From Aliarcobacter lanthieri (GTDB lineage: Bacteria; Campylobacterota; Campylobacteria; Campylobacterales; Arcobacteraceae): a stretch of DNA of 64,000 nucleotides. The DNA lies in contig NZ_CP053839.1 in NCBI RefSeq assembly GCF_013201625.1, forward strand, positions 1,860,001 through 1,924,000. The letters are read 5' to 3'. Of this stretch, positions 1 through 64,000 are shown one piece after another. How positions within the stretch are numbered: position 1 is the first letter of the stretch; every line of letters starts with the position of its first letter. Both the position numbers and the translations under genes were made by a program. The notes beneath the pieces are model-generated. The model searched no databases, was not told the origin of the DNA, and saw only the letters and a list, made by a program, of their open reading frames with translations.

Positions 1-147
1 AACTTGTATCTCTAGATTTTCATTTGAATTCTCAAGTTTTTGTAATTCAAAAATTACTTGTGGTTGTGATTCTATAATATTATTTGCATATAAAATAGTA
101 TTACTAAATAAAAAAAATATAACTATTTTATATACAAAATTTTTCAA
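1..147 (-). CDS. Exported protein of unknown function (partial, N-terminus only)
   Basis: Only the first 49 codons are inside the window; the gene runs off the left edge. A TTG start at 147-145 is preceded by AGGA at a normal distance, and this AGGA overlaps the stop of the upstream gene, so the two are probably translationally coupled. The N-terminus has a basic residue, a hydrophobic core (about residues 5-19) and a likely signal-peptidase site after Tyr20-Ala21, followed by a polar, Gln/Glu/Asn-rich stretch that looks like the start of a coiled coil. It sits at the 3' end of the flagellar operon, so a flagellar or cell-envelope role is possible. I do not recognise the family. Confidence 0.6.
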   Translation of the reverse strand, partial: MKNFVYKIVIFFLFSNTILYANNIIESQPQVIFELQKLENSNENLEIQV

Positions 148-154
148 AATATTC

Positions 155-481
155 CTAAATAATTGCATTAACTTGTGCAAATAACTCTTCATTTCTTCTT
201 TGCAAGTCATTTATTTTATTTTTTAAAGTAATATTTTCTAATCTTAAAGCTTGTAGATCATCTCTTGCTACTTGAAGATTTTCTTGGTTGTTTTTCAAAC
301 TATTTGTACCTATTTTTACTTGTTTTTCATATCGTTTAATTAAAGCTTCTAGTCTTAAAACTTCTTCATCAATAATTTCTTTTTCTTCTTTTATCTTTTT
401 GTACATAGCTTTATAAGCATTTGTACTTGAAATAAAATACAATAACAATATTGCTAATACAGTTGATATTATAAAATCCAA
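155..481 (-). CDS. Small membrane-anchored coiled-coil protein, unknown function
   Basis: A protein of about 108 residues with one N-terminal hydrophobic segment (about residues 1-20, IISTVLAILLLYF) followed by a highly charged helix, rich in Lys, Glu and Leu heptads, that runs almost to the end (LRLENITLKNKINDLQ). This is a membrane anchor plus coiled coil. The frame is open from a TTG at 508, but the TTG at 481 is preferred because AGGA lies six bases before it; the upstream TTG lies inside a hairpin and has no ribosome site. It follows flgE in the same direction and overlaps the ribosome site of the next gene. Function unknown; a periplasmic or motor-associated accessory role is only a guess from position. 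Confidence 0.6.
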   Translation of the reverse strand: MDFIISTVLAILLLYFISSTNAYKAMYKKIKEEKEIIDEEVLRLEALIKRYEKQVKIGTNSLKNNQENLQVARDDLQALRLENITLKNKINDLQRRNEELFAQVNAII

Positions 482-497
482 ATTTTTTCCTATGTTT

Positions 498-528
498 AAA
501 TAGAGCAAGAAGAAATCTTACTCTATTT
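498..528 (-). terminator. Hairpin after the distal flgE gene
   Basis: Arms 498-510 and 516-528 pair over 13 positions with one mismatch (C506/A520) around a 5-base loop. It lies just after the flgE stop and before the TTG start of the small coiled-coil gene. On the minus strand only three Ts follow, so it may be a weak terminator or an mRNA 3'-stabilising hairpin that lowers expression of the two small downstream genes relative to flgE. Confidence 0.5.
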
Positions 529-534
529 AGAATA

Positions 535-2721
535 TTATCTTTTTAAGTTAATAAGTGTACTTAACAACTCATCTGAAGTTGTAATTGATTTTGCATTTGC
601 CTCAAATGCTCTTTGGAATACCATTAGGTTTACTAAGCTTTCACTTAAATCTGCTTTACTTATTTCTAAAGCTTTTCCCATTACTCCAGATGTATTATTA
701 TTGTTAATACTATAAATTGCATTTCCAGATTCTTGAGTCTTCTGGAAATTATTATTTCCTACTGCCTCAAGTCCTCTATTATTTGTGAATCTAGCAATAG
801 AAACTTGTCCTACAGCATATAAAACTCCACCTTCATTTATAGTAATAAGACCTGTATCATCTATATTAAATGCTCCAAATTTATTATCAGAAATACCTAA
901 AGCATCAAGTCTTAATTGAAGGCTACTTTGAGTTGAAGTTTGGTCAACTCTAGTAACAATTTCCATAAATTCTCCACCAGCACCTTTTCTTCCAGAATAA
1001 TCTGGGTTTACTTCAATAAAAGTCGGATTAGTTACAGGAGGTACTGCACTTGCATCTGTATATGAAAGTTTAGCATCAAACTCAACATCATAATTTGAAC
1101 TATTTGTCTCTATTACTAAATTACCATTTACATTTTTAGCAACTAAATAATCACCTAATTGTGGTCCAGAAGCTGTTGTTGAATTATTTATAGCATCTAC
1201 TATGTCATCCAATGTTGCTCCTGCTGGAATTGCAATAGGAAGCGCTTGAGGAGGTACATTTCCATCATTTGGAACAGGAATATTATATCCCAAATTTTTA
1301 TCATATATATCTATACTAAATTCATATGCTCTAGTAGTACTTCCTAAAGAACCATATAAATCTTGTGTTGTATATACACTTTGTTGATTCCCAGTAATAA
1401 GTCTTGAAAGTGTATCTCTTGCGGCATCAATAGCTGCTTTTCCAGAACCAGCAACTGCAGTAGCTGTTGTTTGAAAAGAACCTTTTTTAGAAGTATTAAC
1501 ACTTTCACCTGCTGTTTCACTAACTTCTGTTATTTTAAACTCTTTTCCAGGAATTAAACCTTTAATTTGAATAGTACCTCTTAACATATCTGATAAACTT
1601 GTACTCTCTTCATACATTCCACTATCAGTTAATCCACTTTCAGTAGGATTTAGTCTATTTACAGCCATATATGCTACAAGTCCACCTGAACCTGAATTTG
1701 AGATTTTATCTGCCATAGCTTTATATGTATTTATTTTACCTGCAAGCTGATCATATTTTGCCACTTCAGCATCTTTTGCAGCTCTATCTGCTTCTGTTGC
1801 TGTAGGCATAGCTTCTAGTACTGCTGGATCTACTAAATTATATAAAGCTCTTTCATCAACTGGAGATGTAGGAAGAGAATTCCAAAGTTGCTCTCTCCAA
1901 TCTGATGTAGATTTTGTTGGAATATATTCTTGAGTATAAACAGCTCCATTTATAACTACTCGAATTGAACTTCCATCTGCTCCAAGAAGAGAATCAGGAT
2001 AAACTCCAGTTCCAAAATCTATTTGAGATACTTGAGATATAGAGCCTTGAGATGGTAAAGTTGGATCATCTTTATATTTTTGAAGCCAAGCATTATAATC
2101 AGCTAATGCCAAATCTATATCTTTTAGTTTTGAAGCTTTTGTTTTTGCTCCAGCACCACTAAATACAGAAGTATTATCTGACTTTGCTGTTTCACTATAA
2201 TTTGTAGCTTTTGAAGTTATAGTTTCTATATAATCCCCATGTCTAACTATAGTATTCCCAAGATTTTTTGTGTAAGCTTCCGTAAATCTTGTAGCATTTG
2301 GATTTGTACTTATTACATCGTTTTTTGTATCAATTGAACTCATAGCCCAACCTTGTACTTCATATCCATCTGCTGTTTGTAGTGTTCCACTCTCTCCCAT
2401 TCGGAAATTTCCAGCTCTTGTATAGAAAGTTTCTGCTGTTCCTAAGGTATTTTTATTTATTACAGTGAAAAAACCATCACCTTGAAGTGCCACATCATAT
2501 TCTACACCAGTAATTTTTGAACCACCAGTTACAAATATTTTTTCTGCATCTTGCACAAATGATCCTTTACCTATTTTATTTTGGTAAACTTGATCTGCAA
2601 ATGAGATTCTTCCTGCTTTATATCCAACTGTATTAACATTTGCTATGTTATTTGATTCGTTGTCTAAAGCTGTTTGATGTGCTGCTAATCCTGATATTCC
2701 AGTCCATAATGCACCTATCAT
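535..2721 (-). CDS. flgE: Flagellar hook protein FlgE (long form, 728 aa)
   Basis: FlgE polymerises outside the cell into the hook joining rod and filament. Evidence: the N-terminal rod/hook signature (MIGALWTGISGLAAHQTALDN then SNNIANVNTVGYK, residues 1-35), the 'GDGFFTV.....TFYTRAGNF' block at about residues 80-110, and the C-terminal 'LVNLMVFQRAFEANAKSITT' helix. At 728 residues it is much longer than enterobacterial FlgE (about 400); the extra length is in the surface-exposed middle, as is common for Campylobacterota hooks. The start ATG at 2721 has AAGGAT upstream. A second, shorter FlgE paralogue lies directly upstream, separated by an 87-bp gap with hairpins. This copy is the better candidate for the main hook subunit. 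Confidence 0.93.
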   Translation of the reverse strand: MIGALWTGISGLAAHQTALDNESNNIANVNTVGYKAGRISFADQVYQNKIGKGSFVQDAEKIFVTGGSKITGVEYDVALQGDGFFTVINKNTLGTAETFYTRAGNFRMGESGTLQTADGYEVQGWAMSSIDTKNDVISTNPNATRFTEAYTKNLGNTIVRHGDYIETITSKATNYSETAKSDNTSVFSGAGAKTKASKLKDIDLALADYNAWLQKYKDDPTLPSQGSISQVSQIDFGTGVYPDSLLGADGSSIRVVINGAVYTQEYIPTKSTSDWREQLWNSLPTSPVDERALYNLVDPAVLEAMPTATEADRAAKDAEVAKYDQLAGKINTYKAMADKISNSGSGGLVAYMAVNRLNPTESGLTDSGMYEESTSLSDMLRGTIQIKGLIPGKEFKITEVSETAGESVNTSKKGSFQTTATAVAGSGKAAIDAARDTLSRLITGNQQSVYTTQDLYGSLGSTTRAYEFSIDIYDKNLGYNIPVPNDGNVPPQALPIAIPAGATLDDIVDAINNSTTASGPQLGDYLVAKNVNGNLVIETNSSNYDVEFDAKLSYTDASAVPPVTNPTFIEVNPDYSGRKGAGGEFMEIVTRVDQTSTQSSLQLRLDALGISDNKFGAFNIDDTGLITINEGGVLYAVGQVSIARFTNNRGLEAVGNNNFQKTQESGNAIYSINNNNTSGVMGKALEISKADLSESLVNLMVFQRAFEANAKSITTSDELLSTLINLKR

Positions 2722-2746
2722 GATTAATCCTTTATATTAAGGTAAA

Positions 2747-2795
2747 TGAACATAAATGTTCATACTTTTATACAATTATTTGTACAAAAGTATGA
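2747..2795 (-). promoter_or_regulatory. Paired hairpins between the two flgE genes
   Basis: The 87-bp gap between the paralogues holds two inverted repeats. The larger pairs 2760-2775 with 2780-2795 (TCATACTTTT/AAAAGTATGA plus an inner TACAA/TTGTA, one mismatch) around a 4-base loop. The smaller is TGAACA-TAAA-TGTTCA at 2747-2762 and shares bases with the larger one, so the two cannot both form fully. No long T-run follows. This could be an attenuator or processing site setting the ratio of the two hook proteins. Confidence 0.45.
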
Positions 2796-2808
2796 GCAAA
2801 AGCCCATA

Positions 2809-4488
2809 CTATTTTATTAAACCTATTGCTGTTTGTAAAAACTCATCTGAAGTTGTAATAGATTTAGAATTTGCTTCAAATGCTTTTTGATAAACCATTA
2901 TTTGAGTAAGTGTTGTTCCATAGTCAATATTAGCTCTTTCAAGTGATTTTCCTTTTATTGTATTCATAGTATCAGCATTGAAAGGGTTTCCTGATAAATC
3001 TGTTTTTGAATATAGATTACCACCAGCAGGATTTAAACCTTGTTCATTTCTAAAAGCAGCTGTACTTAATCTTCCAACTAAAAATTTATTATCTCCACTT
3101 TTTACAAAGATAAATCCATCATCAGATATTTCAACATCAGCTACTTCTTTATCTGTTAATCCTAAAATATCTAATCTTACATTTATATCTGTCATACCAA
3201 TAGTACTCAAATCAGCATAATCCAAGACATTAGTTATCTCTAAATATTTAGCATCTGCTTTTTCAACAGCAGATTTTAAAGCTTCTTTTGCACTATCAAT
3301 CATAGACATTCCAGAACCTTTAATAGCTTCTTGAGTATTTGTAGATTTCAATTTTTCATCGTTTAACTTAATTTCACTTATTTTAAACTCTTTTCCTTGA
3401 ATTAAACTCTCTATTTCAATAGTACCACTTTTTGCACTTGAAGTAAATCCAGAATATGCTGAAATTTTATCTGATAAATCTTGCATAGCTTTTATTAAAC
3501 TATTTGCATTTGAATAAGCAGCAATATAGTCATCTCTTAAAGTTTGTTTATCTAATTTTGCTTGTATTTCTTCTGGAGTTGTTATTGGCATAGAATCAAT
3601 ATCAGCTTGTGTTGGAATAGTTGATGGATTAACCAAACCATATTTTGTTCTTCCACTATCATCTAAAAAGTTATATAAATTTTCCATATCTTCTTGATTT
3701 ATATTACCATTATGATCAAATTCTATACTAAAAGTTTTGTTTTCTATTGTAATAGTTAATTTATTTCCTTCTGGTACAAGAGATGATATTTTTGAAGAGA
3801 AATCAACTTGAGATTTCTGAGTTTGAGAAGCTACTTCTGGAACATTTGGTGTTAATTGATACTCTTTTAATTTATTTATATAATCTTCTCTTAAAGCATC
3901 TATATCATTTATTTTCGATTGTGAAGACTTATAATTATCACCTTTTAGTGAGATATCATCATCTTTTGCAGAAGATACATAATCTGTTGTTCTTGCATTT
4001 ATATTATAAATAGTTCCTAAACTATTACTGATATTTGTTGATACAATATTTTTTGTAAATTGATCTGTAAATATAGTATCAGCAGGATTTGTAGAACTTG
4101 TTAATCTGCTTTGAGGAACTAAACCTTGCATTTTATAATTATCTTGGTTTACTAAAAATCCATCTTTTGCTTGTACTAAGTTTCCAGCTCTTGTATAAAA
4201 AATTTCATCAGGATTTTCTCTACTTCTCACTATAAAGAAACCTTGTCCTTCAAGTGCAACATCTATTCCAACTCCTGTTCCTACAATTTGTCCTTGTTGA
4301 AATTGTTTTGAAATACTTTGGCTTCCTACTCCATATCCCATACCATTATTATACAACAAATCTGAAAAAGTTATTTGATCTTTTTTATGTCCAACTGTAT
4401 TAGAATTTGCTAGATTGTTTGACTCAACAGCTATTCCTCTATCTTGTTGATAAATACCTGACATTCCTTTCCACATTGCACCTATCAT
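2809..4488 (-). CDS. flgE: Second FlgE-type flagellar hook protein (559 aa)
   Basis: A paralogue of the neighbouring 728-residue hook protein: same N-terminal signature (MIGAMWKGMSGIYQQDRGI, SNNLANSNTVGHKKDQITFSDL), the 'GQGFFIVRS....IFYTRAGNL' block, and the C-terminal 'TQIMVYQKAFEANSKSITTS' helix. It starts 11 bases after the flgD stop, the classic flgD-flgE order, so by position this one is the canonical flgE. Two hook-type genes in tandem suggest duplication with divergence of the exposed domains; one may be a minor or cap-proximal subunit. It is secreted through the flagellar export gate and has no Sec signal peptide. Confidence 0.9.
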   Translation of the reverse strand: MIGAMWKGMSGIYQQDRGIAVESNNLANSNTVGHKKDQITFSDLLYNNGMGYGVGSQSISKQFQQGQIVGTGVGIDVALEGQGFFIVRSRENPDEIFYTRAGNLVQAKDGFLVNQDNYKMQGLVPQSRLTSSTNPADTIFTDQFTKNIVSTNISNSLGTIYNINARTTDYVSSAKDDDISLKGDNYKSSQSKINDIDALREDYINKLKEYQLTPNVPEVASQTQKSQVDFSSKISSLVPEGNKLTITIENKTFSIEFDHNGNINQEDMENLYNFLDDSGRTKYGLVNPSTIPTQADIDSMPITTPEEIQAKLDKQTLRDDYIAAYSNANSLIKAMQDLSDKISAYSGFTSSAKSGTIEIESLIQGKEFKISEIKLNDEKLKSTNTQEAIKGSGMSMIDSAKEALKSAVEKADAKYLEITNVLDYADLSTIGMTDINVRLDILGLTDKEVADVEISDDGFIFVKSGDNKFLVGRLSTAAFRNEQGLNPAGGNLYSKTDLSGNPFNADTMNTIKGKSLERANIDYGTTLTQIMVYQKAFEANSKSITTSDEFLQTAIGLIK

Positions 4489-4499
4489 AATAAGTCCTT

Positions 4500-5189
4500 T
4501 TAGTAAACTTTAGTAATTGAAGAAAATGGAAATTCAGTAGGATTTTTAGAGTAGATATTACCATCATTTCCACTTAACTCATATTTATGTTCTTCTAATG
4601 TTTTTCCATCTTTGTCTTTTATTATTAATTTTCCATCTTCAAGTTTTGGAACTCCTGGTCCATCCAAAACTATAGTTTCTCCAGTTTTTTTACCATTTTC
4701 ATCATATATATTTCCATCTACATCATATACTATATCTTTCGACTTTGCATCTTCACCTTCACCTTCTGTTAATTTTACTCCAGAGTGAGTATATAAATAT
4801 TCATAGGCTACAACTATTACTTCTCCATCTTTCATTTCGATAGAGCCAACCGTATAACCTTTTGTTGAACCATCTTCATAAGTTGAACCATTCTCAACTC
4901 CTCTTCCAATAATTCCAGTTGCTGTAGAAAGTGATGATTGAGTAAATGCTGTTTGAATCGATTGTAAAGCTTTAATCATTTCCATATTTGAATTTAATGT
5001 ACTCATTTGCATCTGTGTTGATAACATTTTAGATGAATCCATAGGCTTTGTAGGATCTTGAAGTTTAAGCTCCTCAATCATAAGCTTTAAAAAATCATTT
5101 GTTGTTAATTGATCATTACTTATACTTTGAGTGTATTGATTACCATATGCGTCTGTTGCACTATTTACTGTCATACTATTATCTGCCAT
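4500..5189 (-). CDS. flgD: Flagellar hook capping protein FlgD
   Basis: FlgD forms the temporary scaffold at the hook tip on which FlgE assembles. The N-terminal region has the family motif (LTTNDFLKLMIEELKLQDPTKP, about residues 28-49) followed by 'MLSTQMQMSTL'. The rest is an acidic, Gly/Lys-rich beta domain, rather repetitive (DGNIYDENGKK, EDGKLIIKDKDGK). At 229 residues it is of normal length. The start is the ATG at 5189, 10 bases after the fliN stop. It is placed between fliN and flgE within the operon, as expected for hook assembly. Confidence 0.88.
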   Translation of the reverse strand: MADNSMTVNSATDAYGNQYTQSISNDQLTTNDFLKLMIEELKLQDPTKPMDSSKMLSTQMQMSTLNSNMEMIKALQSIQTAFTQSSLSTATGIIGRGVENGSTYEDGSTKGYTVGSIEMKDGEVIVVAYEYLYTHSGVKLTEGEGEDAKSKDIVYDVDGNIYDENGKKTGETIVLDGPGVPKLEDGKLIIKDKDGKTLEEHKYELSGNDGNIYSKNPTEFPFSSITKVY

Positions 5190-5199
5190 TTTAAACTCC

Positions 5200-5487
5200 T
5201 TATATCATATGTTCATCAAAGAAATATCTAACAACATTATCAGAATCCATAGCATCTTGAACTCTAACTGCTAGTTTCTCATCAATTACGATTATATCAC
5301 CAGTTCCTATAATCCTTGAATTTACATAAATTTCTCCACCAGAACCTGCTGGTTTATGCAAAGAGATTATATCACCTTCTGTTAATTTCAAAAATTCACC
5401 AATAGATATACTTGTGCTACCAAGCATAACATCAACAACAATTTCTGTATCAACTAATAAATCATAAACTCTTTCACTAATTTCCAT
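5200..5487 (-). CDS. fliN: Flagellar motor switch protein FliN
   Basis: At 95 residues it is essentially one SpoA/FliMN C domain (TEIVVDVMLGSTSISIGEFLKLTEGD... GGEIYVNSRIIGTGDIIVIDEKLAVRV). FliN forms the bottom of the C-ring, works with FliM and FliG in rotation switching, and docks FliH-FliI export complexes, which fits fliH lying directly upstream. No FliM or FliY gene is present in this cluster, so the other C-ring parts must be encoded elsewhere. It lacks an EIDALL-type N-terminal CheY-binding motif; that motif type is instead seen on the CheZ encoded further up the operon. Confidence 0.85.
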   Translation of the reverse strand: MEISERVYDLLVDTEIVVDVMLGSTSISIGEFLKLTEGDIISLHKPAGSGGEIYVNSRIIGTGDIIVIDEKLAVRVQDAMDSDNVVRYFFDEHMI

Positions 5488-5535
5488 TTTAATACTTTTT
5501 TATATTATTTAGTAGATTATAACATAAAATCTATA

Positions 5536-6291
5536 TTATATTACTAAATCTAAGGATTCAAGCATTGAAGATACTTTTGCTTCAATACTTCCATCATAAT
5601 TTCCTAAATCACTAGCAATAACAACTCCCCCTGCTACAACATTAGCATCTTCAGAAAGTTCTATAAAAGGTTCTAATTCTAAATCTTTTTTTAAGATATA
5701 ATAATCTTTTGGATTAAGATGAATTTTAACTTTTGAAGCATTTTTAAGTTTTAAAAGCAATTGATTTATAGTTTGTTTAGCGATTTTTGTAGAGTTTTCA
5801 CCTACTTCAATATTTATAATTTTTTGTGCAATAGTAATAGATGTTTTTAAAAGTTTACTTTCTAACTGAAAAGTTGCTTGTTCAAAAAATGTTGCATATT
5901 GTTTTAAATCTTTTATAGCTTTTACAACTTGTGCATCTAAATCTTTTCCCTTTGTTATAGCATCTTGTTCAATCATTGTAACTTTTTGTGACACTTGTTC
6001 AATCTTTTGAGTTAATTTCTCAAATTCTAGAAATATTGGTTCTATTTTTTCAAGTACTTCACTATTATCTACGATGTTTACATGCTCTTTAAGAGTATGC
6101 TTTTCTTCTTCAATATTTTGAACTTTAGCAGTTTGTTCAACTTCTTCATCGCCAATTTTTAATGGTACAAAATGTTGAGATTCTTCTTTATCTACTTTTA
6201 AGTTTTTCTTATTAAAACTAGATAATTCAAATTTTTGTATATTATCATCAGTTCTTACTACTTTTGCAGTTGAATATACATTTTCAGCCAT
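5536..6291 (-). CDS. fliH: Flagellar assembly protein FliH
   Basis: FliH regulates the FliI export ATPase and links it to the C-ring. The 251-residue protein has a charged N-terminal half with coiled-coil character (about residues 80-140) and a C-terminal domain resembling FliH/V-type ATPase E subunits (LLKTSITIAQKIINIEVGEN... KVKIHLNPKDYYILKK... DANVVAGGVVIASDLGNYDGSIEAKVSSMLESL). The start ATG overlaps the fliG stop (TAATG), so translation is coupled. Gene order fliF-fliG-fliH is standard. FliI is not encoded in the window. Confidence 0.88.
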   Translation of the reverse strand: MAENVYSTAKVVRTDDNIQKFELSSFNKKNLKVDKEESQHFVPLKIGDEEVEQTAKVQNIEEEKHTLKEHVNIVDNSEVLEKIEPIFLEFEKLTQKIEQVSQKVTMIEQDAITKGKDLDAQVVKAIKDLKQYATFFEQATFQLESKLLKTSITIAQKIINIEVGENSTKIAKQTINQLLLKLKNASKVKIHLNPKDYYILKKDLELEPFIELSEDANVVAGGVVIASDLGNYDGSIEAKVSSMLESLDLVI

Positions 6292-7301
6292 TAATTGTTC
6301 TCTCTTTCTATTACTCCATCATCCATTAACTTTTGGGCAACAGCAAGCATTCTTCTTTGAGCAGCTTCAATATCTTTGATTTTAACTTTTGTAAGCATTT
6401 CGCTCTCTTCAAAGAATCTATCTTTAACCCTTTGAGACATAGCACTTGTAACTTTATCAATTTGCTCTTCAGTTGCATTTTTCATAGCAACAGCAACATC
6501 TGCTGATTCAACACCTTGAATAATTTTCATAATATATTCTGTATCCAAATTTAATAAATCTTCAAATACAAACATATTATCTTTAATTCTTGCAGCTAAA
6601 GCAGTATCTATACCATTGATATTTTTTAAAATATCCATAGCTTTTGGTCCCATTTTATTAAGCATATCGGCAACGACTTTAACTCCACCAACATCAACAA
6701 TAGAAGACAATAAAGATTCTAGTTTTCTTTCTAATACAGCTGAAATAGTTCTTACAACATCTGGCGAAACATCTTTTATTGTTGCTATTTGAATACTTAC
6801 TTTTACTCTTATTTCTTCATCTAGTTCCATTAAAACATCAGCTGATTTTGAGGGATCCATATGAGCCAATATAACTGCAATTGTATGAGGAGATTCATCT
6901 TTAATAAAATCACTTAACTGCTTTGGATTTACACCATCTAAATAAGAGAACGCTTGATTTGCTAATTTCATTCGTGAAAGTTTTTCTAAAACCTCATCAG
7001 CAGCTTCTTGTCCAATTGACTTATATAAAATTTCTTTAGCAAAATCATATCCACCTGAACTAATAAACCCTTTAGTTCTAGTATATAAATGAAATTCTTC
7101 AAGTATTGCCAAAGATACTTCTTTATTTATTGATTGTATTTGAGTAATGGCTGTTGATATACTTTCTACATATTCTTTATCCAAATATTGAAATATTTTA
7201 ACAGTTGAATCTTCACCTATTAATACAAAAAATCTTGCGACTTTTTCTATCATAGACATACCCTTTAATATATCAATTTCACTATATGCATCTACAGCCA
7301 T
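6291..7301 (-). CDS. fliG: Flagellar motor switch protein FliG
   Basis: FliG is the C-ring protein that meets the stator and generates torque. Features seen: the N-terminal FliF-binding domain, the EHPQ-like motif (here ESPHTIAVILAHMDPSKSADVL, about residues 134-155), the Gly-Gly hinge (VGGVKVVADMLNKM), the 'MFVFEDL' loop and the charged C-terminal torque helix (QIDKVTSAMSQRVKDRFFEE). Its 336 residues match the usual length. It starts with ATG 9 bases after the fliF stop and ends overlapping fliH. Confidence 0.95.
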   Translation of the reverse strand: MAVDAYSEIDILKGMSMIEKVARFFVLIGEDSTVKIFQYLDKEYVESISTAITQIQSINKEVSLAILEEFHLYTRTKGFISSGGYDFAKEILYKSIGQEAADEVLEKLSRMKLANQAFSYLDGVNPKQLSDFIKDESPHTIAVILAHMDPSKSADVLMELDEEIRVKVSIQIATIKDVSPDVVRTISAVLERKLESLLSSIVDVGGVKVVADMLNKMGPKAMDILKNINGIDTALAARIKDNMFVFEDLLNLDTEYIMKIIQGVESADVAVAMKNATEEQIDKVTSAMSQRVKDRFFEESEMLTKVKIKDIEAAQRRMLAVAQKLMDDGVIERENN

Positions 7302-7310
7302 TAATTAACC

Positions 7311-9026
7311 TTATTTAAAATTAACATTACCTTCACTTAAAAGTAACTCTATCATTCTAGCAATATCTGCTGGATTACCATTTATTTCTCTATCTAGTTC
7401 CTCTATAAAAACTTCATACTTAGCAGCTGATTCTTCATCTAGTCCATCAATATTATTTAATATCTGACTTTTAACTTTTGATTTTAGCCTTCCTTGTGCT
7501 GTATTTTGATCAAATTCATCATCAAGACCAGCCAACATATCTTTAACTAAATCTTCATCATCAACTAATATTTCTTGTTTTTTCCCTTCACCTAATATAA
7601 CCATATCATTACTTGCAATAAATTTCTTATAAAAAATAAATAAAAGTAATCCAACAATTAAATATTGAATATAATCTTTATATTCTTCTAATATAGATTT
7701 TACATTCATTGCACTTATATAACTACTACTTGAACCAATGATATTACCATGTTCATCAATCAACTCACCATTCTCATTATAATTTTTAAGTCCAACAAAT
7801 TTGAAATCTCTCACTGTAATTGTGTCACCTCTTGCTTTATCATAACCTATTGCATCGGCTGCTAATGATTCCAAAGATGCTAAAAACTCAGCTTTTTCAG
7901 GATGGTCTTGTAAAACACTCGAATCAAATGTAACAGAAGCTGTAATCCTTCTAATATTTGTAAAATTACCATCTCTTTGTGATATTAGTTTTCTTGATAT
8001 TTCATAATTAGTAACAGTATTTGAACTCTCACTATTTTGTGATAATTTATTGTTATCTAAAGCCATCTGTGGAGGTTGTATATTATTATCTACTCCAGCA
8101 ACTCCACCAACATTTACAGGAAGACCTTGAGCATTACTTGTATTTTCTATAACCTGTTGAGAACGTATACTTCCTTCTGGACTATAAATCTCCTCTTCAA
8201 TATCTTTTTTAACAAAATCCAAAGTAACATTTACTTTAGCAACAACTCTTCCAACTCCAACAACTGGTTCCAATAATGTTATAATCTTCTGTTCATAATC
8301 ATTTTCTACTCTATCTTTAAATTTTGTTTGAATAGTTGACTTTTGTGTATTTACTTCTTCAGCTGATACTTCTAGCAGATTTCCATCTTGGTCTATTAAC
8401 TGAATATTTTCACTTTTTAGATCCGGAACAGCTGATGATATAAAATTCTTTATTCCATCAACTTGTTTTTGAGTTAAGAAAATACCTTGTTTTAAAGTAA
8501 TAACAGCTGATGCTGTTGTATCGCTTTTTTTCTCAGTAAATATTGTTTCTTTTGGAATAGCTATTTTTACACCCGCCTTTAAAACTCCAGATAAAGACTC
8601 TAAACTTTTACTAAGCTCACCTTCTAAAGCTCTTAAATACTTAACTTTATTCTCAAAATTTGTTGTACCTAAAGATGACTTCTCAAAAATTTCCCATCCA
8701 ACATGTTTATTTGTAGAAGCTTCACTTGTAACAAGTTTTATTTTTGCAATATTTATAAACTCTTTTGAAGTTTTTAAAGTAAGATTATTCCCACTTCCTG
8801 TTACTATAAACTGTATTCCTGCATTTTCAAGCTCTTCAGTTGCTCTCATTACATCAGCTTGAGTAAGATTTGATGCAATCGTATAACTTAGCTTTTTATC
8901 TTCTGCTTTTACACTACTATATATTAAAAATCCAGCTATCAAAAGTACTAATACTGCAAATCCACCTACAATTGCAATTCTTTGTGCTTTGTTTAGATTA
9001 TTTATAAACTTTAAAAGTTGTTCCAT
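7311..9026 (-). CDS. fliF: Flagellar MS-ring protein FliF
   Basis: FliF builds the MS-ring in the inner membrane, the base of the flagellum and housing of the export gate. It has a transmembrane segment at about residues 17-37, a YscJ-like ring-building region (TQADVMRATEELENAGIQF... EGELSKSLESLSGVLKAGVKIAIP), a variable periplasmic middle, a second membrane segment at about 447-463 (YIQYLIVGLLLFIFYKKF), and an acidic cytosolic tail that binds FliG (ending ADIARMIELLLSEGNVNFK). Its 571 residues are normal. It starts 12 bases after flgB. Confidence 0.95.
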   Translation of the reverse strand: MEQLLKFINNLNKAQRIAIVGGFAVLVLLIAGFLIYSSVKAEDKKLSYTIASNLTQADVMRATEELENAGIQFIVTGSGNNLTLKTSKEFINIAKIKLVTSEASTNKHVGWEIFEKSSLGTTNFENKVKYLRALEGELSKSLESLSGVLKAGVKIAIPKETIFTEKKSDTTASAVITLKQGIFLTQKQVDGIKNFISSAVPDLKSENIQLIDQDGNLLEVSAEEVNTQKSTIQTKFKDRVENDYEQKIITLLEPVVGVGRVVAKVNVTLDFVKKDIEEEIYSPEGSIRSQQVIENTSNAQGLPVNVGGVAGVDNNIQPPQMALDNNKLSQNSESSNTVTNYEISRKLISQRDGNFTNIRRITASVTFDSSVLQDHPEKAEFLASLESLAADAIGYDKARGDTITVRDFKFVGLKNYNENGELIDEHGNIIGSSSSYISAMNVKSILEEYKDYIQYLIVGLLLFIFYKKFIASNDMVILGEGKKQEILVDDEDLVKDMLAGLDDEFDQNTAQGRLKSKVKSQILNNIDGLDEESAAKYEVFIEELDREINGNPADIARMIELLLSEGNVNFK

Positions 9027-9038
9027 CTAAAACCTTAA

Positions 9039-9434
9039 TTAGCTTTTACCAGAGGCATCAATAACCGATCTGAATAATCTTGAATCTTTTTTTATTGAAG
9101 ATTGTATTGCATCAAAAATTATTTTATTTTTTGATTGCTCACTCATTTGACTATCTAAATTTACATTATTTCCATCATTTTGTTCAACTAGATTTGGAAC
9201 TTGAACTAATCTTGGATTACTTAATCCTTTATAGTCCAAATTTTGCATATGATTTGAACTAGTTCTTTTTAATTTTAAAATATTTTGTTTTTCTAATTCT
9301 TCATCAAATATTAAATCTTTTGTTTTATAGTTTGGTGTATTTACATTTGCAATATTACTAGATATTACTTTTTGTCGTTCTCCTCTAAAATTCAACTGTT
9401 CAAAAAGTTTATTTGATATTTCACTTGCTTGCAT
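9039..9434 (-). CDS. flgB: Flagellar basal-body rod protein FlgB
   Basis: FlgB is the proximal rod subunit. The 131-residue protein has the rod signature (RQKVISSNIANVNTPNYKTKDL, about residues 19-40) and the typical end (GNNVNLDSQMSEQSKNKIIFDAIQSSIKKDSRLFRSVI). Its start overlaps the flgF stop in a TAATG. In most relatives flgB is followed by flgC and fliE; here it is followed directly by fliF, so the proximal rod genes have been split. FlgB is therefore named on its own features rather than on neighbours. Confidence 0.85.
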   Translation of the reverse strand: MQASEISNKLFEQLNFRGERQKVISSNIANVNTPNYKTKDLIFDEELEKQNILKLKRTSSNHMQNLDYKGLSNPRLVQVPNLVEQNDGNNVNLDSQMSEQSKNKIIFDAIQSSIKKDSRLFRSVIDASGKS

Positions 9435-10153
9435 TATCTAGTACTTCCTCCAATTTTCTCTATCAATCCAGCATTTAATTCATCTATTGTTTTGATAGCT
9501 TTTTGAGATTGTTCAAATCTTCTATGAGCATCTATTAATTCAACCATTGTACTAACTCTATTAACATTAGATTGTTCAACAGATCCTCTTAAAATTCTAT
9601 TATCATTAATATCAAAATTTACTACTTCTTCTTCATTTATTGCTCGATAAGTATTGTCTCCAACTTTTTCAAGATTAGTAAAAGGTGTTTGAACAACTCC
9701 AATTTGTAATTCAAATCCATCTTCAACTTCTATAGCACCATTATCTGCATTTAATACATTATTACCGTTACCATCTACTAAGAAACCATCTAGATTTTTA
9801 AAAGCCCCATTTCTTGTATAGACAATATCTCCATTTTCATTTTGGATTTTAAAAAAAGTTTCATTGTCATTTAGTGAAAAATCTAACTCATTTCCTGTCA
9901 TCAAAACAGGTCCCATTTGTGGATTTGTATATCTTGTATCAATTTTTGGAATAGTATTTGTAACTATAGACTCAACCAATGGAGTTTTATGCTCATTTTG
10001 CATTCTTTGTAAATAATAGTTAAATGATGTTTCTGCTGTTCCTTCTTGTTTAAATCCAATAGTATCAACATTTGCAAGATTATTACTTATTTGATCTAAT
10101 CTATTAATTTGATTAATCATAGATGCAGCTAAGGGATAAACTCCTTGATTCAT
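9434..10153 (-). CDS. flgF: Flagellar basal-body rod protein, FlgF/FlgG family
   Basis: A rod protein of 239 residues with the N-terminal signature (QISNNLANVDTIGFKQEGT, about residues 21-39), the 'NETFFKIQNENGDIVYTRNGAFKN' block in the middle, and the C-terminal 'VNRVSTMVELIDAHRRFEQSQKAI' helix. FlgF and FlgG are close paralogues; a clearer FlgG is encoded at 11591-12379 (262 aa), so this shorter copy is called FlgF. It forms part of the rod crossing the periplasm. Start ATG 10153, preceded by AAGGAG a few bases upstream; 11 bases after cheZ. Confidence 0.82.
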   Translation of the reverse strand: MNQGVYPLAASMINQINRLDQISNNLANVDTIGFKQEGTAETSFNYYLQRMQNEHKTPLVESIVTNTIPKIDTRYTNPQMGPVLMTGNELDFSLNDNETFFKIQNENGDIVYTRNGAFKNLDGFLVDGNGNNVLNADNGAIEVEDGFELQIGVVQTPFTNLEKVGDNTYRAINEEEVVNFDINDNRILRGSVEQSNVNRVSTMVELIDAHRRFEQSQKAIKTIDELNAGLIEKIGGSTR

Positions 10154-10164
10154 ACTAGTCTCCT

Positions 10165-11040
10165 TTAATTACTAAATTCTGCTATTAATTTATCTAAATC
10201 ATCACCAACTAAATCTTCTGTATCACTATCACCATGAATATGTCTAGCCATAGGTATATCTTTTGGATTATCTTCTTCGAAAAGATTATTTAAATAAATA
10301 GATAATTTTCTAATAACAGACATTACTCTTTCAATTTTTTGTCTATTAATATCATTAAATTGCATTAATTCCATACCTTGGAAGATATGCATATCTTCGT
10401 CATCTATTGACGTTTTCAAAGCTTTTAAAGAGCTTTCAAAGTTTTTTACTTTTTCTAATTGTTGTTGAAATATATTAATATTTGGGAATTTATTACTTAA
10501 TGAGTTCAGAAGTCTTTCTTGAGATAAACAAAATTCTTCATACTCTTTTATTTTTTTTCTTAGTTCCCCATTATTATCTAAAGTTAAACTTAATACATCA
10601 AAAATTTGAGAAACTTTTTCTTCAGAATCATTTGCAACTTGGCTTAATTGTGTAACAACTTTTGTATCATTTTCTGCTGGGAAAGGAAATACTCCTTCAT
10701 TTATTTTTGAAGAAGACCACTCTTTTACAATTTCTTCTTTTACTTTATCATCTTCTGCTTCATTACCTTTAATATTTTTTGGAGTATTTAGTTGTTCTTC
10801 TACAGCTTTTTCATCTATATCTTGCAAGAGAGTTTCAATTTCATTTATTTTTTTATCACTTGAAACAGGAATACTATCTTTATTGTCATCATTATCAACT
10901 TGAGATAATAATTCTTCTATCTCTTTTGTATTTATTTTATCTTCTTCTTTTGGCTCTTCTTTAGCAACATCCGTACTGTCATCACTTGGAATATCCAAAC
11001 CATTCATCAAGGCTTCAATATCTTCTTGACTCATACTCAT
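10165..11040 (-). CDS. cheZ: CheZ-type CheY-P phosphatase with FliM-like N-terminal motifs
   Basis: CheZ removes the phosphate from CheY-P and ends the switching signal. In the 291-residue protein the stretch MELMQFNDINRQKIERVM (about 223-240) matches the catalytic helix of E. coli CheZ (the Asp143/Gln147 pair); the equivalents are Asp230 and Gln234. The acidic-hydrophobic end (DDLDKLIAEFSN) resembles the CheZ C-terminal peptide that binds CheY. The first 90 residues are acidic and probably disordered, and hold three similar motifs: SQEDIEALMNGLD (4-16), TKEIEELLSQVD (38-49) and INEIETLLQDID (65-76). These resemble the FliM/FliN N-terminal CheY-P-binding peptide. cheY lies 15 bases upstream, supporting the call. 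The overall similarity to enterobacterial CheZ is weak; the remote H. pylori type is the better comparison. Confidence 0.82.
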   Translation of the reverse strand: MSMSQEDIEALMNGLDIPSDDSTDVAKEEPKEEDKINTKEIEELLSQVDNDDNKDSIPVSSDKKINEIETLLQDIDEKAVEEQLNTPKNIKGNEAEDDKVKEEIVKEWSSSKINEGVFPFPAENDTKVVTQLSQVANDSEEKVSQIFDVLSLTLDNNGELRKKIKEYEEFCLSQERLLNSLSNKFPNINIFQQQLEKVKNFESSLKALKTSIDDEDMHIFQGMELMQFNDINRQKIERVMSVIRKLSIYLNNLFEEDNPKDIPMARHIHGDSDTEDLVGDDLDKLIAEFSN

Positions 11041-11055
11041 AGCAAACCCCTTAAT

Positions 11056-11427
11056 TTATTTTTTCAAAACACCATCTAATTTTTCTTTTAAAACTTCTGC
11101 ATTAAAAGGTTTAACTATATAGTTATTAACTCCTGCTTTTAAAGCAGTAATTACTTCACTTTTCCCACCTTCAGTAGTAATCATTATAATTGGTGTTTTT
11201 TGATGAGTTCCTTCACTTCTTACTTTTTTAACAAGTTCTAAACCATTCATATTTGGCATATTCCAATCTGTTAAAATAACATCATAGTGTCCTTCTGTTA
11301 ACAACTTCCAAGCTTTTAACCCATCCTCTGCTTCATCAAAACTCTCTTTATTAAATCCTAATTGCATAACTACATTACCAATAATTCTTCTCATTGTTGA
11401 GCTATCATCAACTATTAGTATTCTCAT
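11056..11427 (-). CDS. cheY: Chemotaxis response regulator CheY
   Basis: A single receiver domain of 123 residues. Visible active-site residues: Asp7-Asp8, phospho-acceptor Asp54 (ILTDWNMPNMNG), Thr84 (MITTEGG) and Lys106 (YIVKPF). When phosphorylated by CheA, CheY binds the flagellar switch and changes rotation. It is the first gene of the flagellar operon and is followed by its phosphatase CheZ, so signal and off-switch are co-expressed with the motor. The ATG at 11427 has AGAGG six bases upstream. Confidence 0.95.
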   Translation of the reverse strand: MRILIVDDSSTMRRIIGNVVMQLGFNKESFDEAEDGLKAWKLLTEGHYDVILTDWNMPNMNGLELVKKVRSEGTHQKTPIIMITTEGGKSEVITALKAGVNNYIVKPFNAEVLKEKLDGVLKK

Positions 11428-11468
11428 ACTTTGCCTCTTTATGTTTAAATTATTTCAATTAACTATGC

Positions 11469-11474
11469 ATTATA
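11469..11474 (-). promoter_or_regulatory. Probable -10 box of the cheY-flgE operon
   Basis: TATAAT on the minus strand in the 163-bp divergent gap between cheY and flgG, about 42 bases before the cheY start. The region upstream is T/A-rich without a clear -35, as is normal for the main sigma factor in Campylobacterota. I saw no sigma-54 (GG-N10-GC) pattern here. Confidence 0.5.
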
Positions 11475-11554
11475 TTAAATTTGTTTTAAATATTTACTTA
11501 AAATTATTTTCATCAAAATAAGGAGTTTTTATCTAAGTTTAATTCTTATTAAAA

Positions 11555-11560
11555 TATAAT
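11555..11560 (+). promoter_or_regulatory. Probable -10 box of flgG
   Basis: TATAAT on the plus strand, 30 bases before the flgG ATG, with AAGGAG as ribosome site at about 11579-11584. It is divergent from the cheY promoter in the same gap. Confidence 0.5.
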
Positions 11561-11590
11561 ATTAAACAATTGATAATCAAGGAGAATTCT

Positions 11591-12379
11591 ATGATTAGAG
11601 GACTTTACACAGCAGCAACTGGTATGAATGCAATGCAACATCAAATTGATGTTACATCAAATAATATTGCCAATGTTAATACTACTGGATTTAAACAAGA
11701 TAGAGCAGAGTTTCAAGACTTAATTTATGAGTCTTTGAACTATACAGCAGGTCAGACAACTCAAGATACTATGAACCCTACAGGAATAGATGCTGGACTT
11801 GGAGTAAGACTTGCAAATATACAAAAGAATTTTACAGAGGGTGATTTAAAAACTACTTCAAATCCACTTGACATTGCTATTGTAGGTAAAGGATTCTTCC
11901 AAATTACACTTCCAAGTGGCGAAATAGCTTACTCAAGAAATGGTAACTTTAAATTAAATGATGAGGGAACAATAGTAAATGGGAATGGATATCCACTTGA
12001 ACCTGAAATTGTAATTCCACAAGAGTATAAAGACTTAAGCATTGGTAATGATGGTTTTGTATCAGCAAAAGATCCTCAAACTGGAGATACAATTGAATTA
12101 GGACAAATTGTTTTGGCCGATTTCATAAATCCAGCAGGATTAACTCCATTAGGTGATTCTTTATTTATGCAAAGTGAAGCTAGTGGAGATGTTGTAGAGG
12201 GGAATCCTCTAACAGCACAATTTGGAGGATTAAGACAAGGAATGATTGAAAGTTCAAACGTTAAACTTGTAAATGAAATGGTTGATTTAATAACAGCTCA
12301 AAGAGCTTATGAAGCAAATTCAAAAGCAATAACAACTGCTGATAATATGCTTGATGTAGTAAATAGATTAAAAAATTAA
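11591..12379 (+). CDS. flgG: Flagellar distal rod protein FlgG
   Basis: FlgG forms the distal rod. The 262-residue protein shows the full family pattern: MIRGLYTAATGMNAMQHQI, TSNNIANVNTTGFKQDRAEF, 'GKGFFQITLPSGEIAYSRNGNF', and the C-terminal 'VNEMVDLITAQRAYEANSKAI'. The frame is open further upstream from a TTG, but the ATG at 11591 is chosen since AAGGAG lies at the right distance and the family always begins MIRGLYTAA. It stands apart from the main flagellar operon, on the other strand, sharing the divergent promoter region. Confidence 0.95.
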   Translation: MIRGLYTAATGMNAMQHQIDVTSNNIANVNTTGFKQDRAEFQDLIYESLNYTAGQTTQDTMNPTGIDAGLGVRLANIQKNFTEGDLKTTSNPLDIAIVGKGFFQITLPSGEIAYSRNGNFKLNDEGTIVNGNGYPLEPEIVIPQEYKDLSIGNDGFVSAKDPQTGDTIELGQIVLADFINPAGLTPLGDSLFMQSEASGDVVEGNPLTAQFGGLRQGMIESSNVKLVNEMVDLITAQRAYEANSKAITTADNMLDVVNRLKN

Positions 12380-12400
12380 TTTTAACTTATAAACGTTATT

Positions 12401-12787
12401 ATGAATTTTGAAGAATTAAGAAAAAGGCGAGAAAAAAATTTAAAAGGACATAAGCAAAAGAAAAGAGCTTATTACCTAAAAAGTAAACTCAGAAAAGAGA
12501 TAGATTATGAAGATGAACTAAAAGATGAAAATTTTTTAGCAAAAATAAAAGAGATTGCAAAAAACCAAAAACTTCATATGGATAGCCGCCAAGAATCTAT
12601 CAAAGCAAAAATAAAAGCTTATAGAGAATTAAAGAAAGAATATTATGAGCAAAATAGAGAAAAAAGACTAGAGTATGATAAAGAGTATAGAGAAAAGAAG
12701 AAAGAAGAATTAAGAGAATATCGTCAAAAGTATTATGAAAAACTAAAAGAGAAAAAATTAAAAGAAAAGCAAGATGGAAAAAACTAA
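12401..12787 (+). CDS. Lysine/glutamate/tyrosine-rich helical protein, unknown
   Basis: A 128-residue, very basic and hydrophilic protein predicted to be one long helix. Its second half is built of loose 12-14-residue repeats around K-E-Y-Y and E-Y-R-E-K (KKEYYEQNREKR, DKEYREKKKEE, RQKYYEKLKEKK). No signal peptide, membrane segment or catalytic motif is visible. There is no good ribosome site, but it starts 21 bases after flgG and overlaps the next start by 14 bases, so it is probably translated by coupling. Function unknown. Repeats of this composition occur in many unrelated proteins, so similarity searches would be misleading without composition masking. Confidence 0.65.
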   Translation: MNFEELRKRREKNLKGHKQKKRAYYLKSKLRKEIDYEDELKDENFLAKIKEIAKNQKLHMDSRQESIKAKIKAYRELKKEYYEQNREKRLEYDKEYREKKKEELREYRQKYYEKLKEKKLKEKQDGKN

Positions 12788-13637
12788 TATAGCTCCTGAA
12801 AATAATGTTAATGAAACTATAGAATCTGAAGTGGAAAAAACAGAAGAGAAAAAAAGCAAAGCAGCTCTTATAAAAAAAGTTTTAATTATAGCCATAGCTA
12901 TTTTAACTTTATTAGTAATTATATTAATACTTGTTTTTTTGCTCAAAAGTTCTAGTAAAGAAGAAACTGTTGAAGCTCCTCAAGTAACATTAGAAGAACC
13001 AGTTACTACTCAAGAAGTTGAAGTTAATGAACCAAAAGAGTTTAAATTTGATTTTAATAATTTAGAACCAGAAAAACTAAATGAACAGTTAGCCTTACTA
13101 ACAAATAAAAATTTAGAAATACAAAGAACAGAAGAATTTAATAATAATTCAAAAGATAAAGTAGAATCAGAATCTTTATTTCCAAAAGATGAAAAAGAAG
13201 ATAAGAAAGAAGAAAATATTGCTATAAATAATAATGAACAAACTATATATAAAGAAGACACTAAAGCCATTGAGATAGTAGAACAAAAAAAAGATATCGA
13301 AAAAGCAAAACCTAATGTAATTCCTCAAATTGAAAATACTATAGTAAATGAAGAGAATACAATAAATAATAATGATTCTTCACCTTTCGTAAAACTTATA
13401 AACGTAGCAAAGATAAAAGGTGATTTAAATAAAAAATACTTAGATAAAGCTATTACAGTAAATCCTAATATTTTACTATGTAGAGATGAAATAAATAACA
13501 TAGAACTATACTATGGTCCATTCATAGATGATGAGTTAAGAGATGAATTACTTAAAAAATTATTAAGTAAAGGATTTAAAGAGGCCTATATTTTAGAAAT
13601 GCTAGAAGATGAGTTTAATAAAAGATGTAACTATTAA
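12774..13637 (+). CDS. Membrane protein with acidic linker and SPOR-like C-terminus
   Basis: A 287-residue bitopic membrane protein: a short cytosolic N-terminus, one strong transmembrane segment (about residues 39-61, VLIIAIAILTLLVIILILVF), a long acidic Glu/Asn/Lys linker (about 65-205), and a compact end with 'IELYYGPFIDDELRDELLKKLLSKGF' (about 240-265). The YxGPF...L..LL..GF pattern resembles the second half of a SPOR domain, a fold that binds denuded peptidoglycan at division or secretion sites. This is a structural resemblance seen by eye, not proven. Linked to flgG and the lysine-rich gene, it could help fix or place the flagellar machinery in the cell wall. Confidence 0.65.
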   Translation: MEKTNIAPENNVNETIESEVEKTEEKKSKAALIKKVLIIAIAILTLLVIILILVFLLKSSSKEETVEAPQVTLEEPVTTQEVEVNEPKEFKFDFNNLEPEKLNEQLALLTNKNLEIQRTEEFNNNSKDKVESESLFPKDEKEDKKEENIAINNNEQTIYKEDTKAIEIVEQKKDIEKAKPNVIPQIENTIVNEENTINNNDSSPFVKLINVAKIKGDLNKKYLDKAITVNPNILLCRDEINNIELYYGPFIDDELRDELLKKLLSKGFKEAYILEMLEDEFNKRCNY

Positions 13638-13651
13638 AACTTAAGAGTTTT
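13636..13651. terminator. Short hairpin between convergent genes
   Basis: AAAACT-TAAG-AGTTTT at 13636-13651 overlaps the ends of the SPOR-like gene (plus) and rimM (minus), whose stops are only 3 bases apart. It is symmetrical and has A/T flanks on both sides, so it could end transcripts from either direction. The stem is short and AT-rich. Confidence 0.35.
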
Positions 13652-14174
13652 CTAAAATATCATAAGAGTTTTTAACAAGAATTTTTTTAGATTCTATATC
13701 TATACTTTCAATAAAATGATCAAGAATATGTGGAATTAAAAAAGTTTTTGGAAGATTTTTATTGTCTACAAGTTCAATATCAGTAGTAACTTCTAAATAA
13801 TCATTTAATGGGAATCTATGCATATCTTTTACTTTTCCCAATTTTAAACCATTTTCATAAACTTCACAAGCAATTAAATCAAACCAAAAATGTTCATTTT
13901 CATTTAATTTACAAAGTTCTTTTGTATTTTCAATAGATGTAAAAAGTTCACTATTTGTAAGTTTTTTTGCACTATCCATATCTAGATAATCTTCAAACCT
14001 AACAAGTTCTCTTTTTTCATTATATTCTAAAACTTTTAATTCAAGTTTTCTATTAGTAGTGAAAACTGCACCTTTTTTAAACTGTTCAGGAAAATCAGAG
14101 TCTATAAAAAGCCTTAAATAACCTTGTAATCCTACTGCTTTTCCTAATTTTGCAACATAAATACTATTTTTCAT
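13641..14174 (-). CDS. rimM: 16S rRNA processing/30S maturation factor RimM
   Basis: RimM binds ribosomal protein S19 and helps mature the 30S head. The 177-residue protein has the N-terminal RimM barrel (YVAKLGKAVGLQGYLRL... LVRFEDYLDMDSAKKLTNSELF) and the C-terminal PRC-like barrel (FWFDLIACEVYENGLKLGKVKDMHRFPLNDYLEV). It is the last gene of ffh-rpsP-khpA-rimM. In many bacteria trmD and rplS follow; here the cluster ends, running into the convergent flgG group. Confidence 0.92.
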   Translation of the reverse strand: MKNSIYVAKLGKAVGLQGYLRLFIDSDFPEQFKKGAVFTTNRKLELKVLEYNEKRELVRFEDYLDMDSAKKLTNSELFTSIENTKELCKLNENEHFWFDLIACEVYENGLKLGKVKDMHRFPLNDYLEVTTDIELVDNKNLPKTFLIPHILDHFIESIDIESKKILVKNSYDILENS

Positions 14175-14177
14175 TTA

Positions 14178-14417
14178 TTACTTTGTAACTACTTGTATTT
14201 TATATGATATTCCATCTTTTGCTTTACAACCATTTGCAATAGTTTTTAAAGCATTTATCATATTGCCATTTTTACCAATAAGCTTTCCAATATCAACACT
14301 ATTAACGCTTATTGTTATCTCAGCAAAATGATCATCTATTTGTTCTTTAGAAACAACAACATCTTCTGGAACAGCTACAACTAATTTTGCATAATTTTCT
14401 ATGAAATTTGTAATCAT
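14178..14417 (-). CDS. khpA: KH-domain RNA-binding protein KhpA
   Basis: A 79-residue single KH domain with the GxxG RNA-binding loop (VDIGKLIGKNGNMINALKTIA). The family (KhpA, formerly YlqC) is an RNA chaperone-like protein, regularly found between rpsP and rimM, exactly as here. It ends 3 bases before rimM. Its RNA targets in this organism are unknown. Confidence 0.9.
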   Translation of the reverse strand: MITNFIENYAKLVVAVPEDVVVSKEQIDDHFAEITISVNSVDIGKLIGKNGNMINALKTIANGCKAKDGISYKIQVVTK

Positions 14418-14433
14418 GTTATTTCAATATAAA

Positions 14434-14661
14434 TTATTTTGAAGCTAATTTTTTAACTTTTTCAGAAGGTTTTGCACCAACACTTAACCAATAGTTATAT
14501 CTTTCTTCATCAATTTTAAGAACTTTTGGCTCAGCAACTGGGTTAAAATAACCAATTGATTCAATCCATCCTGAATCTCTTCTTTTTCTTGAATCTGTTA
14601 CAACGATTCTATAAAATGGTTTTTTATTTCTTCCCATTCTTGTTAATCTAATTACTGTCAT
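14434..14661 (-). CDS. rpsP: 30S ribosomal protein S16
   Basis: A 75-residue S16 protein ([34 protein letters not shown]..., GYFNP, then [16 protein letters not shown]). S16 binds 16S rRNA early in 30S assembly. The ATG is preceded by AAAAAGGAAAAAA. The 77-bp gap to ffh upstream contains a long hairpin that may set the ratio of S16 to Ffh. Confidence 0.95.
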
Positions 14662-14683
14662 ATTTTTTTCCTTTTTTAAATTT

Positions 14684-14729
14684 ATAGTATTGAATTCTAA
14701 ACTCTACAAAGTTCACAACTCAATACTAT
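14684..14729 (-). promoter_or_regulatory. Hairpin in the ffh-rpsP gap
   Basis: Perfect 10-bp inverted repeat, ATAGTATTGA (14684-14693) and TCAATACTAT (14720-14729), with a 26-base loop that contains a small AACT/AGTT stem. It lies ten bases after the ffh stop and ends about 22 bases before rpsP. No T-run follows on the minus strand, so a leader or processing structure is more likely than a terminator. Confidence 0.45.
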
Positions 14730-14738
14730 TTAAAATAT

Positions 14739-16091
14739 TTATCTTGGTATTTTAGGCATACCATTTGCTCCAACTTGAGAGAGCATATTTTGTAAACCTT
14801 TCATACCACCTTTACTTGATAACTGTTTTGCCATTTTTGAAGCATTCTTAAATTGCTTTAAAATTTTATTAACTTGAACTTCACTAAGTCCTGAACCTAA
14901 AGAAATTCTTTTCTTTCTACTAGGATTTAACAAATCTGGATTTTCTCTTTCTTTAGGAGTCATTGAACCAATAAGAGCTTTTATTCGTATTATTTCTTTT
15001 GAGTTTTCAAAATCCATATCTTTTAAAGCAGGAGCCATAGAAGAAAGTCCTGGTATCATTCCAATGATAGATTTTAAACTCCCTAATTTACTCATCATTT
15101 GAAGCTGATCTAAAAAGTCATTGAAATTGAATTCACCTTTTTTTATCTTTCTAGTAACTTCTTTTGCCTTCTTTTCATCAATAAGAGTTGATGTTTTTTC
15201 TGCAAGTCCAGCTATGTCTCCAAGTCCTAAAAGTCTTGATACAATTCTATCTGGAATAAATACTTCTAAATCTGGCATTTTTTCACCAATACCAATAAAT
15301 CTTAATGGAACTTCAACTTGAGAGGCAATACTAAGAGCAACTCCACCTTTTGTATCTCCATCATATTTTGATAAGATAACTCCATCTATTCCTATTTTTT
15401 CTTTAAATGTTGTTGCTGTTTTTGTAGCATCATGTCCTGTTAAAGAATCTGCAACATAAAAAATCTCATTTGGATTTATAGTGTTTTTAATGTCTTTTAA
15501 CTGATCCATCAACTCTTCATCTATTGCTAATCGTCCAGCAGTATCTATTAAGAGTACATCATAATGCTCTTTTATAGCTTTCTCTTTTGCACTTTGTGCT
15601 ATTTTAATTGGATTTTTCTCAGTATCATCAAAATATATATCAACTTCAATAGAAGCTGCTATTTGTTTTAACTGTTCAACTGCTGCAAGTCTTTGTAAGT
15701 CACAAGCTGCAACTAAAACTTTTTTCTTTCTAGTTTTTAAATAATTTGCTAATTTACCTGTTGTTGTTGTTTTACCACTTCCTTGAAGTCCAGTCATCAA
15801 AACAACAGTTGGAGGAGTTGAAGAAAATACAAAACCTTGGTTTCCATTAGCTGTTAAGGTTTTAGTAAGTTCTTCTTTTAAAACTTTTATAAAATTATCT
15901 TGTCCAATTCCTATGTTTTTTGTACCTATTTCAATAGCATTCAATAACTCTTTTGTAGTTTTATGGTGAACATCAGCTTTTAAAAATGCTTTTTTTAATT
16001 CAGATATAGCACGACTAAGCGATGCAACATCATCTTGATGTCTTATCTTATTTACTACGCCACGTATTGAACCTGTTATTGAATCAAACAA
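14739..16091 (-). CDS. ffh: Signal recognition particle GTPase Ffh
   Basis: Ffh with 4.5S RNA delivers nascent membrane proteins to FtsY and the translocon. The 450-residue protein has the N domain, the G domain with P-loop GLQGSGKTTTTGKLA (about residues 104-118), 'DTAGRL', and 'TKGGVALS', and a methionine-rich M domain (from about residue 300; MMSKLGSLKSIIGMIPG, GGMKGLQNMLSQVGANGMPKI). The start codon is TTG at 16091, preceded by GGAG at suitable distance; no ATG lies near. Confidence 0.95.
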   Translation of the reverse strand: MFDSITGSIRGVVNKIRHQDDVASLSRAISELKKAFLKADVHHKTTKELLNAIEIGTKNIGIGQDNFIKVLKEELTKTLTANGNQGFVFSSTPPTVVLMTGLQGSGKTTTTGKLANYLKTRKKKVLVAACDLQRLAAVEQLKQIAASIEVDIYFDDTEKNPIKIAQSAKEKAIKEHYDVLLIDTAGRLAIDEELMDQLKDIKNTINPNEIFYVADSLTGHDATKTATTFKEKIGIDGVILSKYDGDTKGGVALSIASQVEVPLRFIGIGEKMPDLEVFIPDRIVSRLLGLGDIAGLAEKTSTLIDEKKAKEVTRKIKKGEFNFNDFLDQLQMMSKLGSLKSIIGMIPGLSSMAPALKDMDFENSKEIIRIKALIGSMTPKERENPDLLNPSRKKRISLGSGLSEVQVNKILKQFKNASKMAKQLSSKGGMKGLQNMLSQVGANGMPKIPR

Positions 16092-16240
16092 AATACTTCT
16101 CCATAAATTTTAATTTTTGGATTTTATTAAAACTTTACTTTAATATAGATTAATTTCTATTTTCTTTTAAGTGTATTTTTAGTTTATAATTTAAACAGAT
16201 ACCGTTTTTACGCTATGTGTATATTTTATAAACTTAAATT
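16092..16240 (-). promoter_or_regulatory. Gap before ffh with a long interrupted palindrome
   Basis: 149 bases between rluA and ffh. AGTTTATAA (16181-16189) and TTATAAACT (16226-16234) form a 9-bp inverted repeat around a 36-base insert that contains a locally GC-richer stretch (ACCGTTTTTACGCT, 16201-16214). A TATATT on the minus strand nearer to ffh could be a -10. No open reading frame of note. Might hold a small RNA or only a promoter. Confidence 0.3.
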
Positions 16241-16993
16241 TTAATTAAAATCATACACTTTAAACTCTTTTGGTTCACGAGCTTCAAAAGTATAATCAAA
16301 AATTTTAGTAATCTTTGAATGTAATAATACTCTATTTACATTTGAAGCTGTTCTACCATATATTGCATCTCCAATAATTGGTAAACCAACTGAACTTAAA
16401 TGTACTCTAATTTGATGAGTTCTTCCACTTTCAATTACCAATTTTATTTTTGACTTATTTCCTTCAACTAACATTGGATAAACAGTAGTTTTTGCACTTT
16501 TACCATATTTATCAATTTTAGATTTTGCCATTCCTCTATCTTTTGTTGTTAAAATTGGTTTATCTATTACTATTTCTTCAATAACTTTTCCTTCAACAAT
16601 AGCAACATACTCTTTATAAACTCTATTTTGAGCAAATTCTTTAATAGCTTTTTTTTGAAAATCTTCATTCTTAGCAAACATCATAACACCACTTGTCTCT
16701 TTATCAAGTCTATTTAGCAATATAGCATTTTCAAAAGTTTTTGCTACTTCATCTGCTGTTATAAAAGCTGGTTTATCAACAACTAAAATATTTTCATCTT
16801 CAAAAATAACTTTAGTTTTTGCTACTTCTTTTACACTAAATTTTGTATCAGCTTTAATTTCTCCACGTGCTATTAAAACTTTTTTATCACCAACTTTAAC
16901 TAAACCTCTATCAATTAATTCTTTTGCTTTTGAATTTGAAATTTTTTCTTGTTGTGCTAAAAGTTTATAAGCTTTATCATACATTACAGCCAT
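16241..16993 (-). CDS. RluA-family pseudouridine synthase
   Basis: Converts uridine to pseudouridine in rRNA or tRNA. The 250-residue protein has an S4-like N-terminal RNA-binding stretch (KISNSKAKELIDRGLVKVG) and the catalytic motif LLNRLDKETSGVMMF with Asp97, then the family's 'GRTHQIRVHLSSVGLPIIGDAIYG'. The start overlaps the waaA stop; ATG 16993 has AGGAG eight bases upstream. In H. pylori the homologue HP0956 also follows waaA (HP0957). Which uridine it modifies cannot be told from sequence. Confidence 0.88.
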   Translation of the reverse strand: MAVMYDKAYKLLAQQEKISNSKAKELIDRGLVKVGDKKVLIARGEIKADTKFSVKEVAKTKVIFEDENILVVDKPAFITADEVAKTFENAILLNRLDKETSGVMMFAKNEDFQKKAIKEFAQNRVYKEYVAIVEGKVIEEIVIDKPILTTKDRGMAKSKIDKYGKSAKTTVYPMLVEGNKSKIKLVIESGRTHQIRVHLSSVGLPIIGDAIYGRTASNVNRVLLHSKITKIFDYTFEAREPKEFKVYDFN

Positions 16994-18132
16994 TTATTTA
17001 TCTCCTTAATTATTGGATCAAAAGATCCAGCTTTTGTAAGCTCTGGTTTTTTTAAAGTTTTTAAATTCTCTAAATAAATTCCTAATTCACTCTTTTCAAT
17101 TAAATAATAGTTTTTTATACAATCAAAAAGTGATTTTTGGTTAAAAATATTTTTACCACTTATTATAATATTTCCAAAATATGCTGGTTCTATTGGATTA
17201 TGTCCACCAATTTTTTCAAATGCTCCGCCTAAAATAGTAACATCACTTATTGCATAAATATCATTTAGAATCCCCATTTTATCAACTAAAATAATATCAC
17301 TCATAAAATCTTCTTGATAGCTAAATCTATTATAAGTTAAATTCTTATCTTTTATAAAGTTTTTAATTAATAAATCAACTTTTTCAAATCTCTCTGGATG
17401 TCTTGGAACAATAACCAGCTTACCAAATTCTTTTTTATATGCATTTAATATTAATTCTTCTTCATTTTCATGAGTACTTCCAGCAGTTATTAAAACTTCT
17501 TTTGGTTTTGGTAAATCATATTTTTTTTGTGGAAGTTGAGCTAATTTTATATTGCCAATAACTTCAATATTTTTTGCACCTAATTCTTCAAGCCTTTTTT
17601 TATCAATTTCACTTTGTGCAAAAACTTTATCAATATGTTTGAATATCTTTTTATAAAAAAAGCTAAATTTTTTATATGATTTATATGATTTATCAGAAAT
17701 CCTAGCATTTATTAGTATAGTTTTAGCACCTTTTTTCTGTGCAATACAAAATAACATATACCAAAGTTCTGCTTCCATCACAACTAAAACTTTTTGTTTT
17801 CTAATCCAAAATGGTAAAAATATTTCAAATGGAAGATATCTTACACTATTTATAATACTTTTTGCTTCAATAAACCCTGTATTTGTAATAACAGATACAT
17901 TTGCTTCATCTTTATATATATCAATTAGTGGCTTAATAGCCTTTACTTCTCCCATAGAGCAAGAGTGAAACCAAACGCCAGATTTTTCAAATTTAGGATT
18001 ATTTTTTAAAAAAAATTTTGCAGGAATTGCTTGTTTATATTTATTTGTTCTTGTTTTATATAATAAAAAAGGGATAAGTAGTATATAAACAACTATTAAA
18101 ATAAGATTGTAAAATATACTAAAGAGGCTCAA
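16984..18132 (-). CDS. waaA: Kdo transferase WaaA (lipid A biosynthesis)
   Basis: Transfers 3-deoxy-D-manno-octulosonate from CMP-Kdo to lipid A precursor at the inner face of the inner membrane. The 382-residue GT-B enzyme has an N-terminal membrane anchor (about residues 5-24), the motif 'WFHSCSMGEVKAIKPLI' with the probable catalytic base Glu62, and 'AGSTHENEEELILNAYKK' and 'GHNPIEPAYFGN' in the donor-binding half. It overlaps rluA by 10 bases and follows the zinc-ribbon gene by 2 bases. Confidence 0.92.
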   Translation of the reverse strand: MSLFSIFYNLILIVVYILLIPFLLYKTRTNKYKQAIPAKFFLKNNPKFEKSGVWFHSCSMGEVKAIKPLIDIYKDEANVSVITNTGFIEAKSIINSVRYLPFEIFLPFWIRKQKVLVVMEAELWYMLFCIAQKKGAKTILINARISDKSYKSYKKFSFFYKKIFKHIDKVFAQSEIDKKRLEELGAKNIEVIGNIKLAQLPQKKYDLPKPKEVLITAGSTHENEEELILNAYKKEFGKLVIVPRHPERFEKVDLLIKNFIKDKNLTYNRFSYQEDFMSDIILVDKMGILNDIYAISDVTILGGAFEKIGGHNPIEPAYFGNIIISGKNIFNQKSLFDCIKNYYLIEKSELGIYLENLKTLKKPELTKAGSFDPIIKEINKWL

Positions 18133-18134
18133 AA

Positions 18135-18863
18135 TTAAGCCTCTTTTGAAATAGTTTCTTCTTCACCTTTATAAAGAATTCTTCCACAGTGAAGACAATT
18201 AACAATTTCTTCACCTTTAATAACTTCAGCATAAGTTTTATCATTAATTTTCATAAAACATCCATAACAAGCCTGTTTTTTTACAGGAACAACTGCTGTA
18301 TCTTTTGCCCATCTTTTTATTTTTTCATAGAAAGTTAAAATTTTTTTATCAAATTGTCCTAAAAGTTCATTTCTTTGAGAATAAACAACATTTCTTTCTT
18401 CATTTATTTTCTCAATTTCTTCATCAACAGCAACTTTAATTTCTTTAATATCTTCTTCTTCAACTTTTAATTTTTCTTGAAGCTCTTTTAAAGTATCTTC
18501 TTTAGCAACAGTTAACTTATCAAGTCTTTCTATCTCTTCATTTGCAAATGTAATTTGCTCTTTTGCGATATCTTCTTCAAGTTGGAGAGCTTTTAACTCT
18601 TTTTCATTTGTTACATCTTTATTTTTTTTTGCAATACTATCTAACTTTGTTTTTAAATCAGCAAGATGTATATTATTCTTAGTTCTTTTTGATTTTAACT
18701 CATCTATTTCTAAATAAATAGAGTTTATAGAACTTTTCAATGCTTCTGCTGTTTCTACAAAAACTGCTAATTTTGACTTTTGATTCTCAATCTTTGGATC
18801 AAATTGACTAATACTTGTATCATATTTTGATAAAGTTATTAAATCTTGTAAATACTTATTCAA
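18135..18863 (-). CDS. flgZ: Coiled-coil zinc-ribbon protein, HP0958/FlgZ-like
   Basis: A 242-residue protein, almost entirely charged coiled coil (about residues 25-190), ending in a zinc ribbon with Cys199-x2-Cys202 and Cys223-x2-Cys226. This is the layout of H. pylori HP0958 (FlgZ), which stabilises RpoN and binds flagellin mRNA. The neighbours are the same as in H. pylori (nif3-like before, waaA after), which supports orthology. The start is TTG at 18863, with AAGGAG six bases upstream, overlapping the nif3 end. If this organism lacks RpoN, as I recall for Arcobacter butzleri, its role here must differ. Confidence 0.8.
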   Translation of the reverse strand: MNKYLQDLITLSKYDTSISQFDPKIENQKSKLAVFVETAEALKSSINSIYLEIDELKSKRTKNNIHLADLKTKLDSIAKKNKDVTNEKELKALQLEEDIAKEQITFANEEIERLDKLTVAKEDTLKELQEKLKVEEEDIKEIKVAVDEEIEKINEERNVVYSQRNELLGQFDKKILTFYEKIKRWAKDTAVVPVKKQACYGCFMKINDKTYAEVIKGEEIVNCLHCGRILYKGEEETISKEA

Positions 18864-19611
18864 TGGTTTCTCCTTCTATAAAAAACTCAAATGGATTTTT
18901 TGAAGCTGTTATTATAGCTTTTAATTTATTTTTTTTCAAATATTCATTTAAAAGTTGTTCTAATAATATATTAAAACTATTTTCACTCTCGTAATGACGG
19001 ATATCAATTAAAGACAAATTTCTTGCCTTTGCCTCCATAGCATCATGATATTTTATATCACCAGTTATAAAACAATCTGCCTTAACGTTATCTATTAAAC
19101 TCATAGCTGAACCTGTGCAAATAGCTATAGTTTTTATATACTCTTTAGTTTTTACAAACTTAAAATTTTTTAGTTTCAATCTTTTACTTATATATTTTAG
19201 TAAATCTTCAAAACTCATATTTACTTCACAATTTACTATAAACTCATTTTGATTTAATATGTTAAATCCTAAAATATTTTCAACAACAAATCTATTTAAA
19301 TGTGTTTTATCAATATTTGTATGCATAGAAATAAGTGCAATATCTTTTTTTATAAGCTCTTTTAATATTTTTGTACTATAAGTATCATAATTTACTTTTT
19401 TGATTCCACTAAAAATTAATGGATGATGAGTTATTACAAGAGAATTTGCTTTTAAAGTTTCAACTAAAGGTAAATCCAAATCCATACAAAGATATAAGTT
19501 TTCAAAACTATCACTCATATTTCCTATAATAAGTCCGGAATTATCCCATTTTTCTTGTAATTCAAAAGGTGAAACTGAGTCTAAAAACTCATATATATCT
19601 TTTATTATCAC
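18856..19611 (-). CDS. Nif3-like dinuclear metal-centre protein
   Basis: A 251-residue member of the NIF3/YbgI/DUF34 family, toroid hexamers with two metals per site; the substrate is uncertain, with GTP cyclohydrolase-like FolE2-independent and metal-insertion roles suggested for relatives. Motifs: N-terminal WDNSGLIIG, 'LVITHHPLIFSGIK' with two metal-binding His, 'SMHTNID', and 'CFITGDIKYHDAMEA' with a conserved Asp/His near the end. The start is GTG overlapping the glyQ stop (TAGTG), with GGAAG upstream. HP0959 in H. pylori holds the same position. Confidence 0.88.
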   Translation of the reverse strand: MIIKDIYEFLDSVSPFELQEKWDNSGLIIGNMSDSFENLYLCMDLDLPLVETLKANSLVITHHPLIFSGIKKVNYDTYSTKILKELIKKDIALISMHTNIDKTHLNRFVVENILGFNILNQNEFIVNCEVNMSFEDLLKYISKRLKLKNFKFVKTKEYIKTIAICTGSAMSLIDNVKADCFITGDIKYHDAMEAKARNLSLIDIRHYESENSFNILLEQLLNEYLKKNKLKAIITASKNPFEFFIEGETIE

Positions 19612-20492
19612 TATCTTCCAACTCTTTTTAATCGTTCTTGTTCTTGTTCTTTATACATAACTGCACAAGACTGTGCAAGTTCACGCACTTTTAAAATATA
19701 GTTTTGTCGTTCAGTAACACTTATAGCTTTTCGTGCATCAAGAGTATTAAAAGTATGACTTGCAATCATACATTGATCATAAGCAGGAAGGGGTAAGGAA
19801 GCTTCCAAACAAGATTTACATTCATTAAATGCATCATCAAAATGCCTAAATAAAATATCAGTATTTGCTATTTCAAAATTATATTTAGAAAACTCATATT
19901 CACCTTCTTTATGAACATCTGCATATGTTGTTTTCCCAAATTTATTTTCATTCCAAACTATATCAAATACACTATCTACACCTTGTAGATACATAGCAAG
20001 TCTTTCCGTTCCATAAGTTATTTCTACAGCAACTGGATCACAAGCTAAACCTCCTACTTGTTGAAAATATGTAAATTGTGTAACTTCCATACCATCAAGC
20101 CAAACTTCCCATCCAAGTCCCCAAGCACCTAATGTTGGAGATTCCCAATTGTCTTCAACAAATCTAATATCATGTCTACTCAAATCTAGTCCTAAAAACT
20201 CTAAAGATTTTAAATATAAATCTTGTATATTATCTGGGCTTGGTTTTATCAAAACTTGGAATTGATAATAAGCACCTAGTCTATTTGGATTCTCTCCATA
20301 TCTTCCATCTGTAGGACGACGACTAGGAGCTACATAAGCTGTACTCCAAGGAGTACTATCTAAACTTCTTAAAAGTGTTGCTGGATGGAATGTTCCAGCA
20401 CCAGCAGGAATATCATAAGGTTGGACAATATTACATCCTTCCTTTGCCCAAAATTCTTGTAATTTTAATAGCATTTGTGAAAATGTAACCAT
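19611..20492 (-). CDS. glyQ: Glycyl-tRNA synthetase alpha subunit
   Basis: Catalytic subunit of the two-subunit bacterial GlyRS. The 293 residues show the family's fixed blocks: [20 protein letters not shown] (class II motif region), '[24 protein letters not shown]', '[21 protein letters not shown]' and '[12 protein letters not shown]'. The beta subunit gene (glyS) is not in this window. It begins right after the glutaredoxin-like gene and overlaps nif3. Confidence 0.97.
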
Positions 20493-20723
20493 CTATTTAA
20501 TTCCTAACTCTTTATTTATTTTTTCTTTATCAAAACCACAAATCCAAGAGTTACCTATTAAAATAACAGGAGCACCTGAACATCGTTTTTGACAATCTTT
20601 TAAAGCATTCTTATTTTTGCTTAAATCTATAAGATTATATTTTAGTTTTTTACTTTTTAAGTAATTAGTAGCCTCTTTGCACCACTTACAATTAGGTAAA
20701 GTAAATAGTGCAATAGGTTTCAT
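20493..20723 (-). CDS. Glutaredoxin-like thiol-disulfide protein
   Basis: A 76-residue thioredoxin-fold protein with the active site Cys12-Lys-Trp-Cys15 and the cis-Pro 'GAPVILIGNSWICGF'. It is cytosolic and probably reduces disulfides or glutathione/thiol adducts, similar to NrdH or GrxC. The extra cysteines (Cys44, Cys48, Cys63) are not typical for a minimal glutaredoxin and could bind metal. It overlaps purE by one base and abuts glyQ. Confidence 0.85.
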   Translation of the reverse strand: MKPIALFTLPNCKWCKEATNYLKSKKLKYNLIDLSKNKNALKDCQKRCSGAPVILIGNSWICGFDKEKINKELGIK

Positions 20724-21217
20724 TATAGTAATACTTCTATATCTTTTGAATCACTCTCAACAGCTTTTGCTTTAACCATTCTATCTTCTTTTAATTTAAC
20801 AGCTAAATCTTTATCATTAATAGCTAAGATTTGCATTGCTAAATAAGCTGCATTAATAGCTCCAGCTTTTCCTAAAGCAACAGTAGCAACAGGCATTCCT
20901 GCTGGCATTTGAACAGTAGAAAGCATAGCATCCATACCATCCATTGCTCCACCTTTCATAGGAACTCCTATAATTGGTTTTGTTGTTGTTGCAGCTAATG
21001 CTCCTGCTAAATGTGCAGCCATTCCAGCAGCTGCTATGAATGCAACAGCACCTTTTTCTTCTGCTTCTTTAACATACTCTTTAGTTCTTTCTGGACTTCT
21101 ATGTGCTGAAGATATAATTAACTCATATTTTACATTAAACTGTTCAAAAGTATCAGCACAGTTTTTCATAATTTCATAATCAGATTTACTTCCCATTATA
21201 ATTGATACAAATTTCAT
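20723..21217 (-). CDS. purE: N5-carboxyaminoimidazole ribonucleotide mutase PurE
   Basis: Purine biosynthesis: moves the carboxyl group of N5-CAIR to give CAIR. The 164-residue class I PurE has 'MGSKSDYEIMKNCADTF' (substrate phosphate site), 'SSAHRSPERTKEY' with the catalytic His, and 'GVPMKGGAMDGMDAMLSTVQMPAGMPVATV'. The usual partner purK is not adjacent. The ATG has a purine-rich AAAAAGGTGAAAA upstream. Confidence 0.95.
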   Translation of the reverse strand: MKFVSIIMGSKSDYEIMKNCADTFEQFNVKYELIISSAHRSPERTKEYVKEAEEKGAVAFIAAAGMAAHLAGALAATTTKPIIGVPMKGGAMDGMDAMLSTVQMPAGMPVATVALGKAGAINAAYLAMQILAINDKDLAVKLKEDRMVKAKAVESDSKDIEVLL

Positions 21218-21255
21218 TTTTCACCTTTTTATTTTTTAAAAATCATAAGATTATA

Positions 21256-22512
21256 TCAAAAAGTTTCTAATAAATTTATAATCTTTTCTACTTTGAGTTT
21301 TTTCCATTCATCAAATTTATTAATTGTTAATAAATCATTTTCATATACAAATTTCGATAGATTTTTTGAACTATTTTTTATAAAAATTGGCTTTACATAA
21401 TTATAATATTTTAAAATTGTAGAATAATCTTCACTTGTCATTATACAAACAGTTGGTATCATAAAAGCATCACTTATATGTAAAGCAGATGTATTTGTTG
21501 TAATTATTTTATCCATAGAAGATACTATAAACATAAAATCTTCTATAGTTTTTGAAAAGCTTGATAAATCTAAAAGATTATCACTTTTTATTTTTGGATC
21601 AATATTTAAGGTTGTAACAATAATATAATCATCTAATTTTTCAATTAAAGATTTTAATATATCAATAGCAAAACTTTGCGGTATAGACTTATTTATTGTG
21701 GCACTATATGGATGATATAAAAGTAGCTTACCCTTTTTCTTTACTTCTGCAAGTTTATTATGTAAACCTTTTGTCAAGGTAAAATGTTCTGTTTTTAGTA
21801 TAGAATATTTATCTAAATTAGATACTGTTTTATAATTAATCCCAAATTTAAGCAACCAACTATCTATAATATTTAAGTCTAAATTTTTACTAATATCAAT
21901 ACTATTGTCAACATAATAATCATATTCACATATTTTCTTACTATCTATACTTAAAGGTAAAATTTCATTTATATATTCTTGAGTTCTATAAATATCTTTA
22001 TCCCTATTGTAATAACTATTATTAGAGGCTCTTATATAAATATCTAGTTTAACATTTGAATATATCTCTTTTAACTTTTTATAAAATATTCTCAAAGCTG
22101 ACATAGAAGCTATCATATCACTTATACTATTTCCCAAACTTCCAATAATGGCAACACTTATACTACCTTTATGAAAGCTTTTTAATTGATGAAATAAATT
22201 TTGCTCTTTTATATCAAAGAAATCTATATTTTCAAATTTTGTTCTATTTTCGAACTCTTGTTTGTTCAAAATTCCTAACTCTACAGGGAAACGTGGATTT
22301 TCTTTAACAGAATTCTCATTTATAATTTTTGCCATATATTTATTCTTATCAACTTTTGCAAGAATATCTTTGAAATCCAAAAAATCATCATAAGTCGTAA
22401 TATAAACTGTTTCATTTTCAACACCAACAGGAGCTTTAAATCTATTATATTTTATAACAGTTCCATCTGTTATTTTTATATTTATATTCTGAGTAACTCT
22501 AAAAAAAATCAT
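21256..22512 (-). CDS. Glycosyltransferase-9-like protein, possible heptosyltransferase relative
   Basis: A 418-residue protein. The second half (from about residue 245) has GT9-like features: 'KGKLLLYHPYSATINKSIPQSF', 'DDYIIVTTLNID', and 'IVSSMDKIITTNTSALHISDAF', where a Thr/Ser-Ala-Leu-His-Ile motif matches the donor site of LPS heptosyltransferases. A Rossmann-like 'IIGSLGNSISDMIASMSALRIFYKKLKEI' lies near residue 120. The first 110 residues are an extra domain I cannot name. Donor and acceptor sugars unknown. It lies between trhP and purE, away from any LPS cluster. Confidence 0.7.
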   Translation of the reverse strand: MIFFRVTQNINIKITDGTVIKYNRFKAPVGVENETVYITTYDDFLDFKDILAKVDKNKYMAKIINENSVKENPRFPVELGILNKQEFENRTKFENIDFFDIKEQNLFHQLKSFHKGSISVAIIGSLGNSISDMIASMSALRIFYKKLKEIYSNVKLDIYIRASNNSYYNRDKDIYRTQEYINEILPLSIDSKKICEYDYYVDNSIDISKNLDLNIIDSWLLKFGINYKTVSNLDKYSILKTEHFTLTKGLHNKLAEVKKKGKLLLYHPYSATINKSIPQSFAIDILKSLIEKLDDYIIVTTLNIDPKIKSDNLLDLSSFSKTIEDFMFIVSSMDKIITTNTSALHISDAFMIPTVCIMTSEDYSTILKYYNYVKPIFIKNSSKNLSKFVYENDLLTINKFDEWKKLKVEKIINLLETF

Positions 22513-22527
22513 ATTATATAAATAACT

Positions 22528-23814
22528 CTATTCTAAATTTTCATCACAGTTTTCAACTCTAAACATAGTTAAATATGGTAATTTTGAAGGAAGTTTTATC
22601 TTATTTATATTTCCACTATGAACTGATTCTAACTCTTTATTTGTTTCAGTTAAAATCTTTTTAAAATTTATATAATAAAGTCCATCTTTTTTAAAAATCT
22701 TTCCTATTTCATTATCACATTCAAGAAGTTCTTCATCTTTTGGAGTGAATATTTCAATATCTTCATTTGGATAAACCTTATATTTACATAAAAAATGTTC
22801 TTCATCTTCTGTTACAAGTCCTGTAACTTCATAACTTCCTTTACTCAATGCATAATCATGATTTTGTGAATCTGTTTTTTCAAATGGTCTATGGATTAAA
22901 TAGGCATCAGTAAATCCTCTATTTTTTGTAGTATATAACTCTTTTTGATATTTTTCTGGTTCAAAAATACCAGCATTATAATCATCAATTGCTTCTCTAT
23001 AAGCTTTTGCAGTTACTGCTGCATAATATGGAGATTTTGTTCTACCTTCTATTTTTAAACTATCAACTGCTTTGCTATCCAAAATCTCTTTTATATGAGA
23101 TGCTAAATTCATATCTTTTGAATTAAAAATATATGTTCCAACCCCTGGTTCTTCTTCAAGTCTAAAAAGTGTTCCATGATCTTCATTCGCAGCATATAAA
23201 GTATATTGGAATCTACAGTCATTTGCACAACTACCTCTATTAGGTACTCTTCCCATTTGTACTGCACTTACTAAACATCTACCACTATAAGCAAAACACA
23301 TAGAACCATGTACAAAAATCTCTATTTCCATATCTGGTAGATGCTTTTTTATCTCCATAACATCTTTTAAAGATATTTCTCTTGCAACAACTATTCTTTT
23401 TACTCCCATATCCCAAAAAACTTGTGCATCAAGATAATTTAAAACATTTGCTTGAGTTGAAAGATGAATATCTATTTGTGGAGCTATTTCACGACAAAGT
23501 TTTACAACTCCAGGAGCAGCAACAATAAAAGCATCTGGTTTAAGTGCAGCCATAGTAGCAATATGTTTTTTCAATAGTTCTATTTGTGAATTAAAAGGAA
23601 ATCCATTTATAGTAGCATATACTTTTTTACCTCTTGCATGAGCATAATCTATTCCTTCTTTAAATGTTTCAAATGTAAATTCTTTTCCAGCTCTTATTCT
23701 CAAACTAAAATGACTAACTCCTGCATAAACTGCATCTGCTCCATATTTTATAGCTATTTTTAATTTCTCTAAATTACCTGCAGGAGAAAGCAATTCAACT
23801 TTTTTATTACTCAT
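22528..23814 (-). CDS. trhP: Peptidase U32 family protein, probable tRNA hydroxylation factor TrhP
   Basis: A 428-residue U32 protein. In E. coli the close relative YegQ/TrhP takes part in prephenate-dependent 5-hydroxyuridine formation at tRNA position 34. Motifs: 'ELLSPAGNLEKLKIAIKYGADAVY', 'STQANVLNY', 'FVHGSMCFAYSGRCLVS', 'NRGSCANDCRFQYTLY' with the four cysteines that hold a cluster or metal, and 'LKIEGRTKSPYYAA'. First gene of the long minus-strand operon leading to rluA. It was once annotated as a collagenase; this is not supported by the tRNA work. Confidence 0.87.
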   Translation of the reverse strand: MSNKKVELLSPAGNLEKLKIAIKYGADAVYAGVSHFSLRIRAGKEFTFETFKEGIDYAHARGKKVYATINGFPFNSQIELLKKHIATMAALKPDAFIVAAPGVVKLCREIAPQIDIHLSTQANVLNYLDAQVFWDMGVKRIVVAREISLKDVMEIKKHLPDMEIEIFVHGSMCFAYSGRCLVSAVQMGRVPNRGSCANDCRFQYTLYAANEDHGTLFRLEEEPGVGTYIFNSKDMNLASHIKEILDSKAVDSLKIEGRTKSPYYAAVTAKAYREAIDDYNAGIFEPEKYQKELYTTKNRGFTDAYLIHRPFEKTDSQNHDYALSKGSYEVTGLVTEDEEHFLCKYKVYPNEDIEIFTPKDEELLECDNEIGKIFKKDGLYYINFKKILTETNKELESVHSGNINKIKLPSKLPYLTMFRVENCDENLE

Positions 23815-23915
23815 AAATTTCCTTTGATTTTATATACTGTATTATTTAATAAGCTAAGATTATATCTATTTTTTAATAAAAATTTGTATTTAAGATTTTA
23901 ACTATAATTTAGAAA

Positions 23916-23935
23916 GAGAGCTTTTAAAAGCTCTC
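23916..23935 (-). terminator. Terminator overlapping the end of the chemoreceptor gene
   Basis: A perfect 20-base palindrome, GAGAGCTTTTAAAAGCTCTC, includes the receptor's stop codon. On the minus strand it is followed by TTTCTAAATT. A stem of up to 8 bp with a small loop and a T-rich tail fits an intrinsic terminator. Confidence 0.65.
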
Positions 23936-26782
23936 CCACTCATCATCTGTATTTTTTGAAGAAAATTGTTTTTGTTGTGGCTCTTTATTTGTTATTTTCT
24001 TTTCTATTTTAAGAGTTTGCTCAATTTTATCTTCTTTAGAAACTTTTTTAATATTATCTTTTTTTAATTGATCTAAACACTTAAATACTTCAAACATTGA
24101 ACTATCAACTTGTTGAGATGTTTTTTGTAAAGTATCTCTATTAGGATTTGCTTTACAATCTTCATTTATATATTCTTGTACACTACTATGTACTATTTCA
24201 TGGAACTGTTTTAAATTTTTCCAATTTTGTGTTTGAGTAAATGATATGGCTTGGTTTTCTTGTTCAATTAACCATTTTCCTAAATCACAATCAGTTGGTT
24301 TTGTTATACTCCAAACTGTTTTCGTTTGTCCAATTTTATTAAAATTTACAAGTTTGAATCTTATATGATCATTTTTTAATTTTGACACATTAAATACTAA
24401 ATCAATATCTTCTATCTCTTTTGGATCACTTTGTTTAAACTTAGCACGATCTGCTATTTTTAAAAGATTTGTTGATAAATTAGATACTTCTAAAGCCAAG
24501 GAACTAATAATATTTGCAGAGTTTGCATTTACTTGAGTTACTCTATCTAAAGTATTAACTGTATCATTAATTTGTAAAATTCCAATTTCTTCTTCTTTAC
24601 TACCTCTTGATACATCTTCAATCAATTCAATAGTATCATTTATATTTTTATTTAAAACAGTATATCCTTGCTTCATTTGATTAGCAATAGATTTTCCTTC
24701 ATTTGCTTTTGAAGTTGCTTTTTCTACAATATCTTTTATTTCACGTGCTGCTTGTGCACTTCTATTTGCAAGATTTCTTACTTCTTGTGCTACAACTGCA
24801 AACCCTTTTCCTGCTTCTCCCGCTGTTGCTGCTTCTACTGCTGCATTTAAACTTAAGATATTTGTTTGGAATGCTATTTGGTCAATTACCTCTATAGCTT
24901 CGTTTATAGAACTTACCTCATTATTAATTTGATCCATAGCTTCATTTGTTTGAGAAGCTAATGTCTCTCCGTCTTTTGAAGATTGTTGAAGTTCTTGTGC
25001 TAAAATTGACATTTGAGAAGTTTTTTGTACACTTTGTTTAATAATAGCTGTTATCTCTTCAATAGCTGCAGCTGTTTGTTCCAAAGAAGCCGCCTGCTCA
25101 TTTGCAGAAGTTGATAATTTTTTTGCACTATCAGATAATACAGCAGTATCACTATTTAATTTTTTCCCAGTTGCTACAATCATTGATAAAAATTCTGAAA
25201 CAGTTGAACCAATTAGTTGCGTACTTGCAACTAATGATGACATTACCCCATTAACTTTTGTTATATCCATTTTAGAATCAATTGCTGCAAAATTAGAACT
25301 CCCATATTCAATAAGAACATTATTTAAACTTATTAAATTCTCATTTGTCTTTTCAATCATATGATTGATAGAATCTCTTAATCTTTGAATCTGTGGATTT
25401 GAAGATGTTTTATCAATCTTATATACATAAAAACCTTGAGAAATTTTATCTATAACTTCATCAACATTTTCAATAACTTTTCCATCTTCAACATAGCCAT
25501 CTTTTAATTTTGAAATATAAGAGTTAAAACTATCAACAACTTTTCCTATTTCATCATTTGATTTTTTATTAATTCTATCTGTTTCACCATTTCCACTATT
25601 TATGTCATTAATAGCAATATCAAGTTCATCTAAAGGTTTAATAATTGCTTGATTTACAAAATAATTATAAATCAATACTGCTATTATCATTATAATAATT
25701 GCAAATCCTAAAATACTAAAAATTATACTATTTATTTTATCATTAGTATTTTGCTCCATCAAAGCAACTTCAGCTTCGATATCATCAACATAAGCACCCG
25801 TTCCAATAATCCAATCCCATGGCTCAAATTTTTGGACATAAGAGAATTTTGATTTTGGATCATTTTTTTTATCTGGTTTATCCCAATAATATTTTACTAA
25901 ACCACCCTCTTTTTTCTCATTTGTTATTTTTGCCATTTCAACAAATAGTTTTGTCCCATAAGGATCTGCATAAGTACTTAAATCTGTTCCATCTAATTTT
26001 GGATTTGTAGGATGATGAATCATTTTTGGATGAGAATCATTTATCCAAAAATAGTCATTATTTGCATATCTCATATCAGAAATAGTTTTTAAAGCCTCTT
26101 TTTGAATTCTTGCTGTAGCATTTTCTACATACTCACCTGTACCAATTACCCAATTATAAGGAGAAAAAAGTTTTACAAAAGATACTTTTAATTGAGGTTC
26201 AGTAAAACCAGGTTTTGGCCATACATAATCTATAAACCCTTCTTTATCTTTCTTTGTAATATCAACAAACTCTTTAAAAATCTGTTTTCCTTTGGGATCT
26301 TTGTAGTCATACATATTTTTATTATTAAGTGATGGACTTATTGGATGAACTAATACAACAGCATCTAAATCATTTATCCAAAAATATCCAGTAGGACCAT
26401 ATCTTGTAGAGTTTACAATACTTTTTAGTCTCTCTTGTAAAGCATCATTTGATAAAGTATTTTTATATTTTTCATACTCTGCTTCTAAAATAGAAAATAA
26501 GAACTCTGTTTGTTTTTGAAGTTCACCTTCTAATTCTAGTTTAACTTTATCAACAGATGTTCTTTCATAATATGCCTCGACAGTTTTCATTGCTAAAGAG
26601 ACATAGTTTCTAAGTTCATGCTCTTTTCTTAAATAAGCTTCTTCTTTATATCTATTTATTCCTTCAGTTGAAAAAGCTTTAATTGAATAAATAGAATCTA
26701 TCGCAACAGCAATTGATATAAACATAATTGTTATTACAGATAAGATTAATATTTTGATCTTTATAGATAGGTTTTTAGTCAT
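23924..26782 (-). CDS. Methyl-accepting chemotaxis protein: tandem Cache_2, HAMP, MCP, CZB domains
   Basis: A 952-residue chemoreceptor. Order: transmembrane helix (about 7-29); two similar sCache_2 modules (about 130-215 and 240-330; each has 'YFWINDxxxxxxxHPxxPxLxxxx' and ends 'W.IGTG.YV'); second transmembrane helix (about 353-378); HAMP; MCP signalling coil with the hairpin tip '[23 protein letters not shown]'; then a CZB zinc-binding domain (about 800-890; His in NDHIRFK, Cys in CDLGKWL, His-x3-His in FHEIVHS). The protein ends EWESF, matching the xWxxF pentapeptide that tethers CheR. Cache_2 receptors often sense small organic acids; the CZB part senses zinc or hypochlorite in relatives. 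Confidence 0.9.
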
Positions 26783-26812
26783 AATTGTTTCTCTCCAAAA
26801 CAGAATTCTTCA

Positions 26813-26818
26813 ATTATA
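26813..26818 (-). promoter_or_regulatory. Probable -10 box of the chemoreceptor gene
   Basis: TATAAT on the minus strand, 31 bases before the ATG at 26782, in the 67-bp gap after recN. A GGAGAG ribosome site lies before the start. The preceding bases are AT-rich without a clear -35. Confidence 0.5.
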
Positions 26819-26849
26819 ACATTTAATAATTAAATATTGTATCTATTGA

Positions 26850-28379
26850 CTATTTTAACAAGTTTTTTGCAAATTCTATAGCCTCATTAGTAACTTTTTC
26901 TCCACTTATCATTCTAGCAATTTCTTCTATTTTTTCATTATCTTTAAGTAGTTTTACTTTTGAAATACCATCTTTTTTATCTACTAAAAAATGTTGATTT
27001 GCACTAGCTGTTAGTTGAATTTGATGTGAAATTGCAAAAATTTGATAACTTGAACTAAGTTTTATTAGAACTTTTGATATTGCATCACTCTCTTTTCCAC
27101 TTAAATTGGCATCTATTTCATCTAAAAATAAAATACCATTCTCACCTATATCAAACTCTACTATTGCACTTAAAAGTGCTAATCTTAGTCTATTATATTC
27201 TCCTGAACTAATAGTTTGTAAAGAAACACCATTTAGTTCAAAAAGTACTTCATCAATTCCATAATGATCTAAATCTTTATTATTAAATATTACTTTAGCA
27301 CTATTTAAATATAGAAATTTTAAATATTCATTTATCTTATCTTCAAGAATTAATACACTATTTTTTCTACTTTTTGATATCTCTTTTGCTAAAGTCAATA
27401 CATATTCTTCTAGTTTTATATATTTTTTTTCTAAATCTTCTTTTTCAAAACTGATATTATTATACTCTTCAAGCTCTTTTTTCTTTTGTTCTTTGTAATC
27501 TAAACACTCTTCTATAGAACCAAATCTTTTTATTAATGATGATATTTTTTCAATTCTTGTTAAAGTTTCTTCAATATTAATATCTTCTAATTCATTTAAA
27601 TTATCTTTTGACTTTTCAATAATATTATTTAACTCATTCATAGTTTCATCAAAAAAGGCTGAATCAATTTCAATTAATTCAAGAAATTCATTTACGCTAT
27701 TTGTAAATTCGAAAATATTACTAGCTTTTTTAACTACTTGTTCTATTTTCTCTTTTTTTGCTAAAGATTTTTTTAATTTATTTAACTCTTCATATTCATC
27801 AATTTTAGGATTTATCTCTTCAATTTTTTGAATTTCAAATTTTGCAAATTCTTTTAAATCTTCAAGATTTTTTTCATCTTCTTTTATTTTATTTAATCTC
27901 TTTTTTATATCTATAAGTTCTTTATAGTTACTATCAAAATTCTCTTTTGTTTTTTTAAATTCATTGCTATTTTGTGAAGACAATCTATCTAAAAATTCTA
28001 TTAAAGTTTCACTTTTAAAATCACTAGTATCTCTTAGACTTAAATATTTTATTAAAGAATTTGATAATTCTTGAAGTGATTTTTTTGATATTGATTGATT
28101 ATTTAAAAAATATCTTGTTTTATCTTTTTTAATACTTTTTATTACAATATCTTCTTCAAAAGATATATCGTATTCATCATTTTTTATTCTTGAATTATTT
28201 AAGTTTACTTCACCAATATCGCTTTTAACATCATTTAGAGCAAATAATGACAATAACTCTTGCATTAAAATAGATTTTCCAGCTCCACTTGGCCCTGTAA
28301 AAATATTTAATCCAGTATTAAACTCTAAATCAACTTCTTTAAAAGATAAACAATTTTTAAAATATACTCTAGTTATCAA
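26850..28379 (-). CDS. recN: DNA repair ATPase RecN
   Basis: SMC-like protein for double-strand break repair. The 509 residues include the Walker A 'GPSGAGKSILMQELLSLF' (about 31-48), a long coiled coil (about 140-370), the ABC signature 'SSGEYNRLRLALLSAIV', Walker B 'ILFLDEIDANLSG' and the switch His in 'AISHQIQL'. A little shorter than E. coli RecN (553). It follows nadK with a single base between stop and start, a linkage also common elsewhere. Confidence 0.93.
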   Translation of the reverse strand: MITRVYFKNCLSFKEVDLEFNTGLNIFTGPSGAGKSILMQELLSLFALNDVKSDIGEVNLNNSRIKNDEYDISFEEDIVIKSIKKDKTRYFLNNQSISKKSLQELSNSLIKYLSLRDTSDFKSETLIEFLDRLSSQNSNEFKKTKENFDSNYKELIDIKKRLNKIKEDEKNLEDLKEFAKFEIQKIEEINPKIDEYEELNKLKKSLAKKEKIEQVVKKASNIFEFTNSVNEFLELIEIDSAFFDETMNELNNIIEKSKDNLNELEDINIEETLTRIEKISSLIKRFGSIEECLDYKEQKKKELEEYNNISFEKEDLEKKYIKLEEYVLTLAKEISKSRKNSVLILEDKINEYLKFLYLNSAKVIFNNKDLDHYGIDEVLFELNGVSLQTISSGEYNRLRLALLSAIVEFDIGENGILFLDEIDANLSGKESDAISKVLIKLSSSYQIFAISHQIQLTASANQHFLVDKKDGISKVKLLKDNEKIEEIARMISGEKVTNEAIEFAKNLLK

Positions 28380-28380
28380 C

Positions 28381-29247
28381 TTAATTTCCCCATCTTAATT
28401 TTTCACTTAAAACTTTAAAAAAATCTCTACTACTTCGATGAAGCATTTTTGCTTTTTTTGTTGCAATTTTTATATTTAGTATCTCATCTTTTTTTAATTC
28501 ATACATTTCTTGTCCATCTACGATAACAACAGCTTCACTACTATTTGGAACTTTGAATTCTATTTCAAAGTCAGCAGGAACAACAATTGGTCTTTGAGTT
28601 AAAGAGTGTGGTGCTATTGGCGTAATTATAAAAGCTTCTGTTAGAGGATATACTATTGGTCCACCAACAGATAAATTATATGCAGTTGAACCACTTGGAG
28701 TTGATACTATTAATCCATCTCCAAAATATGTATTAAAAGCTTTTTTATCAATTTTTGCTTTAACCTTAAGCATTGAAGATAAATTTTTTCGTGATATTAC
28801 AATATCATTAAAGGCCACAAATTTTTTATCTTTAATAGAACCTTCTATTATCATTCTTGAATTAATTTTGTATTTATTAATCATCAAGTCATCTATAAAT
28901 TTTGGAAGTTGTTCCATACTTAAATCTGTTAGAAAACCCAAAGTTCCTAAATTTATACCTAGAACAGGAAGATCATATTTAAAAGCTTTTCTTACAACTC
29001 CTAAAAGTGTTCCATCTCCACCAACACTTATTAGAAAATCTACATTTTTACATAAATCTTCAAAGTTTATTCCATTTCTTCCTATCATAACAGCAGAGTT
29101 GTCTTCTAAAATTAAAGATATCTCTTTTTTTAAAAATAGTTCTTCTATCTTTTCATAAACCTCTTTTAATTCAGGGCTTTCTGGTCTTAGAACAACGCCA
29201 ATTTTTTCAATTTTATCTAATCTTTTACAACTTTTTTCTAATCTCAA
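28381..29247 (-). CDS. nadK: NAD kinase
   Basis: Makes NADP from NAD and ATP. The 288-residue protein has the family GGDGT motif (FLISVGGDGTLLGVV, about residues 90-104), 'LGINLGTLGFLTDL', and the NAD-binding 'DGLIVSTPSGSTAYNLSVGGPIVYP'. The start is a TTG at 29247, with a weak AGG site upstream; no nearby ATG fits the family N-terminus. Upstream of recN in one transcription unit. Confidence 0.93.
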   Translation of the reverse strand: MRLEKSCKRLDKIEKIGVVLRPESPELKEVYEKIEELFLKKEISLILEDNSAVMIGRNGINFEDLCKNVDFLISVGGDGTLLGVVRKAFKYDLPVLGINLGTLGFLTDLSMEQLPKFIDDLMINKYKINSRMIIEGSIKDKKFVAFNDIVISRKNLSSMLKVKAKIDKKAFNTYFGDGLIVSTPSGSTAYNLSVGGPIVYPLTEAFIITPIAPHSLTQRPIVVPADFEIEFKVPNSSEAVVIVDGQEMYELKKDEILNIKIATKKAKMLHRSSRDFFKVLSEKLRWGN

Positions 29248-29315
29248 TTTTATAACCTAAATTAATTTTATATAAATAATATCTAATTTTAGTCAATTAC
29301 TCATATAAAACTAAT

Positions 29316-29350
29316 AAAAAAAGGGATATGCAAAAGCATATCCCTTTTTT
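29316..29350 (-). terminator. Rho-independent terminator of the str operon
   Basis: GGGATATGC (29323-29331) pairs perfectly with GCATATCCC (29336-29344) around an AAAA loop, with an A-run before and a T-run after, so it could act in both directions. It follows the fusA stop and precedes nadK. One of the clearest terminators in the window. Confidence 0.92.
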
Positions 29351-29367
29351 ATAAAAAGAATTACATA

Positions 29368-31476
29368 TTATCCGTTTCTTTTTTTCATAATTTCTTCAGA
29401 AACATTTCTAGGTACTTCTTGGTAAGAATCAAATAACATAGAATATGTTGCTCTACCTTGAGACATAGATCTTAAATCTGTTGAATATCCAAAAAGTTCA
29501 GAAAGTGGAATCATTGCAGTAACAAGTTTAATACCTGCTCTGTCATCCATAGAGTTAACTTGTCCTCTTCTTTTATTACAATCTCCAATAACGTCTCCCA
29601 TGTACTCTTCTGGAGTCTCAATTTCAACTTTCATCATTGGCTCTAATAATACTGCACCAGCAGCTGCACTTCTACAACCTTGTTTAAATCCCATTGAAGC
29701 AGCAAGTTTAAATGCCATTTCAGAAGAATCCACTTCGTGGTAGCTTCCATCATATAATGTAACTTCAATATCAACCATTGGATAACCAGCTAAGATTCCT
29801 CCTAGCATTGCTTCCGCACAACCTTTTTCAACTGCAGGAACATACTCTTTTGGTACAACTCCACCTTTGATTTCATTGTTAAATTTAAATGTTGGTTCAC
29901 TTCCAGCAGGTAATGGTTTAATTTCTAAATATACATGTCCATATTGACCTTTACCACCTGATTGTTTTGCATATTTATACTCTTGTTTAACAGCATTTCT
30001 AATAGTTTCTCTATATGCAACTTGAGGAGCACCAACTTCTGCTTCTACTTTAAATTCTCTTTTCATTCTATCTACAAGAATTTCAAGGTGTAATTCACCC
30101 ATTCCTGAAATAATAGTTTGTCCAGATTCTTCATCTGTATTTACTCTAAATGAAGGATCTTCTTCAGCTAATTTTCCTAAAGCAATACCCATTTTTTCTT
30201 GATCTGCTTTTGTTTTTGGTTCAACAGCAACAGATATAACTGGATCCGGGAAATCCATTCTTTCTAAGATAACTGGATCTTTTTCACTTGCTAGTGTATC
30301 ACCTGTAATTGTATCTTTAAGACCAACAACTGCACCAATTTCTCCAGCATAAAGCTCTTTAATCTCTTCTCTTGAGTTTGAGTGCATTTTAAGTAATCTT
30401 CCGATTCTCTCTTTTTTCATTTTAGTTGAATTTAATACATAAGTTCCAGATTCTAAAACTCCTCTATAAACTCTTGTAAATGTTAATTGTCCAACAAATG
30501 GATCAGTCATAATTTTAAATGCTAAAGCAGCTACTTCACCTTTATCAGTTGAAGGAACTACAACAGGCTCACCATCTTGAGTTTCACCTTTAATATCAGC
30601 AACTTCTGTTGGAGATGGTAAATACATAGCAACTGCATCAAGAAGTGGTTGAATACCTTTATTTTTAAATGATGTTCCACAAACCATTGGAGTAATTTCC
30701 ATAGCTAAACATCTTTTTTTAATTCCTTCAACTATCTCTTCTTCTGTTAATTCTTCACCACCAAGATATTTATCCATTAGCTCATCACTTGATTCAGCAG
30801 CAGCTTCAACAAGTTTTTCTCTATATTCATTTGCAACATCAACTAAATCAGCTGGAATATCTTCAATTTTATACATCTCTCCAGCTTGTGCATCAAGTGT
30901 ATAAGTGTATGATTTCATTTTTACTAAATCAACCATTCCTCTAAATTGGTCTTCTGCACCAATTGGAATTTGAAGAGGAACTGGATTAGCTTTTAATCTA
31001 TCTCTTACTTGGTTCATAACATTAAGGAAGTTAGCTCCAGTTCTATCCATTTTATTTACATAAATAATTCTTGGAACTCCATATTTATTTGCTTGTCTCC
31101 AAACAGTTTCTGATTGTGGTTGAACTCCACCAACTGAACAAAATACAGCAACAGCACCATCAAGAACTCTCATTGATCTTTCAACTTCAATAGTAAAGTC
31201 AACGTGACCCGGAGTGTCAATAATATTTATTTGTAATTGTTCATTTGTTTTTGGGTGATTCCAGAAACAAGTAGTTGCAGCAGAAGTAATTGTAATACCT
31301 CTTTCTTGCTCTTGCTCCATCCAGTCCATTGTTGCTGTACCTTCATGAGTCTCACCAATTTTATGAGAAATTCCTGTATAAAAAAGAATTCTTTCAGTAC
31401 TTGTAGTTTTTCCTGCATCAATATGTGCAGCAATACCAATATTTCTAACTCTATTTAACGGTACTTTTCTTGCCAT
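29368..31476 (-). CDS. fusA: Elongation factor G
   Basis: GTPase that moves tRNA and mRNA through the ribosome. The 702-residue protein has the P-loop [19 protein letters not shown], switch II '[21 protein letters not shown]', '[10 protein letters not shown]', and domains II-V ([47 protein letters not shown]). Last gene of rpsL-rpsG-fusA; tuf does not follow, and a strong terminator lies after it. Confidence 0.97.
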
Positions 31477-31485
31477 AATTTTATC

Positions 31486-31956
<471 letters not shown>

Positions 31957-31968
31957 CTATCCTTCTAC

Positions 31969-32349
31969 TTATTTTTTATCTTTTGGTCTTTTTGTACCAT
32001 ATTTAGATCTAGATACAGTTCTGTTATTTACTCCAGCCGAATCTAACGCACCTCTTACAATGTGGTATTTAACCCCAGGTAAATCCTTAACTCTTCCCCC
32101 TCTTACTAGAACAATTGAGTGTTCTTGAAGATTGTGCCCTTCTCCACCGATATATGAAATAACTTCAAATCCTGTAGTTAATCTAACTTTTGCAACTTTT
32201 CTTAAAGCTGAGTTAGGTTTTTTAGGAGTTGTTGTATATACTCTTGTACACACACCTCTTCTTTGAGGACAATTTTTTAAAGCTGGTGATTTTGATTTTT
32301 TAATCACTTTTTTTCGCTCATTTCTTACAAGCTGATTAATTGTAGGCAT
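31969..32349 (-). CDS. rpsL: 30S ribosomal protein S12
   Basis: S12 sits at the decoding centre. The 126-residue protein has '[20 protein letters not shown]' and '[26 protein letters not shown]'. The lysines matching E. coli Lys43 and Lys88, the usual sites of streptomycin resistance changes, are unchanged. First gene of the str operon, with a leader of about 120 bases carrying two hairpins. Confidence 0.97.
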
Positions 32350-32374
32350 TTCTTTCCTTTATAAAATTTGGTTT

Positions 32375-32426
32375 GAGTAGTTATAGCCCCACTCATGCTT
32401 CTCGTAATCTTCAAAATATTTTGAAG
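32375..32426 (-). promoter_or_regulatory. Structured leader of the str operon
   Basis: Two hairpins lie in the transcribed leader. The distal one is an 18-base perfect palindrome, CTTCAAAATATTTTGAAG (32409-32426). The one nearer rpsL pairs GAGTAG (32375-32380) with CCACTC (32389-32394), 6 bp with one G-U, around an 8-base loop. Leaders of ribosomal operons often carry a protein-binding mimic; S7 or S12 autoregulation would fit, but this is inference. Confidence 0.45.
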
Positions 32427-32476
32427 CGATACTACCATTCTAGGAAACGATTTAATGTTTTCTAAAAAAGTTTTGG

Positions 32477-32482
32477 ATTATA
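32477..32482 (-). promoter_or_regulatory. -10 box of the rpsL-rpsG-fusA operon
   Basis: GGTATAATCC on the minus strand; TATAAT at 32477-32482, about 128 bases before rpsL. T/A-rich sequence lies upstream. The plus-strand hydrolase gene starts 78 bases away on the other side. Confidence 0.6.
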
Positions 32483-32560
32483 CCTAAAAATATTTAAATA
32501 AAGCTTATTAATATACTTTTAACTCTTTTTTAATAAAATCTCACAAGTAAAAGGATTTAT

Positions 32561-33319
32561 ATGGAAATTTTAGGCTATAAACAAATTGGAAATGGTAAAA
32601 ACAATATAATATTTTTACATGAATTATTTGGAGATTGTACAAACTATGAAGCTATTTTTCCTTTTTTAGACAAAGAAAAATTTAGCTATTTTTTTGTAGA
32701 TTTAAGAGGTTATGGTTTATCTAAAGATATTTTAGGAAAATACAATTTAGAAGAAGCTATAAATGATATTTCAAATTTAATATCATATTTAAAAATAGAA
32801 AAATATATTTTAATAGCTCATTCAATGTCGACTATGATTGCTCAACATCTAGCTTCAAAAGATAATAAATTAAAACAACTTATTTTAATAACTCCAATTA
32901 GTTATAAAGGAGTAAAGAGTACACCAAAGGCTAAAGAAAATTTACTTTTCCAAATGGAAAAGGACGATCAGAAATTAAAAGAAATTGTAGAACAATCAAG
33001 TAAAAGATATAATTCAACTTGGAAAAACTATCGTATAAACTTAGCTTTAAACTGCTCAAGATTAAAAGCAAAATTAGGATATATGAGTATGTATCTAAAT
33101 ATAAATTTTGAAAAAAGTCAAGAATTAAATATTAATATTCCTATAAAAATAATAACAGGGAAATATGATTTCCCTGTTTTTTCTAAAAATGAAGTAAGTA
33201 AATATTTTCAAGAATTTAGTAATATTGAAATAGTAGAATGTGAAGAGGCTGGACACTATCCAATGATTGAATGCCCTATATTTTTTGCTTCAAAAATAGA
33301 ATCTTGGTCTAATTTTTAA
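32561..33319 (+). CDS. Alpha/beta hydrolase
   Basis: A 252-residue cytosolic alpha/beta-hydrolase. Seen: oxyanion region 'NIIFLHELFGDCTNYEAIFPFL', nucleophile elbow 'YILIAHSMSTMIAQHLA' with Ser88, acid Asp203 in GKYDFPVF, and His232 in EEAGHYPMIE, so the triad is complete. The elbow is A-H-S-M-S rather than G-x-S-x-G, as in some relatives. The substrate is unknown. The ATG has AAGGA upstream. An intrinsic-terminator-like hairpin lies inside the 3' part of the gene at 33155-33183. The gene precedes an MFS transporter by 50 bases and may be cotranscribed. Confidence 0.8.
   Translation: MEILGYKQIGNGKNNIIFLHELFGDCTNYEAIFPFLDKEKFSYFFVDLRGYGLSKDILGKYNLEEAINDISNLISYLKIEKYILIAHSMSTMIAQHLASKDNKLKQLILITPISYKGVKSTPKAKENLLFQMEKDDQKLKEIVEQSSKRYNSTWKNYRINLALNCSRLKAKLGYMSMYLNINFEKSQELNINIPIKIITGKYDFPVFSKNEVSKYFQEFSNIEIVECEEAGHYPMIECPIFFASKIESWSNF
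33155..33183 (+). terminator. Terminator-like hairpin inside the hydrolase gene
   Basis: ACAGGGAAAT (33155-33164) pairs perfectly with ATTTCCCTGT (33168-33177) around a 3-base loop and is followed at once by six Ts and a C. It has the full form of an intrinsic terminator yet lies in frame about 140 bases before the stop, spanning codons for Thr-Gly-Lys-Tyr-Asp-Phe-Pro-Val-Phe, including the catalytic Asp. Confidence 0.6.
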
Positions 33320-33369
33320 ATCTTTTTTGTATAGAATTCCAAACAAAACTTAAAAAAGGTAAATAATTT

Positions 33370-34524
33370 ATGACCAAACAAACATTTCCTTTAGCATTAG
33401 GTGGACTTGCTATTGGAACAACAGAATTTATTATCATGGGACTTTTACCAGATGTTGCAAAAGATTTAGGAGTGTCTATTCCAGTGGCTGGGCATTTAAT
33501 TTCTGCTTATGCTTTTGGAGTTGTTGTAGGAGCACCCATACTTGTAGCACTTAGTTCTAAATTCCCACCAAAAAATATTTTAATAGTATATATGATCTTA
33601 TTTACACTGTTTAATGCTTTAGCAATAATTACACCAGATTATAATACTTTACTTATGTCAAGATTTTTTGCTGGACTTCCTCATGGAGCATTTTTTGGTG
33701 TAGGAACAATAGTTGCAATAAAATTAGCAAAGAAAGGTAAAGAAGCACAAGCTGTCTCATCCATGTTTACAGGATTAACAGTAGCTATTTTACTTATGGT
33801 TCCTTTTGTAACTTATATAGGACATCATTTTCATTGGAGATATGCTTTTGGGATAGTTTCTTTATTAGGTGCTTTAACAATCTTATTTTTATACATTTAT
33901 ATGCCAAAACTAAAATCTTTAAAGACTGTAACATTTAAAGAAGAAATAGAATTTTTTCTAACAATTAAAGCTTGGCATATTATTTTAATAGTTGCTATTG
34001 GATTTGGTGGATTATTTGCTTGGTTTAGTTATATCGCACCACTTTTAATTAATATATCAAATTTTGATCCTAGTAATATTTCTTATTTAATGATCGTTGC
34101 AGGGGCAGGAATGGTTTTAGGTAATATTTTAGGTGGATATTTAGCAGATAAAAAAAATCCTATAAAAGTTGCTATTTATCTTTTAAGTTCAATGGTATTT
34201 TTTCTAATTTTAGTATTCTTTTTATCTGAAAATAAAATTTTATCAGTAGCCTTAACATTTATTTGTGGTGTTTTTGCAATGAGTGTTGGAACTCCAATAA
34301 ATATGGTTATGGTTAAAAGTGCAAAAAATTCTGAAATGTTAGGAGCTGCTTTTATGCAAGCTGCTTTTAATGTTGCAAATTCATTGGGTGCTTTATTTGG
34401 AGGTTTTCCACTATTATTTGGACTAGATTATAACTATCCAGCTTTGGTGGGAGCGTGTATGGCTACTATTGGAGTCATTTTAACTTTTACTTTTTATAAA
34501 AAATATAAAAAAGAGGTATTTTAA
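33370..34524 (+). CDS. MFS transporter, DHA1 type (AraJ/YdhP-like)
   Basis: A 384-residue major facilitator with about 12 membrane segments. The first half carries 'LALGGLAIGTTEFIIMGLLPDVAKDLGVSIPVAGHLISAYAFGVVVGAPIL', a pattern of the DHA1 drug or sugar efflux group, with the 'RFFAGLPHGAFFGVG' loop between segments 4 and 5. It probably exports drugs or sugars using the proton gradient; the substrate cannot be told. The ribosome site (AAGGT) is rather far from the ATG. It ends in a hairpin shared with the convergent TonB receptor. Confidence 0.85.
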   Translation: MTKQTFPLALGGLAIGTTEFIIMGLLPDVAKDLGVSIPVAGHLISAYAFGVVVGAPILVALSSKFPPKNILIVYMILFTLFNALAIITPDYNTLLMSRFFAGLPHGAFFGVGTIVAIKLAKKGKEAQAVSSMFTGLTVAILLMVPFVTYIGHHFHWRYAFGIVSLLGALTILFLYIYMPKLKSLKTVTFKEEIEFFLTIKAWHIILIVAIGFGGLFAWFSYIAPLLINISNFDPSNISYLMIVAGAGMVLGNILGGYLADKKNPIKVAIYLLSSMVFFLILVFFLSENKILSVALTFICGVFAMSVGTPINMVMVKSAKNSEMLGAAFMQAAFNVANSLGALFGGFPLLFGLDYNYPALVGACMATIGVILTFTFYKKYKKEVF

Positions 34525-34535
34525 ACCTCCTTTTT
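34508..34535. terminator. Bidirectional terminator between MFS and TonB receptor genes
   Basis: GAGGT (34513-34517) pairs with ACCTC (34525-34529), flanked by an A-run before and a T-run after, between two convergent genes. Works in either direction by symmetry; the plus-strand stop codon is in the loop. Confidence 0.65.
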
Positions 34536-34536
34536 A

Positions 34537-36633
34537 TTAAAACTTAACTCTAACTCCAGCAAAATAATATGTTCCTTCATTTGCACCTAAAATATCATCA
34601 ACTTTTTCATTAAAAATATTATTAACTCCACCATAAATATTAAAATTTTTATTAATATTATAATCCATACTTAAATCAACTAAAGTTTGGTCATTAGTTT
34701 TTTTATAAGTTGTACTTGTACCAATAGTTTCTGTATAGTCCTGTTTTCCAATATATCTTAAAGATGGTGTAATATTCATATCTTTAATTGGTTGATAAGA
34801 TAAACTAAGCATTACTACACTATTAGGATTAAAATCTAAATCTTTTTTAGTAGTTTTATCTTCTGTATCTAAAAATGTATAATTAAAAGTTGTTGATAAA
34901 TTACTCAAAATATCATAAGATAAATTTAACTCTAAGCCTTTTGTTTCAGCTTTATCAATATTTACAAAAGTATTTACTCCATTTGTTTTCTTTTCTGAAA
35001 TTCTATCATTGATTTTATTTAAAAATAATGCAACATCATAAGAAAAATCAGCATTTCTTCCACCCAATCCTATTTCATAAGTATTTGTAAACTCTGGTTT
35101 TAAATCATATCCCATAACCAAAGCTCCTCTATTTGGACCATTTGGAGTATTCTTATTGATATATAATTCCCTTAAATCAGGTGCTCTATATCCTTGTGCA
35201 AATAAGATTCTTGTATTTAGTAAATTTGAAAATTTATTAGTAAAACCTACTTTAAATGTAGCTTTACTATCAGCATTTGAAATATCATCATATCTAGCTC
35301 CAATAATTGCACTTAAACTATCTGTTATTTGCCATTCATCTTGTAAATATACAGACTTATTATCTACATTTTTTTTATCAAATCCATTTCCCTCACTAAA
35401 AACAGTAGCTTCTCTTTTTTCTTCTCTATACTCTGTTCCAGCAACAAAGAGATGATTCTCATTTAAAGCATAAGTTAGCATAGCTTCATAACTATTCACA
35501 TCTACGTCTGCATCCATTCCATTACTTGCCGAATCATTCTCTGATGTATATCCCATCTCCTTATAGTAAATAGCTGTTGTTATATTTCTTTTTTTATATT
35601 TTGATTTATATGCTTTTAATTTTAAAGATAAATCTTGAGTTATAGCTGTATCAAAATCCAATCCTAAATCAAGTCTTTTATTTTTATCATTTGAGTTTAC
35701 AGGTATATTAAATATCGGTATTGAGTTTCCATTTGGTAATTTTGCAGGATGAAAGAAACCAATATAAGAACCATCTCTATCTTCTTTAAAATAATTAAAA
35801 TCAAATCCTACTTTAGTATTAGAAGTAAAATCATAATCAAATCTTCCACCAACAGTTGATATTTCACTATCTTCTCTATATGTTACATTTTGAACATATG
35901 TATCACTTAATTGTTTTAAACTTGGAGGAACGCCATTTGGTGGCATACCAGTTGTACCACTAGGTTTTAATTTATTTGGACCAACACCTACATTTGCAAC
36001 TTCTTTTTGTGTATATGGAGTTGTATTTGTCTGATTTGCATAAAGAGAATATCCAAATTTATCTTTTTTACCTAAAACAGAAAATGAAGCATTTTTATTT
36101 TTAGCATCACCATCTTTATTTTGTCCATATCGTACATTTAAATCTATTTGTGGAGTATCTGTTGGCTTTTTAGTAATTATATTTATAACTCCACCAGTTG
36201 CATCTGCACCATAAAGTGAGGACATAGGACCTTTTACAATTTCTATTCTTTCAATTGTACTAGCAGGAATTCTATCTAAATCATAAGGATTTTTTACTTC
36301 CCCTGCTAATCTTCTACCATCTAATAAAAATAAAGTCCCATTTGCACTCATTCCACGAATAGAGATTGATGATTTTGATTTTGAACTAGCACTGGGGAAT
36401 GTCCCATATTGGACATTTAATCCAGCTGTTTTATTTATAATGTCTTTTAGTGATTCTGCTCCCATTTTCTCAATTTCTTCTTGAGATACAACTATAACAG
36501 AAGCACTAACTCCATCTATATTTTTTTGTGTTTTTGTTGCTGTTGTAACCAAAACCTCATCTAGTTTTGTTTCAGCAAAAACATTTGTTACCAAGCCCAT
36601 AGCAACAACACTCGATAAAACTATCTTATTCAT
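34537..36633 (-). CDS. TonB-dependent outer-membrane receptor (CirA/FepA-like)
   Basis: A 698-residue outer-membrane gated channel. It has a Sec signal peptide (residues 1-20, cut after VFA), a TonB-box-like DEVLVTT (about 25-31), the plug domain (SASVIVVSQEEIEKMGAESLKDII... ISIRGMSANGTLFLLDGRRL... RIEIVKGPMSSLYGADATGGVINIITKK) and a 22-strand barrel ending in 'YYFAGVRVKF' with terminal Phe. The plug is most like CirA/catecholate receptors. An operator-like repeat shared with the ABC operon upstream lies before its promoter, so it is probably the outer-membrane part of the same uptake route. The ligand is unknown. Confidence 0.9.
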   Translation of the reverse strand: MNKIVLSSVVAMGLVTNVFAETKLDEVLVTTATKTQKNIDGVSASVIVVSQEEIEKMGAESLKDIINKTAGLNVQYGTFPSASSKSKSSISIRGMSANGTLFLLDGRRLAGEVKNPYDLDRIPASTIERIEIVKGPMSSLYGADATGGVINIITKKPTDTPQIDLNVRYGQNKDGDAKNKNASFSVLGKKDKFGYSLYANQTNTTPYTQKEVANVGVGPNKLKPSGTTGMPPNGVPPSLKQLSDTYVQNVTYREDSEISTVGGRFDYDFTSNTKVGFDFNYFKEDRDGSYIGFFHPAKLPNGNSIPIFNIPVNSNDKNKRLDLGLDFDTAITQDLSLKLKAYKSKYKKRNITTAIYYKEMGYTSENDSASNGMDADVDVNSYEAMLTYALNENHLFVAGTEYREEKREATVFSEGNGFDKKNVDNKSVYLQDEWQITDSLSAIIGARYDDISNADSKATFKVGFTNKFSNLLNTRILFAQGYRAPDLRELYINKNTPNGPNRGALVMGYDLKPEFTNTYEIGLGGRNADFSYDVALFLNKINDRISEKKTNGVNTFVNIDKAETKGLELNLSYDILSNLSTTFNYTFLDTEDKTTKKDLDFNPNSVVMLSLSYQPIKDMNITPSLRYIGKQDYTETIGTSTTYKKTNDQTLVDLSMDYNINKNFNIYGGVNNIFNEKVDDILGANEGTYYFAGVRVKF

Positions 36634-36664
36634 TCTTATTCCTTTTAATATATTAAGAATGAAT

Positions 36665-36670
36665 ATTATA
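36665..36670 (-). promoter_or_regulatory. -10 box of the TonB receptor gene
   Basis: TATAAT on the minus strand, about 32 bases before the ATG at 36633, in the 86-bp gap after the binding-protein gene. The inverted repeat at 36692-36707 lies 21 bases upstream, overlapping where a -35 would be. Confidence 0.5.
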
Positions 36671-36691
36671 ATATAAAAATAAATAATTTCT

Positions 36692-36707
36692 ATTGACTAA
36701 AATCAAT
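36692..36707 (-). promoter_or_regulatory. Operator-like inverted repeat, copy 1
   Basis: ATTGACTAAAATCAAT: arms ATTGA/TCAAT around a 6-base spacer. The copy at 40481-40496 in front of the ABC operon agrees at TTGAC-(T/C)-AA-(A/T)-ATCAA, 12 of 14 positions. Both lie about 20 bases upstream of a -10 box. The binding protein is unknown; the adjacent OmpR-type regulator is a candidate. Confidence 0.5.
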
Positions 36708-36719
36708 AAATCTTATGAT

Positions 36720-37691
36720 TTATTTATAATATAAACTTTTATTTGGAATTTCTCCACCAATTAGTTTTGGATCATTATCTTTTAAAACTTCAAAGAAAAA
36801 TTCTAACTCTTTTTGTGAATCAATTGCCATTTTATTATCAAAAACTATATGTTCTATTGAATCAGCTAAACCTTGCTCTTCTAGCATTGGCAAAGATTTA
36901 ACTACCAATTTACTGGCATCTTCATTATTCGCTTTATACCAATCTAAAGCTTTATCATATTCAAATAAAAATCTATTTATTAACTCTTTTTTATCATCAC
37001 TTTTACCAATAACAGCAATTCCTGCTTGTGGAATTTTTGCTTCAGTTTGAAATAACCTTCCCCATTCATCTTGTAAACTTATACTTCTATATAAATCAGG
37101 AGCAATAACTTTCATAGGAAAAGAACCTGTTTTTCGCAAAGCAATAGAAACAGCTGGTTCAGCTAAAAGAGCATGATCTACTCTTCTTAAAATTAACATT
37201 TGCATAGCATCTATTGGAGTTGCTACATATTGTATATCAAAATCTTTTTTTATATCAAGTCCAGCTTTTTTTATAACAGCTTGAAAAACAATATCTGGCA
37301 TATCGGACCTAAAAGGAACAACTATTTTTTTACCTTTAAAATCTTCAATAGTTTTTAGACTACTATCTCTACTTACCATCTGTAAAATTCCCCAAACAGA
37401 CACATTTAAAAGTTTTAAATCAACTCCTTTATTGTGTAAGTTTGCTGCAACATTTGTAGGAAGTGCTATAAAATCAACATCACCTTTTAGAATCAATGCT
37501 CTTAATTCATCTGGATTATTCCAAAGTCTAAACTCTATTTTTGTATTTAAATCTTTTAAAACATCATTTTCTATCATATAAAAAAGTGGATGAGAAACAC
37601 TTGCTATTGGTCCAGCAACAACAATCTTTTGTTCATCTTTTGCCCATAATATATTTGACAAAAGTACAAATACTAATAAAAAAAACTTCAT
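36720..37691 (-). CDS. NitT/TauT-type ABC transporter, substrate-binding protein
   Basis: A 323-residue periplasmic binding protein. It has a signal peptide (about 1-17, MKFFLLVFVLLSNILWA), no lipobox Cys, and an NMT1/SsuA-like fold (KIVVAGPIASVSHPLFYMIEND... ALILKGDVDFIALPTNVAANLHNKG... TIEDFKGKKIVVPFRSDMPDIVFQAVIKKAGL... LLAEPAVSIALRK). The family includes proteins for sulfonates, nitrate, bicarbonate and thiamine precursors; the ligand cannot be named here. Last gene of permease-ATPase-NnrS-binding protein, 24 bases after nnrS. Link to a TonB receptor suggests a ligand too large or scarce for porins. Confidence 0.85.
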   Translation of the reverse strand: MKFFLLVFVLLSNILWAKDEQKIVVAGPIASVSHPLFYMIENDVLKDLNTKIEFRLWNNPDELRALILKGDVDFIALPTNVAANLHNKGVDLKLLNVSVWGILQMVSRDSSLKTIEDFKGKKIVVPFRSDMPDIVFQAVIKKAGLDIKKDFDIQYVATPIDAMQMLILRRVDHALLAEPAVSIALRKTGSFPMKVIAPDLYRSISLQDEWGRLFQTEAKIPQAGIAVIGKSDDKKELINRFLFEYDKALDWYKANNEDASKLVVKSLPMLEEQGLADSIEHIVFDNKMAIDSQKELEFFFEVLKDNDPKLIGGEIPNKSLYYK

Positions 37692-37715
37692 AAAAACTCC
37701 TTTTTTTAATTAAAT

Positions 37716-38921
37716 TTAACCTTTTATTCCATCTGCTCTAGCACTTAATAAAAATGGAAAAAATATTTTCATATATATGATAAATGGTATAGCCCAAAGA
37801 ATAGAAGATATAATATAAGCCAATATCATATATTCATAATAATAAGGAATAAATGCTCTTATAAATGTAGCAATAATTATCAAGATAAGCCCAAGAGTCA
37901 AAGCCAAGTTTGTAAATATTGTTCTACCTGTATGAATCGTAGAAACTATTATCATCACAACATAAAATACCATTCCAAAAGTTCCAGTTGTTAAAAAATG
38001 TCTAAAATGATTTAAAACATTTAGTTCAAACAAGTAATTAAAGCCTAAAAATAAAAACCCTATAGCAGTCATCATAATAGTTGAAACTAAATATAAAACA
38101 AATGGCTTAATCAAGATATTGTTATCTTTTAATATAAAGTCATTTAATAAAGCTAAAATAGAAGCAAAACAAGCAAAACAAATATAAGCTAAAGAAGAAT
38201 TATTCGGATAAAAAAACTCAACAAAACTATATAAAAGTATACAAAATATCGCTAAGTTATATCGAAAAGATTTTGCTAAAAATATCTCATCTATTTGTTG
38301 TTTTTCCAACAGTTCATTTATAGACTCCATACTTATTCGTCGTAAAGCCAACAATATCAAAACTAAAAAAAGACCTAAAGATAGAAGTAAAATTTTATAT
38401 GAACTAATATTTACAATTCCAGCAACACTTAAAAAATAAACTATTTGAACGATAACTATTGAAGCCATAGAAAAGACTAAAGATATATGTTTTTTATTTG
38501 GATCTTTAAATGCTGGAATAGTAGCAAGATATGAGATATAAACTAATAATGAAATATTTAAAAATCCCACAATATAAACTGTTACATAATCCATAAACCA
38601 AAATCCAACTCGTCCCAAAATCCATAATGCAACAATATAGGCTAATTGTCTTCCAACTATTGGCACAACTCCACTAAATAATTCTGGTAATCCAGTTAAA
38701 AAGAATGCTACTATCATAGCACTTCCTACACCAAATATCATCTCATAAATATGCCATTCTAAAGGATTACTAATTGGTAAACTTATATATCCAGAAAAAA
38801 CAAAAGACCATAAAATAATAGAAAGTACAATATATGGCGCAAGAAGTAAAAAAATTGGACGAAAACCATAAGCTAAATATATTGGGAAATTGCCTTTAGG
38901 ATAAATTTCATAGTGATTCAT
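37716..38921 (-). CDS. nnrS: NnrS family membrane protein
   Basis: A 401-residue integral membrane protein with about 12 hydrophobic segments. The start 'GNFPIYLAYGFRPIFLLLAPYIVLSI' and 'LEWHIYEMIFGVGSAMIVAFFLTGLPE' match the NnrS family, heme- and copper-containing proteins linked to nitrosative stress and denitrification. The His in LEWHIYEM and in NHFRHFLTTG are conserved candidates for metal or heme binding. It overlaps the ATPase gene by 4 bases, so it is translated together with an ABC transporter, which is unusual: NnrS is normally near nitric-oxide or nitrite genes. Confidence 0.85.
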   Translation of the reverse strand: MNHYEIYPKGNFPIYLAYGFRPIFLLLAPYIVLSIILWSFVFSGYISLPISNPLEWHIYEMIFGVGSAMIVAFFLTGLPELFSGVVPIVGRQLAYIVALWILGRVGFWFMDYVTVYIVGFLNISLLVYISYLATIPAFKDPNKKHISLVFSMASIVIVQIVYFLSVAGIVNISSYKILLLSLGLFLVLILLALRRISMESINELLEKQQIDEIFLAKSFRYNLAIFCILLYSFVEFFYPNNSSLAYICFACFASILALLNDFILKDNNILIKPFVLYLVSTIMMTAIGFLFLGFNYLFELNVLNHFRHFLTTGTFGMVFYVVMIIVSTIHTGRTIFTNLALTLGLILIIIATFIRAFIPYYYEYMILAYIISSILWAIPFIIYMKIFFPFLLSARADGIKG

Positions 38922-39658
38922 CTTAACTCCAATTCAAAACTATCAATTATTGTTTTATCTTTTAAAAACTTTGCTGTTTCATTGTAAACAAACTCATCAT
39001 CTCTTTTCTCTCTTGGCATTTCAATATTAAAACTCTTAGCTATATGACCAATTGGCTCTGCTTTTAAGACTATTATCTCATCACTTAATTTTATAGCTTC
39101 CATCAAGTCATGAGTTATGAATAACACACTCAAGTTTTCTTTATTTATAGTTTCAATTAAAATATTTTGAAGCTCTTTTTTTAATCCAATATCTAGTGCA
39201 GAAAATGGTTCATCCAAGAATAATAAACTAGGGTTCACAACTAAAGCTCGTGCAAAAGAGACTCTTTGTTTCATCCCTCCACTTAAATCTTTTGGAAATT
39301 TTATAAAATCATCAATTTCTAAGCCAAACTTTAAAGCTATATCTTGAGCTTTTTTTATAGCAATATCTTTTTTCTCTTTTTTTGCTAATAATCCCAAAGC
39401 AATATTATCTATTACATTCTTCCAAGGTAATAATCTAGGTTCTTGAAAAGCAAAAGCAGAGCTTTTAAAACTATTTTTTATCTCTCCATCCTCAACTCTT
39501 AAAAGCTTTGAGCAAAGATGTAGAAGTGTAGTTTTACCACCACCACTTGGTCCAACAATAGATATAACTTTACCTTTTTCCAAAGTAAAATTGATATCTT
39601 CTAAAATCTCTTTAAATCCAAAAGAGAAATACAAATTTTTTACAACTAATCTCTCCAT
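38918..39658 (-). CDS. NitT/TauT-type ABC transporter, ATP-binding protein
   Basis: The 246-residue ATPase has Walker A 'GPSGGGKTTLLHLCSKLL' (about 36-53), Q-loop 'AFAFQEPRLLPWKNVIDNI', signature 'LSGGMKQRVSFARALV', Walker B 'LLFLDEPFSALD', and switch His in 'FITHDLMEAI'. The W-K-N-V after the Q-loop is typical for the SsuB/TauB group. It overlaps both the permease (13 bases) and nnrS (4 bases). It powers uptake through the permease encoded just upstream. Confidence 0.93.
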   Translation of the reverse strand: MERLVVKNLYFSFGFKEILEDINFTLEKGKVISIVGPSGGGKTTLLHLCSKLLRVEDGEIKNSFKSSAFAFQEPRLLPWKNVIDNIALGLLAKKEKKDIAIKKAQDIALKFGLEIDDFIKFPKDLSGGMKQRVSFARALVVNPSLLFLDEPFSALDIGLKKELQNILIETINKENLSVLFITHDLMEAIKLSDEIIVLKAEPIGHIAKSFNIEMPREKRDDEFVYNETAKFLKDKTIIDSFELELR

Positions 39659-40428
39659 GATTCAAGTTCCCTTTTTATTGGTTCAAATATTAAGTACTCT
39701 ATTAAAAGTAAACTTGCTATCATAATAGTTACAAGTGCTAAAGCAGTTGGTGTATCAAGCTGACTTCTTGCTATTGCTAAACTTGAACCTAATCCATCAC
39801 TAGAAGATAAAAGTTCAGCCATAACAACTATTTTCCATGACATTCCAAGTGCAGATATATAAGCAGGGAAAATATATGAAAAAATATGTGGTAAATATAA
39901 ATCAAAAAGTTTCATAGAAAAAGGTAGATGAAAACTATCAACCATCTGTTTTAAATCACCTTCAATAGTTCTTGTTCCTTGTAATGCTCCTACAAAAACA
40001 ATAGGAAATGATGCTATAAATACCGTAAAAATAACTGTCATATCACTCATACCAAACCAAATCATTGCTAAAACGATCCAAGCAATAGGTGGCATTCCAA
40101 ACAAAATTGTTACTATTGGACGACTCATAATAGAAGCTGTTATAAAAAGACCAGCAAATAAACCTAAAATAGAACCGACTAAAATAGCTAAACCAAATCC
40201 AATCATTGCTCTTTTTATTGTAATAAAAATATTTTCTACCATTTCAGGATTATGTAAAATTTCATTTAAAGCTATAAAAGTATCTTTTGGACTTGGTAAA
40301 ATCAAATCTCCATAAATTTGATGTCCAAAATCCCAAAGAGCTAAAAATAAGAATATTGAAGCAATAGAACCCCAACCACTCCAAAGATAAGTTGGAAAAT
40401 CTTTTATAATTTTTATAAAAAGTTTCAT
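39646..40428 (-). CDS. NitT/TauT-type ABC transporter, permease
   Basis: A 260-residue inner-membrane permease with about six segments and the EAA loop (GTRTIEGDLKQMVDSFHLPFSMKLFDLYLPHIFSYIFPAYISALGMSWKIVVMAEL), the pattern of SsuC/TauC/NrtB. It forms a homodimer channel. First gene of the transporter operon, start at 40428, with the operator-like repeat 40481-40496 and a probable -10 at 40457-40462 upstream. Confidence 0.92.
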   Translation of the reverse strand: MKLFIKIIKDFPTYLWSGWGSIASIFLFLALWDFGHQIYGDLILPSPKDTFIALNEILHNPEMVENIFITIKRAMIGFGLAILVGSILGLFAGLFITASIMSRPIVTILFGMPPIAWIVLAMIWFGMSDMTVIFTVFIASFPIVFVGALQGTRTIEGDLKQMVDSFHLPFSMKLFDLYLPHIFSYIFPAYISALGMSWKIVVMAELLSSSDGLGSSLAIARSQLDTPTALALVTIMIASLLLIEYLIFEPIKRELESWRD

Positions 40429-40456
40429 CTTAAATCCATTTTAAAATATTTTGTAT

Positions 40457-40462
40457 TGTATA
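40457..40462 (-). promoter_or_regulatory. Probable -10 box of the ABC/NnrS operon
   Basis: TATACA on the minus strand, 28 bases before the permease start and 18 bases downstream of the inverted repeat. The spacing is close to that seen in front of the TonB receptor, which argues for a common promoter design. Confidence 0.45.
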
Positions 40463-40480
40463 ATAAATATATTAATTATC

Positions 40481-40496
40481 ATTGACCAATATCAAG
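40481..40496 (-). promoter_or_regulatory. Operator-like inverted repeat, copy 2
   Basis: ATTGACCAATATCAAG: arms TTGA/TCAA around a 6-base spacer. It matches the copy at 36692-36707. It lies directly after the histidine-kinase stop (40499), in front of the ABC/NnrS operon. Confidence 0.5.
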
Positions 40497-40498
40497 TT

Positions 40499-42202
40499 CT
40501 ATACTACAATTTCAAATTTTGCTCCATCTTTAGTATTATAAACTGTAAATTTTCCTTTAAAATGTTTTTCAATAATCATCTTAGACATATAAAGCCCTAT
40601 TCCACTACCCTTTTGTTTTGTTGTAAAGTATGGGTCAAATATCAAATCTTTTTTATCTTCTTCTATACCTCCACCATTATCAATAACTGATACAATAGAG
40701 ATATCATCTTTTACATCAAGAATTACTTTTATTTTTGCATCTGCTATATTTTTTTCTATTAACACATCTTTTGCATTTGTTAAAAGATTTAATATAACTT
40801 GTGAATATTCATTTTCATAAGAATTTAGCTCTTTATCATTTATTATTTCAAAATCTAAAATTATTTTTTTCTCTTCTAAAATAGCTTGCATAATATCAAT
40901 AGATTTTTGTATAGCAGTACTTAAGTAAAACAGCTCTTTTTGTTTATTTGGTTTATAAAAATCTCTAAAATTCTCAATAGTTTGTGACATAAAATCTATT
41001 TGAGAATTTGATTCTTCTAATTTATTCTTAATATATTCTATATCTATATTCTTATCTTCTAAAACTAATTGTAAATTCATATTTACAAATCCCAAATGTG
41101 TTAAAGGTTGTCTCCATTGATGTGCAATATTATTTATCATCTCCCCCATAGAAGCTAGTTTACTTTGATGAATTAGAAGTTTTTCTTTTTCATTTTTTTC
41201 TTTAACTATTCTTTTTAGCATAAGTCCTAATGCCAGACTAAAAATCAATGATTCTAAAGGAGCACCAATATGTATTACATATATTCCACTAATAGGTATT
41301 TCTGTATTATTCCCAAAATATATACAAATACAAACAAAGAACCAACCAATAGTATAAATAATAGCTTCTTTATTACCTTTTAATATAGCAATAATTCCAA
41401 CTATAGTTGGAACTAAAAATGATATGTAAATAGATAAATTCATATATAAAATAGGCTTTTTATATACCAAAATGACTATTAAATCTAAAATATTTATAGC
41501 TATATAAAAAATTAAAAATTTATCTACAATTGGTAATTTTTCTTTAGTATTTAAAATAGCTTTAGCAAATAAAAGTGTAAATAAAAAACTTAATGATAAA
41601 AATATATATCTCAAAGTATTATATGGTTCATCTTCATATGCTTGATAAGAAAAATATAAATATATTATTAGTGAAAGTAAAACAAAAAATTGCATTAAAG
41701 AATAATATAAAAAGAAATTTACTCTTGTAGAAAAATAGATAATTAAATAGTATAAAAATGCACAAAATATTATCCCATAAGCAAATCCATATAAAATACC
41801 TTCATATGGTAATAAATACTTATACTCAAATTTAGATATATATTTACCTCTAAATTCTGCTATTTTTGGCTCATCATAAATATATTTAAATAAAATCTCT
41901 TTTTTTTGATTTTTATCCAATTTAACAAATATATAACTATTTATTATTTCATATTCAACATTTGTATAAATTAAGCTATCTCTATCTGAAACGATTTGTA
42001 AATAATATTCACTATCTGCTAATTTATCTAAATCCAATTCAAATTTAATAGTAAATTCATCTGTAACTAAATTTTTATAATCTGCCTCTTTAATATATCT
42101 AAAATCTATATTATTTAAAGAGATATAAACATTCATAAACCATTTCGAATTGTAACTATAAAGATTTACAACTATTAAAATTAAAAGTGCTATTTTTTTC
42201 AT
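40499..42202 (-). CDS. Sensor histidine kinase with 7TM sensor region
   Basis: A 567-residue kinase. It has a signal peptide (about 1-16), a periplasmic 7TMR-DISM extracellular-like domain (about 18-125), seven or so membrane helices (about 135-330; GILYGFAYGIIFCAFLYYLII onward), a dimerisation helix with the phospho-acceptor His361 in 'MGEMINNIAHQWRQPLTHLGF', N-box 'QVILNLLTNAKDVL', G1 'DNGGGI', F-box 'IFDPYFTTK' and G2 'GSGIGLYMSKMIIEKHF'. All kinase boxes are intact. The frame is open to a TTG at 42229, but ATG 42202 begins the signal peptide. It has no ribosome site: TATAAT lies 6 bases before it, so the mRNA is probably leaderless. Its partner is the divergent regulator gene. Confidence 0.9.
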   Translation of the reverse strand: MKKIALLILIVVNLYSYNSKWFMNVYISLNNIDFRYIKEADYKNLVTDEFTIKFELDLDKLADSEYYLQIVSDRDSLIYTNVEYEIINSYIFVKLDKNQKKEILFKYIYDEPKIAEFRGKYISKFEYKYLLPYEGILYGFAYGIIFCAFLYYLIIYFSTRVNFFLYYSLMQFFVLLSLIIYLYFSYQAYEDEPYNTLRYIFLSLSFLFTLLFAKAILNTKEKLPIVDKFLIFYIAINILDLIVILVYKKPILYMNLSIYISFLVPTIVGIIAILKGNKEAIIYTIGWFFVCICIYFGNNTEIPISGIYVIHIGAPLESLIFSLALGLMLKRIVKEKNEKEKLLIHQSKLASMGEMINNIAHQWRQPLTHLGFVNMNLQLVLEDKNIDIEYIKNKLEESNSQIDFMSQTIENFRDFYKPNKQKELFYLSTAIQKSIDIMQAILEEKKIILDFEIINDKELNSYENEYSQVILNLLTNAKDVLIEKNIADAKIKVILDVKDDISIVSVIDNGGGIEEDKKDLIFDPYFTTKQKGSGIGLYMSKMIIEKHFKGKFTVYNTKDGAKFEIVV

Positions 42203-42208
42203 TATAAA

Positions 42209-42260
42209 ATTATATCCAAACAATACCAATTCTTAAAATTTATCTTTTTGTATGTATAAT
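42209..42260. promoter_or_regulatory. Symmetrical divergent promoters of the two-component pair
   Basis: TATAAT on the minus strand at 42209-42214 is followed by 6 bases and the kinase ATG (42202). TATAAT on the plus strand at 42255-42260 is followed by 6 bases and the regulator ATG (42267). Both arrangements are mirror images about 42234.5. With initiation 7 bases past the -10, transcription would begin at the A of each ATG. No Shine-Dalgarno sequence can exist in such transcripts. Confidence 0.65.
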
Positions 42261-42266
42261 TTCTTT

Positions 42267-42950
42267 ATGAGTATAAATGAATTTAAAAATATAAAAATTT
42301 TATTTGTTGAAGATGAAAAAAATATTAGAGAAAATGCTATATCTTATCTAAAAAAATTATTTACTGAAGTATATGAAGCAAAAGATGTTTTTGAAGCTTT
42401 TGAAATTATAGAGAATAAAAAACCTCACATAATTATAACTGATATAAATATGCCAAAAATAAATGGCTTAGAAATGATAAGAAAAATTAGACAAAAAGAT
42501 ACAAATATTAAAATAATTATACTAAGTGCATATACAAATACAGAGTATCTTCTTGAAGCAGTAGAATTAGGGCTTGAAAAATATTTAGTAAAACCTATCA
42601 GACATGATACTTTATTTCCAATTTTAAATAATTGTGTTCAAAAAATATCAAACAAAAATATAAATATAAAATATTTTTCAAAGAATTGTTATTTTGATAC
42701 TCTAAAAAAGACTTTATACAATGATAATGAAATTATCAAATTATCAAATAAGGAATTAGATTTCTTAACTCTACTTTGTGAACATATCAATAGCTTTGTA
42801 TCTTATGAAATTATTCAAGCTATCGTATGGAATGACTCTTTTATGAGTGATGATGCACTAAGAACAGTTGTTAGAAAATTAAGAAAACATCTTCCAGAAA
42901 ATTGTCTAGAAAATTTTTCAAAAATTGGATACAAGATAAATTCTATATAA
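42267..42950 (+). CDS. Response regulator, OmpR/PhoB type
   Basis: A 227-residue regulator: receiver domain (FVEDEKNIRENAI, phospho-acceptor Asp59 in IIITDINMPKING, Ser/Thr in IILSAYTN, Lys in KYLVKPI) and a winged-helix DNA-binding domain (about 140-227; 'LSNKELDFLTLLCEHINSFVSYEIIQAIVWND', 'DDALRTVVRKLRKHLP', 'IGYKI'). An in-frame ATG at 42252 would add five residues but lies inside the promoter; the ATG at 42267 is preferred. It is divergent from the kinase gene and is the best candidate to act on the nearby transport operons. Confidence 0.9.
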   Translation: MSINEFKNIKILFVEDEKNIRENAISYLKKLFTEVYEAKDVFEAFEIIENKKPHIIITDINMPKINGLEMIRKIRQKDTNIKIIILSAYTNTEYLLEAVELGLEKYLVKPIRHDTLFPILNNCVQKISNKNINIKYFSKNCYFDTLKKTLYNDNEIIKLSNKELDFLTLLCEHINSFVSYEIIQAIVWNDSFMSDDALRTVVRKLRKHLPENCLENFSKIGYKINSI

Positions 42951-43022
42951 AATTCTACTCTAAAACTATCAAAGACATTTTTTAGCCATTATTTTTTATT
43001 AAAATCCTTTCTTGAACATAAT

Positions 43023-43035
43023 AAGAGTAACTCTT
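43023..43035 (+). promoter_or_regulatory. Palindrome before the TonB receptor gene
   Basis: AAGAGT-A-ACTCTT, a 13-base near-perfect palindrome 23 bases before the receptor ATG and just before the ribosome site (AAGGAAAG). It could be an operator or an mRNA hairpin. It does not resemble the operator-like repeat of the ABC operon. Confidence 0.3.
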
Positions 43036-43058
43036 AAAATTAAAATAAAGGAAAGAAT

Positions 43059-45176
43059 ATGAAAATAAAAATGGCACTTTCTGTTGCTACAATGATTACT
43101 ATGGGAAATTTGCTAAGTGCAAATGAAACAACAGTACTAGAAGAAATAAAAGTAAATGAAACAAAAGCAAGTTCTCAAACACTTCAAAATGGACAAATCT
43201 CAAGACAAAATAGTTTAGGTATCCTTGGAAGCAAGGATTTTATGGATATTCCATTTAACACAGTAAGTTACACAAGTGAATATATAGAAGATGAACAAGC
43301 AAAATATTTATCTGATGTTATTGCGAAAACAGATCCATCAATTTACAATCCTGGTAGAATTGGTGCGATAGGAGATGGTTATAGTATTAGAGGATTTTCT
43401 AATAATACTCAAGATGTTTTAGTAAATGGATTATATGGAATGACACCATATTATAGAATGAGTCCAGAATTTATAGAAAAAGTTGATGTTTTAAAAGGAC
43501 CTAGTGCTTTACTAAATGGTATGAGTCCAGGAGGAAGTGTAGGTGGAGCTGTAAGTATTATCACAAAAAAAGCTAAAGATACTCCAACAAGAAGTATCAC
43601 AGCAACTTATGATTCAGATTCACTTTGGGGAACTCATCTTGATTTAGGGCAAAGATTTGGCGAAAAAAATCAGTTTGGTGTTAGATTTAATGGTGCATAC
43701 AGAAAGGGTGATACAGCAGTTGATAATCAAGAAGCTGAAAGTAGAATAGCCCATTTAGCATTTGATTATAAAGTCGATAGAGGGCAAGTATCTGTTGAGT
43801 ATTTATACTCATATGACCATATAGATGGACTTAATAGAGGGATTGGTGTTGCTCCAGGATTAGCTATACCAACTCCTCCTAAAAATACTACTTTATTTGC
43901 TCCAAAAGATACTTTTACTACAACAGAAGATCATATCTTTATGCTAACTGGAGATTATGATATTACTGATAATATCTTTGTATATGGAAAATATGGACAT
44001 AGTAAAACAGATTTTGATGCTCTAGCAAGTAGTACTTACCAAGTATTTAATACTCAAGGAGATTATAGAAATGATTTTGCTCATCAAAGAAATAAACAAG
44101 ATAAAGATTCAGCTGATATAGGTATTCGATTTAGTTTTGATACTTTTGGTATAAAACATGAACTAACAACAAATGCAACATATTATCATCATAACAATAA
44201 ATTTGGATTTAAACAAAATATGTTAGGGAATAATCCTTGGATTACAAATATCTATAAACCAAATTGGAATGGTTTGCATTTAGATAAAAGCTATAGCAAT
44301 GCAAGTCTTCCAAAAACAGCTGAAGTTGAACTAAGTAGTTATGGTTTTGCAGATAGTATCAGTATGTTTGATGATAAGTTAAATATTATCTTAGGATTAA
44401 GAGAGCAAAATGTTGTACAAGAAAGTTTCAATGCTACAACAGGACAAAGAACTTCAAAATATGATGAGAGTAAACTCACTCCTGCTGTTGCAGTTTCTTA
44501 TAAATTTACAGATTCAATAATGGCTTATGCAAACTATATAGAAGGATTAAGCCAAGGACCTACTGCCCCTGCAACAGTTCAAAATGCAGGAGAGATGTTT
44601 GCTCCATATCAGACTAAACAGTATGAAACTGGTATAAAAATGGACTTTGAACATTTTACAAATACTCTAAGTATTTTCCAAATAGAAAAACCTAGTGGTA
44701 TTACAGACCTTGTTACAAATATCTATAGTGTAGATGGAGAACAAAGAAATAGAGGTATTGAATATAGTTTCTTTGGAGATATCTTTACAGATTTAAGATT
44801 TATGGGTGGAGTTTCTTATATAGAAGCTAAAAATACTAAAACACAAGGTGGTGTAAATGAAGGGAAATATGCAACTGCTACTCCAAAATATCAGGGAAAA
44901 TTGGGCTTAGAGTATGATATAACAAATAATCTTAGTGTAAATGCAAATGCTTCAGCTATGAGTAAACAATATGTAAATGCTGATAATTCACTTTGGGTTT
45001 CTGGAAGAACTATATATGATATAGGAGCAAAATATAAAACAAAAATTGGCTCTTTTCCTACAACTTTTAGAGCAGATATTCATAATGTAATGGATAAAGA
45101 TTATTGGGCTGGAGGTCTAGCCAGTGGTTTAGGTGCGCCAAGAACAGTTATGTTATCTGCAACACTTAAATTTTAA
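43059..45176 (+). CDS. TonB-dependent siderophore receptor
   Basis: A 705-residue outer-membrane receptor. Signal peptide at 1-22 (MKIKMALSVATMITMGNLLSA), a TonB-box-like 'LEEIKVNE', plug domain with 'DGYSIRGFSNNTQDVLVNGLYG', 'IEKVDVLKGPSALLNGMSPGGSVGGAVSIITKKA', and a barrel ending 'PRTVMLSATLKF' with terminal Phe. The plug and end are of the FhuA/FhuE ferric-siderophore group. Its signal peptide is close to those at 61016 and 63309, so the three are probably paralogues. First gene of an operon with a PepSY protein. Confidence 0.9.
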   Translation: MKIKMALSVATMITMGNLLSANETTVLEEIKVNETKASSQTLQNGQISRQNSLGILGSKDFMDIPFNTVSYTSEYIEDEQAKYLSDVIAKTDPSIYNPGRIGAIGDGYSIRGFSNNTQDVLVNGLYGMTPYYRMSPEFIEKVDVLKGPSALLNGMSPGGSVGGAVSIITKKAKDTPTRSITATYDSDSLWGTHLDLGQRFGEKNQFGVRFNGAYRKGDTAVDNQEAESRIAHLAFDYKVDRGQVSVEYLYSYDHIDGLNRGIGVAPGLAIPTPPKNTTLFAPKDTFTTTEDHIFMLTGDYDITDNIFVYGKYGHSKTDFDALASSTYQVFNTQGDYRNDFAHQRNKQDKDSADIGIRFSFDTFGIKHELTTNATYYHHNNKFGFKQNMLGNNPWITNIYKPNWNGLHLDKSYSNASLPKTAEVELSSYGFADSISMFDDKLNIILGLREQNVVQESFNATTGQRTSKYDESKLTPAVAVSYKFTDSIMAYANYIEGLSQGPTAPATVQNAGEMFAPYQTKQYETGIKMDFEHFTNTLSIFQIEKPSGITDLVTNIYSVDGEQRNRGIEYSFFGDIFTDLRFMGGVSYIEAKNTKTQGGVNEGKYATATPKYQGKLGLEYDITNNLSVNANASAMSKQYVNADNSLWVSGRTIYDIGAKYKTKIGSFPTTFRADIHNVMDKDYWAGGLASGLGAPRTVMLSATLKF

Positions 45177-45190
45177 TATAAATTTACAAA

Positions 45191-45220
45191 AATTAAATAC
45201 TCTTTTTTGAGTATTTAATT
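45191..45220 (+). terminator. Hairpin after the TonB receptor gene
   Basis: AATTAAATACTC (45191-45202) pairs perfectly with GAGTATTTAATT (45209-45220) around a T6 loop, then TCTATTT. It lies between the receptor and the PepSY gene, so it may attenuate the downstream genes relative to the receptor. Confidence 0.6.
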
Positions 45221-45253
45221 TCTATTTAAAGGAAAAAAGGAATAAAAATAGAT

Positions 45254-46843
45254 ATGAATATAGAACAATCATGTAAACATGAAGATGAAAAACTCTTTAA
45301 ACAAAGGTTGCAACGAGTACACCAATCAGTGGGTATTAGTTTCTCACTTCTTATGTATGTAGCAATATTTTTTGGAATATTTGCTATTTTACTTCCATTT
45401 ATACAAAATTGGGAGAAACCATCACGACATTACAAAATGCCAAATATAACACAAATAGATTATAACTCTTTAATAGAACCCATCTTAGCAGATCCAAACT
45501 ATCCAAAAATAAATCCTATTACTATAACCTTACCTGGAAATATGTTAGACCCATCTTTGAAAATATCAACAGATTTTGTAGAAACAATTATTATGAATCC
45601 AAACACAAAAGAGAGATTCATAGATAATAAAGAAGTTTCAAATCTAGCAAGTTTTTTAAATCAAATGCATTATGGAAGACCTTTTAAAGATTTTGGAGTT
45701 ATTGTATTTGGGATAATGGCTGTTGGCGTTATGTTTTTAGTTATAGGAGGAGTTTATTTGATACTAAAAATAAAATATAAAAATAGTGATAAATCTCCTA
45801 CAAGTAAATTTTCAAAATGGCATAGAAAGATATTTATTTGGACTTTTGCTCCATTTATAATTATCACTTTAACTGGTGCTATGTTTAATCTAGGATTTAA
45901 AGGTGATGCAGTTATGTCCTATATAGCTTCAAAAGGTGAAGCAACTTCACATACAGTATTGGCTGCACCATATCTTTTTCCTAAAGTTCAAAGAATTGAT
46001 TTAAAAAATGATAGTGTAAAAATGCTTCCTGTTAGTGAACTTATCTCAAAAGCAAAAGAGATAATGCCTAAAGTTGATTGGCAAAGAATTAGAATTGTAA
46101 ATTATGGTGATAGTAGTGCTATATTTAAACTTGAAGGTTATAATCCGTATATGCCATTTTTAAATGGTATTTTAAATAAGCCAAGTGTAACTTTAAGTGG
46201 TGTTGATGGTAAGTTAGTAGATAAACAAGATGTTTTAGATAGACATTGGAGTGCAATTTTTACAGATATTATGCTGTTTATGCATTTTCTATTTGGAGTA
46301 GATACATTTACAAGATTTTTTATAGCAACTTTGATGTTGTTTTCTACATTTGCATTAGGGTTTGGAGTATTACTATATTTAGAGAAAAAATCAAGAAAAT
46401 TTGGGGATAATATTCCAATATATCAAGGATTTGGAAAGCTCTCACTTGCAGTTATGATAGGAGTTATTCCAGCAACTGGATTGTTGTTTGTTTTACAATG
46501 GTTATTACCTTTTGATATGGAAAATAGAGTATTGATTCAAAAAGGGTTGTTTGCAGTTGCTTGGGTAGCAACTTTAACTTGGAGTTTTTATAGACTTAAT
46601 TCTTATAAAGCAGCTAAAGAGTTTTTATATCTTGGAGGGATATTATTTATACTTAGTCCAATAATACATTTTATAAATAGTGGATTTAGTCCAATTAGGC
46701 TTTGGAATGAAGAAGTTTATACAGTACTAAGTGTTGATATAGGATTGTTTATATTTGGATTGATACTTTTAGTAGTAGCTTATAAACTTCCAGTAAATAG
46801 AGAAAAAATTCAAGAATTTTGGACTTCAAGAGGTGTAAAATGA
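45254..46843 (+). CDS. PepSY-associated membrane protein, probable siderophore-iron reductase
   Basis: A 529-residue inner-membrane protein: helix at about 32-52, a large periplasmic PepSY region, further helices near 157-177, 195-215, and five in the last 200 residues. 'SKWHRKIFIWTFAPFIIITLTGAMF', 'DRHWSAIFTDIMLFMHFLFGVDTFTRFFIA' carry the conserved His of the PepSY_TM family, thought to hold heme. Relatives (PiuB, FoxB, FsrB) lie next to siderophore receptors and help release iron by reduction. It follows the receptor gene. The ribosome site is weak. Confidence 0.82.
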   Translation: MNIEQSCKHEDEKLFKQRLQRVHQSVGISFSLLMYVAIFFGIFAILLPFIQNWEKPSRHYKMPNITQIDYNSLIEPILADPNYPKINPITITLPGNMLDPSLKISTDFVETIIMNPNTKERFIDNKEVSNLASFLNQMHYGRPFKDFGVIVFGIMAVGVMFLVIGGVYLILKIKYKNSDKSPTSKFSKWHRKIFIWTFAPFIIITLTGAMFNLGFKGDAVMSYIASKGEATSHTVLAAPYLFPKVQRIDLKNDSVKMLPVSELISKAKEIMPKVDWQRIRIVNYGDSSAIFKLEGYNPYMPFLNGILNKPSVTLSGVDGKLVDKQDVLDRHWSAIFTDIMLFMHFLFGVDTFTRFFIATLMLFSTFALGFGVLLYLEKKSRKFGDNIPIYQGFGKLSLAVMIGVIPATGLLFVLQWLLPFDMENRVLIQKGLFAVAWVATLTWSFYRLNSYKAAKEFLYLGGILFILSPIIHFINSGFSPIRLWNEEVYTVLSVDIGLFIFGLILLVVAYKLPVNREKIQEFWTSRGVK

Positions 46844-47145
46844 GAGAATATATAAATAGCCTTAAAATTCCTGAAAATAGTGGTAAAAAAATAGGATTGT
46901 TTAGAACTATTTGTTCTATTGTTGGTGGGCTTGTTGTTGCATATTTAGGTATGACTCTTTTAATATTTATTATTCCTGGTTCTGCTGGGGAGTCAATAAT
47001 AGTTCCATTGTTATTTAATACTTTTGCTTGGGCTAGTGTTGCACTATGGATAAGCTTGTCTAAAACTAAATATGTAGCACTTCAAAGATGTGTTGTTCCA
47101 ACTTTAATATTTGGAATAGCTTTAATAATACTTTATAATATTTGA
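46840..47145 (+). CDS. Small membrane protein, DUF3649-like
   Basis: A 101-residue protein with about three membrane helices (RTICSIVGGLVVAYLGMTLLIFIIP, IIVPLLFNTFAWASVALWISL, VPTLIFGIALIILYNI). Its ATG overlaps the PepSY stop (ATGA) with AAGAGG upstream; a start 21 bases earlier is less likely. Short membrane proteins of the DUF3649/DUF3325 type occur with PepSY reductases in iron operons; the match is by size, helix number and place only. Confidence 0.65.
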   Translation: MREYINSLKIPENSGKKIGLFRTICSIVGGLVVAYLGMTLLIFIIPGSAGESIIVPLLFNTFAWASVALWISLSKTKYVALQRCVVPTLIFGIALIILYNI

Positions 47146-47156
47146 GGATAAATAAA

Positions 47157-47639
47157 ATGATAAAAAAGATATTTGTACTTTTAACTTTAACATTAAGCTT
47201 GTGTGCGCATGAATTGTTATTGTTTGTAGAAGATAATAAAGATAATACAATAACAGTTGCTGGAGAGTTTGATACAGGAGATGATGCAGCAGGAGCAATG
47301 GTGAGAATAGAATCTTTGGTTTCAGGAGATGTATTGTTTCAACAAAGATTGCCAAAAGAGAGTGAAATTACAATTGATATTCCAAAAGAGCCATACCAAG
47401 TTGTACTTGATGGAGGTGAAGGACATACTTTAGTAAAAGAGGGTATTGCTCCACTTGAAGGATATAGTGAAGAGTTAAAAACAAAGAGTAAACAAGTAAC
47501 AGTTCCACAAAATGTATCTCATGAATGGGATAGTGTAACAATAATGTTCTTTACAATATGTATAATATTATTTGGATTAACTATATATTTTAGTAATAGA
47601 AATACAAATAGAATATTACAACAATTAAAAGAGAGTTAA
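47157..47639 (+). CDS. Exported protein with C-terminal anchor, unknown
   Basis: A 160-residue protein: signal peptide at about 1-16 ending CA-HE (MIKKIFVLLTLTLSLCAHEL), a beta-rich periplasmic part of about 100 residues (ITVAGEFDTGDDAAGAMVRIESLVSG...), and a C-terminal membrane helix (about 127-148, VTIMFFTICIILFGLTIYF). After signal removal the mature N-terminus begins His-Glu, which can bind metal; the layout resembles CbiL/NikL-type nickel-cobalt accessory proteins. ATG 47157 has GAGGA upstream and starts 12 bases after the previous stop. It is the last gene of the receptor-PepSY operon. Confidence 0.7.
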   Translation: MIKKIFVLLTLTLSLCAHELLLFVEDNKDNTITVAGEFDTGDDAAGAMVRIESLVSGDVLFQQRLPKESEITIDIPKEPYQVVLDGGEGHTLVKEGIAPLEGYSEELKTKSKQVTVPQNVSHEWDSVTIMFFTICIILFGLTIYFSNRNTNRILQQLKES

Positions 47640-47649
47640 TCTCTCTTTT
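47627..47649 (+). terminator. Terminator of the receptor-PepSY operon
   Basis: AAAAGAGAG (47627-47635) pairs perfectly with CTCTCTTTT (47641-47649) around a 5-base loop containing the stop codon. A-run before and T-run after give an intrinsic terminator form. Confidence 0.75.
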
Positions 47650-47654
47650 GTGTA

Positions 47655-47770
47655 CCTTTAAGGGTGGATTTCAAGGTTTGTTTTATTTTCATATTTCTTA
47701 ACATCAATTTAGATTAGGAGCTAAAGTTAAGAAATCTTCTTTCTTTTTCCTTGAAATTCATCCTTAAGGA
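47655..47770. ncRNA. Candidate structured RNA element
   Basis: A nested hairpin of about 115 bases. Outer stem: 47656-47676 with 47749-47769, 21 positions paired if three G-U pairs are allowed on the plus-strand RNA. Then a T-rich internal loop on both sides (47677-47692, 47736-47748). Inner stem: ATTTCTTAAC (47693-47702) with GTTAAGAAAT (47726-47735), perfect. Apical stem: TTTAG (47708-47712) with CTAAA (47721-47725), 8-base loop. The outer pairs are perfect with G-U only in the plus-strand sense, favouring plus-strand transcription. It may be a regulatory RNA, a terminator relic or a small mobile repeat. Confidence 0.4.
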
Positions 47771-48065
47771 TATTTTATCACTAATTAATAACTCAATGTA
47801 AATAAATAGTATGTATGATAAAAGAATATATAATGGGATAAAGTAGATGTATATAAAATATATAGATAATAAAATAAAATCTGTAGACAGTAATAGGATA
47901 GATAATAAAATAAAAAATAGATTTAAGAATAAGAAAAGCAGAGATATTATTACGAGGACATCTAATTAGTTGTTAGATTAATAGTAGGAAAAGGAATAAT
48001 TAATTTGTATAAATAGATATGATATAAAAGCATATATAAGGACAAAGGGTGATTGAATAAATTGT
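47771..48065. other. AT-rich gap between the structured element and the rrn terminator
   Basis: About 300 bases of very AT-rich sequence without a credible gene. It holds an 18-base direct repeat, ATAGATAATAAAATAAAA, at 47862-47879 and 47898-47915. I see no other organised feature. Confidence 0.5.
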
Positions 48066-48120
48066 ATAAAAAGGGGATACTTTCCCTAAAACACAAGATA
48101 AAGTAGCTTAGGGAAGGTAT
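48066..48120 (-). terminator. Terminator of the rrn operon
   Basis: ATACTTTCCCTAA (48077-48089) pairs with TTAGGGAAGGTAT (48108-48120) with one G-U, around an 18-base loop. On the minus strand it is followed by CCCCTTTTTATAC. It lies 15 bases after the 5S end. Confidence 0.75.
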
Positions 48121-48134
48121 TAAAGACTCAAAGA

Positions 48135-48249
48135 GTTAGCGATGACCTACGTTTCCACCGGGGGACCCAGCAGTATTATCGGCGATGAAGTGCTTGACTA
48201 CCAGGTTCGGAATGGGGCTGGGTATTTCCACTTCTCTGTAACCACTAAC
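48135..48249 (-). rRNA. rrf: 5S ribosomal RNA
   Basis: About 115 bases. The minus strand begins GTTAGTGGTTACAGAG and ends GTCATCGCTAAC; the ends pair to close helix I. It contains 'CCCATTCCGAACCTGG' and 'CGCCGATAATACTGC', typical 5S cores. Ends are set by helix I and may be off by a few bases. Confidence 0.92.
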
Positions 48250-48300
48250 AAAGTTGAGTATTAAAAGAATCATAGAGATAATCTCTTAATACTCAACTTT
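48250..48300 (-). repeat. Inverted repeat between 23S and 5S (processing stem)
   Basis: Arms 48250-48264 and 48286-48300 match perfectly over 15 bases (AAAGTTGAGTATTAA), with a small GAGAT/ATCTC stem inside. This hairpin directly precedes 5S in the transcript and is a likely RNase III-type processing site. Confidence 0.6.
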
Positions 48301-48324
48301 AACAAAAGAGTTAAAGGAATAAAG

Positions 48325-48412
48325 ATAATGTTAAAGTCTTAAAAGTAAATTTTCAAAAAAAACCTACACAAATATAAAGTAAAGATATACTTAATAAGAT
48401 AGTAAACCAAAG
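48325..48412 (-). repeat. 3' arm of the 23S processing stalk
   Basis: Two stretches after 23S are complementary to the spacer before it. 48391-48412 (TTAATAAGATAGTAAACCAA at its start) pairs with 51380-51400, next to the mature ends. 48325-48341 (ATAATGTTAAAGTCTT) pairs with 51544-51560. In the precursor they bring both ends of 23S together for RNase III cutting. Confidence 0.65.
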
Positions 48413-48417
48413 AAATA

Positions 48418-51330
<2,913 letters not shown>

Positions 51331-51679
51331 TTGCCTGATAAATATATCGCTATATTTATCAATTTGTTTTGATAATATTCTTTGGCTACTATCTTATTAA
51401 ATATATTCTATTTAATAATTTAGTTGTGTTCTATCTATAGTTATATAATAAATTAAATCTATTCTAATTTATCACAAATTATTGATATGAAATTTTTTTT
51501 ATTTAAAATTAAATATTACTATTTAATCTTACGAAAAAATTTTAAAGACTTTAACATTATATTTTTAAATATCGTACTATTTTAATAACTATTGTTATCT
51601 TTTTAGTGTTCTTTAGGATAAATCCTAATATAAATCTTATCTGCTATAAAACTTATATTAGAATTTCTTTAAATATATA
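51331..51679 (-). other. Spacer between tRNA-Ala and 23S
   Basis: 349 bases, very AT-rich, no gene. It holds the 5' arms of the 23S processing stalk (51380-51400 and 51544-51560) and a small hairpin TTAGGAT-AA-ATCCTAA at about 51612-51627. No other tRNA is present. Confidence 0.7.
51380..51560 (-). repeat. 5' arm of the 23S processing stalk
   Basis: 51380-51400 (CTTTGGCTACTATCTTATTA at its start) and 51544-51560 (AAGACTTTAACATTAT) are complementary to 48391-48412 and 48325-48341 on the other side of 23S. Confidence 0.65.
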
Positions 51680-51755
51680 TGGTGGAGAATAGCGGGATCG
51701 AACCGCTGACCTCCTGCGTGCAAAGCAGGCGCTCTCCCAGCTGAGCTAATTCCCC
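51680..51755 (-). tRNA. tRNA-Ala (TGC)
   Basis: 76 bases including encoded CCA. The minus strand begins GGGGAATTAGCTCAGC, anticodon loop CTTTGCACG (anticodon TGC), T-loop GGTTCGATCCC. In the 16S-23S spacer after tRNA-Ile, the usual bacterial order. Confidence 0.97.
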
Positions 51756-51774
51756 AACAAAGATTATCTTATTA

Positions 51775-51851
51775 TGGTGGGCCTATCAGGACTTGAACCT
51801 GAGACCTCACGATTATCAGTCGAGCGCTCTAGCCAGCTGAGCTATAGGCCC
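51775..51851 (-). tRNA. tRNA-Ile (GAT)
   Basis: 77 bases including encoded CCA. The minus strand begins GGGCCTATAGCTCAGCTGG, anticodon loop CTGATAATC (anticodon GAT), T-loop GGTTCAAGTCC. Confidence 0.97.
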
Positions 51852-51875
51852 ATTTACCTATATATTTATTCAAAT

Positions 51876-51903
51876 AATCTTTATAAACCGAATATATATT
51901 GTT
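51876..51903 (-). repeat. 3' arm of the 16S processing stalk
   Basis: 28 bases between 16S and tRNA-Ile that are perfectly complementary to 53701-53729 in the leader, apart from one bulged base. The stalk closes the 16S precursor. Confidence 0.8.
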
Positions 51904-51922
51904 AATTGTTTTTCATTTTTCT

Positions 51923-51950
51923 ATGTATTAAGAAACAAATCTTAATACAT
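51923..51950 (-). repeat. Hairpin just after 16S
   Basis: ATGTATTAAGA (51923-51933) pairs perfectly with TCTTAATACAT (51940-51950), 6-base loop, eight bases past the 16S 3' end. Probably helps 16S 3'-end maturation. Confidence 0.55.
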
Positions 51951-51957
51951 TTCTCTG

Positions 51958-53475
<1,518 letters not shown>

Positions 53476-53700
53476 TTATCTATATCTAGTCCATATATCT
53501 TACTATATAATCTAAACATATCTTTATAGTGTTTGAAACTGACATATTCTATAATTACTCTTAAAATTATATATCTATCTCTAAACATACTCTCTTATTC
53601 GTTAGTTACAAAATTATCACTCAAATTATAGACAAGTTCTTAATCTATACATCATCTCTGACATACAAACTCTCCACTTGTACATTTTTTTTATTTTTTT

Positions 53701-53729
53701 AACAATCATATATTCGGTTTATAAAGATT
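53701..53729 (-). repeat. 5' arm of the 16S processing stalk
   Basis: Contains TATTCGGTTTATAAAGATT and is complementary to 51876-51903 over 28 pairs with one bulge. Together they form the double-stranded RNase III substrate around pre-16S. Confidence 0.8.
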
Positions 53730-53751
53730 ACTTCTCTATCACCGTCTTAAA

Positions 53752-53762
53752 CTTTAAAGAAC
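53752..53762 (-). promoter_or_regulatory. boxA antitermination site
   Basis: The minus strand reads GTTCTTTAAAG, close to the rrn boxA core (GCTCTTTAACA). It lies about 25-35 bases after the predicted start, the usual place for NusB-S10 loading. Confidence 0.65.
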
Positions 53763-53792
53763 TTTTAACCCTTCTGGTCAAATTGGACGGGA

Positions 53793-53821
53793 ATTATAAT
53801 AGCTTTTTTTTCCTTTGTCAA
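53793..53821 (-). promoter_or_regulatory. Consensus rrn promoter
   Basis: The minus strand has TTGACA (53821-53816), a 17-base spacer and TATAAT (53798-53793), a perfect match to the sigma-70 consensus, which is rare in this phylum, whose promoters usually lack a -35. It is followed by TCCCGTCC, a GC-rich discriminator of the kind that makes promoters sensitive to ppGpp. Transcription should start near 53786. Confidence 0.92.
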
Positions 53822-53861
53822 GAGTATTGCGCTTAATCTAAGCTTAAATTTTGGAAATTAT

Positions 53862-54488
53862 CTATTTCTTAGATAAAAGCTCGATAAATCCAGTATCTTG
53901 ATGTATACTAATTTCTCTAAATTCATTTGAATTTGATATAAACTTTATTTTACAAGGCTTTTTTATTTCATATTCATAACTTCCTGATACTAAATTAGAT
54001 AATTTTGAATAAACTTTTCCATCTTCACCAAAAGATATTTGTCCTAGAGACGTTGTATTATTACAACTTATATCTACATCTTTTATATCATAGTTTTTTA
54101 ATAATACAAACTTACTATTTTCATTATTTAATCTACAATAATTTGAACTATAAATATATTTATTTGTAAGAGGATCTTTTAATGTCTCTTTTTGATTAGG
54201 ATGCCCTGTGTCATTATTCTCACTATAGATAGAAAAATATATCCCTCCACCTTCACTTTCTCTACACCTAAAAAATTTAATAGTCCATCGTTTTTTATGC
54301 CATAATTGTTCTTCTGAATAAACATCATCACTCAAAGCTTTAAATCTTGTAAAATTTAAATAAATTAAAATTCTATTGCTTACTTCATCTAATTTGCTTA
54401 TATTTTTTTTAGGTATAAAAATAGAATAGATTATTCCTAGTAGAATTATTACAGTTACAAATTCTATTAAGATAAATGATTTTTTCAT
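53862..54488 (-). CDS. Prepilin/pseudopilin-like protein
   Basis: A 208-residue protein with a prepilin-type N-terminus: a short basic leader (MKKS), then FILIEFVTVIILLGIIYSIF, with Phe at +1 and Glu at +5 of the mature protein as in type IV pilins and type II pseudopilins. The residue before the cut is Ser rather than Gly, so processing may be slower or need an adapted peptidase. The rest is a soluble domain with five cysteines. It overlaps the upstream GT39-like gene by 4 bases. The stop is only 41 bases before the rrn -35. No other pilus gene is near. Confidence 0.7.
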   Translation of the reverse strand: MKKSFILIEFVTVIILLGIIYSIFIPKKNISKLDEVSNRILIYLNFTRFKALSDDVYSEEQLWHKKRWTIKFFRCRESEGGGIYFSIYSENNDTGHPNQKETLKDPLTNKYIYSSNYCRLNNENSKFVLLKNYDIKDVDISCNNTTSLGQISFGEDGKVYSKLSNLVSGSYEYEIKKPCKIKFISNSNEFREISIHQDTGFIELLSKK

Positions 54489-55684
54489 ATTAACTTTTTA
54501 ATATAAACTGAAAAAAGTTCTATCCCATAATAATCTATTGATATTTTTTCATCATAGTTATAAAACTCTTTTGTAGATAAAAAATAATTATCTGACTCTA
54601 AGATTTCATAAAATTTCAATCTTATAGCTAAATTTTTATCGTCACAAAGAACTCCATATATTCCATGTTTTTTTAATTCTTGTGATATTTCTTTAATAAA
54701 ATGATACTGGTAAACAAAGTGCCTTTCAGGTTTTGGAAGAAGTAAATAAATAGGCTTATTAACAAATGTAAATAATACATTTATAAATAACAATAAAATA
54801 GTCGAAATTGCAATAAAACTATATACTTTTCTAAATTCTTTTAATCTAACTCTATATGAATGTAAAAATATTTTAATAAGAGAAGGGATAACAACTACAA
54901 CATAAGGAGCAAAATCTTCTATATATATTTTTTGTCTAAAAGATGCTAGAATTGATAATACAAGTGCGGTAGAAGCTATATACCAACTCAAATCCATATC
55001 TTTTTTTAGTAAAACTCTATAAAGTGAATATAAAAAATATATAAATAGAACTGGTGATAATATAGCAGCATACATTCCAAAAGTATCTATTAAAAAACCT
55101 CTTGGTTTACCATCTGTTGATACTCCATAAATATATAAAGATAAAATAAAAAGTATTGATGAAATATATAAAAGTTTTCTATCTTTCGTTTTAAATGAGA
55201 AAAAGAAAAGAGCTAAAAAAAATATTGCAAAAGAGTTATCTACAAATAATACAAAAGGTAATAAGTAATATAAATGTTTATTATGCTTTTTATAATAGTA
55301 TATATATAAAAGTGTTAAAAATGTGCAGATAATTGCTGTATTTACTAAAAGTGAAGCACTTAAAACTCCAGGTAAAAGCATAAAAATACAAATAGATATA
55401 AATCTATCAGATTCATATTTAAAATAATTTTCTGTTATTTTATACATTAAAAGTACACTTAGAATATACATACTTATAAAAGGTAATCTTAAAGCTAAAT
55501 CACTTTGTCCAAAAAAATATATAGAAGCTTTTGTAATAATTGATAAAATTGAATTATTCTCATATAAATTTAAAGCCTCTTTATATGAAATACTCAAATA
55601 AAATTGTGTTTGAATAAGAAGTAAACATACAATAAAAAATAATAATATATAGAAGTATAATGTATATTTACTTTTAAGAAACAT
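54485..55684 (-). CDS. GT39-like multispan membrane protein
   Basis: A 399-residue integral membrane protein with about ten hydrophobic helices and a soluble C-terminal end of 70 residues. 'FYLSISYKEALNLYENNSILSIITKASIYFFGQSDLALRLPFI' near the N-terminus resembles the first loop of ArnT/PMT-type glycosyltransferases (E/D-x in the loop, then a small helix), where sugars are moved from a lipid carrier. The substrate is unknown. It follows pabA by one base and overlaps the pseudopilin-like gene, which might be its target. Confidence 0.6.
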   Translation of the reverse strand: MFLKSKYTLYFYILLFFIVCLLLIQTQFYLSISYKEALNLYENNSILSIITKASIYFFGQSDLALRLPFISMYILSVLLMYKITENYFKYESDRFISICIFMLLPGVLSASLLVNTAIICTFLTLLYIYYYKKHNKHLYYLLPFVLFVDNSFAIFFLALFFFSFKTKDRKLLYISSILFILSLYIYGVSTDGKPRGFLIDTFGMYAAILSPVLFIYFLYSLYRVLLKKDMDLSWYIASTALVLSILASFRQKIYIEDFAPYVVVVIPSLIKIFLHSYRVRLKEFRKVYSFIAISTILLLFINVLFTFVNKPIYLLLPKPERHFVYQYHFIKEISQELKKHGIYGVLCDDKNLAIRLKFYEILESDNYFLSTKEFYNYDEKISIDYYGIELFSVYIKKLI

Positions 55685-55685
55685 A

Positions 55686-56255
55686 TTATATCTTTAAAAA
55701 ATTATCAATTATTTTATGCCCATATTCACTCATAATTGATTCTGGATGAAATTGAACTCCAAAAATTTGCTTATCTTTAATTTCTAAAGACATAATCTCA
55801 TCATCATCGTCACTTTTTGAAGTTACAATAATAGTATTTGGTAAATTATTTTTTTCAACAATTAAAGAATGGTATCTTGTTTGAATAAACTCTTTTGGCA
55901 AAGTACTAAAAATCTTTGTATCATGTGTAACTTTGATTAATGAAGTTTTACCATGCATCATATTTTTTGCTCTTACAACTTTTGCTCCAAATACTTGTGC
56001 TATTGCTTGATGACCTAAACAAATCCCAAAAATTGGTTTTTTATCAGAATAATATTTTATAACTTCAAGGCAAACTCCTGCATCATCTGGAGTTGCAGGA
56101 CCTGGAGAAATTATGATTTTACTAGGATTTAAAGCTATTATTTCTTCTAAACTCAACTCATCATTTCTAATTACTTTTAAATTTGCTCCCAATTCTAAAC
56201 AATATTGAACAATATTATATGTAAAACTATCATAGTTATCTATCATTAAAATCAT
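55686..56255 (-). CDS. pabA: Glutamine amidotransferase PabA/TrpG
   Basis: The glutaminase half of aminodeoxychorismate or anthranilate synthase; it passes ammonia from glutamine to chorismate. The 189-residue class I amidotransferase has 'DNYDSFTYNIVQY', the nucleophile Cys79 in FGICLGHQAIAQVFG, and His170/Glu172 in VQFHPESI. No trp genes are nearby, so PabA is chosen, but TrpG or a shared subunit is just as possible. Start ATG 56255 with AAAGG upstream. Confidence 0.85.
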   Translation of the reverse strand: MILMIDNYDSFTYNIVQYCLELGANLKVIRNDELSLEEIIALNPSKIIISPGPATPDDAGVCLEVIKYYSDKKPIFGICLGHQAIAQVFGAKVVRAKNMMHGKTSLIKVTHDTKIFSTLPKEFIQTRYHSLIVEKNNLPNTIIVTSKSDDDDEIMSLEIKDKQIFGVQFHPESIMSEYGHKIIDNFLKI

Positions 56256-56280
56256 ATTTTACCTTTTTAAAAATTGTGCT

Positions 56281-56286
56281 ATTATA
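56281..56286 (-). promoter_or_regulatory. -10 box of pabA
   Basis: GGTATAATAG on the minus strand, 26 bases before the ATG, in the 158-bp divergent gap with fbpA. Confidence 0.55.
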
Positions 56287-56413
56287 CCAATTAAGTTTTT
56301 AATCTATAATTTCAACATCCTAATAACCATTCTTACTATTAACCTTTATCAAAGTTTAAAGAGTATATTATTTTGTCTTAACTTAAATTAGATTAAATCA
56401 AAAGGAGTATAAT

Positions 56414-57421
56414 ATGATTAAGAAATTAGCCTTAAGTTCGCTTCTACTTACAAATTTTTTATTTGCAAATAATGAAGTAAATGTATATTCACAAAGACAT
56501 TATGATTCTGATAAAGCTTTATTTAAACATTTTGAAGAAAAAACTGGAATTAAAGTAAATTTAGTAACAGCAAAAGCTGAAGAGTTAGTTTCAAGACTAG
56601 CTATTGAAGGTGCTAATTCACCTGCTGATATTTTAATAACTGCTGATATTGGAAATTTATATGATGCAAAAAAAAGAGATCTACTTCAAAAAGTTGAATC
56701 AAAAACTTTAGAAGAAAATATTCCAAGTCACTTAAGAGATGAAGATGGAAAATGGTTTTCACTTACAAAAAGAGCTAGACTTTTCGTTTATAATCCAAAA
56801 ACTGTAGATCCAAAAGATTTAGATGATTATTTTTCTCTTACTAAACCACAATTTAAAGGTAAAGTTATAACTAGAACTTCAACTCACCCTTATAACAAAT
56901 CAATGTTAGCTTCTATTATTGCCCATTATGGAGAAGATAAAGCTTTAGAATTTGCAAAAGGATTAGTAAATAATTTTGCTAGAAATCCAAAAGGTGCAGA
57001 TAAAGATCAAATTAGAGCAGTAGCTTCTGGAGAAGCTGATATTGCTATTGTAAACTCTTACTATTTAGGAGTTATGGCAAATAGTGGTGATAAAGTTGAT
57101 GAAGAGATAGCAAAAGAAGTAAAAGTATTTTTCCCTGCACAAAATACAACAGGAACTCATATTAATATTTCTGGTGCATCAGTTACAAAATTTGCTCCAA
57201 ATAAAGAAAATGCTATAAAACTAATTGAATTTTTAACAAGTGTTGATGCTCAAGGAGAATTAGCTCAAGGAAATTATGAATATCCAGTAAACCCAAAGGT
57301 TAAACCTGCTGGAATAGTTGCTTCTTGGGGAGAATTTAAAGAAGATACAATCCCTTTAAATGAAGTTGGAAAATACACAAAAAAAGCAGTTGAAGTGGCA
57401 ACAAAAGGAAAATGGAAATAA
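56414..57421 (+). CDS. fbpA: Ferric iron ABC transporter, binding protein FbpA
   Basis: Periplasmic Fe(III)-binding protein. The 335 residues have a signal peptide (1-18, ending LFA), 'NVYSQRHYDSDKALFKHFEEKTGIKV' with His/Tyr ligands, and 'DIAIVNSYYLGVMANSG', whose paired tyrosines bind iron in the family. 'FPAQNTTGTHINISGASVTKFAPN' is also typical. First gene of fbpABC, ATG with AAGGAG upstream. An AraC-type regulator and two siderophore receptors follow, which points to iron-regulated expression, although I see no convincing Fur box before it. Confidence 0.93.
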   Translation: MIKKLALSSLLLTNFLFANNEVNVYSQRHYDSDKALFKHFEEKTGIKVNLVTAKAEELVSRLAIEGANSPADILITADIGNLYDAKKRDLLQKVESKTLEENIPSHLRDEDGKWFSLTKRARLFVYNPKTVDPKDLDDYFSLTKPQFKGKVITRTSTHPYNKSMLASIIAHYGEDKALEFAKGLVNNFARNPKGADKDQIRAVASGEADIAIVNSYYLGVMANSGDKVDEEIAKEVKVFFPAQNTTGTHINISGASVTKFAPNKENAIKLIEFLTSVDAQGELAQGNYEYPVNPKVKPAGIVASWGEFKEDTIPLNEVGKYTKKAVEVATKGKWK

Positions 57422-58980
57422 AAAATTTAAAATCCTATATAGCTCCAATTCTGGGGCTATGTATAGCATTACCAATACTAATTTTAATTGCATATTTTAT
57501 ATTTAGTGGTTCGTTTAACAAAGAATTTTTACAAAGTGATTTCTTAATTGAATACACTTTAAATACTACTCATCTCATAATTGGAACAGCTATCTTCGTA
57601 ATCATCATAGGTACAATAACATCTTATTTAAGTGCAAGATTTACATATTTTGGAAGTAAATTTTTTGCTATTTGTTTTGTTCTTCCTTTAGCTTATCCTG
57701 CCTATATTTTTGGATATACATATGTTGGTTTTTTTGAGTTTAGAGGACTTTTATCACAAATATTAGGAAATACATCTGTAAAACTTGATGTTTTAAATAT
57801 GAGTGGTGCTATATTTGTATTTACAATAGCTATGTTTCCATATGTTTATATCCTAGCTAGAGTTTCTTTTGCATCCATATCATCAACAGTTATAGAACTA
57901 ATATCTTTACAAAAAATCAATCCTATAAAAGCTTTTTTCAAAGTATATTTACCACTAGCTTATCCAGCTATTTTTGCAGGAACAATATTAGCTATTATGG
58001 AAACTTTAAGTGATTATGGAACAGTTTTATATTTTGGAATTGAGACTTTTAGCGTAGGTATTTTTAAAAGTTGGTTTGGATATGGAGATTTAAGTGGCGC
58101 TATCAATGTTGCTATTGTACTTCTTGTTTTTATATTTTCTATTTTATTAGTAGAATATAATATTAGAAAAAAATTTAGATTTACAAGTTCAACTCATAGT
58201 GCAAAAAAAGCAAATAAAATAATTTTAAAAGGGAAATATAACTTTTTAGCATTTCTTATATCTTTTATTATTAGCTCTTTCACTTTATTTATTCCTACTT
58301 CTATTTTAATTTATTGGACTTTTTTAGATATACATACTTTAGATTATGAAGCATTTAATCTACTATTTAATACTTTAAATTTAAATATTATTTCGAGTTT
58401 ATTTATAGTAACTTTAGCATTCTTTATAGTATATTTTATAAGAAAGTTTCCTTCTAAAATATCAAGTGTTACTCATAAATTATCAATATTAGGATATTCT
58501 ATTCCTGGTGCAGTTGTTGCTGTTGGATTAATCATTATTGCAAATTTTATAGATAAAAGCTTAGGAATATTCTTTTTTAGTGGATCATTTATCATTTTAA
58601 TTTTTGCTTATACCACTAGATATTTTGCATCAAGTATTGGCTCAGTTGAAAATGGCTTTAGCAAAATAGATAGTAGTATAGATGATACAAGTAAAATATT
58701 TTGTAAAAATGAAGCACAATCTATTTTTAAGATTTATTTACCACTTTTAAAACCTTATTTGATAAGTGGATTTTTAATTCTTTACATAGATATAGCGAAA
58801 GAACTTCCAGCAACACTTATTTTACGACCTTTTAACTTTGATACTTTAGCTATCAGAATCTATGAATTAGCAACAAATGAAATGCTTTATAAAACTGGAT
58901 TTCCTTCATTAATCCTTGTTTTAACAACTGCTGTTGCAGTTTTACTATTAAATTCAAAATTTGTAAGAAGAAGAAAATGA
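57412..58980 (+). CDS. fbpB: Ferric iron ABC transporter, fused permease FbpB
   Basis: A 522-residue permease with about 12 helices in two homologous halves, each with an EAA-type loop (LISLQKINPIKAFFKVYLPLAYPA near residue 165; SKIFCKNEAQSIFKIYLPLLKPY near 440). This double form is normal for FbpB/SfuB. It starts inside the end of fbpA (overlap 10 bases) with AAAGG just before the ATG, and overlaps fbpC by 4 bases. Confidence 0.93.
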   Translation: MEIKNLKSYIAPILGLCIALPILILIAYFIFSGSFNKEFLQSDFLIEYTLNTTHLIIGTAIFVIIIGTITSYLSARFTYFGSKFFAICFVLPLAYPAYIFGYTYVGFFEFRGLLSQILGNTSVKLDVLNMSGAIFVFTIAMFPYVYILARVSFASISSTVIELISLQKINPIKAFFKVYLPLAYPAIFAGTILAIMETLSDYGTVLYFGIETFSVGIFKSWFGYGDLSGAINVAIVLLVFIFSILLVEYNIRKKFRFTSSTHSAKKANKIILKGKYNFLAFLISFIISSFTLFIPTSILIYWTFLDIHTLDYEAFNLLFNTLNLNIISSLFIVTLAFFIVYFIRKFPSKISSVTHKLSILGYSIPGAVVAVGLIIIANFIDKSLGIFFFSGSFIILIFAYTTRYFASSIGSVENGFSKIDSSIDDTSKIFCKNEAQSIFKIYLPLLKPYLISGFLILYIDIAKELPATLILRPFNFDTLAIRIYELATNEMLYKTGFPSLILVLTTAVAVLLLNSKFVRRRK

Positions 58981-59912
58981 AAAAAATTGTAGAAATTAAA
59001 AATTTAAAAAAATCATTTTGTAAAGGTAATGTTTGTGTAGCTAATAATATTGATTTATCATTTAACGAAGGAGAAATTTTTACAATATTAGGTACAAGTG
59101 GAAGTGGTAAAACTACTTTTTTAAGAATGTTATCTGGACTTGAGAAACCTGATTCTGGAGAAATTTTTATAGATGATAAAGAAGTTTTTTCAAAACATAT
59201 TGATTTAGAACCAAGAGATAGAGGAGTTGCAATAGTTTTTCAAAACTATGCTTTACTTCCACATATTGATGTTTCTTCTAATATTCTTTTTGGAAGTAAT
59301 GCATCAAAAAATGAACTTGAAGATGTATTAACAAAAACAAAACTAAAAGGTCATGAAAATAAATATCCACATGAGTTAAGTGGAGGGCAACAACAACGTG
59401 TCGCACTAGCTCGTGCAATTATAAATAAGCCTAAAATATTACTTTTAGATGAACCATTAAGTAATATTGATACAGAATTAAGAAATATTTTAAGAGTTGA
59501 ATTAAAAGAGATGATAAAATCTTTTAATATAACTGCTCTATTTATAACTCACGATAAAGAAGATGCTTTTTTCTTATCTGATAGAATAGCTATCATGCTT
59601 GGTGGAGATATTTTACAAGTAGGAACATCAAAAGAAGTTTATAATAACCCTGTAGATTTATACTGCGCAAAATTTTTAGGAAAGATTACAAAAGTAAGTG
59701 AAAATTCTTATATCCGTCCTGAAAATATAAAAATTTGTAAGGATGGTAATATTAAAGGAATTGTAAAAGAAAATACTTTTTATGGAAACTTTAATGAAAT
59801 AATAGTAGATGTAAATGGACAAAATTTATTAATCAATAGTTTCTACGATAGCCCAAATATTGGAGAAACTATAAATTTAAGTTTTGAGAATAAAATTTTA
59901 AACTTTTCATAG
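58977..59912 (+). CDS. fbpC: Ferric iron ABC transporter, ATPase FbpC
   Basis: The 311-residue ATPase has Walker A 'GTSGSGKTTFLRMLSGLEKP' (about 38-57), Q-loop 'VFQNYALLPHIDVSSNI', signature 'LSGGQQQRVALARAII', Walker B 'ILLLDEPLSNID', switch His in 'FITHDKEDAF', and a C-terminal TOBE-like beta region (about 225-311). Powers Fe(III) import through FbpB. Eight bases before the AraC-type gene, so all four form one unit. Confidence 0.95.
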   Translation: MKKIVEIKNLKKSFCKGNVCVANNIDLSFNEGEIFTILGTSGSGKTTFLRMLSGLEKPDSGEIFIDDKEVFSKHIDLEPRDRGVAIVFQNYALLPHIDVSSNILFGSNASKNELEDVLTKTKLKGHENKYPHELSGGQQQRVALARAIINKPKILLLDEPLSNIDTELRNILRVELKEMIKSFNITALFITHDKEDAFFLSDRIAIMLGGDILQVGTSKEVYNNPVDLYCAKFLGKITKVSENSYIRPENIKICKDGNIKGIVKENTFYGNFNEIIVDVNGQNLLINSFYDSPNIGETINLSFENKILNFS

Positions 59913-59920
59913 GATATTTT

Positions 59921-60904
59921 ATGAGTATTATTCCAAAAGTAGATCTTTATACTTGGTTAGACTTTCAAAAAGAGATATTAAATCCTTTTGAAAGAGTAAT
60001 TCATGTTAGAACTATAAATAAAAATTTAGGAGATGGTAATTACTTTTGGTATGATATGGGAAATGGTATAGGTATTTTAATAAGAAATTTCACGCCTAAT
60101 AAAGATATTATACTAATTGAACAAAGTGGTGGTGTAGCAGGAGCAACTTTTATTTTTAATCTAGGAGAAGAGCTAAACTATTCTTTTCCAAATAATGAAA
60201 CCCTTAAATTAAAAAATAAAAGCTTTTTTTTAGATCTTATTTCAGATGAATTTCATGCAGAAAATCATCTAAAAAAAGGTAAGAATTATATTTCTATAAT
60301 GATTGCTATAAAGGAAGAACTTTTTTTAGAACTTGCATCTCCTATAAAAAATATTAAAGATTATATGAAAGAGGCTTATAAAAACACTAGACATCACATA
60401 TATAATGGTAATATTGATTTAGAACAAATAGAGATTTTAAATAAATTTAATAATAGTTATTTTGAAAAAAATCTATTAAAAAATATATATTTAGAATCAA
60501 GAGGTATGAGTTTATTACACTATACTATTGAAAGAATTGCAAAAAAATTGAACCCTTCAAATATCAAACACAATAAAAATATAATCTCTAATTTAGAAAG
60601 AGCTAAAGATATTATAATGAAAGATTATGATAAAAATTTATCAATCAAAGATATTGCTTATAAATCTGCAATAAATGAATGCTATTTAAAAAAATATTTT
60701 AAAGAATATTTTGGAATAACAATATTAGAAATGTTACAAAAAAGAAGGCTAGAAGTAGCAAAAGATCTTTTAAAAGATGATTTTAATATAAATGAAGTCG
60801 TTTTAAAAATAGGATATAAGCATACTGGTCATTTTTCTAAATTATTTTTTGATAACTTCAAAATTTCTCCTAGTGAGTATAAGAAACAACTAAATATTTC
60901 TTAA
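59921..60904 (+). CDS. AraC-family regulator, PchR-like
   Basis: A 327-residue regulator with an N-terminal effector-binding domain (about 1-200) and a C-terminal double helix-turn-helix (about 230-325: 'NLSIKDIAYKSAINECYLKKYFKEYFGITILEMLQKRRLEVAKDLL', 'NINEVVLKIGYKHTGHFSKLFFDNFKISPSEYKK'). Relatives such as PchR bind a ferric siderophore and switch on its receptor. It is the last gene of the fbp operon and lies before two receptor genes that share a promoter block, the probable target. ATG with AGGAT upstream. Confidence 0.9.
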   Translation: MSIIPKVDLYTWLDFQKEILNPFERVIHVRTINKNLGDGNYFWYDMGNGIGILIRNFTPNKDIILIEQSGGVAGATFIFNLGEELNYSFPNNETLKLKNKSFFLDLISDEFHAENHLKKGKNYISIMIAIKEELFLELASPIKNIKDYMKEAYKNTRHHIYNGNIDLEQIEILNKFNNSYFEKNLLKNIYLESRGMSLLHYTIERIAKKLNPSNIKHNKNIISNLERAKDIIMKDYDKNLSIKDIAYKSAINECYLKKYFKEYFGITILEMLQKRRLEVAKDLLKDDFNINEVVLKIGYKHTGHFSKLFFDNFKISPSEYKKQLNIS

Positions 60905-60918
60905 TTTTTCCTTTTTAC

Positions 60919-60990
60919 AGTTCAATTCTTCCTCTTTATGATTTTCAAATATTGATAACAACTATTTATTTTTTATATTATTCCTCCACT
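60919..60990 (+). promoter_or_regulatory. Receptor promoter block, copy A
   Basis: About 70 bases nearly identical to 63215-63289. Cores: TTCCTCTTTATGATTT at 60929-60944 and AAATATTGATAACAACTATT from 60947. TTGATA (60952-60957) and TATATT (60974-60979), 16 bases apart, can serve as -35 and -10. The upstream core would suit an activator such as the AraC protein; the TTGATAAC part also resembles half a Fur box. Confidence 0.6.
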
Positions 60991-61015
60991 TAAATAAACC
61001 AAGGGAGAAGAAATA

Positions 61016-63076
61016 ATGAAAATAAAATTAGCATTTTCAGTTGCTACAATTTTAGCTACAGGAATATATTTACATGCGAATGAAACTACAAAGTTAGATA
61101 CTATAACTGTAGGTGAAACTTCAAATTATAATTATCAAAGTGATAATAAAACAGAGTTAAATAGAACTCAAATATCTAAAATAGAAACCGCAAAATCTAT
61201 TCAAACTTTCAATAAAAATTTTATTGAAGATGCAGCTCTTCAAAATATAGAGAATATTATAACTATGTCATCAAATACAGTTTATACAGGTGATAATCAT
61301 GGACGAACAAATGATATATCAATTAGAGGATTTTCAGGAGTTCCTATTTTACTCGATGGTATAAGATTTACAAATAAACTAGCACATCCAGAAGTTTTTG
61401 GTCTTGAAGCAGTTGAAGTTTTAAAAGGTCCTGATTCTTTACAATATGGACAATCAAGTCCAGGAGGGTTAGTAAATTTAGTAAAGAAAAAACCTACTAA
61501 AAACTCTTTAGCTTCAATAGAATTTGAAGCAACAGATAATCCATCTTATAGTCCAAAACTTGATTTAGGAGGAAGTTTAAATGATGATAAATCTTTATAT
61601 TTTAGATTAACATCAGTTTTAAAATATGATGAGGGATGGACAAATTCTAATACTGATACAAATAAAATATTTATAGCTCCAAGTTTAGCTTATAATATAA
61701 ATGATAATCATACAGCTACTATTTTAGCAGAATATACAAATGAAAAAACTCCTTCAAATTTTGGAACTTATGTAAATAGTAAAGGAAAATTAGTAGCTCC
61801 TATAAAAAATATGAGTTCACATCCTGATGAAAAGTTTGAAAAAACACAAAAAATTGCTGGTTTTGATTTAGATAGTATTTTTGATACTTGGAGCTCTAAT
61901 TTTAGATATAGATATATTGATTATATTGGAGAAAATGGAAATGTTGCATTTCCTTTTATGTATCAAGAAGCAACAGGTAATTTATTAAGGTTTTTTGCTA
62001 TACAAAACCAAAAATACCAAGAACATGCTTCTCAATACACTTTAAATAAAGAAGTTGATATCTTTGGTTTAAAAAATAGATTTACTATTGGAGCTGATTA
62101 TAACAAAGCTTACTCAGAACAAATTATGTTTGCAGATATGACTACATTTTATCCTATAAATTTTTCAAATCCAAATTATGAACATCTTACAAATTTAAAA
62201 GACCATCCAAATGCAGTAAATATGTCAGTACCAAAAAATAGTGTAGAAAGTTATGGTATATTTATTCAAAATAGTATTAATTTAACTGATAATTTAATTT
62301 TTAGTGCAGGAATTAGATATGATGAAGTAAAACCTCAAAATAGTCAAAAAAGTGATGCAACAACTCCATCATTTGGATTAGTTTATAATATATCACCACA
62401 AACAACTCTTTTTACAAACTATTCTCAATCATTTACTCCAACTACAAGTATAGATAGAAATGGTAAAGTTTTAGACCCAGAAAAAGGAAAAGGATATGAA
62501 ATAGGGATTAAACAAAAAATATTTGATGATAAATTTGATTTAACTAGTTCAATTTTTAAAATAGAGAAAGAAAATGTTGCTACTTTGGATATCGTTATGG
62601 GAAGTCCTATCTTTTATTATAAAGCAAGTGGTCAACAAGAAAGCCAAGGATTTGAAATTGATTTAAGTGGAGAAATTACAGATAATTGGTCACTTGTTGC
62701 TTCTTATGGTTATACAAATACAAAAAATAAAAACGTTAATAATAATGATTTGGTAAACATTCCTAATCATACTGCAAATTTATTTACAACATATCGACTA
62801 ACATCTTTAAATCTACCAGATTTTTATGTAGGTGGTGGTGCAAAATATATAGGAAGTAAATATGCAAATGAAGCAAATACTATAGAACTTGATTCTGCAG
62901 TTATTTATAATGCAACTATTGGATATAAAAAAGGTAATTGGAGAGCAAGTTTGAGTGTACAAAACTTAACAGATAAAGAGTATGTAGATGGAGCACTTAT
63001 AAGTGATGCAAGAGGTACTAGAGTATATGCAGGAACTCCTAGAACTTTTTTAGCTTCTGTTTCATATAAATTCTAG
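61016..63076 (+). CDS. TonB-dependent siderophore receptor
   Basis: A 686-residue outer-membrane receptor. Signal peptide 1-22 (MKIKLAFSVATILATGIYLHA), TonB-box-like 'LDTITVGE', plug domain ('NDISIRGFSGVPILLDGIRF', 'LEAVEVLKGPDSLQYGQSSPGGLVNLVKKKP') and a barrel ending 'TPRTFLASVSYKF' with terminal Phe. FhuA/FpvA-like. Start ATG with GGGAG upstream. The promoter block is shared with the next receptor, and the first 35 residues are close to it. Confidence 0.92.
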   Translation: MKIKLAFSVATILATGIYLHANETTKLDTITVGETSNYNYQSDNKTELNRTQISKIETAKSIQTFNKNFIEDAALQNIENIITMSSNTVYTGDNHGRTNDISIRGFSGVPILLDGIRFTNKLAHPEVFGLEAVEVLKGPDSLQYGQSSPGGLVNLVKKKPTKNSLASIEFEATDNPSYSPKLDLGGSLNDDKSLYFRLTSVLKYDEGWTNSNTDTNKIFIAPSLAYNINDNHTATILAEYTNEKTPSNFGTYVNSKGKLVAPIKNMSSHPDEKFEKTQKIAGFDLDSIFDTWSSNFRYRYIDYIGENGNVAFPFMYQEATGNLLRFFAIQNQKYQEHASQYTLNKEVDIFGLKNRFTIGADYNKAYSEQIMFADMTTFYPINFSNPNYEHLTNLKDHPNAVNMSVPKNSVESYGIFIQNSINLTDNLIFSAGIRYDEVKPQNSQKSDATTPSFGLVYNISPQTTLFTNYSQSFTPTTSIDRNGKVLDPEKGKGYEIGIKQKIFDDKFDLTSSIFKIEKENVATLDIVMGSPIFYYKASGQQESQGFEIDLSGEITDNWSLVASYGYTNTKNKNVNNNDLVNIPNHTANLFTTYRLTSLNLPDFYVGGGAKYIGSKYANEANTIELDSAVIYNATIGYKKGNWRASLSVQNLTDKEYVDGALISDARGTRVYAGTPRTFLASVSYKF

Positions 63077-63121
63077 AATATATAAATCATATAGTAATTA
63101 CTTCTGTGATTTAAAATATTA

Positions 63122-63138
63122 ACCGCCATTTTGGCGGT
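63122..63138 (+). terminator. GC-rich hairpin after the receptor gene
   Basis: ACCGCCA (63122-63128) pairs with TGGCGGT (63132-63138) around TTT. Stable, but without a T-run (AGAATATAATTT follows), 46 bases past the stop. Probably a terminator between the two receptors. Confidence 0.6.
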
Positions 63139-63214
63139 AGAATATAATTTAAATATTTATATTCTTAAATTATTAGGTTAAAACAGCTATTTATTATTTG
63201 TTTTTTCTTTTTCT

Positions 63215-63289
63215 AGTTCATTTTTTCCTCTTTATGATTTAAAAATATTGATAACAACTATTTATTTTTATACTATTCCAAGCTTAAAT
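63215..63289 (+). promoter_or_regulatory. Receptor promoter block, copy B
   Basis: Copy of the block at 60919-60990: the same TTCCTCTTTATGATTT core, then AAATATTGATAACAACTATT. TTGATA (63248-63253) and TATACT (63269-63274) are 15 bases apart, one base less than in copy A. This may change promoter strength or dependence on the activator. Confidence 0.6.
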
Positions 63290-63308
63290 TAAAAAGAAGG
63301 AAAAGAAG

Positions 63309-64000
63309 ATGAAAATAAAAATAGCACTTTCAGTTGCTACTATTTTAGCTATGGGAGTATATTTAAATGCAAATGAAACTACAAAGCTTGATGCAATAAC
63401 AGTTAAAGAAGCACAAACAAATCCAAAAAATTCATATACAATAAAAGAAACAAGTTCATCTACAAAACTTGATTTATCTTTAAAAGAAACTCCTCAATCA
63501 ATATCAGTTATTACTCAACAACAAATTGAAGATCAAAATCTTCAAGATATAAATGATATTTTACTTCAAACTCCAGGAGTAAGTGTAACTCAAATGGGAC
63601 AAAAAACATCTGGATTCGCATGGTATTATGCTAGAGGGATGAGGATTTCAAATATTCAATTAGATGGTGTACCTACAACATCAAGAGCTTCTGGTATGGC
63701 AGAATTAATGGGATTAGAAAGTTCTGCTTTATATGAAAGAGTTGAAGTTACAAGAGGTTCAACTGGACTTACAAATGGAAGTGGAAATCCAAGTGCTAGT
63801 ATAAATTATGTTAGAAAAAAACCTACAAAAGATTTTCAAGGAAATGCAAAAATATCTTATGGAAGTTGGGATACATATAAAGGACAATTAGATATTTCTG
63901 GTGGATTAAATGAAGATAAAAGTATAAGAGGAAAACTTGTAGCAAGTTATGCAGATGGAGATAATCAACAAGATAGATATCACTCAAAAAATAGTTTAGT
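63309..64000 (+). CDS. TonB-dependent siderophore receptor (partial, cut by window end)
   Basis: The first 230 codons of a third receptor of the MKIK group; the frame is open to the window end. Signal peptide 1-22 (MKIKIALSVATILAMGVYLNA), TonB-box-like 'LDAITVKEA', then the plug domain of the FhuE/FoxA type: 'LSLKETPQSISVITQQQIED', 'NDILLQTPGVSV', 'NIQLDGVPT', 'YERVEVTRGSTGLTNGSGNPSASINYVRKKP'. The ATG has AAGGAAAAG upstream. Hydroxamate-type siderophores are typical ligands of this subgroup. Confidence 0.9.
   Translation, partial: MKIKIALSVATILAMGVYLNANETTKLDAITVKEAQTNPKNSYTIKETSSSTKLDLSLKETPQSISVITQQQIEDQNLQDINDILLQTPGVSVTQMGQKTSGFAWYYARGMRISNIQLDGVPTTSRASGMAELMGLESSALYERVEVTRGSTGLTNGSGNPSASINYVRKKPTKDFQGNAKISYGSWDTYKGQLDISGGLNEDKSIRGKLVASYADGDNQQDRYHSKNSL

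Follow-up and report, generated by a model that had tools for sequence, protein, structure and literature searches.

In FliM and FliY, 'EIDALL' is described as the conserved motif that binds CheY, and the N-terminus of FliM as a recruiting site which raises the local CheY-P for the middle domain of the rotor, with a quoted Kd of 27 µM for the FliM peptide (PMC9126983). FliY provides a precedent for a CheY-P phosphatase bearing a FliM-type docking peptide, although it belongs to the CheC family and is part of the rotor (PMC9126983), and the motif is also described for FliY of Bacillus subtilis (PMC8809382). In CheZ of Escherichia coli, a C-terminal CheY-binding region is known (PMC7750401). CheZ of Helicobacter pylori dephosphorylates CheY-P, as reported elsewhere and cited in PMC11237671. 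Deletion of its N-terminal region was reported to affect neither phosphatase function nor the biofilm phenotype, while the C-terminal region was needed for phosphatase function, and the function of the N-terminal region was called unknown in this 2024 paper (PMC11237671). For Arcobacter, CheYz, which among five CheYs keeps Trp58, Lys91 and Lys119, was suggested to be the one that meets FliM, and cheYz-cheZ were suggested to remain from an ancestral F3 system, with an acquired F7 kinase now driving them (PMC9321776). No FliM-like motif in the N-terminus of CheZ was found in the titles, abstract openings and passages of the open-licence literature that were searched.

The window analysed here is a stretch of 64,000 nucleotides of Aliarcobacter lanthieri, and the features of its cheZ locus are listed in Table 1. 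The CheZ protein shares 86% identity with its homologue in Aliarcobacter vitoriensis. It was matched by the NCBIfam model NF041271 (Phos_CheZ) with an E value of 6.5e-36 and 124.1 bits, which is under the cut-off of 350, so the protein is filed as a CheZ relative and not as an NF041271 equivalog. Pfam PF04344 (CheZ) gave no match to the window protein up to E 1 and no match in the whole genome at E 0.001. The whole-protein similarity to E. coli CheZ was barely detectable by hhalign (E 0.0022, probability 13%, 45 columns), and in a weak profile match Asp230 and Gln234 align with Asp143 and Gln147 of E. coli CheZ. In CheZ phosphatases, a long two-helix hairpin of each subunit contributes to the four-helix bundle of the dimer, and two long helices are predicted here. 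In the AlphaFold2 model, the hairpin block had a pLDDT of 83-96 over residues 131-250, lower at both ends. A fold search with the CheZ model returned nothing from the PDB at E 0.001 or below, and the CheZ profile had no match up to E 0.01 among the sequences of solved structures. A second look at the fold matches showed generic helical proteins; the matches listed did not include E. coli CheZ, which means little for a query that is a bare hairpin.

Table 1. Features of the cheZ locus (positions are those of the window; residues are those of the CheZ protein)
Feature	Position	Strand	Remarks
cheY (CheYz)	11056..11427	(-)	15 bp upstream of cheZ; closest solved relative H. pylori CheY 3gwg, E 2.2e-44
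cheZ, Campylobacterota type, 291 aa	10165..11040	(-)	ORF, ATG at 11040
Motif 1, residues 4-15, FliM-type N-terminal peptide SQEDIEALMNGL	10996..11031	(-)	Predicted helix 5-12
Motif 2, residues 38-49, internal copy TKEIEELLSQVD	10894..10929	(-)	Predicted helix 39-49
Motif 3, residues 65-76, internal copy INEIETLLQDID	10813..10848	(-)	Within predicted helix 61-83
CheZ helical hairpin, residues 124-255	10276..10671	(-)	AlphaFold2 helices 124-184 and 189-255
Catalytic DINRQ, Asp230 and Gln234	10339..10353	(-)	Invariant in a 28-sequence Arcobacteraceae alignment
C-terminal CheY-binding peptide (putative), residues 278-290	10171..10209	(-)	Conservation 0.92 in the genus; predicted helix 278-290

The C-terminus of the window CheZ (DDLDKLIAEFSN) corresponds to ASQDQVDDLLDSLGF of E. 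coli CheZ. Its peptide DDLDKLIAEF, following a flexible linker, appears CheZ-like, and a permissive pattern for this peptide matched 149 of 151 rows. The window CheZ resembles H. pylori CheZ and other Campylobacterota CheZs (NCBIfam NF041271) in having a predicted hairpin with D-x-x-x-Q and a putative C-terminal CheY peptide. With E. coli CheZ (PDB 1KMI, PMC3035606), it shares the aligned catalytic Asp/Gln and a C-terminal peptide that looks to be of the same kind, whereas by eye the N-terminal sequence of E. coli CheZ has no FliM-like peptide. In several Arcobacteraceae genomes, a second, short CheZ-like gene was observed (L212-L229, open frames of 92-168 aa), in which the catalytic D-x-x-R-Q and the C-terminal peptide are present; the N-terminal MTQEELDAxM is kept in L212-L216 and L218 and is gone or hardly recognisable in the other twelve. 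No second CheZ match was found in the window's genome.

Three peptides related to the FliM N-terminus were found on the N-terminal arm. Residues 4-14 read SQEDIEALMNG, compared with LSQAEIDALLNG in E. coli FliM and LSQDEIDALLDI in FliM of the same genome. Motif 1 fits S/T-Q-x-E/D-I/L-D/E-x-L-M/L and is a variant form (SQEDIEALM) of S-Q followed by the E-I-D-A-L-L core, while in motifs 2 and 3 the core is present and the preceding S-Q is absent. The initial annotation, which had proposed a CheZ phosphatase with the catalytic residues Asp230 and Gln234, a CheY-binding tail, a FliM-like N-terminus and further copies at residues 38-49 and 65-76, is borne out on these points: the residues are right and the CheZ identity is supported, a candidate C-terminal peptide ends the protein, the N-terminus is FliM-like, and the two internal copies lie exactly at these residues. 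Motifs 1-3 and the C-terminal peptide would give four related short helices per CheZ subunit. Helices at the peptides are predicted by AlphaFold2, which places short helices on all four, set within a low-confidence linker (pLDDT below 50 at residues 15-36, 50-61, 81-99 and 260-275). The window's peptide differs from that of FliM in that it sits in a phosphatase instead of the rotor and is repeated within one chain, with internal copies without S/T-Q. FliY has a single copy of the docking peptide.

Both the N-terminal-peptide matrix and the CheZ C-terminal-peptide matrix scored motifs 2 and 3 of the window under the 5% per-linker threshold. Taken alone, the two internal copies are degenerate in sequence, and therefore the claim is carried by conservation and by the family-wide pattern. 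In 20,000 shuffles of the protein's own linker, at least two matches to [DE]I[DE]x[LI][LIM] occurred at a frequency of 0.0002, and at least two matches to the looser pattern acid-Phi-acid-x-Phi-Phi at a frequency of 0.00135. Conservation was measured as the mean frequency of the commonest residue in 31 CheZs of the same genus, and in order along the protein it was 0.94 in motif 1, 0.43 in the linker, 0.85 in motif 2, 0.36 in the linker, 0.71 in motif 3 (residues 66-77), 0.31 in the next linker, 0.80 in the catalytic hairpin and 0.92 in the C-terminal peptide; such values are inflated by aligners, which draw similar words together, and the words are also present in the raw sequences. In the 31 same-genus genomes, motifs 1-3 are conserved islands amid a scrambled acidic linker, so the conservation in relatives that the initial annotation had put forward as a check was found for all three.

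Motif 1 was present in every one of the 91 rows from Arcobacteraceae, which represent 90 genomes because L031 and L002 come from one genome; figures out of 91 include L031 and figures out of 90 do not. Seven of the 97 CheZ-matching family genomes were not counted, namely G046, G073, G076 (split gene), G048, G052, G071 and G097, the last four having partial or short-paralogue matches. G046 and G073 (L230 and L231), which stand outside the counts and were looked at only, both have motif 1 and internal repeats. Outside Arcobacteraceae, 60 CheZs, selected so as to span 41 genera and 11 other families, were drawn from 288 matching genomes beyond the family (327 less 39 family rows, hand count), and motif 1, including variants, was observed in 58 of them: 55 match the pattern outright, and L188, L202 and L207 are near variants. 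The rows without credit are L163, which has the letters and no usable start codon, and L181, which is not a full CheZ. In L163, the motif 1 letters are in frame and the expected start codon reads as a stop, either a true change of start or a sequencing error. The Campylobacterota homologues examined have an N-terminal MTQEELDALM-type peptide, as does the window CheZ. As far as sampled, motif 1 is a phylum-wide feature of Campylobacterota-type CheZ and is not special to the window gene, and the ancestor of the Campylobacterota CheZs probably already had the N-terminal peptide.

The internal copies were distributed differently from motif 1. A relaxed pattern, which was composed after looking at the sequences, matched 216 internal copies, between none and five in each linker; of the 90 Arcobacteraceae linkers, 88 had at least one, and L055 and L062 had none. 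In 200 shuffles, 22 copies were obtained on average (37 at most), in about 20 linkers (32 at most), and internal copies were found in 0 of 57 linkers outside the family (the 60 minus L163, L181 and L188). With a literal pattern near the wording of the initial annotation, 131 copies were found in 91 linkers against 9.2 in shuffled linkers (maximum 17, 300 shuffles), and none in the 57 outside linkers. These pooled counts are non-independent, the sequences being related; by genus, internal copies were found in 16 of 17 with the relaxed pattern and in 13 of 17 with the literal one. The linkers are 86-238 aa long in Arcobacteraceae (median 132), unlike those of other Campylobacterota CheZs, which are short (26-93 aa, median 46). 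To the extent that the sequences can tell, the internal copies are an Arcobacteraceae-specific expansion of variable number, and only these are special, unlike motif 1. The interpretation given in the initial annotation therefore stands for the identification as CheZ, for the three FliM-like peptides and for the conservation of these in relatives, while its scope needs changing, motif 1 being phylum-wide and the internal copies family-specific.

The peptides could also be ordinary amphipathic helices of an acidic arm, serving solubility, stability or dimer packing, with a likeness to FliM that arose by convergence on D/E-I-D/E-x-L-L. Such letters are favoured by acidic, leucine-containing linkers, the window's copies are degenerate, and reversed-pattern controls match as often in its own genome: Q-x-[DE]-I-[DE] had four matches (FliM, CheZ, a lipoprotein-like protein and one broken by a stop) and its reversed control five, and the paired-motif scan had one match (CheZ) and one in the reversed control, none of these scans being used as statistics. 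However, the composition-preserving shuffles yield at most roughly a tenth as many copies, acid-Phi-acid-x-Phi-Phi ranks third of 60 permutations (the two ahead of it being registers of the overlapping core Phi-acid-acid-Phi-Phi), and motif 1 is nearly invariant across the phylum sample. Convergence of ordinary helices is accordingly regarded as very improbable. The lipoprotein-like protein (L123, C1:1080096-1080118) contains LSQEEIDKLV, probably a chance match.

By score matrix, the internal copies look more like the C-terminal CheY-binding peptide of CheZ than like the FliM-type N-terminal one. When the false rate was set at 5% per linker, 71 of 91 family linkers had one or more copies by the CheZ C-terminal-peptide matrix, compared with 0 of 57 outside. 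Extra copies were found in 32 of 91 family linkers by the N-terminal-peptide matrix (CheZ and FliM), and the FliM-only and core-only matrices reached 37 and 52 of 91, each of the three with 1 of 57 outside. The N-terminal-peptide matrix does worse probably because the invariant Q dominates its score; the internal copies of the family lack the S/T-Q found just before the FliM motif. The number of copies is variable, and in two genomes it was changed by duplication of the DNA in tandem: L230 has a repeat of 69 bp x 2.7 (85% match) and L091 a repeat of 102 bp x about 2 (75-77% match), both of in-frame length. No DNA repeat array was found in L080 despite similar protein repeats.

The gene context of cheZ was also compared. 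In all 31 of the loci L001-L031 (L002 and L031 being one genome), cheZ is directly preceded by cheY; in the other 60 loci, most of them with short flanks, cheY was found in only 4. CheYz residues Trp55, Lys89, Tyr103, Lys106 and Lys116 correspond to E. coli Trp58, Lys92, Tyr106, Lys109 and Lys119, and the position of E. coli Lys91 is a glycine (G88) in the window CheY in a two-sequence alignment. Judged by these correspondences, the FliM-face residues are kept in CheYz. The flagellar cluster around cheZ, identified by eye, contains a rod/basal-body gene, a flgB-like gene, fliF, fliG, fliH, fliN and flgD. Two adjacent ORFs (535-2721 and 2809-4488, (-) strand, 728 and 559 aa) both appear by eye to be FlgE-type hook protein-like. 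The remark in the initial annotation that FliN of this operon (5200-5487) lacks the motif is true by eye, but it is beside the point, since FliM, encoded elsewhere in the genome (L100), has the motif MAEFLSQDEIDALLDIAE.

FliM is present in 94 family genomes, and in the 30 of these loci that were read its N-terminus was LSQ[DE]EIDxLL. The same N-terminus was observed in 30 loci read among the 40 searched in other families, where 28 were recognised by pattern and two by eye. A CheZ match was absent in 7 of 104 family genomes (G036-G039, G044, G047 and G070), and FliM was absent in all seven, as expected if flagella were lost. In G074, G097 and G098 (61-88% complete), FliM was absent and a CheZ match was present. 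An AlphaFold2 model of a read-through CheY-CheZ chain was too poor for docking (mean pLDDT 55.6, CheY blocks 39-64), and in this low-confidence model helices reappear at all four peptides.

From the peptide sequences and their distribution, multi-point capture of CheY-P is the most likely function of the peptides. With moderate confidence, the window protein is considered to be a CheZ-type CheY-P phosphatase in which a disordered acidic arm with helical docking peptides of the FliM kind captures CheY-P and hands it to the active site. Each peptide would bind the alpha4-beta5-alpha5 face of the neighbouring CheYz, preferably when phosphorylated, in the way known from the N-terminus of FliM and from the C-terminal peptide of CheZ in E. 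coli. The arm would draw CheY-P from the cytoplasm at several points and then pass it to the hairpin active site, a hand-over that would parallel the recruitment of CheY-P by the FliM N-terminus for the motor core. The internal copies would have been added in Arcobacteraceae, their number drifting. Competition with the motor, collection of several CheY-P molecules and a sharper decay, as proposed in the initial annotation, would be possible consequences. The peptide sequences, their conservation and distribution and the FliM-face residues of CheYz are observed and the helices are predicted, whereas peptide-CheY binding, its dependence on phosphorylation, the hand-over and any influence on the output of the motor are what we infer.

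The strongest published fact against this reading is that the N-terminal region of H. pylori CheZ was reported to be dispensable for phosphatase function, so an accessory role of the peptides is probable. Given the phylum-wide pattern, the deleted H. pylori region should hold motif 1, and if it does, motif 1 is not a catalytic requirement; its role may lie in kinetics at low CheY-P, in CheY-P sharing with the motor or in another partner. The same dispensability fits a non-catalytic role (PMC11237671), in which the peptides would act as a decoy or buffer, binding CheY-P mainly in competition with FliM and setting the motor threshold by sequestration with little hand-over, and they are of the same peptide class as the FliM N-terminus in the same genome (L100). 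The published affinity of the FliM peptide is weak, however (Kd 27 µM, PMC9126983), so useful competition would need much CheZ, and a function mainly in sequestration is considered unlikely. In toy kinetics with assumed constants, added sites gave faster decay and lower free CheY-P, a result that does not separate capture from competition.

Alternatively, the peptides would recruit CheZ to another partner, a different receiver-like or Campylobacterota-specific protein such as a CheV or CheA receiver, ChePep or CheO. The localisation signal of H. pylori CheZ has reportedly been mapped to the central CheZ domain, which counts against this explanation. CheO of Campylobacter jejuni pulls down CheA, CheZ, FliM and FliY (PMC9665402), of which FliM and CheZ share the peptide in the loci read, and ChePep is said to localise CheZ in H. 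pylori (PMC7750401, PMC11237671). CheO homologues, however, were placed mostly in Campylobacter, Helicobacter and Wolinella in a paper whose main text does not mention Arcobacter (PMC9665402), whereas the expansion is in Arcobacteraceae. Recruitment to such a partner is thus held to be quite unlikely, and multi-point capture of CheY-P is retained as the preferred function.

In the genomes sampled, CheZ of the whole phylum is marked by one FliM-type peptide, which Arcobacteraceae have multiplied, and this finding is larger than the one made in the single gene. A broader reading is offered only tentatively, as a possibility towards which we do not lean, in which Campylobacterota CheZ would be a FliM mimic and the duplication-tuned copy number of a multivalent, evolvable Arcobacteraceae array would set the competition with the motor after the swap of the sensory system. 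If this is true, the phosphatase captures CheY-P through the docking peptide that the motor itself uses, and about eight related peptides would be present per dimer here if CheZ is dimeric, and more in some other species. The near-invariant FliM-type peptide gives a concrete hypothesis for the N-terminal region of CheZ, the function of which is still called unknown in H. pylori (PMC11237671), and the Arcobacteraceae arrays would provide a natural series of extra-copy numbers for asking how valency affects a signalling phosphatase.

Follow-up and report, generated by a model that had tools for sequence, protein, structure and literature searches.

In the pyoverdine system, the FpvA receptor and the FpvCDEF importer are accompanied by FpvG, an inner-membrane heme reductase. 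NnrS, a membrane protein, has been reported to contain heme and copper. In the paper describing the NnrR, DNR and NsrR regulons nnrS is a hypothetical gene and no importer operon is mentioned (PMC1274295), and in the open-access literature we found no paper on NnrS with a transporter of the type described below, nor on NnrS with Sulfurimonas. We have analysed a stretch of 64,000 nucleotides (the window; NZ_CP053839.1:1860001-1924000) from the 2.28 Mb genome of Aliarcobacter lanthieri, for which the nearest named relative found was Aliarcobacter vitoriensis (binding protein 92% identical). Here nnrS is part of an ABC importer operon next to a TonB receptor gene, a setting that is not unusual, yet one whose description we did not find in that literature.

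The genes are transcribed from the minus strand in the order permease, ATPase, NnrS, binding protein and TonB receptor. The permease (39646-40428, PF00528) overlaps the ATPase (38918-39658, PF00005) by 13 bp, the ATPase overlaps NnrS (37716-38921) by 4 bp, and a gap of ca. 24 bp leads to a periplasmic substrate-binding protein of the NitT/TauT, SsuA/NMT1 type (36720-37691), with the receptor at 34537-36633. One operon therefore encodes an NMT1/SsuA-fold binding protein together with the permease and ATPase that go with it, the composition of a NitT/TauT (SsuABC-type) importer. Among curated families, SaoP came closest to the permease (110 bits vs. a cut-off of 295) and TauB and SaoA to the ATPase, both below cut-off (SaoA, 153 vs. 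360). Farther upstream, a 7TMR-DISM histidine kinase (40499-42229, minus strand) precedes the operon by ca. 70 bp, and an OmpR-type response regulator (42252-42950, plus strand) is divergent from it. ORFs and Pfam domains agree with the first-pass annotation on the placement and identity of all these genes, on their overlapping or abutting on one strand and on the position of the kinase and its regulator. After the response regulator, the plus strand at 43059-47639 encodes a second TonB receptor (above cut-off for a siderophore-receptor model), a PepSY-TM protein and a protein with a weak likeness to NikL. These genes are probably a separate operon for metal-chelate uptake, lying back to back with the NnrS operon. 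The GC content rises to 40-45% at 48001-54000, vs. ca. 27% elsewhere, probably because of an rRNA operon.

We surveyed conservation by searching whole genomes and scanning those of 84,980 species. In Campylobacterota, permease, ATPase and NnrS occurred with the binding protein in 39 of 43 fully flanked loci; NnrS was alongside in all 39 permease-bearing ones, and not one of the 43 had a permease without it. The permease-to-ATPase gap was -13 in 70 of 73 Campylobacterota loci and the ATPase-to-NnrS gap -1 or -4 in 67 of 73. Because these gaps are fixed across the phylum the layout is far beyond chance, and the four genes form a conserved operon. The translation of NnrS together with a transporter ATPase, which the first-pass annotation had singled out as an unusual setting, is instead a conserved one. 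The genome-neighbourhood search that it had proposed showed the grouping of NnrS, importer and receptor to be widespread and not confined to this strain, so that conservation bears out the idea that a TonB receptor, an SsuA/NMT1-type ABC importer and NnrS belong to one uptake system. The top NnrS scores in an order-wide search were operon copies, and the second NnrS of the A. lanthieri genome is found between Sel1-repeat and UvrD genes, outside any importer operon. Gene order varies within Campylobacterota, the binding protein following NnrS in Aliarcobacter and standing first elsewhere, and a small membrane protein, weakly HemJ-like (UPF0093, below cut-off), recurs in these loci.

The window receptor is CirA/FepA/BtuB-like, with plug (PF07715) and barrel (PF00593) domains both above cut-off, and its best PDB match was the colicin I receptor CirA (E 3e-41). 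Receptors of its family (TBDR1) were found near the operon in 17 of the 43 fully flanked loci, while in many Sulfurimonas and Sulfurovum loci a PF13557 outer-membrane protein was the partner instead of a TonB receptor. Exchange of receptors between loci is probable, since the one in the window is closer to those at operons of distant genera (ca. 50-60% identity) than to that of A. vitoriensis (ca. 45%). In the A. cryaerophilus group (L031, L032, L034, L049), imelysin-like and cytochrome-peroxidase-like genes adjoin the operon and replace the receptor. At another locus (L037, 7408-8413), transposase-like ORFs split the binding protein from the receptor, breaking up the cluster.

The operon is also found well beyond this group. 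Six genomes of other families had binding proteins 31-35% identical, and the distant loci examined were arranged as receptor, binding protein, permease, ATPase and NnrS, with nrfHA flanks in one genus and a Crp/Fnr gene in another. A core of binding protein, permease, ATPase and NnrS is carried on plasmids of Agrobacterium, Rhizobium, Allorhizobium, Azospirillum, Paracoccus, Chelatococcus, Martelella, Cereibacter, Shinella and Bartonella. Its neighbours there often include nap, nor, nnrU, hemerythrin or NsrR-like genes, and a TonB receptor is often present as well (next to the operon or within it in Agrobacterium, Shinella, Cereibacter, Bartonella and Azospirillum, the last having it within; near it in Paracoccus). 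The Agrobacterium copy is followed by napEFDA, those of Allorhizobium and Rhizobium lie between nor/hemerythrin/nnrU and a second nnrS, and an Rrf2-type regulator is near those of Paracoccus and Chelatococcus; pseudoazurin adjoins the Martelella copy, hutW/hutX that of Cereibacter and iron ABC genes that of Bartonella. Paraclostridium, which has no outer membrane, carries the importer without NnrS, near hemerythrin, ferredoxin and hcp. Neisseria gonorrhoeae (L191, NZ_CP119142.1 1335427-1348329) has a homologous locus near dnaK, with genes for receptor, binding protein, permease, ATPase and NnrS in this order. The reading frame of its receptor is interrupted, and a Cad (cadmium resistance) gene separates ATPase from NnrS; TdfF was considered as the identity of this receptor and not established. 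A cluster on a plasmid of Diaphorobacter sp. HDW4A (L179) groups a Crp/Fnr gene, two TonB receptors, the binding protein, a cupin and a cobN-like chelatase, with no permease, ATPase or NnrS in the neighbourhood list.

Between the kinase stop and the permease start, the window carries a composite element (40467-40495, minus strand) in which a Fur-box-like sequence TGATAATTAATATAT (40467-40481) abuts a DNR/NnrR-type palindrome TTGATATTGGTCAA (40482-40495); it matches the composite pattern with 3 mismatches and is followed by a predicted -10 hexamer, TACAAT (40455-40460, minus strand). Fur boxes were scored against TGATAATNATTATCA, requiring at least 12 of 14 positions, with 418 upstream regions of the same loci as controls. 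In Campylobacterota such a box was found in 73% of core-gene upstream regions vs. 17% of controls, and a perfect palindrome TTGAYNNNNRTCAA in 36% vs. 5%, an enrichment that stands after masking of the Fur boxes. Palindrome and Fur box are linked at one spacing, with exactly 14 as the offset in 39 cases (runner-up, 4). Searching 41 related genomes for the composite with up to 3 mismatches gave 11 matches, every one of them at the NnrS–importer operon, and the controls with a composite scoring at least 20 were nearly all the same sites viewed from a divergent neighbour gene. Most composites begin 66-73 nt 5' of the start codon. A TATAAT-like hexamer comes after them, and its spacing would put the palindrome at ca. 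-41.5 and the Fur box at ca. -34 to -20, between -35 and -10. An element of this geometry predicts activation from ca. -41.5 and repression by iron. NssR-type (TTAAC-N4-GTTAA), Zur-like and NsrR-like patterns had little or no enrichment in Campylobacterota, and the Fur box was absent from alphaproteobacterial upstream regions, where the iron regulators differ. An Rfam search of 32-48 kb of the window gave zero matches, so riboswitch control was rejected.

The receptor has a DNR-type site of its own, found by a pattern search of the genome (TTGATTTTAGTCAA, 36693-36706, minus strand), with a predicted -10 TATAAT (36665-36670, minus strand) at a distance similar to that in the operon promoter; because this hexamer is ca. 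30 nt 3' of the site centre, the receptor palindrome would also be at ca. -41.5. Similar sites occur 5' of other TBDR1-family receptors, and in the same genome the palindrome with a -10-like hexamer precedes napA and a hemerythrin/copper-chaperone operon (genes named from sequence). Two Crp/Fnr proteins of this genome have PETFSR and PETLSR recognition helices and are devoid of the FNR cysteine cluster. Palindromes and Cys-less regulators with such features have been described for the DNR/HcpR group (PMC1274295), and a review states that the Arcobacter/Sulfurimonas group does not encode an FNR orthologue (PMC6682613). With TTGAY-N4-RTCAA predicted at ca. -41.5, a Cys-less E--SR regulator in the genome and a predicted Fur box at the promoter, the operon looks like a candidate member of both a DNR/NnrR/HcpR-type and a Fur regulon. 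The metal and nitrogen-oxide theme of the first-pass annotation is to that extent upheld, in part, by predicted sites of the two kinds.

The binding protein could not be placed in a subfamily of known ligand: SsuA_fam scored 53.5 bits vs. a cut-off of 163.5, and no curated family exceeded its cut-off. Its AF2 model (pLDDT 88) matched 3hn0 (Z 31), PqqT (Z 27) and SsuA (Z 26) in fold; PqqT was not matched by sequence profile and is ca. 18% identical, a likeness in fold. PQQ was considered as the ligand on this fold match and not adopted. An aromatic or acidic ligand is plausible, because the invariant residues include H34, W57, W100, R128, D130 and E178; the protein lacks both a conserved Cys and a Met/His-rich motif.

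NnrS itself scored 237 bits with PF05940, vs. a curated cut-off of 28. Its AF2 model (pLDDT 91) has a predicted 12-helix heme-copper-oxidase subunit I fold, aligning with CcoN of the cbb3 oxidase (VIA-align Z 29.9, rmsd 3.4, 375 residues aligned) and with NO reductase (Z 29.5). No sequence relationship to CcoN was detected by hhalign (probability 0.7%), and a PDB sequence search for NnrS found none. The conserved histidines are only those at 3, 57, 145, 305/308 and 330, H57 (helix 2) and H308 (helix 10) being invariant. An oxidase-like CuB site is unlikely, because helices 6 and 7, which would supply its three histidines, have no conserved one (residues 174-237). From their positions in the modelled helices, H57 and H308 may bind heme.

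The conservation of the operon, its association with receptors, the architecture of its promoters and the predicted folds have all come from computation. We consider that the best explanation, with about an even chance of being right (ca. 0.5), is that the operon and its TonB receptor import a metal chelate, most likely one of iron, with high affinity, and are expressed under iron scarcity in the presence of nitrogen-oxide or low-oxygen signals. In such a scheme, in which we infer the class of ligand, the sense of regulation, which activator acts and what NnrS does, the receptor would use TonB energy to bring the chelate through the outer membrane, the NMT1/SsuA-type protein would bind it, or its organic part, in the periplasm, and the permease/ATPase pair would import it. 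NnrS, beside the importer, would serve as its heme redox partner and reduce the chelated metal, or would keep NO off it. A Cys-less Crp/Fnr regulator of DNR/NnrR/HcpR type at ca. -41.5 would switch transcription on, and Fur bound at ca. -34 to -20 would block it. Iron is favoured by the predicted Fur boxes, by the recurrence of ExbB/ExbD/TonB genes near the operon, by Fur-family proteins at 5 of 131 near neighbours (genomes hold ca. 3 copies each), by a protein after NnrS judged FeoB-like from its sequence (L129) and by the iron- and heme-related neighbours in Cereibacter and Bartonella. The nitrogen-oxide or low-oxygen signal is supported by the palindromes at the operon and before napA and the hemerythrin/copper-chaperone operon, by the two Crp/Fnr proteins devoid of FNR cysteines and, in other genomes, by the nap, nor, nnrU, hcp and Rrf2/NsrR-type genes nearby. 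Against a metal chelate, the fold group of the binding protein binds nitrate, sulfonates, thiamin precursors and PQQ, none of the members found being known to bind iron. The PF13557 partners of many Sulfurimonas and Sulfurovum loci and the alphaproteobacterial upstream regions devoid of a Fur box also count against the scheme.

We favour iron over copper, and copper is a live rival. The system might take up a chalkophore-like copper chelate for NosZ, NirK or the cbb3 oxidase, with NnrS handling the copper. The model nearest to the receptors of the distant versions is TIGR01778 TonB-copper (E 4e-55, below cut-off), pseudoazurin stands beside the Martelella copy and a CopD-like protein near one distant copy. 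The gene for the copper enzyme NosZ is present in 21 of 29 operon carriers vs. 47 of 140 other genomes (Fisher p 1.5e-4, phylogeny ignored); however, 8 of the 29 are without it, the window genome among these, and the predicted Fur boxes, the iron-homeostasis neighbours and a binding protein with neither conserved Cys nor Met/His-rich motif make copper rather improbable. We regard as similarly doubtful a system for nitrosative stress, in which an organic protectant or cofactor (a thiol, a quinone or something PQQ-like) would be imported, NnrS would detoxify NO and iron control would be secondary. NnrS does belong to NO regulons (PMC1274295), nor, nnrU, hemerythrin, hcp and Rrf2/NsrR-like genes are among the neighbours, and the binding protein is close in fold to the PQQ-binding PqqT. 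The latter likeness is nearly equalled by SsuA, however, and in Campylobacterota no promoter feature is as regular as the Fur box, while a TonB receptor implies a ligand that is large or scarce.

The first-pass annotation had seen a single uptake-and-sensing unit that included the 7TM histidine kinase and the divergent regulator. The kinase does share the strand of the operon, close upstream, and A. vitoriensis (L044) has preserved this layout, but among the loci examined only this species has the pair beside the operon. There, kinase and regulator are 69-78% identical to those of the window, vs. 92-95% for permease, ATPase and NnrS, and a complete predicted promoter separates the kinase stop from the permease start. 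Because of this restriction to A. vitoriensis, the faster divergence and a promoter downstream of the kinase, we judge the pair to be a neighbour outside the uptake system, and its inclusion to be very improbable; the sensing half of that proposal is not sustained.

Returning to the import of a metal chelate, the wide occurrence of the operon in nitrogen-oxide respirers and the predicted promoter sites of the Arcobacter/Sulfurimonas group suggest that such uptake, most likely of iron, takes place during this respiration. If so, metal supply would be linked to denitrification and nitrosative stress in this group. NnrS is found in many denitrifiers and its job is unsettled; the operon ties it to a specific importer and so gives it a concrete function that can be tested. 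A bolder and more tentative idea, which we think could well be wrong, is that NnrS is the dedicated partner of the importer, with an oxidase fold that has kept a heme site and lost CuB, serving the TonB–ABC system as metal-chelate reductase or NO shield. If true, this would explain the recurrence of NnrS in denitrifiers and define a new and widespread class of uptake system.

In comparison with described systems, the NnrS of the NnrR/DNR/NsrR regulons (PMC1274295) shares PF05940, a Crp/Fnr-type promoter palindrome and the link to denitrification, but here NnrS is translated with an ABC importer and the palindrome joined to a Fur box. The Sao families of the selenium-associated SaoABP system (PMC13188914) are among the closest curated ones for permease and ATPase, but both fall below the cut-offs and SaoB is absent among the matches of the binding protein. 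The sulfonate and taurine importers SsuABC and TauABC are built in the same way from a permease, an ATPase and a binding protein; unlike them, the proteins here score below the curated cut-offs and have a TonB receptor and NnrS attached. PqqT (PDB 9b1u) and PqqU offer a similar binding-protein fold and the use of a TonB receptor, but identity to PqqT is low, the window receptor is weakly PqqU-like (E 1e-17, below cut-off) and NnrS is not known in that system. The pyoverdine system of FpvA, FpvCDEF and FpvG resembles the locus in combining a TonB receptor, a periplasmic binding protein, an ABC importer, a proposed membrane heme redox partner and iron control. It differs in that the binding protein here is of the NMT1/SsuA type, the membrane protein is NnrS, with an oxidase fold, and not a PepSY protein, and a DNR/NnrR-type site stands beside the Fur box.
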